DNA from: Bacteroidia bacterium
Lineage (GTDB): Bacteria > Bacteroidota > Bacteroidia > JAIBAJ01
Direction of reading: 5' to 3'
Length of the DNA stretch: 36,327 nt
Assembly (NCBI GenBank): GCA_019695265.1
Contig: JAIBAJ010000023.1
Span: 1-36,327, forward strand
Shown: in pieces, positions 1 through 36,327 of the stretch
How the letters are laid out: each line of letters begins with the position of its first letter
How positions within the stretch are numbered: position 1 is the first letter of the stretch
Translations under genes and position numbers: made by a program
The notes under the pieces: model-generated
Database searches by the model: none
Seen by the model: only the letters and a program-made list of their open reading frames with translations
What the model was told of the DNA's origin: nothing

Positions 1-99
1 AGGCCTAAGTTTAAACAATCCATCATTGCTTTTTTATTAAAATCGGAAAATGTAACCGAATCCGAGAAAGCTGAATTGCGAAAGCTGGAAGCTAAGTAG
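1..99 (+). CDS. 3' end of an unidentified gene (possibly BlaI/MecI-type repressor)
   Basis: An open frame enters the window at base 1 and stops at TAG 97-99, giving 32 residues that begin RPKFKQSIIAFLL and end ELRKLEAK. The amphipathic, Lys/Glu-rich C-terminal helix following a hydrophobic FLL stretch resembles the C-terminal dimerisation region of BlaI/MecI/CopY winged-helix repressors, but the fragment is too short for a firm call. It is followed by about 630 bp of non-coding DNA, so no downstream partner such as a BlaR1-type protein is present on this side. Confidence 0.4.
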   Translation, partial: RPKFKQSIIAFLLKSENVTESEKAELRKLEAK

Positions 100-152
100 G
101 GGCATAAGAAAAAGTCGACGGGGAAGAATCGATAATTATTTTAAATACTAGT

Positions 153-308
153 ATGCGGGCCCCCTCCGCCCAACCAATGTAGTATTAAACCCCAAAAAAC
201 CTGCACGGGCGTTCGGGTCACGCTATCGGCTGTAGTCCTCGTCCCACTAGGCTAAAGCCGTAGTGGTCCTGTGGGCTACTTGCCTCTATCGTTGCCCGAT
301 GCGCAACC
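153..308 (+). repeat. Dispersed GC-rich repeat, copy A (subtype 1)
   Basis: A GC-rich block in an AT-rich gap. It begins GCGGGCCCCCTCCGCC, contains GGCGTTCGGGTCACGCT and TAGTCCTCGTC, and ends near CGTTGCCCG. The same ordered blocks recur in six other places in this window. Its central hairpin is at about 244-266, with arms CCACTAGGCT and AGCCGTAGTGG. It lies between convergent genes. The short antisense reading frame across it (218-436) is judged non-coding. Confidence 0.85.
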
Positions 309-729
309 TCCCCGGATAATTTCCTTCCCAACATGTCATGGTATCTATCAGGCTTGGGCAACGAATTCATGGTGCTATAACCCAATTGGGCTTTAGGAAT
401 ATACAAATAAACATAGCGAACTGCCAGAGAAAACAAGTTCTTAAGAAATTAAATTAAAAAGCTTTAGCACTTTTAAGCAGTTCCAAATTAAGAAATAGAA
501 CAAATGCTATATCGGGAACTATCATTTGTAAATACCAATGAAATAGAATTTTAGGCTAATTTCCCGGGAAAACATAAGCGTAAAATTGGACTATCCACAG
601 TGTCCAAATAGCATCAAAAACCGTTATTAACACACTGAATATAAATAAGTTGAAAACCATTGTTCAACCCTATTGGAGTTTTTTATAGGAAAGATCCGTT
701 TGTATGAATCCATATAAGGGAATATTCGC
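309..729. other. Non-coding gap, no gene seen
   Basis: AT-rich DNA between repeat copy A and the 3' end of the minus-strand operon. I see no supported ORF, RNA gene or clear hairpin-plus-T-run terminator. With copy A and bases 100-152 it forms a gap of about 630 bp between convergent transcription units. Confidence 0.6.
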
Positions 730-1074
730 CTAATCCTCTATATCAATATTCATTTTATGCAAGAACCTATGAATCAATGGAGCAAACATCACCGCTGCCA
801 TAGTTAAAAAGGCCACCCCACTAAATAAAGCATAAAAGGAAGCAAAAATTTTGGAGGCATCCGTTTGCATGGGATTAACAGGGCCCATACCGGTAAGTAT
901 CATCGAGGCATTTAATAAACTATCTATCCATCCCAAACCACCTAAGTAATGGTAACCAACTATACCAATTCCTAATGAAACACCTAATAATAATAAGGAA
1001 TATAAAACAAATTTTAGCTGGCGCTGAACATACTTCCTCGAACTAGCCAGTGGCCTTTTTGAATGTTCAAACAT
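730..1074 (-). CDS. Small two-helix membrane protein with K+-channel-like pore layout
   Basis: This 114-residue inner-membrane protein has a basic N-terminus (1-20), a first transmembrane helix (about 21-43), a re-entrant-looking segment (about 49-66) and a second transmembrane helix (about 76-100), with a cytosolic-looking charged tail. The TM-pore-TM layout is that of 2-TM potassium channels. However, the position of the selectivity filter reads ILTGMGPVNP rather than TVGYG, so potassium conduction cannot be assumed. I recall similar small proteins in other bacteria with the same LLNASMIL-type motif, often loosely annotated as channel proteins. It is the last gene of the paa-type operon, starting 5 bp after paaI. 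Function unknown; the two-helix topology is well supported. Confidence 0.8.
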   Translation of the reverse strand: MFEHSKRPLASSRKYVQRQLKFVLYSLLLLGVSLGIGIVGYHYLGGLGWIDSLLNASMILTGMGPVNPMQTDASKIFASFYALFSGVAFLTMAAVMFAPLIHRFLHKMNIDIED

Positions 1075-1079
1075 GAATA

Positions 1080-1520
1080 TTATTGCCAGTTTTCGCTGCT
1101 CCTGTAAACTGTTCCTTTAAAAACTGCAACCATCTGTTGGTCTTGGTTTGTAATGGTAACCTGATAAATTCCGATTTTCTCTGATAAACTAATTTCCTCA
1201 GCTTTAGCAACCAATTCCTCTCCTTCCGAAACTTTATGTAAATAAGAAATATTATTATCAATAGAAAATGCTTTGCGACCTCTAGAATTTGAGGCAAAGG
1301 CAAAAGCACTATCTGCCAATGAAAAACTTACTCCTCCATGTAAAATCCCAAATCCATTTAACATCTCTTTCTTCACCTTCATCTTCAAAACACATTTTCC
1401 CGGTTCAACTAAAACTTTCTGTATACCCAACCATTGACTAAATGGGTCGTTTCCCAGCATTTTCTCTACAACTTCTTGCGCAACATAATGCTTGTGCTGT
1501 TCTTGAATCATTAATTTCAT
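1080..1520 (-). CDS. paaI: PaaI-type hotdog acyl-CoA thioesterase
   Basis: A 146-residue single hotdog-fold protein. The family signature is clear: NGFGILHGGVSFSLADSAFA (about 55-74), with the HGG motif at 61-63 and Asp70 in the place of the catalytic aspartate of E. coli PaaI. PaaI thioesterases hydrolyse ring-hydroxylated phenylacetyl-CoA and related thioesters and are thought to rescue CoA from dead-end intermediates. It lies 24 bp after paaH in the conserved order paaG-paaH-paaI, which favours PaaI over a generic thioesterase. Met4 is an equally good start. Cytosolic. Confidence 0.9.
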   Translation of the reverse strand: MKLMIQEQHKHYVAQEVVEKMLGNDPFSQWLGIQKVLVEPGKCVLKMKVKKEMLNGFGILHGGVSFSLADSAFAFASNSRGRKAFSIDNNISYLHKVSEGEELVAKAEEISLSEKIGIYQVTITNQDQQMVAVFKGTVYRSSENWQ

Positions 1521-1544
1521 AGGAATCTATTTTGTTAGTTATAA

Positions 1545-2702
1545 CTACCAATGAATGTTTTTGTTTCCTTTCGCCAACTTTTTTAACAAAATACTTGGTC
1601 TATATCGATCTTCACCATATTCGTCGAACAAAAACTGCAAATTACTTAATACCTTTTCCCAACCAATTTCCTCCCCCCATTTCAGTAATCCTTTAGGATA
1701 GTTAACTCCTTTTTGAATAGCCAAATCCAAATCTCCTGGCGAAGCAATACCTAAATAATAGGCTTCAACTGCCTCATTAATTAACATGGAAATAACCCGC
1801 ATAAATATCTCCTTCCCCAATTCCACATCTTCTTTTGGAACCGGTTTGGATTCTTGTTCGCCATAAGAATAATAACCTCGACCGGTTTTAACTCCAAAAA
1901 ATCCGGATTCAAACAACCTTTGCTGGGTTATAGATGGCTTAAACCTTGGCTCATAAAAAAACTGAGTCCATACACTTTCCGTTACCCGGTAATTAATATC
2001 ATTCCCAATAAAATCCATTAGTTCAAATGGCCCCATTTTAAATCCACCAAATGTTTTCAAAGACCAATCTATGGTAGCATAATCCGCAATTTGTTCTTCT
2101 GCTATACGAATCGATTCGCTGTAATAACTCCTGGCTACCCTGTTCACAATAAATCCGGGTGTATCCTTGGTAAGCACTACACTCTTGCCCCATGACTTGA
2201 TTAATTGAACAGAAAATTCAATGGACTCTTGGGAGGTCATTAACCCAGGTATAACCTCAACCAATGGCATAATAGTGGCCGGATTGAAAAAATGAATTCC
2301 AATAAACCGTTCCGAACTTTGAAGCGAAGACGATAAAGAGGCAATAGATAAACTGGAAGTATTGGTTGCTAAAATACAGTTAGAACTAACCACTTTTTCC
2401 AAATCAGAAAACAGGGCTTTCTTAATCTCCTTAATCTCGACAATGGCTTCTATAACCAATTCGCAATCTGACAACTGTTCAAGAGTGGTACAAAACTCCA
2501 AATTACTTACTGTGGCTTGCATAGTAGCCTGGGTAATTTTCGCCTTATCCACCAATTTCTGTAGTCCTGAAATAATTGCCTTTTCAGCCTTTTCCAGTTG
2601 TTTGGTATCTAAATCAAAAACTTTGGTAACACATCCATTTTGGGCTGCAACCTGAGCAATCCCCGACCCCATGGCACCACTGCCAATAACTCCAATTACC
2701 AT
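1545..2702 (-). CDS. paaH: 3-hydroxyacyl-CoA dehydrogenase, PaaH type
   Basis: This 385-residue enzyme oxidises a 3-hydroxyacyl-CoA with NAD+; in the phenylacetate pathway the substrate would be 3-hydroxyadipyl-CoA. The N-terminal Rossmann domain opens with GSGAMG (7-12). NTSSLSI lies at 114-120, and the catalytic His-Glu pair is in IHFFNP (His137) and LVEV (Glu149). The C-terminal 3HCDH domain carries the usual DTPGFIVNR (180-188) and a second, shorter repeat with GVNYPKG. It is 2 bp downstream of paaG, so the two are almost certainly co-translated. It could equally serve fatty-acid beta-oxidation; the order G-H-I is the argument for the paa role. Confidence 0.92.
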   Translation of the reverse strand: MVIGVIGSGAMGSGIAQVAAQNGCVTKVFDLDTKQLEKAEKAIISGLQKLVDKAKITQATMQATVSNLEFCTTLEQLSDCELVIEAIVEIKEIKKALFSDLEKVVSSNCILATNTSSLSIASLSSSLQSSERFIGIHFFNPATIMPLVEVIPGLMTSQESIEFSVQLIKSWGKSVVLTKDTPGFIVNRVARSYYSESIRIAEEQIADYATIDWSLKTFGGFKMGPFELMDFIGNDINYRVTESVWTQFFYEPRFKPSITQQRLFESGFFGVKTGRGYYSYGEQESKPVPKEDVELGKEIFMRVISMLINEAVEAYYLGIASPGDLDLAIQKGVNYPKGLLKWGEEIGWEKVLSNLQFLFDEYGEDRYRPSILLKKLAKGNKNIHW

Positions 2703-2704
2703 CC

Positions 2705-3475
2705 TTATTCTCCTTTAAATACAGGTTTTCTTTTCTCTAAAAAGGCCCTAACACCTTCTGAATAATCATAACTATTCCCAGCTTTTAATTGCATTTCCTC
2801 CTCCATATCCAATTGCTCCTTTAAATCATTATTATAGGAAGCATTTAGCAATCGTTTGGTATAGCCAATGCCTGCCGTTGGCATTTGAGCAAGCCTGGCG
2901 GCAAGCTTAAAAGCCTCATTTAATAATTCCGTATCGTCCACAACCTTGTAAATTAAACCCAAGCGTTCAGCCTCTTCTGAACTTATTTTCTCTCCGGTAA
3001 ACATCAAGGCAGTCGCTTTCTGCATTCCAATGATACGTGGAAGAAAAAAAGTACCTCCGCTATCAGGTATTAATCCAATATTTACAAAACTCTGAATAAA
3101 GCTGGAAGACTTGCCAGCAAAAACTAAATCACAACAAAAAGCCAGATTAGCACCTGCTCCGGCTGCTACTCCATTTACTGCCGCAATAACCGGCTTCTCT
3201 ATGCTTCTTATTTTTAATACGATTGGATTGTAATGCTCCCTAACGAATGTATCAATTTTTGCGCTTGGATCAGTCGCCTCAGCTAAATCCTGCCCGGCAC
3301 AAAAACCACGTCCGGAACCTGTAATTAATACCGCTCTTACTTCCTTATTGTTCGATGCTTCATCCAAGGCTTCTTGCAATGAAAGCGCAGTTTCACGGTT
3401 TATACTATTAAGTACATCCGGACGATTAAACGTTAGGGTCAATACCCCGTTGTTAAGTTCTTTTAATATTGACAT
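2705..3475 (-). CDS. paaG: Enoyl-CoA hydratase/isomerase, PaaG type
   Basis: A crotonase-fold protein of 256 residues, close to the length of E. coli PaaG. The oxyanion-hole segments are GFCAGQDL (58-65) and GVAAGAGANLAFCCD (102-116). The segment GLIPDSGG (134-141) carries Asp138, which corresponds to the catalytic aspartate of PaaG. The usual hydratase Glu of the first catalytic position is not evident, which fits an isomerase. PaaG isomerises ring-1,2-epoxyphenylacetyl-CoA to oxepin-CoA and also shifts double bonds later in the pathway. It starts 18 bp after the DUF2804 gene. The ring-epoxidase genes paaABCDE and paaZ are not in the window, so the pathway cannot be confirmed here. Confidence 0.9.
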   Translation of the reverse strand: MSILKELNNGVLTLTFNRPDVLNSINRETALSLQEALDEASNNKEVRAVLITGSGRGFCAGQDLAEATDPSAKIDTFVREHYNPIVLKIRSIEKPVIAAVNGVAAGAGANLAFCCDLVFAGKSSSFIQSFVNIGLIPDSGGTFFLPRIIGMQKATALMFTGEKISSEEAERLGLIYKVVDDTELLNEAFKLAARLAQMPTAGIGYTKRLLNASYNNDLKEQLDMEEEMQLKAGNSYDYSEGVRAFLEKRKPVFKGE

Positions 3476-3493
3476 TTGCTATAGTTTGAAATA

Positions 3494-4552
3494 TTATGCT
3501 CGTAAATAAAAATCTTCACCCATACCAAAAAGGTCCTTAATGACCACCTTCTCTCCATTCGATTTTCTCAGGTATCCGGTAAAAAAACCATAAGGACCTT
3601 CGTACTTACTTTTTAAAAGTATTAAATTCAAATTAACGGATGTATGAATCACCGGTTTGAATACCAAATTAACCCAATCAAATTCATCCGTTATTTTCCA
3701 TTCTCCTTTTACTCCTTCCGGACGTGAAACTTGAATTGGTGGCAAAGGATGCAATTCTCCATTGAACCATAAACAATTCTCATTGTATTTATCTTGTTCA
3801 ATAACCTGATTATTAGTTAAATTAAACCCAATTAGTTGATTCTCCTCTGTCCTTCCCATTCCTGTTACCCAATCGTATTCGGTTGGATAAGGATAATATC
3901 CTTTATGATCATCCAGTATTAATTGTGAATTCTCCTCCTGAAAATCCAAACTCCAATCATCCATCTTCAAATAACCCTTCATAGGCATTAGGCATTTATG
4001 CGAATACATAACCCTGCCAGCAGAAAATGGATTACAAACCACCATAGGCGTATATTCTGAGACTGAATGATAACCATGAAATTCTGCCTCCACATTGGGC
4101 ATACCCCGAAATCCACGAATGGATGCTTTCAATTTTAGCTTGTTCGAATCTAAATCATGACAAGCTTCCAAATTAAAGTTATTACTCGAATAGCTGGCTA
4201 TTGTATTTCCATAAAGGCTGGATGGAACAGTCAAATCCCAACTTGCTACCTTCTTTTCATACTTAGTCTTTTTGTTGCCTTGAATATCATAAACAATAAA
4301 CTGTGCCAATGAAACTTTTTTGGCATTATAGATGGCAACCATGATAAAATAGCCCTTCCCCATTATTTGAAAAGCCTGCCACTCTCTCAGTTGCAGTGAT
4401 TTCAAAAAATTGGGTAATGGCAAAACATAAGGATTCGGGTAATCCAAAAGATTTGCTTCCTTCACCGGAGTGTTAAAACATCCCAGTTGGTATTTACCCT
4501 GTTCAACCAATCGGCTAGGAGCCTGAGTTATGGTACGTGGGATGTAGGACAT
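3494..4552 (-). CDS. DUF2804 family protein
   Basis: A 352-residue soluble protein with no signal peptide, recognised as DUF2804. An early CFN segment is followed by mixed beta-strand sequence, DWVTGMGRTEENQLIGFNLT in the middle, an ENCLWFNGELHPL strand, and the closing LFGMGEDFYLRA. Members have a lipocalin-like, all-beta appearance; no enzymatic role is established to my knowledge. It is the first gene of the minus-strand operon, 18 bp ahead of paaG, and is divergent from the M2 peptidase gene, so the 106 bp between them must hold both promoters. The operon context suggests a link to CoA-thioester or lipid metabolism, but that is inference. Confidence 0.82.
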   Translation of the reverse strand: MSYIPRTITQAPSRLVEQGKYQLGCFNTPVKEANLLDYPNPYVLPLPNFLKSLQLREWQAFQIMGKGYFIMVAIYNAKKVSLAQFIVYDIQGNKKTKYEKKVASWDLTVPSSLYGNTIASYSSNNFNLEACHDLDSNKLKLKASIRGFRGMPNVEAEFHGYHSVSEYTPMVVCNPFSAGRVMYSHKCLMPMKGYLKMDDWSLDFQEENSQLILDDHKGYYPYPTEYDWVTGMGRTEENQLIGFNLTNNQVIEQDKYNENCLWFNGELHPLPPIQVSRPEGVKGEWKITDEFDWVNLVFKPVIHTSVNLNLILLKSKYEGPYGFFTGYLRKSNGEKVVIKDLFGMGEDFYLRA

Positions 4553-4633
4553 GCTATTTTTGTAAACAACAAATTAAATGAATGTTTGGCTTCGGCATTT
4601 TTTAACAATGGTTTTTTTTTGAACCAATAATCC

Positions 4634-4641
4634 TACTTTCG
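4634..4641 (+). promoter_or_regulatory. Possible Bacteroidota -7 box for the M2 peptidase gene
   Basis: TACTTTCG differs by one base from the TAnnTTTG -7 consensus of Bacteroidota and lies 17 bp before the start codon at 4659. A T-rich run ending TTTG is at 4613-4621, too close for an ideal -33 element. Weak candidate. Confidence 0.3.
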
Positions 4642-4658
4642 CACCACAAATTTTTAAA

Positions 4659-6473
4659 ATGAATACTCGTTTACTTCTTGGAATTTCTGCTTCTTTATTC
4701 TTGTTTTCCTGCGGCGGAAATTCAACCGACCCAAACCAGGCTATTCAAAAGCAGGCCCAAACCTTTCTAGACTCCTACAACACTGATTATCAAAAACTTT
4801 ACGCTATCTCCTCAGAGGCGGATTGGAAATTAGCTACCTATATCGTTCCGGGTGATACGCTGTCGCAGCACGAAGCCGATATGGCAGGAAAAGCCCTTGC
4901 CAAATTTACCGGTAGCAAGGCTAATATTGATTCAGCTAAAAAATACCTGGCCATCAAAGATCAATTAACTCCTTTGCAAACTAAACAATTTGAAACCATT
5001 TTATTTAATGCTGGAAGCAACCCCGAAACAGCCAGTGAAATTGTTGCACAGCGTATTTCTGCCACTAACAAACAAACCAACTTGTTGTATGGATATAAAT
5101 TCACTTTGGATAAAAAACCTGTAACAACCGGAGAAATTGACGACGTACTCCGAACGTCCAAAGACCTGACTAAAAGATTAAAAGCTTGGACGGCCAGTAA
5201 AGAAGTTGGAAAAGTTCTTAAACCCGGCCTAATTGATCTTCAAAAACTCCGTAACGAAAGTGTTAAACCTTTAGATTATAAAGATTTTTTCGATTACCAG
5301 GCTCATGAATATGGCATGACCGGCGAAGAAATGGTTGCCCTTACCCGCCAGTTTGTGAAAGAAGTTTGGCCACTATACCGGGAATTGCATACCTGGACCC
5401 GATACGAATTAGCTGCACGATACAAACAACCGGTTCCTGATGAAATACCTGCACATTGGCTGCCCAATCGCTGGGGACAAGATTGGAGCGAATTGGTTGA
5501 AGTGAAAGGTCTAAGCATCGATTCAGTGCTAAAAGCAAAAGGAACAGATTGGATGGTGCATAAAGGGGAAGATTTTTACAAAAGCATTGGATTCAATGCC
5601 CTTCCTAAATCCTTCTATGAAAAAAGCAGCTTGTATCCGGTTTCCGCCGATTCATCTTATTCTAAAAACAACCATGCTTCGGCTTGGCACATGGACCTAA
5701 AAGAAGATGTTCGAAGCCTTATGAGCATTACTCCTACAACCGATTATTGGGGAACAATCTTACATGAATTTGGACATATCTATTATTATATGGCCTATTC
5801 AAATCCAAATGTTCCTCTTATTTTAAGAAGTGGGGCTAACCGTGGCTACCACGAAGCCTTCGGTACTATGATGGGATTGGCTTCTCTTCAAAAACCTTTC
5901 CTTGAAAGCGTTGAATTGATTAAACCGGGTTTGAAAACCGACGACACTCTTAAACTTTTGAATGAGGCACTTTCATACATCGTCGTTATTCCTTGGGGTG
6001 CCGGGGTTATGACCGAATTTGAATATGCCTTGTATGGCCAAAACCTCTCCCCCGATCAATACAACCAAAAATGGTGGGAATTGGTAAAAAAATACCAGGG
6101 AATTGTTCCTCCTTCTGCTAGAGGTGAAGAATTTTGCGATGCTGCTACCAAAACCCATATCAACGATGATCCGGCTCAATATTACGACTACGCAATTGCC
6201 AATATCCTACTTTTCCAATTCCATACTTACATTGCCAAAAACATCCTAAAACAGGATCCTCATGCTACTAACTATTGGGGAAATAAAGAAGTTGGAGCAT
6301 TCCTTCAAAAAGTAATGGCTCCTGGAGCAAGTGTTGACTGGAGAGCTCACCTGAAGGAATGTATTGGATCTGAAATGAGTGCAAAAGACATGGTGGATTA
6401 TTTCCAACCGCTCATGGTGTACCTGAAAAAAGCTAACCAAGGCAGAAAATACGCTTTACCCGAATCACTCTAA
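4659..6473 (+). CDS. M2 family (ACE-like) zinc dipeptidase lipoprotein
   Basis: A 604-residue peptidase of the angiotensin-converting-enzyme family. The N-terminus is a lipoprotein signal with lipobox LFSC (Cys18), so it is probably anchored in the outer or inner membrane facing the periplasm or surface. The zinc site is HEFGH (369-373), with the third ligand Glu399 in NRGYHEAFG, matching the eukaryotic GANPGFHEA segment. Spacing between the two zinc motifs is two residues longer than in human ACE. The substrate-pocket-like segment MSITPTTDYWGTILHEFGH precedes it. Family members remove C-terminal dipeptides; the physiological substrate in bacteria is unknown. It is followed 50 bp later by punA. 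Confidence 0.93.
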   Translation: MNTRLLLGISASLFLFSCGGNSTDPNQAIQKQAQTFLDSYNTDYQKLYAISSEADWKLATYIVPGDTLSQHEADMAGKALAKFTGSKANIDSAKKYLAIKDQLTPLQTKQFETILFNAGSNPETASEIVAQRISATNKQTNLLYGYKFTLDKKPVTTGEIDDVLRTSKDLTKRLKAWTASKEVGKVLKPGLIDLQKLRNESVKPLDYKDFFDYQAHEYGMTGEEMVALTRQFVKEVWPLYRELHTWTRYELAARYKQPVPDEIPAHWLPNRWGQDWSELVEVKGLSIDSVLKAKGTDWMVHKGEDFYKSIGFNALPKSFYEKSSLYPVSADSSYSKNNHASAWHMDLKEDVRSLMSITPTTDYWGTILHEFGHIYYYMAYSNPNVPLILRSGANRGYHEAFGTMMGLASLQKPFLESVELIKPGLKTDDTLKLLNEALSYIVVIPWGAGVMTEFEYALYGQNLSPDQYNQKWWELVKKYQGIVPPSARGEEFCDAATKTHINDDPAQYYDYAIANILLFQFHTYIAKNILKQDPHATNYWGNKEVGAFLQKVMAPGASVDWRAHLKECIGSEMSAKDMVDYFQPLMVYLKKANQGRKYALPESL

Positions 6474-6523
6474 TTATTCCAACCCTTAACCTCCTCTTAT
6501 TTTTCTAATTCTCTGAACCAATC

Positions 6524-7360
6524 ATGAGTATTTCTAAACCAATTCCAACCCTAGCTGACATGCGGGAAACCGCCGATTTTCTTAGATCAAAAATTTCTGC
6601 CGATCCCGAAGTTGGAATTATTCTAGGTTCCGGACTTGGAGGCTTGGTAAAAGAAATTTCCATCGAAATTGCCATCCCCTACGAAGAAATTCCAAACTTT
6701 CCGGTATCAACAGTAGAAGGACATTCCGGCAAATTAATTTTTGGCCGCTTAGGTGGTAAATTCATCATGGCTATGCAAGGCCGTTTTCATTTCTACGAAG
6801 GCTATACCATGCAACAATGTACCTTTCCGGTTAGGGTTATGAAATTTTTAGGCGTAAAAAACCTATTGGTGTCCAATGCCAGCGGCGGGGTTAACCTGAA
6901 TTTCAGAGTAGGAGATTTGATGATTTTAACCGATCATATCAATCTGTTCCCAACCAATCCGCTTATGGGTCCTAATATAGCTGAACTTGGCCCCCGTTTC
7001 CCCGATATGAGCGAAGCCTACAGTAAAGTTCTGGTGGCAAAAGCGGAATCCATCGCAGAAAGAAATGGAATCAAAGTACAAAAAGGAGTTTATGCGGGTT
7101 TATCAGGCCCTTGTTTTGAAACCCCGGCCGAATACAAATATGTTCGTTCCATTGGTGCCGATGCCGTTGGTATGAGCACCGTACCCGAAGTAATTGTTGC
7201 TCGCCATGGCGGAACTCCGGTGTTTGCAATAAGTATCATAACCGATATGGGTGTAGGTGCCGAAGCCGGTGATGTTTCCCACGAAGATGTTATCCAGGTA
7301 GCCAATAGCGCTGAACCTAAAATGACCCTGATTATGAAAGAGTTAATCACTGAACTTTAA
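6524..7360 (+). CDS. punA: Purine nucleoside phosphorylase, trimeric PNP family
   Basis: This 278-residue cytosolic enzyme splits purine (2'-deoxy)nucleosides with phosphate, giving the base and (deoxy)ribose-1-phosphate. Family marks in order are IILGSGLGG (phosphate loop, 32-40), EGHSG (65-69), QGRFHFYEG (85-93), SNASGGVN (117-124), GPCFETPAEY with the base-binding Glu199, and DAVGMSTVPEV with Met217. The residue aligned with human Asn243 is Asp241 (IITDMG), a position known to affect 6-oxo versus 6-amino purine choice; see the findings. It lies 21 bp upstream of purC, pairing purine salvage with de novo synthesis. Confidence 0.95.
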   Translation: MSISKPIPTLADMRETADFLRSKISADPEVGIILGSGLGGLVKEISIEIAIPYEEIPNFPVSTVEGHSGKLIFGRLGGKFIMAMQGRFHFYEGYTMQQCTFPVRVMKFLGVKNLLVSNASGGVNLNFRVGDLMILTDHINLFPTNPLMGPNIAELGPRFPDMSEAYSKVLVAKAESIAERNGIKVQKGVYAGLSGPCFETPAEYKYVRSIGADAVGMSTVPEVIVARHGGTPVFAISIITDMGVGAEAGDVSHEDVIQVANSAEPKMTLIMKELITEL

Positions 7361-7381
7361 TATCCTCCAAACCCTTCCACC

Positions 7382-8332
7382 GTGAATTCTGCCCTTACCG
7401 AAACTCATTTTAACTTTCCCGGTCAAACCGCATTCTACAAAGGTAAAGTCCGGGATGTATACACTATTAACAACGAATTGCTGATTATGGTCGCCACTGA
7501 CCGTATCTCAGCTTTTGATGTTGTTTTGCCTAAAGGAATTCCATCCAAAGGCCAAGTTCTAAACCAGGTTGCCGGTTACTTCCTCCAAAATACCAAGGAA
7601 GTAGCTCCCAATTGGTTAATCGCTCAACCCGATCCCATCGTTTCTATCGGCTATCTGTGCCAACCCGTTAAAGTGGAAATGGTTATACGTGGCTATTTGG
7701 CAGGTCATTCAGCCAGGGAATATAATCTGGGAAAACGAACTATTTGCGGTGTTACAATGCCCGATGGCATGAAAGAAAATCAGCAATTTCTGAAACCCAT
7801 TATTACCCCAACCACCAAAGCCGATGCCGGTCACGACCAGGACATTTCCCGTGAAGCTATTTTGGCTCAAGGCCTGGTTCCCGAAGCAGATTATTTGCAA
7901 ATGGAAGAATATACCCGTAACCTCTTTGCTAAAGGAACTGAAATGGCCGCCCTCCGCGATTTAATCCTGGTCGATACCAAATACGAATTCGGACTGCGAA
8001 ACGGAAAAGTGGTTTTAATGGACGAAATTCATACCCCCGATTCCTCCCGCTATTTCATCAAATCAAGCTATGAGCAAACCCTGCTCAACAATGAATCCCC
8101 TAAACAGCTTAGCAAAGAGTTTGTTAGACAATGGCTGATCGAAAATGGGTTTCAAGGAAAAGAAGGCCAACAAATTCCGTCGATGTCCGACGATTGGGTG
8201 CAAACCATTTCGAATCGTTATGTGGAATTGTTTGAAAAAGTAACAGGAAATACCTTTGTTTCGGCTTCATCAGGGCATATTGCCGACCGTGTGGAAACCA
8301 ATATTAGGGAATGGTTAAAGAAAAACTATTAA
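7382..8332 (+). CDS. purC: SAICAR synthetase (phosphoribosylaminoimidazole-succinocarboxamide synthase)
   Basis: A 316-residue protein beginning at GTG 7382; there is no in-frame ATG ahead of the conserved [10 protein letters not shown] (19-28), so the GTG start is accepted. Further family blocks are [41 protein letters not shown] and LVDTKYEFG followed by [12 protein letters not shown]. It condenses CAIR with aspartate using ATP in step 8 of purine synthesis. The length matches the longer, eukaryote/Bacteroidota-like version rather than the 237-residue E. coli type. It is co-directional with punA and probably co-transcribed. Confidence 0.96.
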
Positions 8333-8472
8333 GTATTTCGACAATTGTCCAAACTAAAATTCAATTACTCGGTATAAAAGCTGTTTTAAACTTTTAGGTG
8401 TTGATTATTGCCAACAAACATACCGAAATGATAGATGAATTAAGTTCACTTTTGCCTTGGAGAAGTGGCCTT

Positions 8473-8886
8473 ATGCCTAAATTTTTATCTATTGTCCTGT
8501 TTGTTTCCCTTCTATTTGTTGGCGGCCATTCCTATTCTCAAGGTAAAATTCTGCTAACTATTATCGATGGCGAATCCAATTTACCTATTCCCGATGCCAA
8601 AGTGGATATTTTTAAGGCCGGGAAATTGGTTCGGTCGGCTGTAACCAGCGAAAATGGAAAAATTACCATCGAAATTACCGATGTAGACGAAATGGATTTG
8701 GTGGTTTCTAAAGCCGGTTACAACAAGCTGATGATTTGCGAATTGCAGATTAAAAACAAAAAGAAAGCCGAGGTTTTCGGAGCCCTTTCTAAAGGTAGTG
8801 CTTTGCAATATGCCAAAGGTTCATACTTGTTAAAACAAAAGAAAAAAGTAATGAAAACCAGTAAGCGCGCTTTTGCCAGGTTCTAA
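8473..8886 (+). CDS. Small secreted protein with carboxypeptidase-regulatory-like beta domain
   Basis: A 137-residue protein starting MPKFLSIVLFVSLLFVGG, a Sec signal peptide ending near SYSQG. The mature part contains an Ig/prealbumin-like beta domain: LTIIDGESNLPIPDAKVDI, then VTSENGKITIEI and a DLVVSKAGYNK strand, as in CarboxypepD_reg-like domains. The tail is very basic (KQKKKVMKTSKRAFARF). An open frame runs upstream to a GTG at 8398, but the signal peptide and a possible -7 box CACTTTTG at 8447-8454 favour ATG 8473. Function unknown; such domains often sit on envelope proteins. It is followed by 880 bp with two repeat copies. Confidence 0.7.
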   Translation: MPKFLSIVLFVSLLFVGGHSYSQGKILLTIIDGESNLPIPDAKVDIFKAGKLVRSAVTSENGKITIEITDVDEMDLVVSKAGYNKLMICELQIKNKKKAEVFGALSKGSALQYAKGSYLLKQKKKVMKTSKRAFARF

Positions 8887-8909
8887 TTGCGATTATTTGT
8901 TTTTTTTAT

Positions 8910-9055
8910 TTGGCGGGTCCCATTCGCTCCAAACTTTTCGGTAAAACCTAAAACTTATCAAGGCTCATGGTCGGGCTATACGTTCCAAGTCCTCGCCCCG
9001 AAAGGGTTCGGGGCTGTGGGCTTTCCACTTCTATCCCTACCCGGGGTGCAAGCCC
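8910..9055 (+). repeat. Dispersed GC-rich repeat, copy B (subtype 2)
   Basis: It begins TTTGGCGGGTCCCATTCGC, contains GGCTCATGGTCGGGCTAT and AAGTCCTCGCC, and ends CTATCCCTACCCGGGGTGCA. The central hairpin has perfect 7-bp arms CCCCGAA (8996-9002) and TTCGGGG (9007-9013). It is the left member of a convergent pair with copy C. Confidence 0.85.
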
Positions 9056-9297
9056 AAAATGACCTGCAAGAAACGAAGCTTAAGCTGTTCTTTGTTTTTT
9101 CTGCATTTCAAAAGAAAGGTAATTCCAAAGTTCTTTAAAAAAACAGTCTATTACTTTTTAGAGAATTGCATTGGCTTGAACCAATGCAAAATCAGTATAA
9201 CCCAATTATGGTGAAGCCAAATTGAAGTATAAAAGATTTGCAATCGGTATTCAAAACATCCATAAACCACTACACCCGGAACCTGTTGATGGCTGTT

Positions 9298-9460
9298 GGG
9301 GCTTGCACCCCGGGCAACGATTGAGCCAAGTAGCCCACAGCAGCCCTCAGCCCTTAGGCGGAGGGTGGCGAGGACTACAGGCGAAAGCGTGACCCGAACG
9401 CCTACATGCAGAACTATTGGGTTGGTGCAAACTTTGGTTAGGCGGAGGGGGCCCGCCAAA
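9298..9460 (-). repeat. Dispersed GC-rich repeat, copy C (subtype 1)
   Basis: Read on the minus strand it starts TTTGGCGGGCCCCCTCCGCC and has GGCGTTCGGGTCACGCTTTC, TAGTCCTCGCC and CAATCGTTGCCCGGGGTGCA. The central hairpin is at about 9344-9365. Copies B and C point towards each other across 242 bp of AT-rich DNA that carries no gene. Confidence 0.88.
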
Positions 9461-9765
9461 TAGTATTTACAAAAAATAACCCAAAATTTATGAACTTTTT
9501 GAAAAGTAATGAAGGAACCATTTTCATAAAAAAGAGTATTAGGCCAATTTTTAAGTAAAAAATAATGGAATATTGTAGACGAACCGGCATGTCAAAATGG
9601 GTATTATAGCTCGGTTTTAGTATATTCGCCCCTCAATTTTTAAAATTAAAGCTATCGAAAAAACCTCTACTCATTGATTATCAGGTAATTGAACCGATTT
9701 TTTGCATACAAGTCACACGCCCAAATTTTGGACAAAACCTTGTATTGCCATAATGTTTTAAAAAT
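9461..9765. other. Non-coding leader region of ruvA
   Basis: About 305 bp of AT-rich DNA with no supported ORF or RNA gene. The promoter of the ruvA-sprA unit must be here. The best candidate is TTTTGG near 9726 followed about 20 bp later by TAATGTTT at 9751, which matches the Bacteroidota consensus only partly. Confidence 0.4.
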
Positions 9766-10347
9766 ATGTTTGACTTTGTAGAAGGTAAAATAGCTGAAAA
9801 AAATCCTGCATTTGCGGTGATTGACTGCCATGGCGTTGGTTATTACCTTCCCATTTCTTTGAATACATTTTCACGAATTCCGGAGAGTGGAACCTTTAAA
9901 TTGTTTACCCATTTTGTGGTGAGGGAAGATGCCCAATTACTTTACGGATTTGCTGACAGGGAAGAAAGGCAATTGTTTCGACTTCTGATATCGGTAAATG
10001 GAGTAGGAAGTGCCACTGCATTGATGATACTTTCAGCCTTGCCACCAGCCGAGCTGATAGGCATCATTGCATCGGGAAATGATGTTGCATTGCGGGCTAT
10101 AAAAGGAGTTGGTCCTAAAACTGCCCAGCGAATTATTATTGAATTAAAAGATAAAGTTGGAAAAACAGGTATTGCTGCCGAACTTTTCCCGCTATCCCAA
10201 AATAAATCAAGAGAAGAGGCGTTATCGGCCCTCGTTACCTTAGGATTTAACAAGCAAAATGTGGAGAAATTCCTAGACAAACAATGGAAGGAAAACCCCA
10301 ATGCACTTGTTGAAGACCTGATACGACTTGGACTTAAATCGCTATAA
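9766..10347 (+). CDS. ruvA: Holliday junction branch-migration protein RuvA
   Basis: At 193 residues this is the usual length of RuvA. Domain I (OB fold) opens MFDFVEGKIAEKNPAFAVID and has the VGYYLPIS strand. Domain II has two helix-hairpin-helix motifs, VNGVGSATALMIL and IKGVGPKTAQRIIIELKDK. Domain III, the small RuvB-contacting helical bundle, is SREEALSALVTLGFNKQNVEKFL. RuvA binds four-way junctions as a tetramer and loads the RuvB motor, which is not in the window. It lies 11 bp ahead of sprA; I recall the ruvA-sprA pairing as common in Bacteroidota, with no evident functional link. Confidence 0.96.
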   Translation: MFDFVEGKIAEKNPAFAVIDCHGVGYYLPISLNTFSRIPESGTFKLFTHFVVREDAQLLYGFADREERQLFRLLISVNGVGSATALMILSALPPAELIGIIASGNDVALRAIKGVGPKTAQRIIIELKDKVGKTGIAAELFPLSQNKSREEALSALVTLGFNKQNVEKFLDKQWKENPNALVEDLIRLGLKSL

Positions 10348-10358
10348 AAAATTGAAAA

Positions 10359-13300
10359 TTGGCAGCACAAAAAAATAATCTTTCTCTTGTTCCTGTAATA
10401 GTGCTTACATTGGCTATTGTGGCAGTTTCTGCTGCAAAAAATCCAAAATCCTATCACAGAATTAAACGGAGTTATGAAAGTTTGATGGAAAGTGTGGCAG
10501 TAGACACGCCTGAATCGGATCTTCATTATCCCTTTCCGGATTATAACATTGACCCCAATCCAACGGTTGCTCCCAGCGGCATGCATTTAAATCCACCTTC
10601 GAATGTAAAACACGAAGTTGAATTTGACCCTGAAAGCGGCAATTACAACATTACCGATAAAGTGGGCAATATGGATTACCGTCCGCCAACCTACCTCACT
10701 TTTGACGAATATCAGGAATACAATGCCCAGCAATCATTAAAAGATTATTGGAAAAAAAGAAGCCAGGCGGAAGATTTGGCCAATCAAAAACCTCTGATTC
10801 CCAAGCTTAAAATTGATAGCAAATTATTTGAAGATATTTTCGGCAGCAACACCATTTCGATTAAGCCACAGGGTACTGCAGAACTCATTTTCGGCTTTAA
10901 CCGATCTAAAATCAACAATCCGAGTTTACCTATTAAACAAAGAAAGGTAACTACCTTCAACTTCGACCAAAAAATTCAGCTAAACGTTACCGGGGAAATC
11001 GGAGATAAAATCAAGCTCAATTTTAATTACAATACGGAGGCTACTTTTGATTTTGAAAACCAAATAAAACTTGGTTACACCGGAAAAGAGGATGAGATAA
11101 TTCAAAAAATTGAATTGGGTAACGTGCAAATGCCAACCAACGGAACCCTTATCAATGGTAGTCAAAGCTTATTTGGAGGTAAAGTAGCTTTGAAATTTGG
11201 GAAATTAGGAGTTACCGGATTATTTGCACAACAACGAGGCAAATCTCAAAACATTCAAGTTCAGGGCGGTTCCCAAATTACCCAATTTGATATTCCGGGC
11301 GATTCGTATGAAGCTTATAAACACTTCTTCTTATCGCAATATTTCAGAAAGAACTATGACAAATGGTGTAAGGATATCCCATTAATCGGATCACCTATAA
11401 ACATTACCCGAATAGAGGTTTGGGTAACTAACAAGCAAAGTTCAACTGTTAACACCAGGGATATCGTTTGTTTTATGGACCTTGGAGAAAATCCGGAAAA
11501 CCTGCACAACAGTACCGTTGGACTTACCTTGCCACAGCCTCAGAATACCGAATATCCGGGCAACAAAACCAACTACCTGTATGATAAAATGTATGGATTT
11601 GGAGATGGGATACGAAAATCAGAAAACATAATTAATACCCTCTCTCAATACACCGTTAACGGATTTATCAATTCACAGGATTATGTTTCGGTAAAATCGG
11701 CACGTAAGCTGGTTGAAGGAACAGACTTTACTTACAACTCCCGGTTAGGGTATATTTCCTTATCTCAACCCCTCAACCCGGATGAAGTATTAGGGGTTTC
11801 GTATCAATACACCATTGGAAACGAAGTATTTCAAGTGGGTGAATTTTCACAAGATGTTTCAGCTTCTACCAATACAGGAACAACTACCACAACCGTTACC
11901 CAAGATGCCATCATCTTAAAAATGTTAAAATCAAATTTGATTTTACCCAAATTGCCCACTTGGCATTTGATGATGAAAAACGTTTATAACCTGGGTGCAT
12001 ACAGTTTAAACAAGGAAGATTTTCAATTAAACGTTATTTACGACAATATTAGCACAGGTACCAAAATCAACTTCATACCGGAAGGTAAGCTAAAAGGAAT
12101 TCCATTGATTCGGGTGCTAAACACCGACAGCCTAAACTTTCAGCTCGACAAAACGCCGGATGGGGTATTTGATTACATTGATGGAATAACCATTAATTCC
12201 CAAAAAGGAACAGTTATTTTTCCTGTGGAAGAACCATTTGGTAGTTATTTACGTGAACAATTTGGTGATACACCTGCCGATACAGCCTTAGCCAGCACCT
12301 ATGTTTTCGAAGAATTATATGATTCAACCCGAACAAAGGCTATTCAAAATCCTTTGAAAAACAGGTTTAGACTGATGGGTAGTTATAAATCTGCCTCCGG
12401 TTCCGACATTTCCCTCAATGCCACCAATATTCCTCAAGGTTCGGTTAAAGTTACTAGTGGAGGAGTTCAATTGCAAGAAGGAGTAGATTACTCCGTTGAT
12501 TATACCTTGGGTCGAGTTAAAATTATTAATCAACAATACCTCAATTCCAATCAGCCTTTAAATATCAGTTTGGAAAGCCAATCTTTGTTCAACATTCAAA
12601 CCAAACGACTCATAGGTACACGGTTGGATTATAAGTTTTCTAAAGATTTAGCCGTTGGTGCAACTTTAATGAACCTTCAGGAAAGACCACTGACCCAAAA
12701 AGTAAATATTGGAGACGAAGCTGTTTCCAATACAGTTTGGGGGGTAGATGGAAATTGGAGAACCGAATCCAGGTTATTAACCAAGTTGGTAGATAAAATA
12801 CCTTTTATCAATACCAAAGAAACCAGCACCATTAGTTTTGTAGGTGAATTCGCCCAAATAATTCCGGGAAATGCTCCTGCTATTGGTAAAGACGGAACAT
12901 CCTACATTGACGATTTTGAAGGATCCCAAACCCTCATCGACATTCAAACACCACAAGCCTGGACACTGGCAAGCACCCCACAAGGACAACCGACACTTTT
13001 TCCGGAAGCAACAGTGCCTGTAAACGATATCCGTTATGGAATGAACCGGGCCCATTTAGGTTGGTACCAAATCGATGCTTCCGTTTTCTTTCAACAAAAT
13101 TTACCGAATGGAGCAACAGTTAACGGTTTAAGCGATAACGACTATCGTTCCAACCATTATTCCCGTCAGGTTCTTGAAACAGAGTTGTTTCCAAACAAAC
13201 AACCCCAATATAACCAGGTAATGAATCTCAACACCCTCGACCTTCATTTTAATCCGAAGGAAAGAGGTCCTTACAATTACGATGTATTGCCACAGCCTGG

Positions 13301-16300
13301 ATTAACTGCCGGTATCGACACCAGCGGCCGATTAAAAGAACCACAATCTCGTTGGGCCGGTATTACCCGCAAAATTGAAACCCCCAACTTCGAAGAAAAC
13401 AACATCGAATACATACAACTGTGGGTGATGGATCCATATTACTACGACCAATCACACAAGGGTGGTGATATGTACATCAACTTAGGTACCATTTCGGAAG
13501 ATTTAATGCGTGATGGTAAATACTCCTATGAAAATGGTTTAAGCACCACGGTAAACAACCTCGATGTGGATTCATCCAAATGGGGTTATGTTCCTGCACC
13601 TAATGCCAATGCCGCCAGTATTTTTGTTTTCGATAACGATCCGGATTCCAGAACCCAACAAGACGTAGGAACTGATGGATTAAGCGATGAAAAAGAAAGA
13701 TTATTCTTTAATAACAACTTCTTACAATTAATCAAATCAAACTTTGGGGAAAACTCCGGTGCCTATATCAAAGCTTTGGCTGACCCATCTACCGACGATT
13801 ACCGATTTTACCTGGATAATTCCTACAATGACTATACCGCTTCTATCATTCAGCGCTACCAAGGATTTAATGGATACGAAGGAAATTCTCCGGTTATTAC
13901 ATCGGGTGGCGTAACAGGTTCTTATCAAACCACCCCTAACCTGGAGGATATCAACCGAGATAATACCATTGAACAAACTGAGCAATATTACCAATACAAA
14001 ATCAGCCTTCGTCCCCAAGATTTAGTTGTTGGAAAAAACTATATTACTGACAAGGTGGTGGCTACCGGAAAATTGGATAATAACCAACCCAAAGATGTAA
14101 CCTGGTACCAATTCAAAATTCCGGTTCGTAAACCGGAAAAAGTAATTGGGGAAATTGGGGACTATCGTTCCATCCGATTTATCAGAACCTTCCTAAAAAA
14201 CTTTGAAGACAGTGTGACTATTCGTTTCGGAAAATTTCAATTGGTTAGAGGTGAATGGAGAAAATTTGAAGAAAGTTTAGAAGAACCCGGAGAACAAGTT
14301 TCAAACGACTTCCCTAACGGCTCCCCATTCGATTTGAACTATGTTAATATCGAAGAAAACGGAAATAGAGTTCCTATCAAATATAAACTACCTCCGGGAA
14401 TTGAACAACAACAAGCACTAAGCACAACCCAAACCCGGAGATTGAATGAGCAATCACTTGCATTAACCGTATGTGAGCTTCCCGATGGAGTTTCAAAGGC
14501 CGCTTTTAGAACCATGGGAATCGATACCCGAACCTACAAACACTTTAAAATGTTTGTACACGCTGAAAAATATGGGACTCAGGAAATTAATGATGGAGAC
14601 CTCCGTGCCTTTGTTCGTTTCGGTACAGACTTTACTTCCAACTACTACGAGTATGAAATCCCGCTTAAGTTTACACCTTGGGGTTCGGAGACTGATACAG
14701 AAATCTGGCCAAGTCAAAATGAATTCGATTTCGACTTTAGTGTATTAACCGATGCAAAAAAACAATTGCTCAATTCTGGTCAAAACCTGGCGGAGGAATC
14801 TCAACCTATTCCGCATGGAAATAACTTTATTCGAATAAAAGGAACACCTAACCTGGGTAATATTAAGATTGTAATGGTGGGCGTTCGAAATCCGAAAAAA
14901 ACATCCAAAACACCCACCGACGATGGAAAAGACAAATGCGCCATTCTTTGGTTTGATGAAATGCGCTTAACCGAATTTATGAATAACGCAGGTTGGGCTA
15001 CCAATTTACAGCTTCAAACCAAACTGGCCGACTTTGCCAACATCACTGCAACAGGTCATATTGAAACCGTAGGGTGGGGACAAATTCAAGAAAAAGTTTC
15101 AGAAAGAAACAGAGAAGATCTGGTTCAATACGATGTGGCAGGAACATTTAATTTGGATAAATTCTTCCCAAAAAATTTCGGATTAAAGGTACCCATGTAC
15201 CTGGCACAAGGCGAAACCTGGATTACTCCGTATTTTAGCCCACTTCAACCCGACCTTCTTTTATCCGATTATCTCAATAGCATTCAAAATCCGGAAGAAA
15301 AAAAGTATATCAAAGAAGCATCCATCGACTACACCATTCGGAGAGGTATCAACTTTACCAATGTACAAAAACAAAAAAGTCCCAATAAAAAGAAATCCTA
15401 TCCGTGGGACATTTCAAACATAAGCTTAACCTATGCTTATAATGAAACCAAACAACGGAATTTCACCTACGAATACAAAAACCTTTACCAATGGAAGGGT
15501 GCTATAACCTATAATTACAACCTCCAAAGCAAAAACCTTAAACCATTCCCCAAGCTTAAACTGCTGAAGAAAATAATGGATGGTATTGAAGCCAACAAAA
15601 AAGAAAAAGAAAATGATGCAAAAGGATTCTTAGATAGTGTTAAACGCAGTGGAAAAACTCCTAAAGCAGAATTGAAAGACATCGAAGCAGAGTATCTAAA
15701 AAGGAAAAAGAAGCGAGAAAACTTTGCCAAATTCTCAAAAAATTTCCAAAAGTCAGGCTGGTGGAAACCTATTAAGGATATCAATTTCACCCTCTTGCCT
15801 TCCAATTTCAGCTTTAATTCAGCCCTCGACAGACAATACAACGAGAGTTTACCGAGGAACACCTCACAATTTGCTGATATTCAAGTTTCTCCTCAATTAT
15901 TCAAGAATTTTATTTGGCAAAGAGTTTATTCGTTTAAATGGGATTTAACCAAATCACTCTCCTTCGATTATACCGCTACCAATAACAGCCGTATCGATGA
16001 AGATGGTTACCGAATTAACAAAGACTCCAGCTATTACAAAACCCAAAAAGACAGTATTTGGAAAAACCTTTCCCGAGGTGGAAGAAATACCCAATTCCAC
16101 CATACCGGAAATGTTACTTATGCCTTACCAATTAACAAATTCCCAATTACCGATTGGATTACCTCCCAAGTGCAATATACAGTGAATTACGACTGGACTG
16201 CCCCTTCACAATCGGTGGTTAATGTTTTGGGTAATTCCATTCAAAATTCAAGGACTAAATCCATCAACGGTAATTTCAATTTTGTAAACCTGTACAACAA

Positions 16301-17816
16301 AGTAGGCTTCTTGAAGAAAGCCAACCAGCCACCACCTAAAAATCAGAAAAAAGATATTAAACCTAAGGAAACAAAAACTCCTGGAAAAGAGGCAGTGCAA
16401 GACAGTACCAAAAAGAAAAAAGCCAACTTCACTCCATTTCTAAATTCAGGTTTGCGTTTCTTGATGATGGTTCGAAGTGCAGGATTTGATTATAGCGAAC
16501 AAGAAGGAATTTTATTACCGGGTTTTAAGCCAACACCCAGTCTTTTTGGAAATAGCTTTTCCGGAACTACTGCTCCGGGTTGGGAATTTGTTTTTGGTTC
16601 ACAAAATGAAAACCAGCTCAAATCCAGAGCTAGAGAAAACAACTGGCTGGTTACCGATCCCAATCTGAACAATAAATTTACCAAAACCTATACCTCTACC
16701 TTCAACGCAAGGTCTACCATTGAACCTATCCCCGGTTTCAAAATTGACCTGACAGCCACCCGAAACTATTCCAGAAGTAAAAGTGAATTTTACCGATGGG
16801 ATGAAGAAATTAACGATTTTAATTCATTTGGCTCTCAGGAAATGGGTAATTACAACGTTTCAATTATTTCAGCATCTACAGCATTTGGAAAAAACAAACT
16901 AAATTCTTCCAACAGCAATCAGGTTTATGAAGAATTTAGAAGCAACCTCCTACCAACTGCTCAAGCCTATGCTTCTAAAAACCCTAATTCACTTGGGAAT
17001 CATGAAGTTTTTAGCGATTTCCCAAAAGGTTATGGAAAAACACAACAAGATGTATTAATTAATTCCTTCTTAACTACTTATACCGGAAGCAAAACCAGAG
17101 GCGGATCTAACTTCCCCAATATTCCAATGCCAAACTGGAGGGTAAATTATGACGGATTAATGAAAATTGGATTTATCAAAAACCTATTCAAAAACTTTAC
17201 TTTAAGCCATCAATACCGAAGCACCTATTCTGTTAACTCATTTACAACTAACCTGCTTGCCAGAGATTCCCTGGGCTCTCCTATTGCTATGGACAGCTCC
17301 CATAACTATATAGCAAGTAGTTACATTCCTCAGGTATCTATTACTGAACAATTTAGTCCATTCATTGGGGTTGATATGACCTGGCAAAATAGCCTTACCA
17401 ATAAATTTGAGTACAAAAAAGGCAGAACCTTAAGTTTAAGTACAGTCAATAATCAGCTTACCGAAGTTCAAACCAGTGAAATTTCTATAGGCGCTGGTTA
17501 TCGCTTTAAAAATGTAGTATTTCCTATACGCTTTGGTAAAAACCAGAAAAAACCCAAAAGCGATGTGAACCTTAAAGCCGATGTGGCATTCCGAAATAAC
17601 CAAACCGTTATTCACCGAATTGTTGAAGGAACCAACCAGGCCTCTGCCGGTCAACAAATCATTAGCATAAAAATATCAGCCGACTACGTCTTAAGTGAAA
17701 AAGTAACCTTACGGGCATTCTACGATCAAACCATTACCAAGCCGGTAGTATCCTCTTCCTTTCCAACCAACAATGCCAATGGTGGAATTAGTTTAAGGCT
17801 TAATTTGGCTCAATAA
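10359..17816 (+). CDS. sprA: SprA (Sov), type IX secretion outer-membrane translocon
   Basis: A giant outer-membrane beta-barrel protein of 2,485 residues, within the range expected for SprA/Sov. It opens with a hydrophobic export segment (VPVIVLTLAIVAVSAA). Typical SprA blocks include the repeated N-terminal plug/barrel segments (GTAELIFGFNRSKINNP, IKLNFNYNTEATFDFENQ), SYIDDFEGSQTLIDI, DEMRLTEF, and the closing SSFPTNNANGGISLRLNLAQ. It forms the channel through which T9SS cargo with a C-terminal sorting domain leaves the cell. The start is TTG 10359, because no ATG precedes the export segment. Lys-rich, probably surface-loop or periplasmic insertions lie near residues 1740-1790 and 1990-2025. 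Other T9SS genes are not in the window. Confidence 0.95.
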   Translation: MAAQKNNLSLVPVIVLTLAIVAVSAAKNPKSYHRIKRSYESLMESVAVDTPESDLHYPFPDYNIDPNPTVAPSGMHLNPPSNVKHEVEFDPESGNYNITDKVGNMDYRPPTYLTFDEYQEYNAQQSLKDYWKKRSQAEDLANQKPLIPKLKIDSKLFEDIFGSNTISIKPQGTAELIFGFNRSKINNPSLPIKQRKVTTFNFDQKIQLNVTGEIGDKIKLNFNYNTEATFDFENQIKLGYTGKEDEIIQKIELGNVQMPTNGTLINGSQSLFGGKVALKFGKLGVTGLFAQQRGKSQNIQVQGGSQITQFDIPGDSYEAYKHFFLSQYFRKNYDKWCKDIPLIGSPINITRIEVWVTNKQSSTVNTRDIVCFMDLGENPENLHNSTVGLTLPQPQNTEYPGNKTNYLYDKMYGFGDGIRKSENIINTLSQYTVNGFINSQDYVSVKSARKLVEGTDFTYNSRLGYISLSQPLNPDEVLGVSYQYTIGNEVFQVGEFSQDVSASTNTGTTTTTVTQDAIILKMLKSNLILPKLPTWHLMMKNVYNLGAYSLNKEDFQLNVIYDNISTGTKINFIPEGKLKGIPLIRVLNTDSLNFQLDKTPDGVFDYIDGITINSQKGTVIFPVEEPFGSYLREQFGDTPADTALASTYVFEELYDSTRTKAIQNPLKNRFRLMGSYKSASGSDISLNATNIPQGSVKVTSGGVQLQEGVDYSVDYTLGRVKIINQQYLNSNQPLNISLESQSLFNIQTKRLIGTRLDYKFSKDLAVGATLMNLQERPLTQKVNIGDEAVSNTVWGVDGNWRTESRLLTKLVDKIPFINTKETSTISFVGEFAQIIPGNAPAIGKDGTSYIDDFEGSQTLIDIQTPQAWTLASTPQGQPTLFPEATVPVNDIRYGMNRAHLGWYQIDASVFFQQNLPNGATVNGLSDNDYRSNHYSRQVLETELFPNKQPQYNQVMNLNTLDLHFNPKERGPYNYDVLPQPGLTAGIDTSGRLKEPQSRWAGITRKIETPNFEENNIEYIQLWVMDPYYYDQSHKGGDMYINLGTISEDLMRDGKYSYENGLSTTVNNLDVDSSKWGYVPAPNANAASIFVFDNDPDSRTQQDVGTDGLSDEKERLFFNNNFLQLIKSNFGENSGAYIKALADPSTDDYRFYLDNSYNDYTASIIQRYQGFNGYEGNSPVITSGGVTGSYQTTPNLEDINRDNTIEQTEQYYQYKISLRPQDLVVGKNYITDKVVATGKLDNNQPKDVTWYQFKIPVRKPEKVIGEIGDYRSIRFIRTFLKNFEDSVTIRFGKFQLVRGEWRKFEESLEEPGEQVSNDFPNGSPFDLNYVNIEENGNRVPIKYKLPPGIEQQQALSTTQTRRLNEQSLALTVCELPDGVSKAAFRTMGIDTRTYKHFKMFVHAEKYGTQEINDGDLRAFVRFGTDFTSNYYEYEIPLKFTPWGSETDTEIWPSQNEFDFDFSVLTDAKKQLLNSGQNLAEESQPIPHGNNFIRIKGTPNLGNIKIVMVGVRNPKKTSKTPTDDGKDKCAILWFDEMRLTEFMNNAGWATNLQLQTKLADFANITATGHIETVGWGQIQEKVSERNREDLVQYDVAGTFNLDKFFPKNFGLKVPMYLAQGETWITPYFSPLQPDLLLSDYLNSIQNPEEKKYIKEASIDYTIRRGINFTNVQKQKSPNKKKSYPWDISNISLTYAYNETKQRNFTYEYKNLYQWKGAITYNYNLQSKNLKPFPKLKLLKKIMDGIEANKKEKENDAKGFLDSVKRSGKTPKAELKDIEAEYLKRKKKRENFAKFSKNFQKSGWWKPIKDINFTLLPSNFSFNSALDRQYNESLPRNTSQFADIQVSPQLFKNFIWQRVYSFKWDLTKSLSFDYTATNNSRIDEDGYRINKDSSYYKTQKDSIWKNLSRGGRNTQFHHTGNVTYALPINKFPITDWITSQVQYTVNYDWTAPSQSVVNVLGNSIQNSRTKSINGNFNFVNLYNKVGFLKKANQPPPKNQKKDIKPKETKTPGKEAVQDSTKKKKANFTPFLNSGLRFLMMVRSAGFDYSEQEGILLPGFKPTPSLFGNSFSGTTAPGWEFVFGSQNENQLKSRARENNWLVTDPNLNNKFTKTYTSTFNARSTIEPIPGFKIDLTATRNYSRSKSEFYRWDEEINDFNSFGSQEMGNYNVSIISASTAFGKNKLNSSNSNQVYEEFRSNLLPTAQAYASKNPNSLGNHEVFSDFPKGYGKTQQDVLINSFLTTYTGSKTRGGSNFPNIPMPNWRVNYDGLMKIGFIKNLFKNFTLSHQYRSTYSVNSFTTNLLARDSLGSPIAMDSSHNYIASSYIPQVSITEQFSPFIGVDMTWQNSLTNKFEYKKGRTLSLSTVNNQLTEVQTSEISIGAGYRFKNVVFPIRFGKNQKKPKSDVNLKADVAFRNNQTVIHRIVEGTNQASAGQQIISIKISADYVLSEKVTLRAFYDQTITKPVVSSSFPTNNANGGISLRLNLAQ

Positions 17817-17841
17817 TCGCATTGAAAATAGTAACAATCCC

Positions 17842-19254
17842 ATGCTGATGAGATTCCTTTTCTTCCTTTTTCTGTTGCCTGGTATAGCCCTTGCACAAGA
17901 AATCCCCATTAAAATCAAAAGCGAACTATACGATTCTGACGGATTAACTCCTGAATTTCACAAAGGCAGAAGAGATGCCCTTCGAGCTCTTATGCCCGAA
18001 GGCAGTGTAGCCATTTTCTTTGCCAACCCTGTTCGTAACAGAAACAATGATGTGGATTATGAATATGCTCAAAACCCCGACTTCTATTACCTAACCGGTT
18101 TAATGGAACCCAATGCTGTGGTATTAATTTTTAAGGATGAAGTTACCATTGATGGTGTAAAAACCAAAGAAATCATTTTTGTCCAAGACCGTAACCCAAA
18201 AAGGGAAACATGGGAAGGAAAACGACTCGGAAAAGAAGGTGTCCGAACCAAATTAGGATTTGCCGAGGTGCGTTTAAATTCAGAATTTGAATCCACTAAA
18301 ATAGATTTCAAAAGCTTTAAAACCATCCTACCACCCTTCAACTTCCGTGATATCCGAAACGAAGAAGGAGATGGAGATTTATACGATCTATGGAAAACAT
18401 TCGAATCAACTACCGAGAAATTGGGCGAACTGAAAAATTTTAAACTTCAGGAAGAACTCATGTCCCAATTAAGGATGTATAAACAACCGGAAGAATTAAC
18501 CTTACTGAGAAAAGCTATCTCTATTACGTGTGAGGCAGAAAATCAATTGATGCGAGCCGCCAAACCTAACATGACTGAGTACCAAAGTGAAGCCATAGTT
18601 GAATTTTTCTTCAAACACCGTGGAGCAGAATTTGAAGGTTATCCATCTATTTTAGGCAGTGGGGAAAACAGTTGCGTTCTGCATTACAATACCAATCGTA
18701 AACGCTTTGAAAATGGAGACCTGCTACTGTCTGATGTGGGCGCTGAATACCATGGCTACACCGCAGATGTAACCCGAACCTTTCCGGTAAACGGCAAATT
18801 CTCGCCCGAACAACGAATCATATACAACCTTGTTTTAGAAGCTCAAACTCAAGGAATCAATGCCTGCTTATCGGGCAATGGATTTTGGGATCCCCACAAA
18901 GCTGCTGCCCAAGTAATAGGCAAAGGACTTAAGAAACTTGGAATAATCAAAGATGAATCAGAATATAGAAAATACTTTATTCATGGCACTTCACATTACC
19001 TTGGTTTAGATGTTCATGACCTTGGTTTATATGGCCCATTAGAACCCGGACAAGTTATCACCGTTGAACCGGGCATCTATATTCCCGAAGGGTCTGACTG
19101 CGACCCCAAATGGTGGAATATTGGCATCCGAATTGAAGATGATATCCTAATTACAAACTCACAACCCGAAAACCTCTCTGCCGGAAGTCCCCGAACTATT
19201 GAAGAAATTGAAGCCATTATGCAACTCCAAAGCCCCTTTAAAGACTTAGAATAA
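17842..19254 (+). CDS. Secreted Xaa-Pro aminopeptidase (M24B, aminopeptidase P)
   Basis: A 470-residue protein with a signal peptide (MLMRFLFFLFLLPGIALAQ), hence periplasmic or exported. The N-terminal AMP_N domain (about 40-190, FFANPVRNRNNDVDYEYAQN) is followed by the pita-bread M24 domain. All five metal ligands are present: Asp298 and Asp309 (SDVGAEYHGYTADVTRTF), His385 (HGTSHYLGLDVHD), Glu409 (TVEPGIY) and Glu432 (RIEDD). The enzyme removes an N-terminal residue preceding proline. The start is ATG 17842 or ATG 17848. It follows sprA by 25 bp and may be co-transcribed. Confidence 0.94.
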   Translation: MLMRFLFFLFLLPGIALAQEIPIKIKSELYDSDGLTPEFHKGRRDALRALMPEGSVAIFFANPVRNRNNDVDYEYAQNPDFYYLTGLMEPNAVVLIFKDEVTIDGVKTKEIIFVQDRNPKRETWEGKRLGKEGVRTKLGFAEVRLNSEFESTKIDFKSFKTILPPFNFRDIRNEEGDGDLYDLWKTFESTTEKLGELKNFKLQEELMSQLRMYKQPEELTLLRKAISITCEAENQLMRAAKPNMTEYQSEAIVEFFFKHRGAEFEGYPSILGSGENSCVLHYNTNRKRFENGDLLLSDVGAEYHGYTADVTRTFPVNGKFSPEQRIIYNLVLEAQTQGINACLSGNGFWDPHKAAAQVIGKGLKKLGIIKDESEYRKYFIHGTSHYLGLDVHDLGLYGPLEPGQVITVEPGIYIPEGSDCDPKWWNIGIRIEDDILITNSQPENLSAGSPRTIEEIEAIMQLQSPFKDLE

Positions 19255-19315
19255 TCATGCAAAGGCTTGGAAATAAAAAATTTCAACCAAAAATCGAGGA
19301 CTTTCGAAAAAATAC

Positions 19316-19323
19316 TACTTTTG
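19316..19323 (+). promoter_or_regulatory. Promoter -7 box of tRNA-His
   Basis: TACTTTTG is an exact match to the Bacteroidota -7 consensus TAnnTTTG, placed 11 bp before the mature tRNA 5' end. No convincing -33 TTG is visible at the expected distance. Confidence 0.55.
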
Positions 19324-19334
19324 CATTCCCAAAC

Positions 19335-19409
19335 GGAGGGTATAGCTCAGTCGGTTAGAGCGTCAGATTGTGGTCCTGAAGGCCGTGGGTTCAAATCCCA
19401 TTACCCTCC
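19335..19409 (+). tRNA. tRNA-His (anticodon GTG)
   Basis: A cloverleaf can be drawn in full: acceptor GAGGGTA paired with TACCCTC, D arm GCTC/GAGC, T arm GTGGG/CCCAT around TTCAAAT, and anticodon loop TTGTGGT with anticodon GTG. An extra G at 19335 faces C73, the G-1:C73 pair that marks bacterial tRNA-His and is the main identity element for HisRS. CCA is not encoded. The top anticodon-stem pair is A31 opposite C39, a mismatch. Flanked by its own promoter and terminator; hisS lies 7 kb downstream. Confidence 0.97.
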
Positions 19410-19417
19410 CTAAAAAC

Positions 19418-19450
19418 AAAAAATCCTTATGCATTGCATAGGGATTTTTT
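19418..19450 (+). terminator. Intrinsic terminator of tRNA-His
   Basis: An inverted repeat with arms AAAAAATCCTTATGCA and TGCATAGGGATTTTTT has one non-Watson-Crick position (a wobble in RNA) and ends in a run of six Ts, 8 bp after the tRNA. The A-run on the left arm means it could also work, less well, from the other strand. Confidence 0.85.
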
Positions 19451-19737
19451 GTTTTAGTCTAGGTTGAAATGGCTAAATCGCTAGCCCATTCCATTCATCC
19501 TTTTACTGATTGCAAATCTGTAAAAATCCAATTTTAACCCAAATTCTGCGATACTTTACCAAAACAGCTTCTATACCGGCATATACCAATGTAATTTTCA
19601 AAATAGCATTTTGACTATTTTTCAAATAAAATTGGCAATAGAAAAGAAGAATAAGTAATAACTATCAAATGCATAAAAGCATTTCCAAGAAATAGAACTT
19701 ACCTGGAACACTAGATCATCCGAGAAGAATGCAAGAA

Positions 19738-20127
19738 TTAGTTAGTATCTTTAAACTCAAAAGGCAAGTCGGCAATCCTAGAGAATACATGGCCCAAATC
19801 AAGGATATCGATATCATCCTCTTCATAGTACCAAGTAATTAACAAATCATTTCCTTGATCTTTAATTTGCTTTAAAATCTTCAACATATCCGTAATACAT
19901 TTCGAAGATGGAGTGTTAAAGTATTCCAGTTTAAACACAAAATTAGTTCTGCCATTAGGTGAAACGGCATAATTATTCAACCAATCTACAGCAGGCTGGT
20001 AAAAGCCTTTAGCATTTAAGGGAAAGGAACGACCTGAAACTTCGAAATGACCATTGGCCGGATCAAAGATAATGGTAGGTGTATCTTTGGTTGAAGCTAT
20101 GTTAAGTGGTTCTAAGGTAGCGGCCAT
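19738..20127 (-). CDS. SiaC-family regulatory phosphoprotein (DUF1987)
   Basis: A 129-residue soluble protein of the DUF1987/SiaC family. It shows the order typical of the family: TIIFDPANGHFEVSGRSFP strands, FYQPAVDWLNNY helix, then FVFKLEYFNTPSSKCITDML. In Pseudomonas SiaC a threonine in the corresponding segment is phosphorylated by the kinase SiaB and dephosphorylated by the PP2C phosphatase SiaA, controlling the diguanylate cyclase SiaD; here the candidate is Thr72 in YFNTPSSK. No SiaA, SiaB or SiaD homologue is in the window, so this copy is an orphan with unknown partners. It has its own good promoter. Confidence 0.88.
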   Translation of the reverse strand: MAATLEPLNIASTKDTPTIIFDPANGHFEVSGRSFPLNAKGFYQPAVDWLNNYAVSPNGRTNFVFKLEYFNTPSSKCITDMLKILKQIKDQGNDLLITWYYEEDDIDILDLGHVFSRIADLPFEFKDTN

Positions 20128-20165
20128 CGTTAATTATCTGAACCTTTTATTTGAAGGTGATTACA

Positions 20166-20195
20166 CAAAAGTAGTTGGCAAATGTAATAATCCAA
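20166..20195 (-). promoter_or_regulatory. Bacteroidota-type promoter of the SiaC-family gene
   Basis: On the minus strand, TTG (20195-20193) is followed after exactly 19 bp by TACTTTTG (20173-20166), the -33/-7 layout of Bacteroidota promoters. The start codon is about 35-40 bp downstream. This is the cleanest promoter in the window. Confidence 0.7.
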
Positions 20196-20292
20196 TAATA
20201 CGAAAAAAAATTATTAACCCATAAATGTCAATTCCAACTCTACCCTTCCGCAACTCGCCTAATACCTAAGCCTTCGAAACTTCCTTGACTTT

Positions 20293-20310
20293 AAAAAAGC
20301 TAGCTTTTTT
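20293..20310 (-). terminator. Possible weak terminator after the thioredoxin-like gene
   Basis: A perfect 18-bp palindrome, AAAAAAGCTAGCTTTTTT, lies 78 bp past the stop codon of the minus-strand gene. It can form a 7-bp stem with a CTAG loop and a T tract on either strand. The stem is A:T rich, so termination would be weak. Confidence 0.3.
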
Positions 20311-20388
20311 ACAACAAAATAGAAAATATTGCCCTGTTTTTTCTTCAAAACAAGTCAACTTTTTGTTAAATTGCGACTACTTTTTTGT

Positions 20389-20925
20389 TTAAGGCTGAGT
20401 TTTAGGATGGTACTTGGCTCTAAACTCATCCCAACTTTGCGACAGGTAATAATTCTCATTAAAATAAACCAGCATAGCTTCAAAATCCGGAGCTCCCATA
20501 TATCCCGGAACCGCGCTGTACAATTCCAACTTCTCGTTTAACAAACTGGTTGTAGGATAAGCAGCCTTGTTATTCATCAGTTTCAAGGCCAAGGAATGGG
20601 TTTGCTTTCTCGGATTTACCTGAACCAACGCAAAACTATCCCCTTTAAAAACTACAGGTGCATTTTTTTCGGCATTAAACTTCACGGCATAATAATGCTT
20701 ATTAATATAGTCCGAAACAATTTTATTACTATAAACATCAGCATCTAATTTCTTACACCATCCGCACCAATCGGTATAAAAATCAACTATTACCTTACGT
20801 GCTTCCTTTTTCTGGGCTTCCTGCATTTGCTCAAAACTTAACCAATTAACCTGAGCGTTTCCGTTAAATGTTGTCAAGGCCAAAATTACCCCAACCAATA
20901 TCGATTTTATGCGTTTCATATTCAA
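20389..20925 (-). CDS. Periplasmic thioredoxin-like protein
   Basis: A 178-residue protein with an N-terminal Sec signal (IKSILVGVILALTTFNGNAQ). The thioredoxin fold carries the redox motif WCGWCKK with Cys54 and Cys57, preceded by the VIVDFYTDWC strand. The usual cis-proline is in AYPTTSLL. It resembles the DUF255/thioredoxin_7 group with WCGWC rather than cytosolic Trx (WCGPC), so a disulfide reductase or isomerase role in the periplasm is likely. The C-terminal extension EAMLVYFNENYYLSQSWDEF is common in Bacteroidota members. It is transcribed alone, divergent from the gene at 21271, with repeat copy D between them. Confidence 0.87.
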   Translation of the reverse strand: MNMKRIKSILVGVILALTTFNGNAQVNWLSFEQMQEAQKKEARKVIVDFYTDWCGWCKKLDADVYSNKIVSDYINKHYYAVKFNAEKNAPVVFKGDSFALVQVNPRKQTHSLALKLMNNKAAYPTTSLLNEKLELYSAVPGYMGAPDFEAMLVYFNENYYLSQSWDEFRAKYHPKTQP

Positions 20926-21050
20926 AACTCTAAATAAAGAAATATTCCTTTATAACCCCGCAAATTACAATCATTATGCCGAAATTCTATTCCCTCTCCA
21001 TCTTCATCACTTTTAAAACATTTGGGCATGTCGATTTTTTAACTTTTTAT

Positions 21051-21203
21051 TGGGGGGGTCCCATTCGCAGCAGTTTATCACTTTGCACCAACAATTTCCG
21101 GGCTCATGGTCGGGCTATCGCCTGTACTCCTCGTCGCCCTTGGCTAACGCCGCAGGCTCCTGTGGGGTACTTGGCTCTATCCCTACCCCGGATTAGTGCA
21201 AAC
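21051..21203 (+). repeat. Dispersed GC-rich repeat, copy D (mosaic of subtypes)
   Basis: The left end (GGGGGTCCCATTCGC, GGCTCATGGTCGGGCTAT) and right end (CTATCCCTACCCCGG) follow subtype 2, while the middle (CGCCTGTACTCCTCGTCGCCC, GTACTTGGCT) follows subtype 1. It fills most of the divergent gap between the thioredoxin-like gene and the 21271 gene, and ends about 50 bp before the latter's -7 box. Confidence 0.85.
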
Positions 21204-21254
21204 CTTTAACTCATCGCATTTATCCTATAAACTCAGTAATTTCGAAAAAAAACA

Positions 21255-21262
21255 TAGCTTTG
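21255..21262 (+). promoter_or_regulatory. Promoter -7 box of the panB operon
   Basis: TAGCTTTG matches TAnnTTTG and ends 8 bp before ATG 21271. This placement implies a very short 5' leader and rules out the longer open frame that begins inside the repeat at 21196. Confidence 0.5.
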
Positions 21263-21270
21263 CCTTGTTA

Positions 21271-22758
21271 ATGCAACTAATTAAGTCCATTCCAACTACT
21301 CCCTTCTTTCGGGCTAATTGCTTGGTTTTTATAACCTTGCTTCTTTCATTCTTCACAGGTTTTTCTCAGCAAAAAATCAATCTTACCTATAACAAACCGG
21401 TTTTGAAGGAGGATTTCAACGAAGAAAACAAAAACTGGAACTACCAAACTACCTACGAAAATTTCTTTGTAGTAGATAAAGGCGACCTATTCCTTAACCG
21501 ACTCAACCCAACCAATCCCTACGCCTTTATTTCCAATTGGGAAAACCCTTTAACTACTTTTCAAATTCGTGCTGCACTTAAATTAGCTCCCGAACAAGGA
21601 AAAGAACAAACCATTGGAATAATATTTCTGGTTCAAAAAGATGGAAACAGTGCAGTAGTGATGGAATTTAACCGCGATAAAGAATACCGAATTAAAAAAC
21701 TGGTGAGCGGGAAATACTACAAATACCTTTCAGGCAGTAAAGAAAACCAAGGTTGGGTAAAAACAACCCTTTTAAGTTCTAAAGACGAATACAATGAGTT
21801 GGATATTCGAGTTAAGGATGGACAAATTGACTTTTACATCAATAAAAAATTCGTCAATTCCTTCACCCTCGACAATATGTTGGCCGGAAATTTAGGAATG
21901 CTTATTGGTCCTAATACCAAAGCAAGAATTGATTATTTCAATGTTTATGGAACCAGTAATGCAGGCGATTCCCTTCAAAACCTGAACGGAACCTATGTAA
22001 ACCGCCTCCACGGCGAAGAGCTAATTGCCAAACAACAAGCTGATATCGACTCCCTGAAAGCGGAATTAAGAAATTCAACTCAAAACTTCGTCGACTACCG
22101 GAAAGACCGGGACTTAGAATACAACCGAATGAAGGAGCTTCTGGATAAATACATCCGTCTAAACGACTCCCTCGAAATTCGTGCCCGCAAATTGACCTAC
22201 CTCGAAGACGAAATGCTACGAGGAATAGATAACGATTTACTATTAACTCTAACTACCGAATTAAGGGAACAAATTCGCAAAAACCAAAATCTCGAAGCAC
22301 AGGTTGAAGGATACAAGGATTCAATCTTCTACATGAATAAACGCTTTCAGGAATTAAAAGTAAAACTCTTATCCACAGTTATTGAAAAACGTAGCGCAGA
22401 AGTAAAAGCTAGAGAAGAGGAAGAAAGCAAACTTAAGAAACCGGATAATTCTCCTAAAAACGACCTTTCCAAGGCACTTCCAAAAGACCAATCCAAAACT
22501 ACATCTGCCAATACCAACGATACTAAAGCACAAGCTACCAATAAGTCAAACGCCCGAAAAAAAGAAGAAGATAAAGCTGAACCAGAGATTCAGGCACCAA
22601 CCAACGATCCTATCAAACCCAATCCACGTTCAAAAAACACCACCAACAAAGTTGATTCTACCAAACTCGCCTTGCCCTTGTTGATGGATAGCATGAACAA
22701 AGAACCTAAACCCATTCCTTCCAGGGTTAAAAAAGCGAAGAAAGGAAACCGACAATAA
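21271..22758 (+). CDS. Secreted LamG-like protein with coiled coil and disordered tail
   Basis: A 495-residue protein of unknown function. The N-terminus has a hydrophobic export segment (CLVFITLLLSFFTGFSQQ). Residues about 45-220 look like a concanavalin/LamG-type beta sandwich: KEDFNEENKNWNY, AALKLAPEQ, GNLGMLIGPNTKARIDYFNVY. Residues about 245-375 are a charged heptad-like coiled coil (LRNSTQNFVDYRKDRDLEYNRMKELL). The last 120 residues are Lys/Glu/Asn/Pro-rich and probably disordered, with a very basic end. The open frame extends back to 21196, but that start lies in repeat D and upstream of the -7 box. It is 18 bp before panB. It could be an envelope scaffold protein; the sequence does not settle this. 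Confidence 0.78.
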   Translation: MQLIKSIPTTPFFRANCLVFITLLLSFFTGFSQQKINLTYNKPVLKEDFNEENKNWNYQTTYENFFVVDKGDLFLNRLNPTNPYAFISNWENPLTTFQIRAALKLAPEQGKEQTIGIIFLVQKDGNSAVVMEFNRDKEYRIKKLVSGKYYKYLSGSKENQGWVKTTLLSSKDEYNELDIRVKDGQIDFYINKKFVNSFTLDNMLAGNLGMLIGPNTKARIDYFNVYGTSNAGDSLQNLNGTYVNRLHGEELIAKQQADIDSLKAELRNSTQNFVDYRKDRDLEYNRMKELLDKYIRLNDSLEIRARKLTYLEDEMLRGIDNDLLLTLTTELREQIRKNQNLEAQVEGYKDSIFYMNKRFQELKVKLLSTVIEKRSAEVKAREEEESKLKKPDNSPKNDLSKALPKDQSKTTSANTNDTKAQATNKSNARKKEEDKAEPEIQAPTNDPIKPNPRSKNTTNKVDSTKLALPLLMDSMNKEPKPIPSRVKKAKKGNRQ

Positions 22759-22776
22759 TTTTACCAACCTGATCGA

Positions 22777-23592
22777 ATGTCTGTACATACCAATATAAAA
22801 AAGGTCACTACCCATACCCTGTTAGAAATGAAACGCAGGGGAGAAAAAATCTCCATGCTGACCGCTTATGATTTTTCCATGGCCCGTATTATCGATGCAG
22901 CCGGAATGGATGTTATTCTGGTAGGTGACTCTGCCAGTAATGTAATGGCAGGTCATGAAACAACTTTACCAATTACTTTAGATCAAATGATCTACCATGC
23001 CTCTTCTGTTATCCGTGCTGTTGAAAGAGCCTTGGTAGTAGTAGATCTTCCATTTGGTTCATACCAAGGAAATTCAAAAGAAGCACTCAACAGCGCCATC
23101 CGAATTATGAAAGAATCAGGTGCACATGCTGTAAAACTAGAAGGTGGTTTTGAAATTAAAGAAAGTATCGAACGTATTCTTACCGCCGGAATTCCGGTGA
23201 TGGGTCACCTTGGTTTAACCCCCCAAAGCATTTACAAATTTGGAACCTACACCGTAAGAGCCAAAGAAGAAATGGAAGCCAAACGCCTAATCGAAGATGC
23301 ACATAAATTACAAGATTATGGCTGTTTTGCCATAGTACTTGAAAAAATACCGGCTACCTTAGCTACTCAGGTTTCTCAAGAATTAACCATACCAACAATT
23401 GGAATTGGCGCCGGAAATGGTACCGATGGACAAGTATTGGTTTCACACGATATGTTAGGAATCAATAAAGGGTTTTCACCCAGGTTTTTACGTCGCTACC
23501 TCAACCTGTACGAAGACATAGGCAATGCCGTTAAAAGGTATGTGGAAGATGTGAAATCAAAGGATTTTCCTAACCAAAATGAACAATATTAA
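22777..23592 (+). CDS. panB: 3-methyl-2-oxobutanoate hydroxymethyltransferase
   Basis: A 271-residue PanB with all expected landmarks: [35 protein letters not shown] with metal ligand Asp51, [10 protein letters not shown] with Asp90, VKLEGG with Glu122, GHLGLTPQS, the catalytic Glu189 in IVLEKIPA, and [14 protein letters not shown]. It makes ketopantoate from alpha-ketoisovalerate and methylene-tetrahydrofolate, the first committed step of pantothenate and CoA synthesis. panC and panD are not in the window. It sits second in the 21271-25995 operon, with 6 bp to the next gene. Confidence 0.97.
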
Positions 23593-23598
23593 GCTGCC

Positions 23599-24375
23599 AT
23601 GTCAGAGAAAGAAAGTGCTAAATCAAACTCTGCTTTTGCACAAGTAAATCCAAACGTATCAGTCGATTGTGTCATTTTCGGATTTGATGGTACCGACCTC
23701 AAAGTACTCGTAATTCAACGAAAAGCCAAACCGGATGACAACCCCAAAGAATCTGAATTTGGATTGGCTCTTCCGGGTAACTTAGTTAGAGATGATGAAA
23801 GTCTGGATCAGGCAGCTAACAGGGTACTCTTCGAACTGACGGGATTAGAAAACATTTACCTCGAACAGTTTCACACCTTTGGTGACCCTCACCGGGTTAA
23901 AGGAAGCAGGGATGTGGAATGGCTCTCCAGATTTAGACAAAATCCGGATGCAAGAGTTATTACTGTTGCCTATTACTCCCTTATCAAATTACCTTCCTTT
24001 GAATTGGAAGCAGGAAGCGATTCCTTTGCAAAAAAACCGGTTTGGTATTCGGTGAATGCTGTTCCGGGCTTAGGATTCGACCATAACCTCATTGTAAACA
24101 AAGCCATTGAGATGCTTAAAGAAAAAATGCGTTTCCATCCCATTGGTTTCGAATTACTTCCCAAAAAATTTACCCTGACTCAACTCCAAAAATTGTACGA
24201 AGTAATTATCGGCAAACCCTTGGACAAACGCAATTTCAGAAGAAGGGTCCTCAATTATGGTTTTTTAGTACCACAAGACGAAAAACAAACCAATGTGAGT
24301 CATAAACCGGCCATGTTGTATAAGTTCAACAAGAAAAAGTATGAACAGTTTTTCCGCAGCGATTTTGATTTCTAA
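23599..24375 (+). CDS. Nudix-like regulator (NrtR-type: Nudix domain plus winged helix)
   Basis: A 258-residue protein with an N-terminal Nudix fold (about 20-165) and a C-terminal winged-helix DNA-binding domain (about 175-255; FTLTQLQKLYEVIIGKPLDK, then NFRRRVLNYGFLV). The Nudix box (60-83) is degenerate. It keeps the Gly, an Arg and one Glu (NRVLFELTGL) but lacks the first Glu of REUXEE (Val here) and the last (Leu), so hydrolysis is unlikely and ligand sensing is more plausible. NrtR-type proteins sense ADP-ribose or other ribose/sugar metabolites. It sits between panB and a GT39 gene with 6-bp spacers on both sides. Its target sites cannot be named from the sequence. Confidence 0.88.
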   Translation: MSEKESAKSNSAFAQVNPNVSVDCVIFGFDGTDLKVLVIQRKAKPDDNPKESEFGLALPGNLVRDDESLDQAANRVLFELTGLENIYLEQFHTFGDPHRVKGSRDVEWLSRFRQNPDARVITVAYYSLIKLPSFELEAGSDSFAKKPVWYSVNAVPGLGFDHNLIVNKAIEMLKEKMRFHPIGFELLPKKFTLTQLQKLYEVIIGKPLDKRNFRRRVLNYGFLVPQDEKQTNVSHKPAMLYKFNKKKYEQFFRSDFDF

Positions 24376-24381
24376 GCTTCC

Positions 24382-25995
24382 ATGAAATTGCTTGAAAGTT
24401 TAGAAAAGCTCTCGTTACCCAAGCTATGCCTGGCCCTTTTTATGTTTGCCCTTGTTTGGCTTATTCCTAACCTTGGCTTGGTTCATCTCTTTGATTGGGA
24501 CGAAATTAACTTCGCCGAATGTGCCCGCGAAATGTTAGTTTCGGGCGATTACCTGACTGTTCAAATTGATTTCAAACCATTTTGGGAAAAACCACCCTTT
24601 TTTATTTGGCTTCAGGCTCTCAGCATGAAACTATTTGGGGTAAATGAATTTGCTGCCCGATTTCCCAATGCTATTGCCGGAGCAATTTCCATGGTCTTAC
24701 TTTTCTTACTGGGAAACCATTTGCATCATAAAAAATTCGGAATTCTTTGGTCTTTTTCCTTCTTGGGATGCTTGCTCCCTCAATTTTATTTTCACTCCGG
24801 AATTATCGACCCTTGGTTTAACTTTTTCATCTTTACCTCTCTGGTCACCTTGTACTTTTTTGTATTTGAAAAAGCAAGTTGGTCCTTGCTACTTGCCTCG
24901 GCCTTTTCGGGAGGTTTAGCTATTTTAACCAAAGGTCCGGCAGCATTGATTGTACTTGGCGGAACTTCTTTTGTTCTTGCCCTGTTTTTCCCCCGACAAA
25001 TCTTTCAAAAATGGCTTTACCTATTTGGTTGGCTATTCCTAGTATTGTTGGTAGGTGGAGCTTGGTTTTTTTGGCTTTACCTTGACGGGAAAAGTGCAGT
25101 AATTCAGGAATTTATTCATTACCAAATCAGGCTTTTCCAAACCGGTGAAGCCGGACATGCACAACCCTGGTATTATCACCCGGTGGTGTTGCTAATTGGA
25201 TGTTTCCCCCTGAGCATTCCCTTTTTAGCCAACCAAATGTCTATTTTTAAAACCGGAAAAGAATGGTTTAAACAACCCTTTCAGGTATTGATGTTTGCTT
25301 TTTTTTGGTTTTCACTTATCCTGTTTTCCCTGGCAACAACCAAAATTGTACATTATTCTTCGCTTTGTTATTATTCTATCACCTATTTTGGTATTACATA
25401 CTTGCTTCAGGAGAAGCAATCAAAATGGGTTGCCCCAATCAATTTAACCCTTGGATTGGTTTGGGCGCTCATCCTGTTTGCAATTCCGATTGCCGGATCT
25501 TATATTCAATCCCATTATCAACAAATCGTTTCATCAGGTATTATCCGCGACGCCTTTGCTTTAGAGAATTTAAAGGCTGAGCCAGTTTGGGATTGGTTGG
25601 ATTATTTACCATTTATTTGGCTTAGTATCGCCTTGGGTGTAAGTGTGTTTTTATATCTGAAAAACAAATTGTTGTCATCCTTTGTAACCCAAATGTTGGG
25701 TATCACTTTGGCACTACCGCTCATTTTAGGGACCTTTCTTGCCAAAATTGAGGCCATTACGCAAGGAGCTGTAATTGAATTTTACCAAAGCAAGCAGAAT
25801 CAAAATATAGAAATACGGACCATGGCGTATAAATCCTATGCTCCATATTTTTATGCCCAAAAAGGCAACTTACCCAAAACAGACACCTTGTGGATGGCAA
25901 AATCCACTGCAAAACAAGAACTTCAACAAGCACATAGCCATTGGAAAGTAGTTTGGGAGAAAAATGGATTTGTTGCCTTTCAAACCAAACACTAA
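24382..25995 (+). CDS. GT39-type membrane glycosyltransferase (ArnT/PMT family)
   Basis: A 537-residue polytopic membrane protein. After the first transmembrane helix, the periplasmic loop has the family's acidic motif HLFDWDEINFAECAREML. Then come KPFWEKPPFFIWLQAL and FAARFPNAIAGAI, as in ArnT and PMT_2 proteins that transfer a sugar from a polyprenyl-phosphate donor. About ten further transmembrane helices follow, and the C-terminal 130 residues are largely soluble (periplasmic). Acceptor and sugar are unknown; lipid A or protein/glycan decoration are both possible. It is the last gene of the panB operon, followed by repeat copy E. Confidence 0.88.
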   Translation: MKLLESLEKLSLPKLCLALFMFALVWLIPNLGLVHLFDWDEINFAECAREMLVSGDYLTVQIDFKPFWEKPPFFIWLQALSMKLFGVNEFAARFPNAIAGAISMVLLFLLGNHLHHKKFGILWSFSFLGCLLPQFYFHSGIIDPWFNFFIFTSLVTLYFFVFEKASWSLLLASAFSGGLAILTKGPAALIVLGGTSFVLALFFPRQIFQKWLYLFGWLFLVLLVGGAWFFWLYLDGKSAVIQEFIHYQIRLFQTGEAGHAQPWYYHPVVLLIGCFPLSIPFLANQMSIFKTGKEWFKQPFQVLMFAFFWFSLILFSLATTKIVHYSSLCYYSITYFGITYLLQEKQSKWVAPINLTLGLVWALILFAIPIAGSYIQSHYQQIVSSGIIRDAFALENLKAEPVWDWLDYLPFIWLSIALGVSVFLYLKNKLLSSFVTQMLGITLALPLILGTFLAKIEAITQGAVIEFYQSKQNQNIEIRTMAYKSYAPYFYAQKGNLPKTDTLWMAKSTAKQELQQAHSHWKVVWEKNGFVAFQTKH

Positions 25996-26108
25996 AACCG
26001 AATGAAAAGCTAAACTAACTCAGGAATCCATTCAATCTTTTAGATTTAGCTATCTCCAAACAAACCAATTCTTAGCCCAAAAACTCCTCGGGAAAATAGA
26101 TGCTGATT

Positions 26109-26265
26109 GGGTTTGCACCCCGGGCAACGATTGAGCCAGCCAGCCCACAGGAGCCCGCAGCCCCAAGGCGGAGGGCGACGAGGACTAGCGGCGAAAGCGT
26201 GACCCGAACGCCATGCAATTACCTAGGCAAATGCACCAAAACAGGTTGGCGGAGGGGGCCCGCAT
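26109..26265 (-). repeat. Dispersed GC-rich repeat, copy E (subtype 1)
   Basis: On the minus strand it starts GCGGGCCCCCTCCGCC, has GGCGTTCGGGTCACGCTTTC, CTAGTCCTCGTCGCCCTCCG and GGCTGGCTGGCTCAATCGTT, and ends GCCCGGGGTGCAAACCC. The central hairpin lies at 26153-26176. It is a single copy and the only notable content of the 355-bp gap before hisS, apart from the hisS promoter. Confidence 0.88.
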
Positions 26266-26312
26266 AAAAAACAAAACTCAAACACACTTCGATGCCACTC
26301 AAAAAGTAGAAA

Positions 26313-26346
26313 TTTGAACCATTTTCCTTGGAAATAGGTACTTTTG
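26313..26346 (+). promoter_or_regulatory. Promoter of hisS
   Basis: TTTG at 26313-26316 and TACTTTTG at 26339-26346 (exact TAnnTTTG) are separated by 22 bp. The -7 box ends only 4 bp before the hisS ATG at 26351, so the transcript should begin at or very near the start codon. Confidence 0.6.
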
Positions 26347-26350
26347 TCCC

Positions 26351-27724
26351 ATGCCAATACCCAAAGGAACCCGCGATTTCGGACCGTCTCAAACTTTAAA
26401 ACGGAAATATATTCTGAACACTATTACCCAGGTTTTTGAAAGCTATGGATTTTTACCGCTGGAGACACCGGCTATGGAAAACCTTGAAACTTTGACCGGA
26501 AAATATGGGGAAGAAGGCGACCAACTCATTTTTAAAATCCTCAACAATGGCGATTTTTTAAAAGATGTTGATCAAAAAATTATAGACAACCGCGAACTTG
26601 CCAAACTTAGCTCAGCCATTACCGGTAAGGCTTTGCGCTACGACTTAACCGTTCCTTTTGCCCGATTTGTAAGTGAACACCGACATGAAATTACTTTCCC
26701 ATTTAGGAGGTACCAAATACAAAATGTGTGGAGAGCTGACCGTCCTCAACGCGGACGATACCGTGAATTTTTGCAATGCGATGCCGATATCATTGGCACC
26801 AACAGTTTAGTTTCTGAAATTGAATTGATTAAGATTTTTGATACCGTTTTTAATCGCCTGAACCTGCAGGTGGTAATCAAAATTAATAATAGAAAGGTAC
26901 TCTCCGGTTTTGCTAAAGCTATACAAGCAGAAGATAAGTTTACCGACCTCACAATTGCCATCGACAAAATGGATAAAGTTGGTCTGGAAGGCGTTGAAAA
27001 AGAACTGATTCAACGAGGCTTTGAACAAAACTCTATTCAGGCTATTCTTCAGTTTTTATCTCTAAAAGAATTATCCTATCAGGAATTTAAAACTCAGTGC
27101 GAAAAATACCTGGAAGAAGAAGAATTTAAATTGGGAATTGAAGAACTCGATGCTGTATTTAATACCATTACAAGTTCGGGACTTTCAGAGAGCAGCGTAT
27201 TGGAGTTTGATCCAACCTTGGCTCGTGGACTTAATTATTACACCGGTGCCATTTTTGAGGTGAAATGCAACGAAGGTTCATTAACCAGCAGCATTTGTGG
27301 AGGTGGAAGATACGATAACCTTACCGGAATTTTTGGACTGCCCGGAGTTTCAGGCGTTGGTATTTCATTTGGTGCCGACCGAATTTACGACATTCTTCTG
27401 GAATTGAACAAATTTCCGGAAAGTAACGATCGCTCAACCCGGGTTTTACTGGTCAATTTTTCCGGATTAGGTCAATCTGAATTTATGGAAAACTTCCAAC
27501 TTCTTGAATCCCTGCGCAAAGCAGATATTCCTTCCGAAATTTATCCCGATTCGGCCAAGCTCAAAAAGCAATTTGAATATGCCGACAAGAAGGGAATTCC
27601 ATTTGTGGCCGTGATGGGCGGAAATGAGATTACCGAAGGAGTGGTGAATATGAAAAACATGCAAACCGGAGAACAGGAAAAGGTAAAACTTCCGCAAGTA
27701 ATTGACTGGTTGAAAGCGAGGTAA
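26351..27724 (+). CDS. hisS: Histidyl-tRNA synthetase
   Basis: A 457-residue class II synthetase. It opens MPIPKGTRDFGP, the normal N-terminus, which fixes the start. HisRS landmarks are RYDLTVPFARFV (96-107), motif 2 with FRRYQIQNVWRADRPQRGRY (118-137) and EFLQCDADIIG, the histidine-specific LARGLNYYTGAIFEV (about residue 290), motif 3 GGGRYDNLTGIFG followed by GVGISFGADRI, and a C-terminal anticodon-binding domain (about 360-457). It charges the tRNA-His found at 19335 in this window. The M48 protease gene follows after 3 bp. Confidence 0.97.
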   Translation: MPIPKGTRDFGPSQTLKRKYILNTITQVFESYGFLPLETPAMENLETLTGKYGEEGDQLIFKILNNGDFLKDVDQKIIDNRELAKLSSAITGKALRYDLTVPFARFVSEHRHEITFPFRRYQIQNVWRADRPQRGRYREFLQCDADIIGTNSLVSEIELIKIFDTVFNRLNLQVVIKINNRKVLSGFAKAIQAEDKFTDLTIAIDKMDKVGLEGVEKELIQRGFEQNSIQAILQFLSLKELSYQEFKTQCEKYLEEEEFKLGIEELDAVFNTITSSGLSESSVLEFDPTLARGLNYYTGAIFEVKCNEGSLTSSICGGGRYDNLTGIFGLPGVSGVGISFGADRIYDILLELNKFPESNDRSTRVLLVNFSGLGQSEFMENFQLLESLRKADIPSEIYPDSAKLKKQFEYADKKGIPFVAVMGGNEITEGVVNMKNMQTGEQEKVKLPQVIDWLKAR

Positions 27725-27727
27725 AAC

Positions 27728-28957
27728 ATGTTTATCGCCATACTACTAATAATTATTTCCGGTTATTTACTTAGTCGTTTAGGTGAATATTTGGATTTAA
27801 AATCCTTAACCGGTAAATTACCTCCCAGACTCCATGGCATTTATGATGCAGAAAGGTATCAAAAAATGCAGGATTATGAAAAAGAAACAACCCGTTTTTC
27901 CATTATTTCCGATACTGTTTCATTTGTTTTTACCCTTTTGTTTTTAATAGCAGGTGGATTTGGTATCCTTGACCAATTTTGCCGATCCATTACCGGCAAT
28001 GAGGTATTATTAGCTCTACTTTTCTTTGGAATACTGGGGATAAGCTCTGAAATCATTTCTTTACCTTTTAGTTTGTATTCCACCTTTGTAATAGAGGAAA
28101 AATATGGTTTTAATAAAACTACCCCCATTTTGTATTTGACAGATAAAATAAAAGGTTTGGCTTTGGGCGTGGTTCTTGGAGGAACACTACTAGTTGCATT
28201 TATTTGGTTTTTTCAAACATTCGGAGAGTTGGCCTGGCTTATTGCCTGGTTTTTTTTAAGCGTGGTAACTTTGATTTTTTCGATGTTTTATGCATCCTGG
28301 ATAGTTCCACTTTTTAACAAATTAACACCATTGGAAACCGGAGAATTGAGGTCGGCCATTGAAAAGTTTTGCAGTCAGTCAGGATTTAGTTTGAATAATG
28401 TTTTTGTAATAGATGGCTCCAAACGAAGTACAAGGGCAAATGCCTATTTCAGTGGATTCGGTCCCAAAAAAATGATTGTTCTCTACGATACCTTGATAGC
28501 CAAACATAGTACCGAAGAATTATTGGCTATTTTAGCCCATGAAGTCGGACATTACAAAAAAAAGCACATCATTCAATCCATGTTGCTTTCCTTTCTGCAA
28601 TCCGGATTCATGCTTTGGATGTTAAACTTTTTAATGAACAATTCGGAACTAGCCCTTGCGCTTGGCTCCGTTACCCCATCCATTCATCTTACCCTGATCG
28701 GTTTTGGCATATTGTTTACTCCCCTTAGCTTATTAATGGGAATTGGATTAAACCTGCTTTCCAGAAAAAACGAATATGAGGCTGATGCCTTTGCAGCCCA
28801 ATCCATTGGTTCCCAACCCTTAAAATCAGCATTGACAACCCTTTCGGTTGAGAACCTCAGCAACCTTCAACCGCATCCGTTCAACGTATTTATTTCTTAC
28901 TCCCACCCTACCCTGTTGCAACGACTACAAGCGTTGGACACCTACGATCAAGCATGA
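27728..28957 (+). CDS. M48 family metalloprotease (Ste24/CAAX protease 1-like)
   Basis: A 409-residue integral-membrane zinc protease. Several N-terminal transmembrane helices (about 1-15, 65-120, 145-190) precede the catalytic site HEVGH at 271-275, with the third ligand Glu351 in NEYEADAFA. Two further hydrophobic segments (285-300, 318-342) lie between the metal motifs, as in Ste24. The conserved [16 protein letters not shown] substrate-site segment (230-245) is present. Bacterial members probably act in membrane-protein quality control; they have no prenylated CAAX substrates. It lies 3 bp after hisS, and the last 4 bp (ATGA) overlap the next gene, so translation is probably coupled. Confidence 0.94.
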
Positions 28958-30423
28958 AACGAATAGGCATTATTGGCTCCGGATTTGCCGGTTTATCAGC
29001 AGCGGCCACCCTCGCAAAACAAGGCCATGAAGTGCATGTTTTTGAGAAAAATGATCAGGTTGGAGGTAGGGCTACTACCTGGGAAAAAGATGGATTTATG
29101 TTTGACCTAGGCCCAAGTTGGTATTGGATGCCCGAAGTATTTGAACAATTTTATTCTAAATTTGGTCACACCACTTCCGATTTTTATGAGCTAAAACGCT
29201 TGGATCCGTCGTACCGTGTTTTTTGTGAAAATTCGGAGCAAGTAGATTTGCCGGCCTCTGTTCCCGAATTGTTTCAACTGTTTGAAACAATTCAGCCTGG
29301 CAGTTCAGCCGGACTTCAGGAATTCCTGCATCAGGCTGAAATAAAATACAGGGTTGCTATGGAGAAGTTTGTTTGGATGCCCGGAACAAATTGGACCGAA
29401 TTACTGAAATGGGAAATTGTTAAATATGTGCCTCAACTTAACATGTTTGGTTCGGTAAGCGATTACGTTTCCAAATTTGTTACCGATAAACGTTTGCAAC
29501 AAATCCTTGAATTTCCGGTGCTATTTTTGGGAGCCAAACCTTCCGAAACCCCTGCACTTTATACCATGATGAACCATGCTGATTTGGTGTTGGGAACCTG
29601 GTATCCCATGGGCGGAATGGTGCAAATACCCCGTGCTTTTGAAAAAATTTGTCGAAAACAAGGCGTACAGTTCCACCTTCAAAGTCCGGTAGAAAAAATC
29701 GAAGTTAGCCGAGGAAAAGCTACAGGTATTATTGCCAACGCCACCTTTCACCCATTCGACATCGTGATTTCGGGAGCCGATTACCACCACACCGAAACCA
29801 ACTTACTGAAACCGGAATTTCAACAGTATTCAGCCAACTATTGGAATACCAGAAAAATGGCCCCTTCCAGCCTACTCTATTACGTTGGACTTAATAAAAA
29901 ACTAGACCATTTAAAGCACCACAACCTCTTTTTCGATACCGATTTTGAACCACATGCCAACAGCATTTACAAAACCAATTCCTGGCCCCAAAATCCCTTG
30001 TTTTACCTGTCTGTACCTTCTATCACTGACCCTTCCATCGCTCCTGAAGGAAAGGAAAATATTTTTATTCTGATCCCTACCGCTCCCGGACTAGAACAAA
30101 CACCGGAAATAGAAGAAAAGTACTTTAACCTGGTTTTGGATAGAATTGAAAAAGCCACCGGACAAGAAATCCGATCCTCTATTCTTTTCAAACGAAACTT
30201 TGGATGCACTGATTTTATATCCAGGTACAATTCTTATAAAGGAAATGCCTATGGTTTAGCCAATACCTTATTGCAAACGGCCAACCTAAAACCTCGGATA
30301 AAAAGTAATAAAGTAAAAGATCTTTGGTATTGCGGACAATTGACTGTTCCAGGCCCCGGAGTACCTCCGGCTATAATTTCCGGACAAATTGTTGCTTCGG
30401 AAATTGCCAAATCATCGGTATAA
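28954..30423 (+). CDS. Phytoene desaturase-like FAD oxidoreductase (CrtI family)
   Basis: This 489-residue protein begins [20 protein letters not shown], the FAD dinucleotide fold (GSGFAG 8-13), then [19 protein letters not shown] and [14 protein letters not shown], as in CrtI. The C-terminal flavin-binding signature is [20 protein letters not shown]. CrtI-type enzymes desaturate or isomerise phytoene in carotenoid synthesis. The usual partner crtB and other carotenoid genes are not beside it, so a different polyene or retinoid-like substrate is possible. The start codon overlaps the M48 stop. It converges on mutY with a 12-bp gap and no visible terminator. Confidence 0.9.
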
Positions 30424-30435
30424 TTCCGGTGTAGA

Positions 30436-31473
30436 TTACAAATACTCTCCTTTGTGATCCTCCCACCATCGGTCAATTAATTTACTAATCGGCAACCCGG
30501 AAAATTTGGACCATTCTATTTTTTCAAATGGAGAATGTTCCAGGCTAATATATTCGACAGTTACAAATTGGCAACGGATATCGCGATGCGACAATAAATG
30601 ACGGTAAACTTTAGAAGCTGTCCCCAAACTTTTTATCTTCCCCAGTGAACAGGCAAAAGTTTTCAATTGCTCCGGATCCAATTCCCCTTCCAAAAGTGGA
30701 AATTCGTACAATCCCTTGTAAATATCTTGTCCGGTTCTTAACCTAACCAGGGTTTGGTGGTCGAAATTGGGCACCAGGTAAGTTAATATCCTTTGCTGCA
30801 CCTTGGTTTTCGGTAGTTTCCTGGGCAAATCCAACCAAGTACCTTCCTGTTTAGCCAAACAAAAAGTTGCAACCGGACAAACTTGGCAAAGAGGCTTTTG
30901 CGGAGTACAAACCAATGCGCCCAATTCCATTACGGCCTGGTTAAAAGTTCCGGCATTTGATTCGGGCAATAAGGATTTGGCCAAGGAAGCAAATACTTTT
31001 TTGCCTTGGGTAGAATTAACCGGGGTTGATTCATTAAAAACCCGGGAAAGCACCCGCTGCACATTTCCATCCACCACCGCATATGGCAAATCAAATGATA
31101 TAGAGGAAATAGCTGCAGCAGTATAATCGCCAATTCCCTTCAAACCCAAAATTTGCGAATGAAGTGCCGGAAATTCACCTCCATAATCCTTCCAAACAAT
31201 CCGGGCGGTTGTTAACATATTTCGGGCGCGACTGTAATAACCCAAACCTTGCCAAAGTTTCATTACTTCGTCGTCTTTTGCCTGAGCCAAATCTTGCAAC
31301 CGTGGAAAGGTTTCTACAAACCGAAGGTAATAGGGCAAACCTTGCTCTACCCTTGTCTGTTGTAAAATCACCTCTGAAAGCCAGATATAATAAGGATTTT
31401 TAGTCTTTCTCCATGGCAAATCACGTTTGTTTTGGATATACCATTCTACCAAAGCTTTTGAAAATGCATGCAT
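30436..31473 (-). CDS. mutY: A/G-specific adenine glycosylase MutY
   Basis: This protein removes adenine mispaired with 8-oxoguanine. From ATG 31473 it has 345 residues. Catalytic Glu34 is in WLSEVILQQTRV; the helix-hairpin-helix LKGIGDYTAAAI is followed by Asp135 in VVDGNV. The iron-sulfur ligands Cys189, Cys196, Cys199 and Cys205 show the C-x6-C-x2-C-x5-C spacing. The C-terminal part is the Nudix-like 8-oxoG reader. The frame stays open upstream to a TTG at 31521 (ATG at 31515 and 31482 too), but MHAFSKALVEWY aligns with the E. coli N-terminus and a possible -7 box sits upstream, so 31473 is preferred. Confidence 0.94.
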   Translation of the reverse strand: MHAFSKALVEWYIQNKRDLPWRKTKNPYYIWLSEVILQQTRVEQGLPYYLRFVETFPRLQDLAQAKDDEVMKLWQGLGYYSRARNMLTTARIVWKDYGGEFPALHSQILGLKGIGDYTAAAISSISFDLPYAVVDGNVQRVLSRVFNESTPVNSTQGKKVFASLAKSLLPESNAGTFNQAVMELGALVCTPQKPLCQVCPVATFCLAKQEGTWLDLPRKLPKTKVQQRILTYLVPNFDHQTLVRLRTGQDIYKGLYEFPLLEGELDPEQLKTFACSLGKIKSLGTASKVYRHLLSHRDIRCQFVTVEYISLEHSPFEKIEWSKFSGLPISKLIDRWWEDHKGEYL

Positions 31474-31488
31474 ACCGATCATGTTTGG

Positions 31489-31496
31489 CAAAGATG
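31489..31496 (-). promoter_or_regulatory. Possible -7 box of mutY
   Basis: Read on the minus strand this is CATCTTTG, one base from TAnnTTTG, with a TTG about 22 bp further upstream. It lies between the two groups of alternative mutY starts and supports ATG 31482 or 31473. Confidence 0.35.
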
Positions 31497-31506
31497 CAGG
31501 ATGAAT

Positions 31507-31542
31507 TTGATTCATAATCAAGGAAATTTGATTGAAAAATCA
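31507..31542. promoter_or_regulatory. Two tandem palindromes, candidate operator
   Basis: TTGATTCATAATCAA (31507-31521) and TGATTGAAAAATCA (31529-31542) share the half-site TGATT/AATCA. Their centres are about 21-22 bp apart, roughly two helical turns, and they sit in the divergent gap between mutY and the lipoprotein gene, touching the latter's -7 box. The regulator is unknown. Confidence 0.35.
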
Positions 31543-31550
31543 TAAGTTTG
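31543..31550 (+). promoter_or_regulatory. Promoter -7 box of the lipoprotein gene
   Basis: TAAGTTTG matches TAnnTTTG and ends 14 bp before ATG 31565. It lies inside the longer open frame that begins at 31532, so that upstream start is unlikely to be used. Confidence 0.5.
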
Positions 31551-31564
31551 CAAAAAATACGCAA

Positions 31565-32407
31565 ATGAAACTTCATTCTTTGTTCTTGGCTTGCCTTGGT
31601 TTAGGAGCTTTAACTTTGATTTCTTCTTGTAAAAAATCTCCGGATGTTAACATTAACCAACGCTCAGGTGGAGACAATGCCTTGGCAGAGAATTTATTCA
31701 TGGATGTATACAAACAAGTGGATGATGCCGCAAAAAATGAACCTTCCGTAAATAAAACAGAAGGCAATTTCAACCTTTCTACTTCAGTTTGCGCCAATGT
31801 AAGTGTAACTACCTCCAACGGAAATTTCCCCATCACATTAACCATCGATTTCGGAAATGGTTGTTTAGGGAATGACGGACGTTTCAGAAAAGGAAAAATT
31901 ATTGCTGTTTTCTCCGGCCGTTATGTTGATGCAGGAACCCAGGTTGATATCAGTTTAGATAATTATTATGTAAACGGTTACAGAGTGGAAGGAACCAAGA
32001 CCATTAAAAACGATGGTTTAAACCAGGCCGGTAATCCGCAATTTACGGTTGAAGTTACCAACGGTAAGGTGGTTAGTCCGGAAAAAGACAGTGTTTTATG
32101 GAATAGCACCCGGGTTAATGAATGGATTCAGGGCGACACTACCTACCTCAATTTATGGGATGATCAGTACTCCATTACCGGTTCTGCCACTGGAACTAAT
32201 TCGAACGGAGAACCTTTTTCAGTTACCATTACCGAAGCCCTGGTAGTTGAATATGGCTGTAAATGGCCAATTAAAGGCAAATTAACCCTTACTGCTCAAA
32301 ACAATACCGAGGTGGAGGTAAACTATGCTCCGGATGGTATCGAAAGCTGCAATCAATCGGCTGCTGTTATAATCAACGACAAAACTTACAATTTTACCAT
32401 GTATTAG
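31565..32407 (+). CDS. Putative lipoprotein, Bacteroidota family of unknown function
   Basis: A 280-residue predicted lipoprotein: signal peptide MKLHSLFLACLGLGALTLIS with Cys22 in LISSCKK. The mature part is beta-rich and has two similar halves. A segment reading ITLTIDFGNGCLGNDGRFRK is followed by GKIIAVFSGRYVDAGTQVDI and YYVNGYRVEGTKTI; the second half has TEALVVEYGCKWPIKGKLTL. I recall such GC-DGR-RKG proteins as common hypothetical lipoproteins of Bacteroidota, with no known role. The frame extends to 31532, but the signal peptide and the -7 box favour 31565. It is followed by a 547-bp gap with a repeat pair. Confidence 0.8.
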   Translation: MKLHSLFLACLGLGALTLISSCKKSPDVNINQRSGGDNALAENLFMDVYKQVDDAAKNEPSVNKTEGNFNLSTSVCANVSVTTSNGNFPITLTIDFGNGCLGNDGRFRKGKIIAVFSGRYVDAGTQVDISLDNYYVNGYRVEGTKTIKNDGLNQAGNPQFTVEVTNGKVVSPEKDSVLWNSTRVNEWIQGDTTYLNLWDDQYSITGSATGTNSNGEPFSVTITEALVVEYGCKWPIKGKLTLTAQNNTEVEVNYAPDGIESCNQSAAVIINDKTYNFTMY

Positions 32408-32469
32408 TCTGGGGCGGATTTTCAATTCTGTTTTCTCAGTTCTACCATATTTTCTCCATTAGTTTTTAT

Positions 32470-32628
32470 TTGGCGGGCCCCTTTCAGCCCATAAAATGAA
32501 GTGCAGATTCAAGCTTTTGAAAAAGGGCTTTCAGGTCACGCTTTCGCCGCTAGTCCTCGTCGCCCTGCGCCTTATGGCTGCGGGCTCCTGTGGGCTGGCT
32601 GGCTCAATCGTTACCCGGGGTGCAACTC
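32470..32628 (+). repeat. Dispersed GC-rich repeat, copy F (subtype 1)
   Basis: It starts TTGGCGGGCCCCTTTCAGCC, contains CAGGTCACGCTTTCGCCGCT, TAGTCCTCGTCGCCC and GGCTGGCTGGCTCAATCGTT, and ends ACCCGGGGTGCAA. It is the left member of a convergent pair with copy G, about 93 bp apart. Confidence 0.87.
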
Positions 32629-32721
32629 CGGGCTGTCGTTTCTAAACCCGGCAGTTTGCTGTTTATTAACCTATAAAAATAATTCTTCCCTGCCAATATC
32701 CTCTACCCCAAAAGTTCATCC

Positions 32722-32875
32722 TTTGCACGGACCTCTCCGGGTAGGGATAGCAGTGGAAAGCCCACAGACGACCGCGGCGTTAGCCTAGGGAGGCGAGGAC
32801 TTGCAACGGATAGCCCGGACCTGAGCCTTACCAAAATTCGTTCAAAATATAAAACTACGGGCGAAGGTACCCGCA
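32722..32875 (-). repeat. Dispersed GC-rich repeat, copy G (subtype 2)
   Basis: On the minus strand it starts ATGCGGGTACCTTCGCCCG, has GGTCCGGGCTATCCGTTGCA, AAGTCCTCGCC and CTGTGGGCTTTCCACTGCTA, and ends TCCCTACCCGG. It is the most diverged copy, but all blocks are in order. It ends about 80 bp before the UVR/AAA cassette. Confidence 0.82.
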
Positions 32876-32954
32876 TAAAAAAAATTAAAAATAAAATTAC
32901 AGCGACATACTTTGGCGTGCATGCCCACTTTCTTTGTATCAAAATTTAGAAAGC

Positions 32955-33332
32955 ATGGCAAATAAAATCACCTTTTTAGTTTACCAGCGTAATCCTGGTG
33001 AATTCAACCTTTTTACTGCAATCAACCTGGACGAACTTTTGTATGAAGGGAAACTGTGCAAAGTTCAAGTTTCTGAAGAGCTAACTGCTCAACTTTCGGA
33101 ACTGACCTATTTAAAGAACAAAGCCTGCCAAAACAAACAATATGAACTTGTTGCCAATTACCGCGAACAAGAAAAACGTTTAAGTTACCAGGTATTTGGA
33201 CAGCGGATACCGCCTAATTTCAGCACCACTTTAGTACTATCGAAAGATGGAACCGATTACTTTTTTGCGGCTCCTACCGAGGTCATTTACAACCTGGAGT
33301 CGAGATGGAGTTTTCAAAACCAAAGCAATTAA
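32955..33332 (+). CDS. Small UVR-motif protein (paralogue 1 of the cassette)
   Basis: A 125-residue soluble protein with no signal peptide. An N-terminal region ITFLVYQRNPGEFNLFTAIN precedes a UVR (UvrB/UvrC)-like helical hairpin at about 47-76 (LSELTYLKNKACQNKQYELV, then ANYREQEKRL). The C-terminal strand LVLSKDGTDYFFAAP follows. UVR motifs mediate protein contacts in UvrB-UvrC and in ClpC with its adaptor McsA. The protein is about 38% identical by eye to the product of 34497-34925. The frame extends to a TTG at 32934, but ATG 32955 begins MANKITFLVYQ and is preferred. It precedes the AAA+ gene by 26 bp. Biochemical function unknown. Confidence 0.8.
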   Translation: MANKITFLVYQRNPGEFNLFTAINLDELLYEGKLCKVQVSEELTAQLSELTYLKNKACQNKQYELVANYREQEKRLSYQVFGQRIPPNFSTTLVLSKDGTDYFFAAPTEVIYNLESRWSFQNQSN

Positions 33333-33358
33333 TTTACACACACCTCAAACTTACCTAA

Positions 33359-34483
33359 ATGAAAGACGAACTGGACGATTTATACTTACCCGACCTTAGC
33401 TTATGCACTTCGCCGAATCAATTGGTGGAAAATCAGAAGATCTTCCCAGGCGATCTGTTCAACTCGATATACAATGGCTATCTCAATCCATTTTCATTGT
33501 ATACCTATTATTTCAGCAGAATTCCCAACCTCATTCCTATTGGCAATCGCAACTGCGGGATGTTTTGCACCCAATTTAAACGCCAGTTTCAGAGCCAAAT
33601 CTATCAGGTTCATTATTCGAAAGAATTTGGAAAAAATGATAGCTATCCAAAGTTCGCACAACTCTTCTACTTCCTGAGCAACGATCTCATGATTCAAGTT
33701 GATTTTCAAACGAATACAGTAGAATTTTATTACTCCTCCACCTCGCTTCAGGTGGTCAATCAACTGATTGGTTTGGCAGAAAAGTATCCTAAAAACCAGA
33801 ATGAAAATCCTCAAATGCATGTACTGGTATCTACTAACCACGGTTTAGATACCTTGCTTACAGATTTGGAAAAAACCGAGATAAACCTTGAAAAATATTA
33901 CAACGATGATTTTATTGAAATTCACCAGCACATTTTATCCCGCCTGGCCCGAAGAAATGGTCGCGGACTGGTTTTACTTCATGGGCAACCTGGCACGGGA
34001 AAAACAACTTACATCAGACACTTGTTATCGAACATAAAGAAAAATGTTCTTTTTATTCCGGCATCCATGGCCAGCCAAATTAACAATCCTGAATTGATGT
34101 CGACACTGATTCAATTTCCAAACTCCATTGTGGTAATCGAAGATGCTGAAACCCTATTAACAAGCCGAAGCCAAAACCAGGACTCTCCTGTTTCAGCCTT
34201 ATTAAACCTGGCCGATGGCCTATTGGCCGATGCTTTGAAAATTCAAATCATCTGCACGTTTAATATCGATCTTTCAAAAATAGACCATGCCTTAACACGA
34301 AAAGGAAGGCTAATCGCAAGGTATGAGTTTAAAGAACTTGCGCTTGAAAAATGCAGGATTTTAGCTGAAGAAAGGCAACTAAACATGGAAATTAATCAAG
34401 CCATGACCTTGGCAGCTCTTTTCCATGCAACTCAGCCGGAATTTGCAACTTCTGCCAAACGAAAAACAATTGGATTCAACTAA
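33359..34483 (+). CDS. AAA+ ATPase of the UVR cassette
   Basis: A 374-residue protein with an uncharacterised N-terminal domain (about 1-185, aromatic-rich, NPFSLYTYYFSRIPNLIPIG) and a C-terminal classic AAA module. Walker A is GQPGTGKTT (209-217); Walker B is SIVVIEDAE with Glu261-Asp262; sensor-1 Asn302 is in IICTFN; HALTRKGRL (310-318) matches the ALLRPGR arginine-finger box of classic AAA and Bcs1-type proteins. No protease, nuclease or membrane segment is visible, so it is probably a remodelling or chaperone-type ATPase. It sits between two paralogous UVR-motif genes (26 bp and 13 bp spacing), which are candidate adaptors or substrates. The closing KTIGFN indicates an intact end. Confidence 0.88.
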   Translation: MKDELDDLYLPDLSLCTSPNQLVENQKIFPGDLFNSIYNGYLNPFSLYTYYFSRIPNLIPIGNRNCGMFCTQFKRQFQSQIYQVHYSKEFGKNDSYPKFAQLFYFLSNDLMIQVDFQTNTVEFYYSSTSLQVVNQLIGLAEKYPKNQNENPQMHVLVSTNHGLDTLLTDLEKTEINLEKYYNDDFIEIHQHILSRLARRNGRGLVLLHGQPGTGKTTYIRHLLSNIKKNVLFIPASMASQINNPELMSTLIQFPNSIVVIEDAETLLTSRSQNQDSPVSALLNLADGLLADALKIQIICTFNIDLSKIDHALTRKGRLIARYEFKELALEKCRILAEERQLNMEINQAMTLAALFHATQPEFATSAKRKTIGFN

Positions 34484-34496
34484 AAATCAACCATTT

Positions 34497-34925
34497 ATGA
34501 TTGGAACTAAGACCTCTGCAAATTCCACCAATATTACCATGAATTCAAATGAAAAAGTTCTATCTAACAGACCAAAACAAATGGTATTCCTGATTTACCA
34601 AGGTCCAGAATCAGAATGCAATTTATTCACCACCTGGAATATAGAAGATTTAGCGACCCAGGGTTTTCTTCGAAAAAGAAGAGTCCCAACCGAATTAACA
34701 TCACAATTGCAACAAGTTAGCGAACAGAAACTTCAGGCTGTTAGAAACCAACACTATGAACTTTCTGCCAGTTTTCGTGATCAGGAACGAAAACTCTTGA
34801 ATGAGATTTGGAAAGAATTTGTACCCCAAGGTTATACCAGCGAATTAATCCTCAGTAGAAATGAAACAGATTATTACTTTGTGGCACCTTTTTCTATTCT
34901 GTTTCAGATGAAAAAAGGGAAATAG
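34497..34925 (+). CDS. Small UVR-motif protein (paralogue 2 of the cassette)
   Basis: From ATG 34497 this is a 142-residue soluble protein. Downstream of a poorly conserved N-terminal tail it repeats the architecture of the first UVR gene: MVFLIYQGPESECNLFTTWN, the UVR-like hairpin LQQVSEQKLQAVRNQHYELS followed by ASFRDQERKLL, and ELILSRNETDYYFVAP. I count about 41 identities over about 109 aligned residues with the first paralogue. The frame runs back to 34425 inside the AAA gene; ATG 34497, 34539 and 34581 are alternatives, and 34497 keeps a normal 13-bp spacer. The WYL gene follows within 11 bp. Divergent rather than recent duplication. Confidence 0.78.
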   Translation: MIGTKTSANSTNITMNSNEKVLSNRPKQMVFLIYQGPESECNLFTTWNIEDLATQGFLRKRRVPTELTSQLQQVSEQKLQAVRNQHYELSASFRDQERKLLNEIWKEFVPQGYTSELILSRNETDYYFVAPFSILFQMKKGK

Positions 34926-34936
34926 CATTGCACCAA

Positions 34937-35866
34937 ATGTCAAAACGCTCCTACCTACAACGTTACCTCCTGATTTTAAGAAGACTCAAAAACTATCCCT
35001 ATTCCAGTTTTGAGGATATAAGTGCATTTTTGGAGGAACAAGGTGCCATGTTGGTTGAGGATGGCAAAATGAATTCCTTTCTATTTTCAAAACGCACCTT
35101 TCAACGCGACATTCGGGATATTTATGAGCTATTTGATATCGAAATCACTTATTCCAAGGCTCAAAGAGGCTACCATCTTCCTATCTTTAATCAGACCAAC
35201 AACTTTTCTCAACGAATTTTAGATGCCTTTGGTGACTTAGAATTGCTCAAGTTTAGTTCCGACATTTCACCATGCATTCAGTTTGAAGGAAGAAAAGCTT
35301 TTGGCCAGGAGTTTATTCCCACCATAATCGAATCCATACAAAGCAAAAAGAAACTAAAATTCAGTTACCATAAATTCTTCGAAAAACATGAATCTACAAG
35401 GGTAGTTGAACCATTTTTACTCAAGGAATTTAAGAACAGATGGTACTTATTGGCCAGTGAACATCCTTCTGAACCTGTAAAAAGCTTTGGTTTGGAAAGA
35501 ATCCAATCGGTTGAAATTACCGATCAGCCCTGCGAAATGACCAATTCCGGTGCAATTGCCGATAAATATATCAATTGCTTTGGGATTATTTGTCCGGAAC
35601 AAGGTAAACCTTACGAAATCGTATTGGCATTTGACACCTTTCAATCCAAATATATCCAAACTTTACCGCTGCATCCATCCCAAACTTTGATATTTGAGAA
35701 TGAGTCGGAAGTCCATTTTCGATATTATTTATACCTGACACCCGATTTAATCATGGAAATTTTATCCTTTGGCGATACGGTTGAAGTACTATCTCCACCC
35801 GAACTTCGCCATCAAATACAACAGAATTTGGAAACTACTTTATCGTATTACCAAAATAAAGCCTAG
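34937..35866 (+). CDS. WYL-domain transcriptional regulator
   Basis: A 309-residue cytosolic protein. The N-terminal winged helix (about 5-80) has the recognition-helix segment FSKRTFQRDIRDIYELF and the wing KAQRGYHLP. The central WYL domain (about 130-200) contains KFSYHKFFEKHESTRVVEPF and the signature Trp169-Tyr170-Leu171 in NRWYLLASE. A C-terminal WCX-like extension runs to about residue 305 (LTPDLIMEILSFGDTVEVLS). WYL domains bind ligands, including nucleic acids in some cases, and such regulators are frequent beside defence and stress loci. The frame also begins at TTG 34928; ATG 34937 is preferred. It is the last gene of the UVR/AAA cassette and may control it. Confidence 0.9.
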   Translation: MSKRSYLQRYLLILRRLKNYPYSSFEDISAFLEEQGAMLVEDGKMNSFLFSKRTFQRDIRDIYELFDIEITYSKAQRGYHLPIFNQTNNFSQRILDAFGDLELLKFSSDISPCIQFEGRKAFGQEFIPTIIESIQSKKKLKFSYHKFFEKHESTRVVEPFLLKEFKNRWYLLASEHPSEPVKSFGLERIQSVEITDQPCEMTNSGAIADKYINCFGIICPEQGKPYEIVLAFDTFQSKYIQTLPLHPSQTLIFENESEVHFRYYLYLTPDLIMEILSFGDTVEVLSPPELRHQIQQNLETTLSYYQNKA

Positions 35867-35888
35867 TCAGAACATACAATTCTTTGTA

Positions 35889-35896
35889 TACATTTG
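35889..35896 (+). promoter_or_regulatory. Promoter -7 box of the last gene
   Basis: TACATTTG matches TAnnTTTG and ends 15 bp before ATG 35912, indicating that this gene starts its own transcript and is not part of the WYL operon. Confidence 0.5.
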
Positions 35897-35911
35897 CCCA
35901 ACCTAAATCGT

Positions 35912-36327
35912 ATGAAAACAAAATTACTTGTCCTATTATCCTTTATATTTCTTAGCATTTCTGCCTTTTCCCAAGGAAATTACGAAGAAGTCGTTTACCT
36001 CAAAAACGGATCAATTATACATGGAATGATTGTAGAATGGGTACCGAATGTTTCCATCAAAATCAAAAGTGGCGACAATCTTTTTGTATACAAACTTGAA
36101 GAAATTGAGAAAGTAACCAAAGAGTTAATTAAAAATGGTACTTCAACAGCAGGTAATCATGATTTTGGATTTAAACCCAAAGGCTATACCGGTAATTTCG
36201 AAATTGGATTGGTAGATTATCCGGAAGGAAGTGATTTGGCTTTGGTTTCTTTTAGCCTGGTCAATGGATATCAATTTAATCCCTACTTTTCAATGGGCTT
36301 AGGAGTTGGAGTAGAAATTTCATCCGA
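35912..36327 (+). CDS. Secreted, possibly outer-membrane beta-barrel protein (3' end outside window)
   Basis: An open frame of 138 codons runs off the window. It starts with a Sec signal peptide, MKTKLLVLLSFIFLSISAFS, followed by QGNYEEVVYLKNGSIIHGMI, where VYLKNGSIIHG is a short beta hairpin frequent in Bacteroidota envelope proteins. A linker leads to alternating hydrophobic strands with aromatic residues (NFEIGLVDYPEG, LVNGYQFNPYFSMGLGVGVE), which look like the first strands of an outer-membrane barrel. Function unknown. Confidence 0.75.
   Translation, partial: MKTKLLVLLSFIFLSISAFSQGNYEEVVYLKNGSIIHGMIVEWVPNVSIKIKSGDNLFVYKLEEIEKVTKELIKNGTSTAGNHDFGFKPKGYTGNFEIGLVDYPEGSDLALVSFSLVNGYQFNPYFSMGLGVGVEISS

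Follow-up and report, generated by a model that had tools for sequence, protein, structure and literature searches.

Four tightly packed genes in a Bacteroidia genome bring together two small proteins with a UVR motif, a AAA+ ATPase and a WYL-domain regulator, and the AAA and UVR parts look like separate modules, each of which pairs with WYL regulators. AAA-WYL and UVR-WYL neighbourhoods recur far above chance, often beside nuclease or restriction genes, and the window (the whole stretch of DNA that was analysed, 36,327 nucleotides) is one variant of them in which UVR proteins fill a variable slot. Because its parts recur in this way in other Bacteroidia, the cassette probably works against stress or phages. 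Our preferred interpretation, which we hold tentatively and rate somewhat short of probable, makes it an accessory module for conflict or stress, regulated by the WYL protein, in which the UVR proteins would serve as adaptors resembling the middle (M) domain of ClpC.

Four same-strand genes form an operon-like cassette

The four genes lie on the same strand, are packed operon-like and have the coordinates and intergenic gaps (26, 13 and 11 bp) reported in a preliminary description of this DNA (Table 1). The length of uvr2 is counted from the ATG at 34497, and a further in-frame ATG lies upstream at 34425, overlapping the AAA gene. Alignment of the two UVR proteins gave 37% identity over 112 aa (E 5e-29), indicating that they are paralogues, in line with the figure of about 38% that had been estimated by eye; DNA repeat D1 of the window corresponds to this paralogy. 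With the Pfam UVR model, uvr2 scored 24.4 bits (above the 21.5 cut-off) and uvr1 17.6 bits (below it), and uvr1 was also a profile match. The identities given earlier to the other two proteins were borne out by Pfam matches to AAA (52.7 bits, E 7.8e-14) and to WYL (50.6 bits, E 2e-13) and WCX (39.9 bits, E 5e-10), respectively. The WYL gene is the only PF13280 match in the whole genome, and a Pfam search of residues 1–120 of its product for a helix-turn-helix domain gave no match. As had been noticed before, there is no nuclease or toxin within the cassette.

Table 1. Features of the window and gene arrangement at other loci with a UVR gene
Feature	Position	Strand	Description
uvr1	32955-33332	+	125 aa; short beta elements on either side of a UVR helical hairpin (about residues 36-87)
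BCS1/YjoB-like AAA ATPase	33359-34483	+	374 aa
uvr2	34497-34925	+	142 aa; UVR hairpin helices 65-83 and 87-108
WYL-WCX regulator	34937-35866	+	309 aa; final cassette gene
Flavo-1-like RNA element	32736-32824	+	RF01705, 30.5 bits, E 0.011, below gathering score of 42; just upstream of cassette
Second Flavo-1-like RNA element	8965-9045	-	RF01705, below gathering score
L205			WYL-UVR
L207			UVR-WYL-methylase/HATPase-receiver-HsdM-HsdS
L209			WYL-161-UVR-AAA+/M41 protein
L210			UVR-225-WYL
L212, L213			WYL divergent from UVR
L215, L216			WYL-cargo-UVR-UVR-like
L208			GmrSD-UVR, two bases apart; no WYL
L218			UVR-HsdM-YhcG nuclease; no WYL
L221			UVR by McrC; no WYL
L214			UVR adjoins RhuM; no WYL
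L225			UVR; WYL 2.1 kb away, same strand
L224			UVR; type I RM-like locus with caspase-like domain (by eye)
L226			UVR; neither WYL nor RM-like locus

The remainder of the window is mostly housekeeping, with no defence island. A repeat pair had been described directly before the cassette; the Flavo-1-like RNA element there makes up at least part of it and may explain it. Comparison with defence databases produced only generic WYL and weak AAA matches in PADLOC, which matched the cassette to no described anti-phage system, and NCBIfam names no system for these genes. Within the open-access library that we searched, no paper contained both "UVR domain" and "WYL domain". The preliminary description had read the four genes as a candidate undescribed system. 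No second locus with the order UVR-AAA-UVR-WYL was found in any other genome searched, and apart from the window, L004 is the sole genome that has this AAA gene close to a UVR gene (at a distance of two genes), so that a conserved four-gene system was rejected. What stands of that reading is a WYL-controlled AAA/UVR unit in a stress or defence setting, consistent with a nearby WYL gene in 13/43 AAA loci and 10/19 UVR loci.

The AAA protein is predicted to be a soluble BCS1/YjoB-like ATPase

The AAA protein consists of an N-domain (about residues 44–170) and a classic-clade AAA domain with Walker A (GQPGTGKT, 209–216), Walker B (VIEDAE, 259–264) and an R-finger region; an RKGRL motif lies at 314–318. 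A profile search of the PDB placed it in the classic AAA clade beside AFG2, BCS1 and CDC48. The best Foldseek matches of its AF2 model (pLDDT 85) were BCS1 (E 6e-15) and Bacillus subtilis YjoB (E 8e-13), with Foldseek and VIA alignments that cover residues 30–367 and a Z score of 14.9 that ties with AAA-only matches. Because these alignments run into the N-domain, the novel N-terminal domain that had been proposed for this protein is not borne out. The membrane anchor of mitochondrial BCS1 is missing (the maximal 19-residue hydropathy, 1.36, falls inside the AAA core), and in the absence of a transmembrane-like segment we file the protein as BCS1-like and not as a BCS1 translocase. On this modelling, the cassette ATPase is predicted to be a soluble BCS1/YjoB-like protein, which shares the AAA core and the overall model with BCS1, YjoB and the phage BCS1 orthologues but differs from BCS1 in lacking the hydrophobic segment and in sitting with WYL and UVR genes.

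A class-wide search found the AAA family in 42/395 Bacteroidia genomes, from 35 of 197 genera. It is also common in large phages, which likewise argues that the N-domain is not novel: in IMG/VR a relative was encoded by 156 of 600 candidate stretches, from which 80 loci were kept, and the family is present in huge uncultured phages as well as in PA5oct and XacN1. An earlier paper had already noted orthologues of BCS1 in jumbo phages (PMC7824862). Within the stretches examined, none of the 80 viral loci had a WYL or UVR gene next to the AAA gene. The gene order around the phage copies is conserved (L131, L145 and similar loci) and comprises, with names given by eye, a DNA methylase-like protein, in some loci a NusG-like protein, a 100-aa protein, the AAA protein, thioredoxin-like and glutaredoxin-like proteins and structural genes.

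The UVR motif is similar to the ClpC middle domain

UVR hairpins also serve contacts other than those of ClpC, such as UvrB-UvrC and McsA-McsB, and zinc-binding CXXC motifs are a feature of McsA. When a profile of 12 UVR sequences was searched against the PDB, the ClpC middle domain was matched with an E-value of 3.7e-10, UvrB with 0.013 and McsA with 0.39. The motif had earlier been connected both with ClpC and with UvrB/UvrC; the likeness to ClpC held, and a DNA-repair reading of the UvrB/UvrC type is disfavoured by these E-values. The fold match likewise favours the ClpC M-domain over UvrB/UvrC: in the AF2 model of uvr2, which has a modest pLDDT of 68.5, the hairpin superposes on the ClpC M-domain with an rmsd of 1.1 Å over 41 columns, and the Foldseek E-value is weak (about 1) because the hairpin alone matches. 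A Tyr is invariant in 12/12 UVR sequences at an aromatic position that we take to match F436 of Staphylococcus aureus ClpC, placed by the pattern at the hairpin tip and the S. aureus sequence. In S. aureus ClpC, F436 at the M-domain tip holds the inactive resting state, and ClpC that has lost it becomes active and toxic (PMC12583610). The M-domains of Bacteroidia ClpC show the same pattern as the UVR mini-proteins, and the host genome encodes its own ClpC with an intact M-domain. Judged by sequence pattern, the UVR motif appears to copy the ClpC middle domain closely, down to the aromatic residue at the F436 position. The cassette UVR proteins share this pattern and aromatic with the ClpC M-domain, to be compared also with the ClpC adaptors MecA and McsA, but are stand-alone proteins with extra beta elements, and neither uvr1 nor uvr2 contains a CXXC of the McsA type.

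AAA and UVR genes each recur with WYL regulators

A WYL gene lies within five genes of the AAA gene in 13 of 43 cellular loci, and in 9 of these 13 it belongs to the subfamily of the window's regulator and is the first to fourth gene after the AAA gene, on the same strand. The genes between or beside the two are variable and include a DnaQ-like exonuclease (RNase_T), GmrSD, PDDEXK_4 and small unknown proteins. Cassettes that have no BCS1/YjoB-like AAA can likewise end in this WYL subfamily, for example L103, where a 612-aa AAA protein is followed by an exonuclease, two DUF262-like proteins and the WYL protein. A second AAA type of 561–704 aa, unmatched by the window AAA, heads cassettes whose final gene is of this WYL subfamily (L103:1764-3602, L108:8903-10588 and L110:17068-19182). 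One possible shared cargo is a DUF932-like protein (by eye), which is encoded in an AAA-WYL locus (L078, about 9900–10750) as well as in a WYL-UVR locus (L225:5359-6234).

UVR proteins other than ClpC are rare. Single-protein searches with uvr1 and uvr2 returned only each other, together with weaker ClpC matches and a few short open reading frames, through which stand-alone UVR proteins of 52–67 aa were reached; profiles built from these found more (Table 1). From the UVR loci we left out ClpC itself, an LRR-like protein (L223) and, judging them to be housekeeping, two loci (L211 and L227) in which the motif ends BFN-like proteins, named by eye. L217 was scored negative because its UVR gene was not recovered by the ORF caller. 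An 814-aa neighbour of the UVR gene in L206 is restriction-enzyme-like by eye but has no Pfam match. A phage origin of the UVR proteins was rejected, the IMG/VR search with the pair having returned no relative and PHROGs no match.

Genomes with UVR loci carry 0 to 3 PF13280 genes, mostly 1. Using a UVR model that was selected without regard to WYL proximity, we found the UVR gene within 6 kb of a PF13280 gene in 9/16 loci, against 0.03 expected for random genes (P 6e-21). As a control, restriction genes of the same genomes were within 6 kb of PF13280 in 4 of 47 strong N6-methylase matches and in 0 of 20 GmrSD matches. The difference between UVR and restriction genes was significant (Fisher 1.7e-5; 2e-4 once the window and one genome of a sister pair were removed), although these P-values are guides only because the loci came from several sampling steps and relatedness was corrected only roughly. 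A further sample of 87 genomes added three usable UVR loci, one with a nearby WYL gene, which brings the total to 10/19 loci within 6 kb; the WYL gene is usually the only one in its genome. In L215 and L216 the WYL proteins match Pfam weakly (as the reading frames were cut, 19.6 bits for L215 and WCX only for L216), and in the genome search both regions scored just over the cut-off. Several UVR loci without WYL sit in restriction loci, and part of the UVR-WYL association may come from shared islands.

Some of these loci have features of their own. In two sister genomes (L215:4751-5507 and L216:8167-8923), a divergent WYL gene has a UVR gene and then a UVR-like gene downstream of it, an arrangement that resembles the pair of the window. 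The AAA+ protein of L209 (2233-4311), which adjoins UVR and WYL genes, shows an unusual AAA-peptidase combination of ClpB D2-small and Peptidase_M41 domains. C-terminal UVR motifs are found on proteins with a uracil-DNA-glycosylase-like fold (by eye) that have no Pfam name (L213:6514-7362 and L222:2191-3102), and a caspase-like protein (by eye) inside the type I restriction-like locus of L224 (1572-3071) also bears a UVR motif.

Discussion

WYL control of defence operons is already known (PMC9122588, PMC9122589, PMC9122601, PMC4012209), and the WYL proteins CapW and BrxR regulate such operons (PMC9122588, PMC9122601). The cassette regulator shares the WYL and WCX domains with these proteins and has relatives that adjoin restriction and nuclease genes. 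It differs from them in position, being encoded by the last gene whereas BrxR and CapW stand in front of the operon, and in having no N-terminal wHTH match in Pfam. Similarly, the cassette UVR proteins resemble those found within or next to Bacteroidia restriction loci of the type I RM, GmrSD and McrBC kinds (L207, L208, L218 and L221), but those loci carry nucleases or methylases and the cassette has neither.

In the module that we favour, the WYL protein would bind a nucleic-acid-type ligand arising in infection or DNA damage, and expression of the operon would shift. Both UVR proteins would dock as adaptors on ClpC middle domains by homotypic UVR contacts and would either deliver a client, for example a protein of the invader or the WYL protein itself, or lift the resting state of ClpC. 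A folded client, perhaps a UVR protein or its partner, could be remodelled or extracted by the BCS1-like ring. Against this module we count that the full cassette is unique, that it contains no nuclease or toxin and corresponds to no PADLOC system, that its surroundings are mostly housekeeping, that UVR hairpins serve other contacts too and that a nearby WYL gene is missing from half of the UVR loci.

Alternatively, the UVR proteins could serve the BCS1-like ATPase of the cassette, as its substrates or adaptors, in a self-contained machine that makes no contact with ClpC. The flanking of the AAA gene by two UVR genes speaks for such a machine, as do the UVR gene beside the peptidase-domain AAA+ protein of L209 and that near the BCS1-like AAA of L004. 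We nevertheless consider it unlikely: UVR sequence similarity points to ClpC, and UVR is not an obligate AAA partner because a UVR gene is close by in just two of the 43 AAA loci, those of the window and L004. It is also doubtful that the UVR protein partners the WYL protein itself, either as an anti-repressor or as a handle that ClpCP uses to remove the repressor, with AAA proteins and nucleases as interchangeable outputs. UVR genes do accompany WYL proteins of different subfamilies with different outputs (type I RM, PDDEXK_4 and AAA+), but no WYL gene is near half of the UVR loci and the gene order is variable.

An operon that serves proteostasis or stress in general and plays no part in defence, pairing a BCS1/YjoB-like chaperone with ClpC adaptors, would fit the likeness of the AAA protein to YjoB and BCS1, the mostly housekeeping surroundings and the fact that WYL proteins also run DNA-damage responses (PMC10693628). 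The sporadic distribution of the AAA family, its copies in phages and the restriction and nuclease genes that adjoin its relatives make this quite improbable. Least credible is a chance assembly of unrelated accessory genes in a shared island. The exact cassette is unique and accessory genes cluster anyway, but its genes are tightly spaced on one strand, UVR-WYL proximity exceeds the restriction-gene control and AAA is followed by WYL on one strand in 9 loci.

The cassette, which we continue to read as an accessory WYL-regulated module, belongs among the WYL-regulated cassettes, and the link between UVR and ClpC would be the more novel idea if shown. A bolder extension, to which we assign a low probability, is that stand-alone UVR proteins of Bacteroidia are immunity-linked modulators of ClpC, that is, WYL-controlled mimics of the M-domain that would activate or redirect ClpCP in infection, with the window adding a BCS1-like remodeller. 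BCS1-like AAA proteins, noted so far in phages and mitochondria, are now placed inside bacterial cassettes with nucleases. The guarding of defence operons by WYL proteins is known, and the steps between signal and output are often unclear; if the proposal is true, bacterial immunity would be tied to regulated proteolysis through the recurrent pairing of WYL regulators with small proteins that copy the regulatory domain of ClpC.
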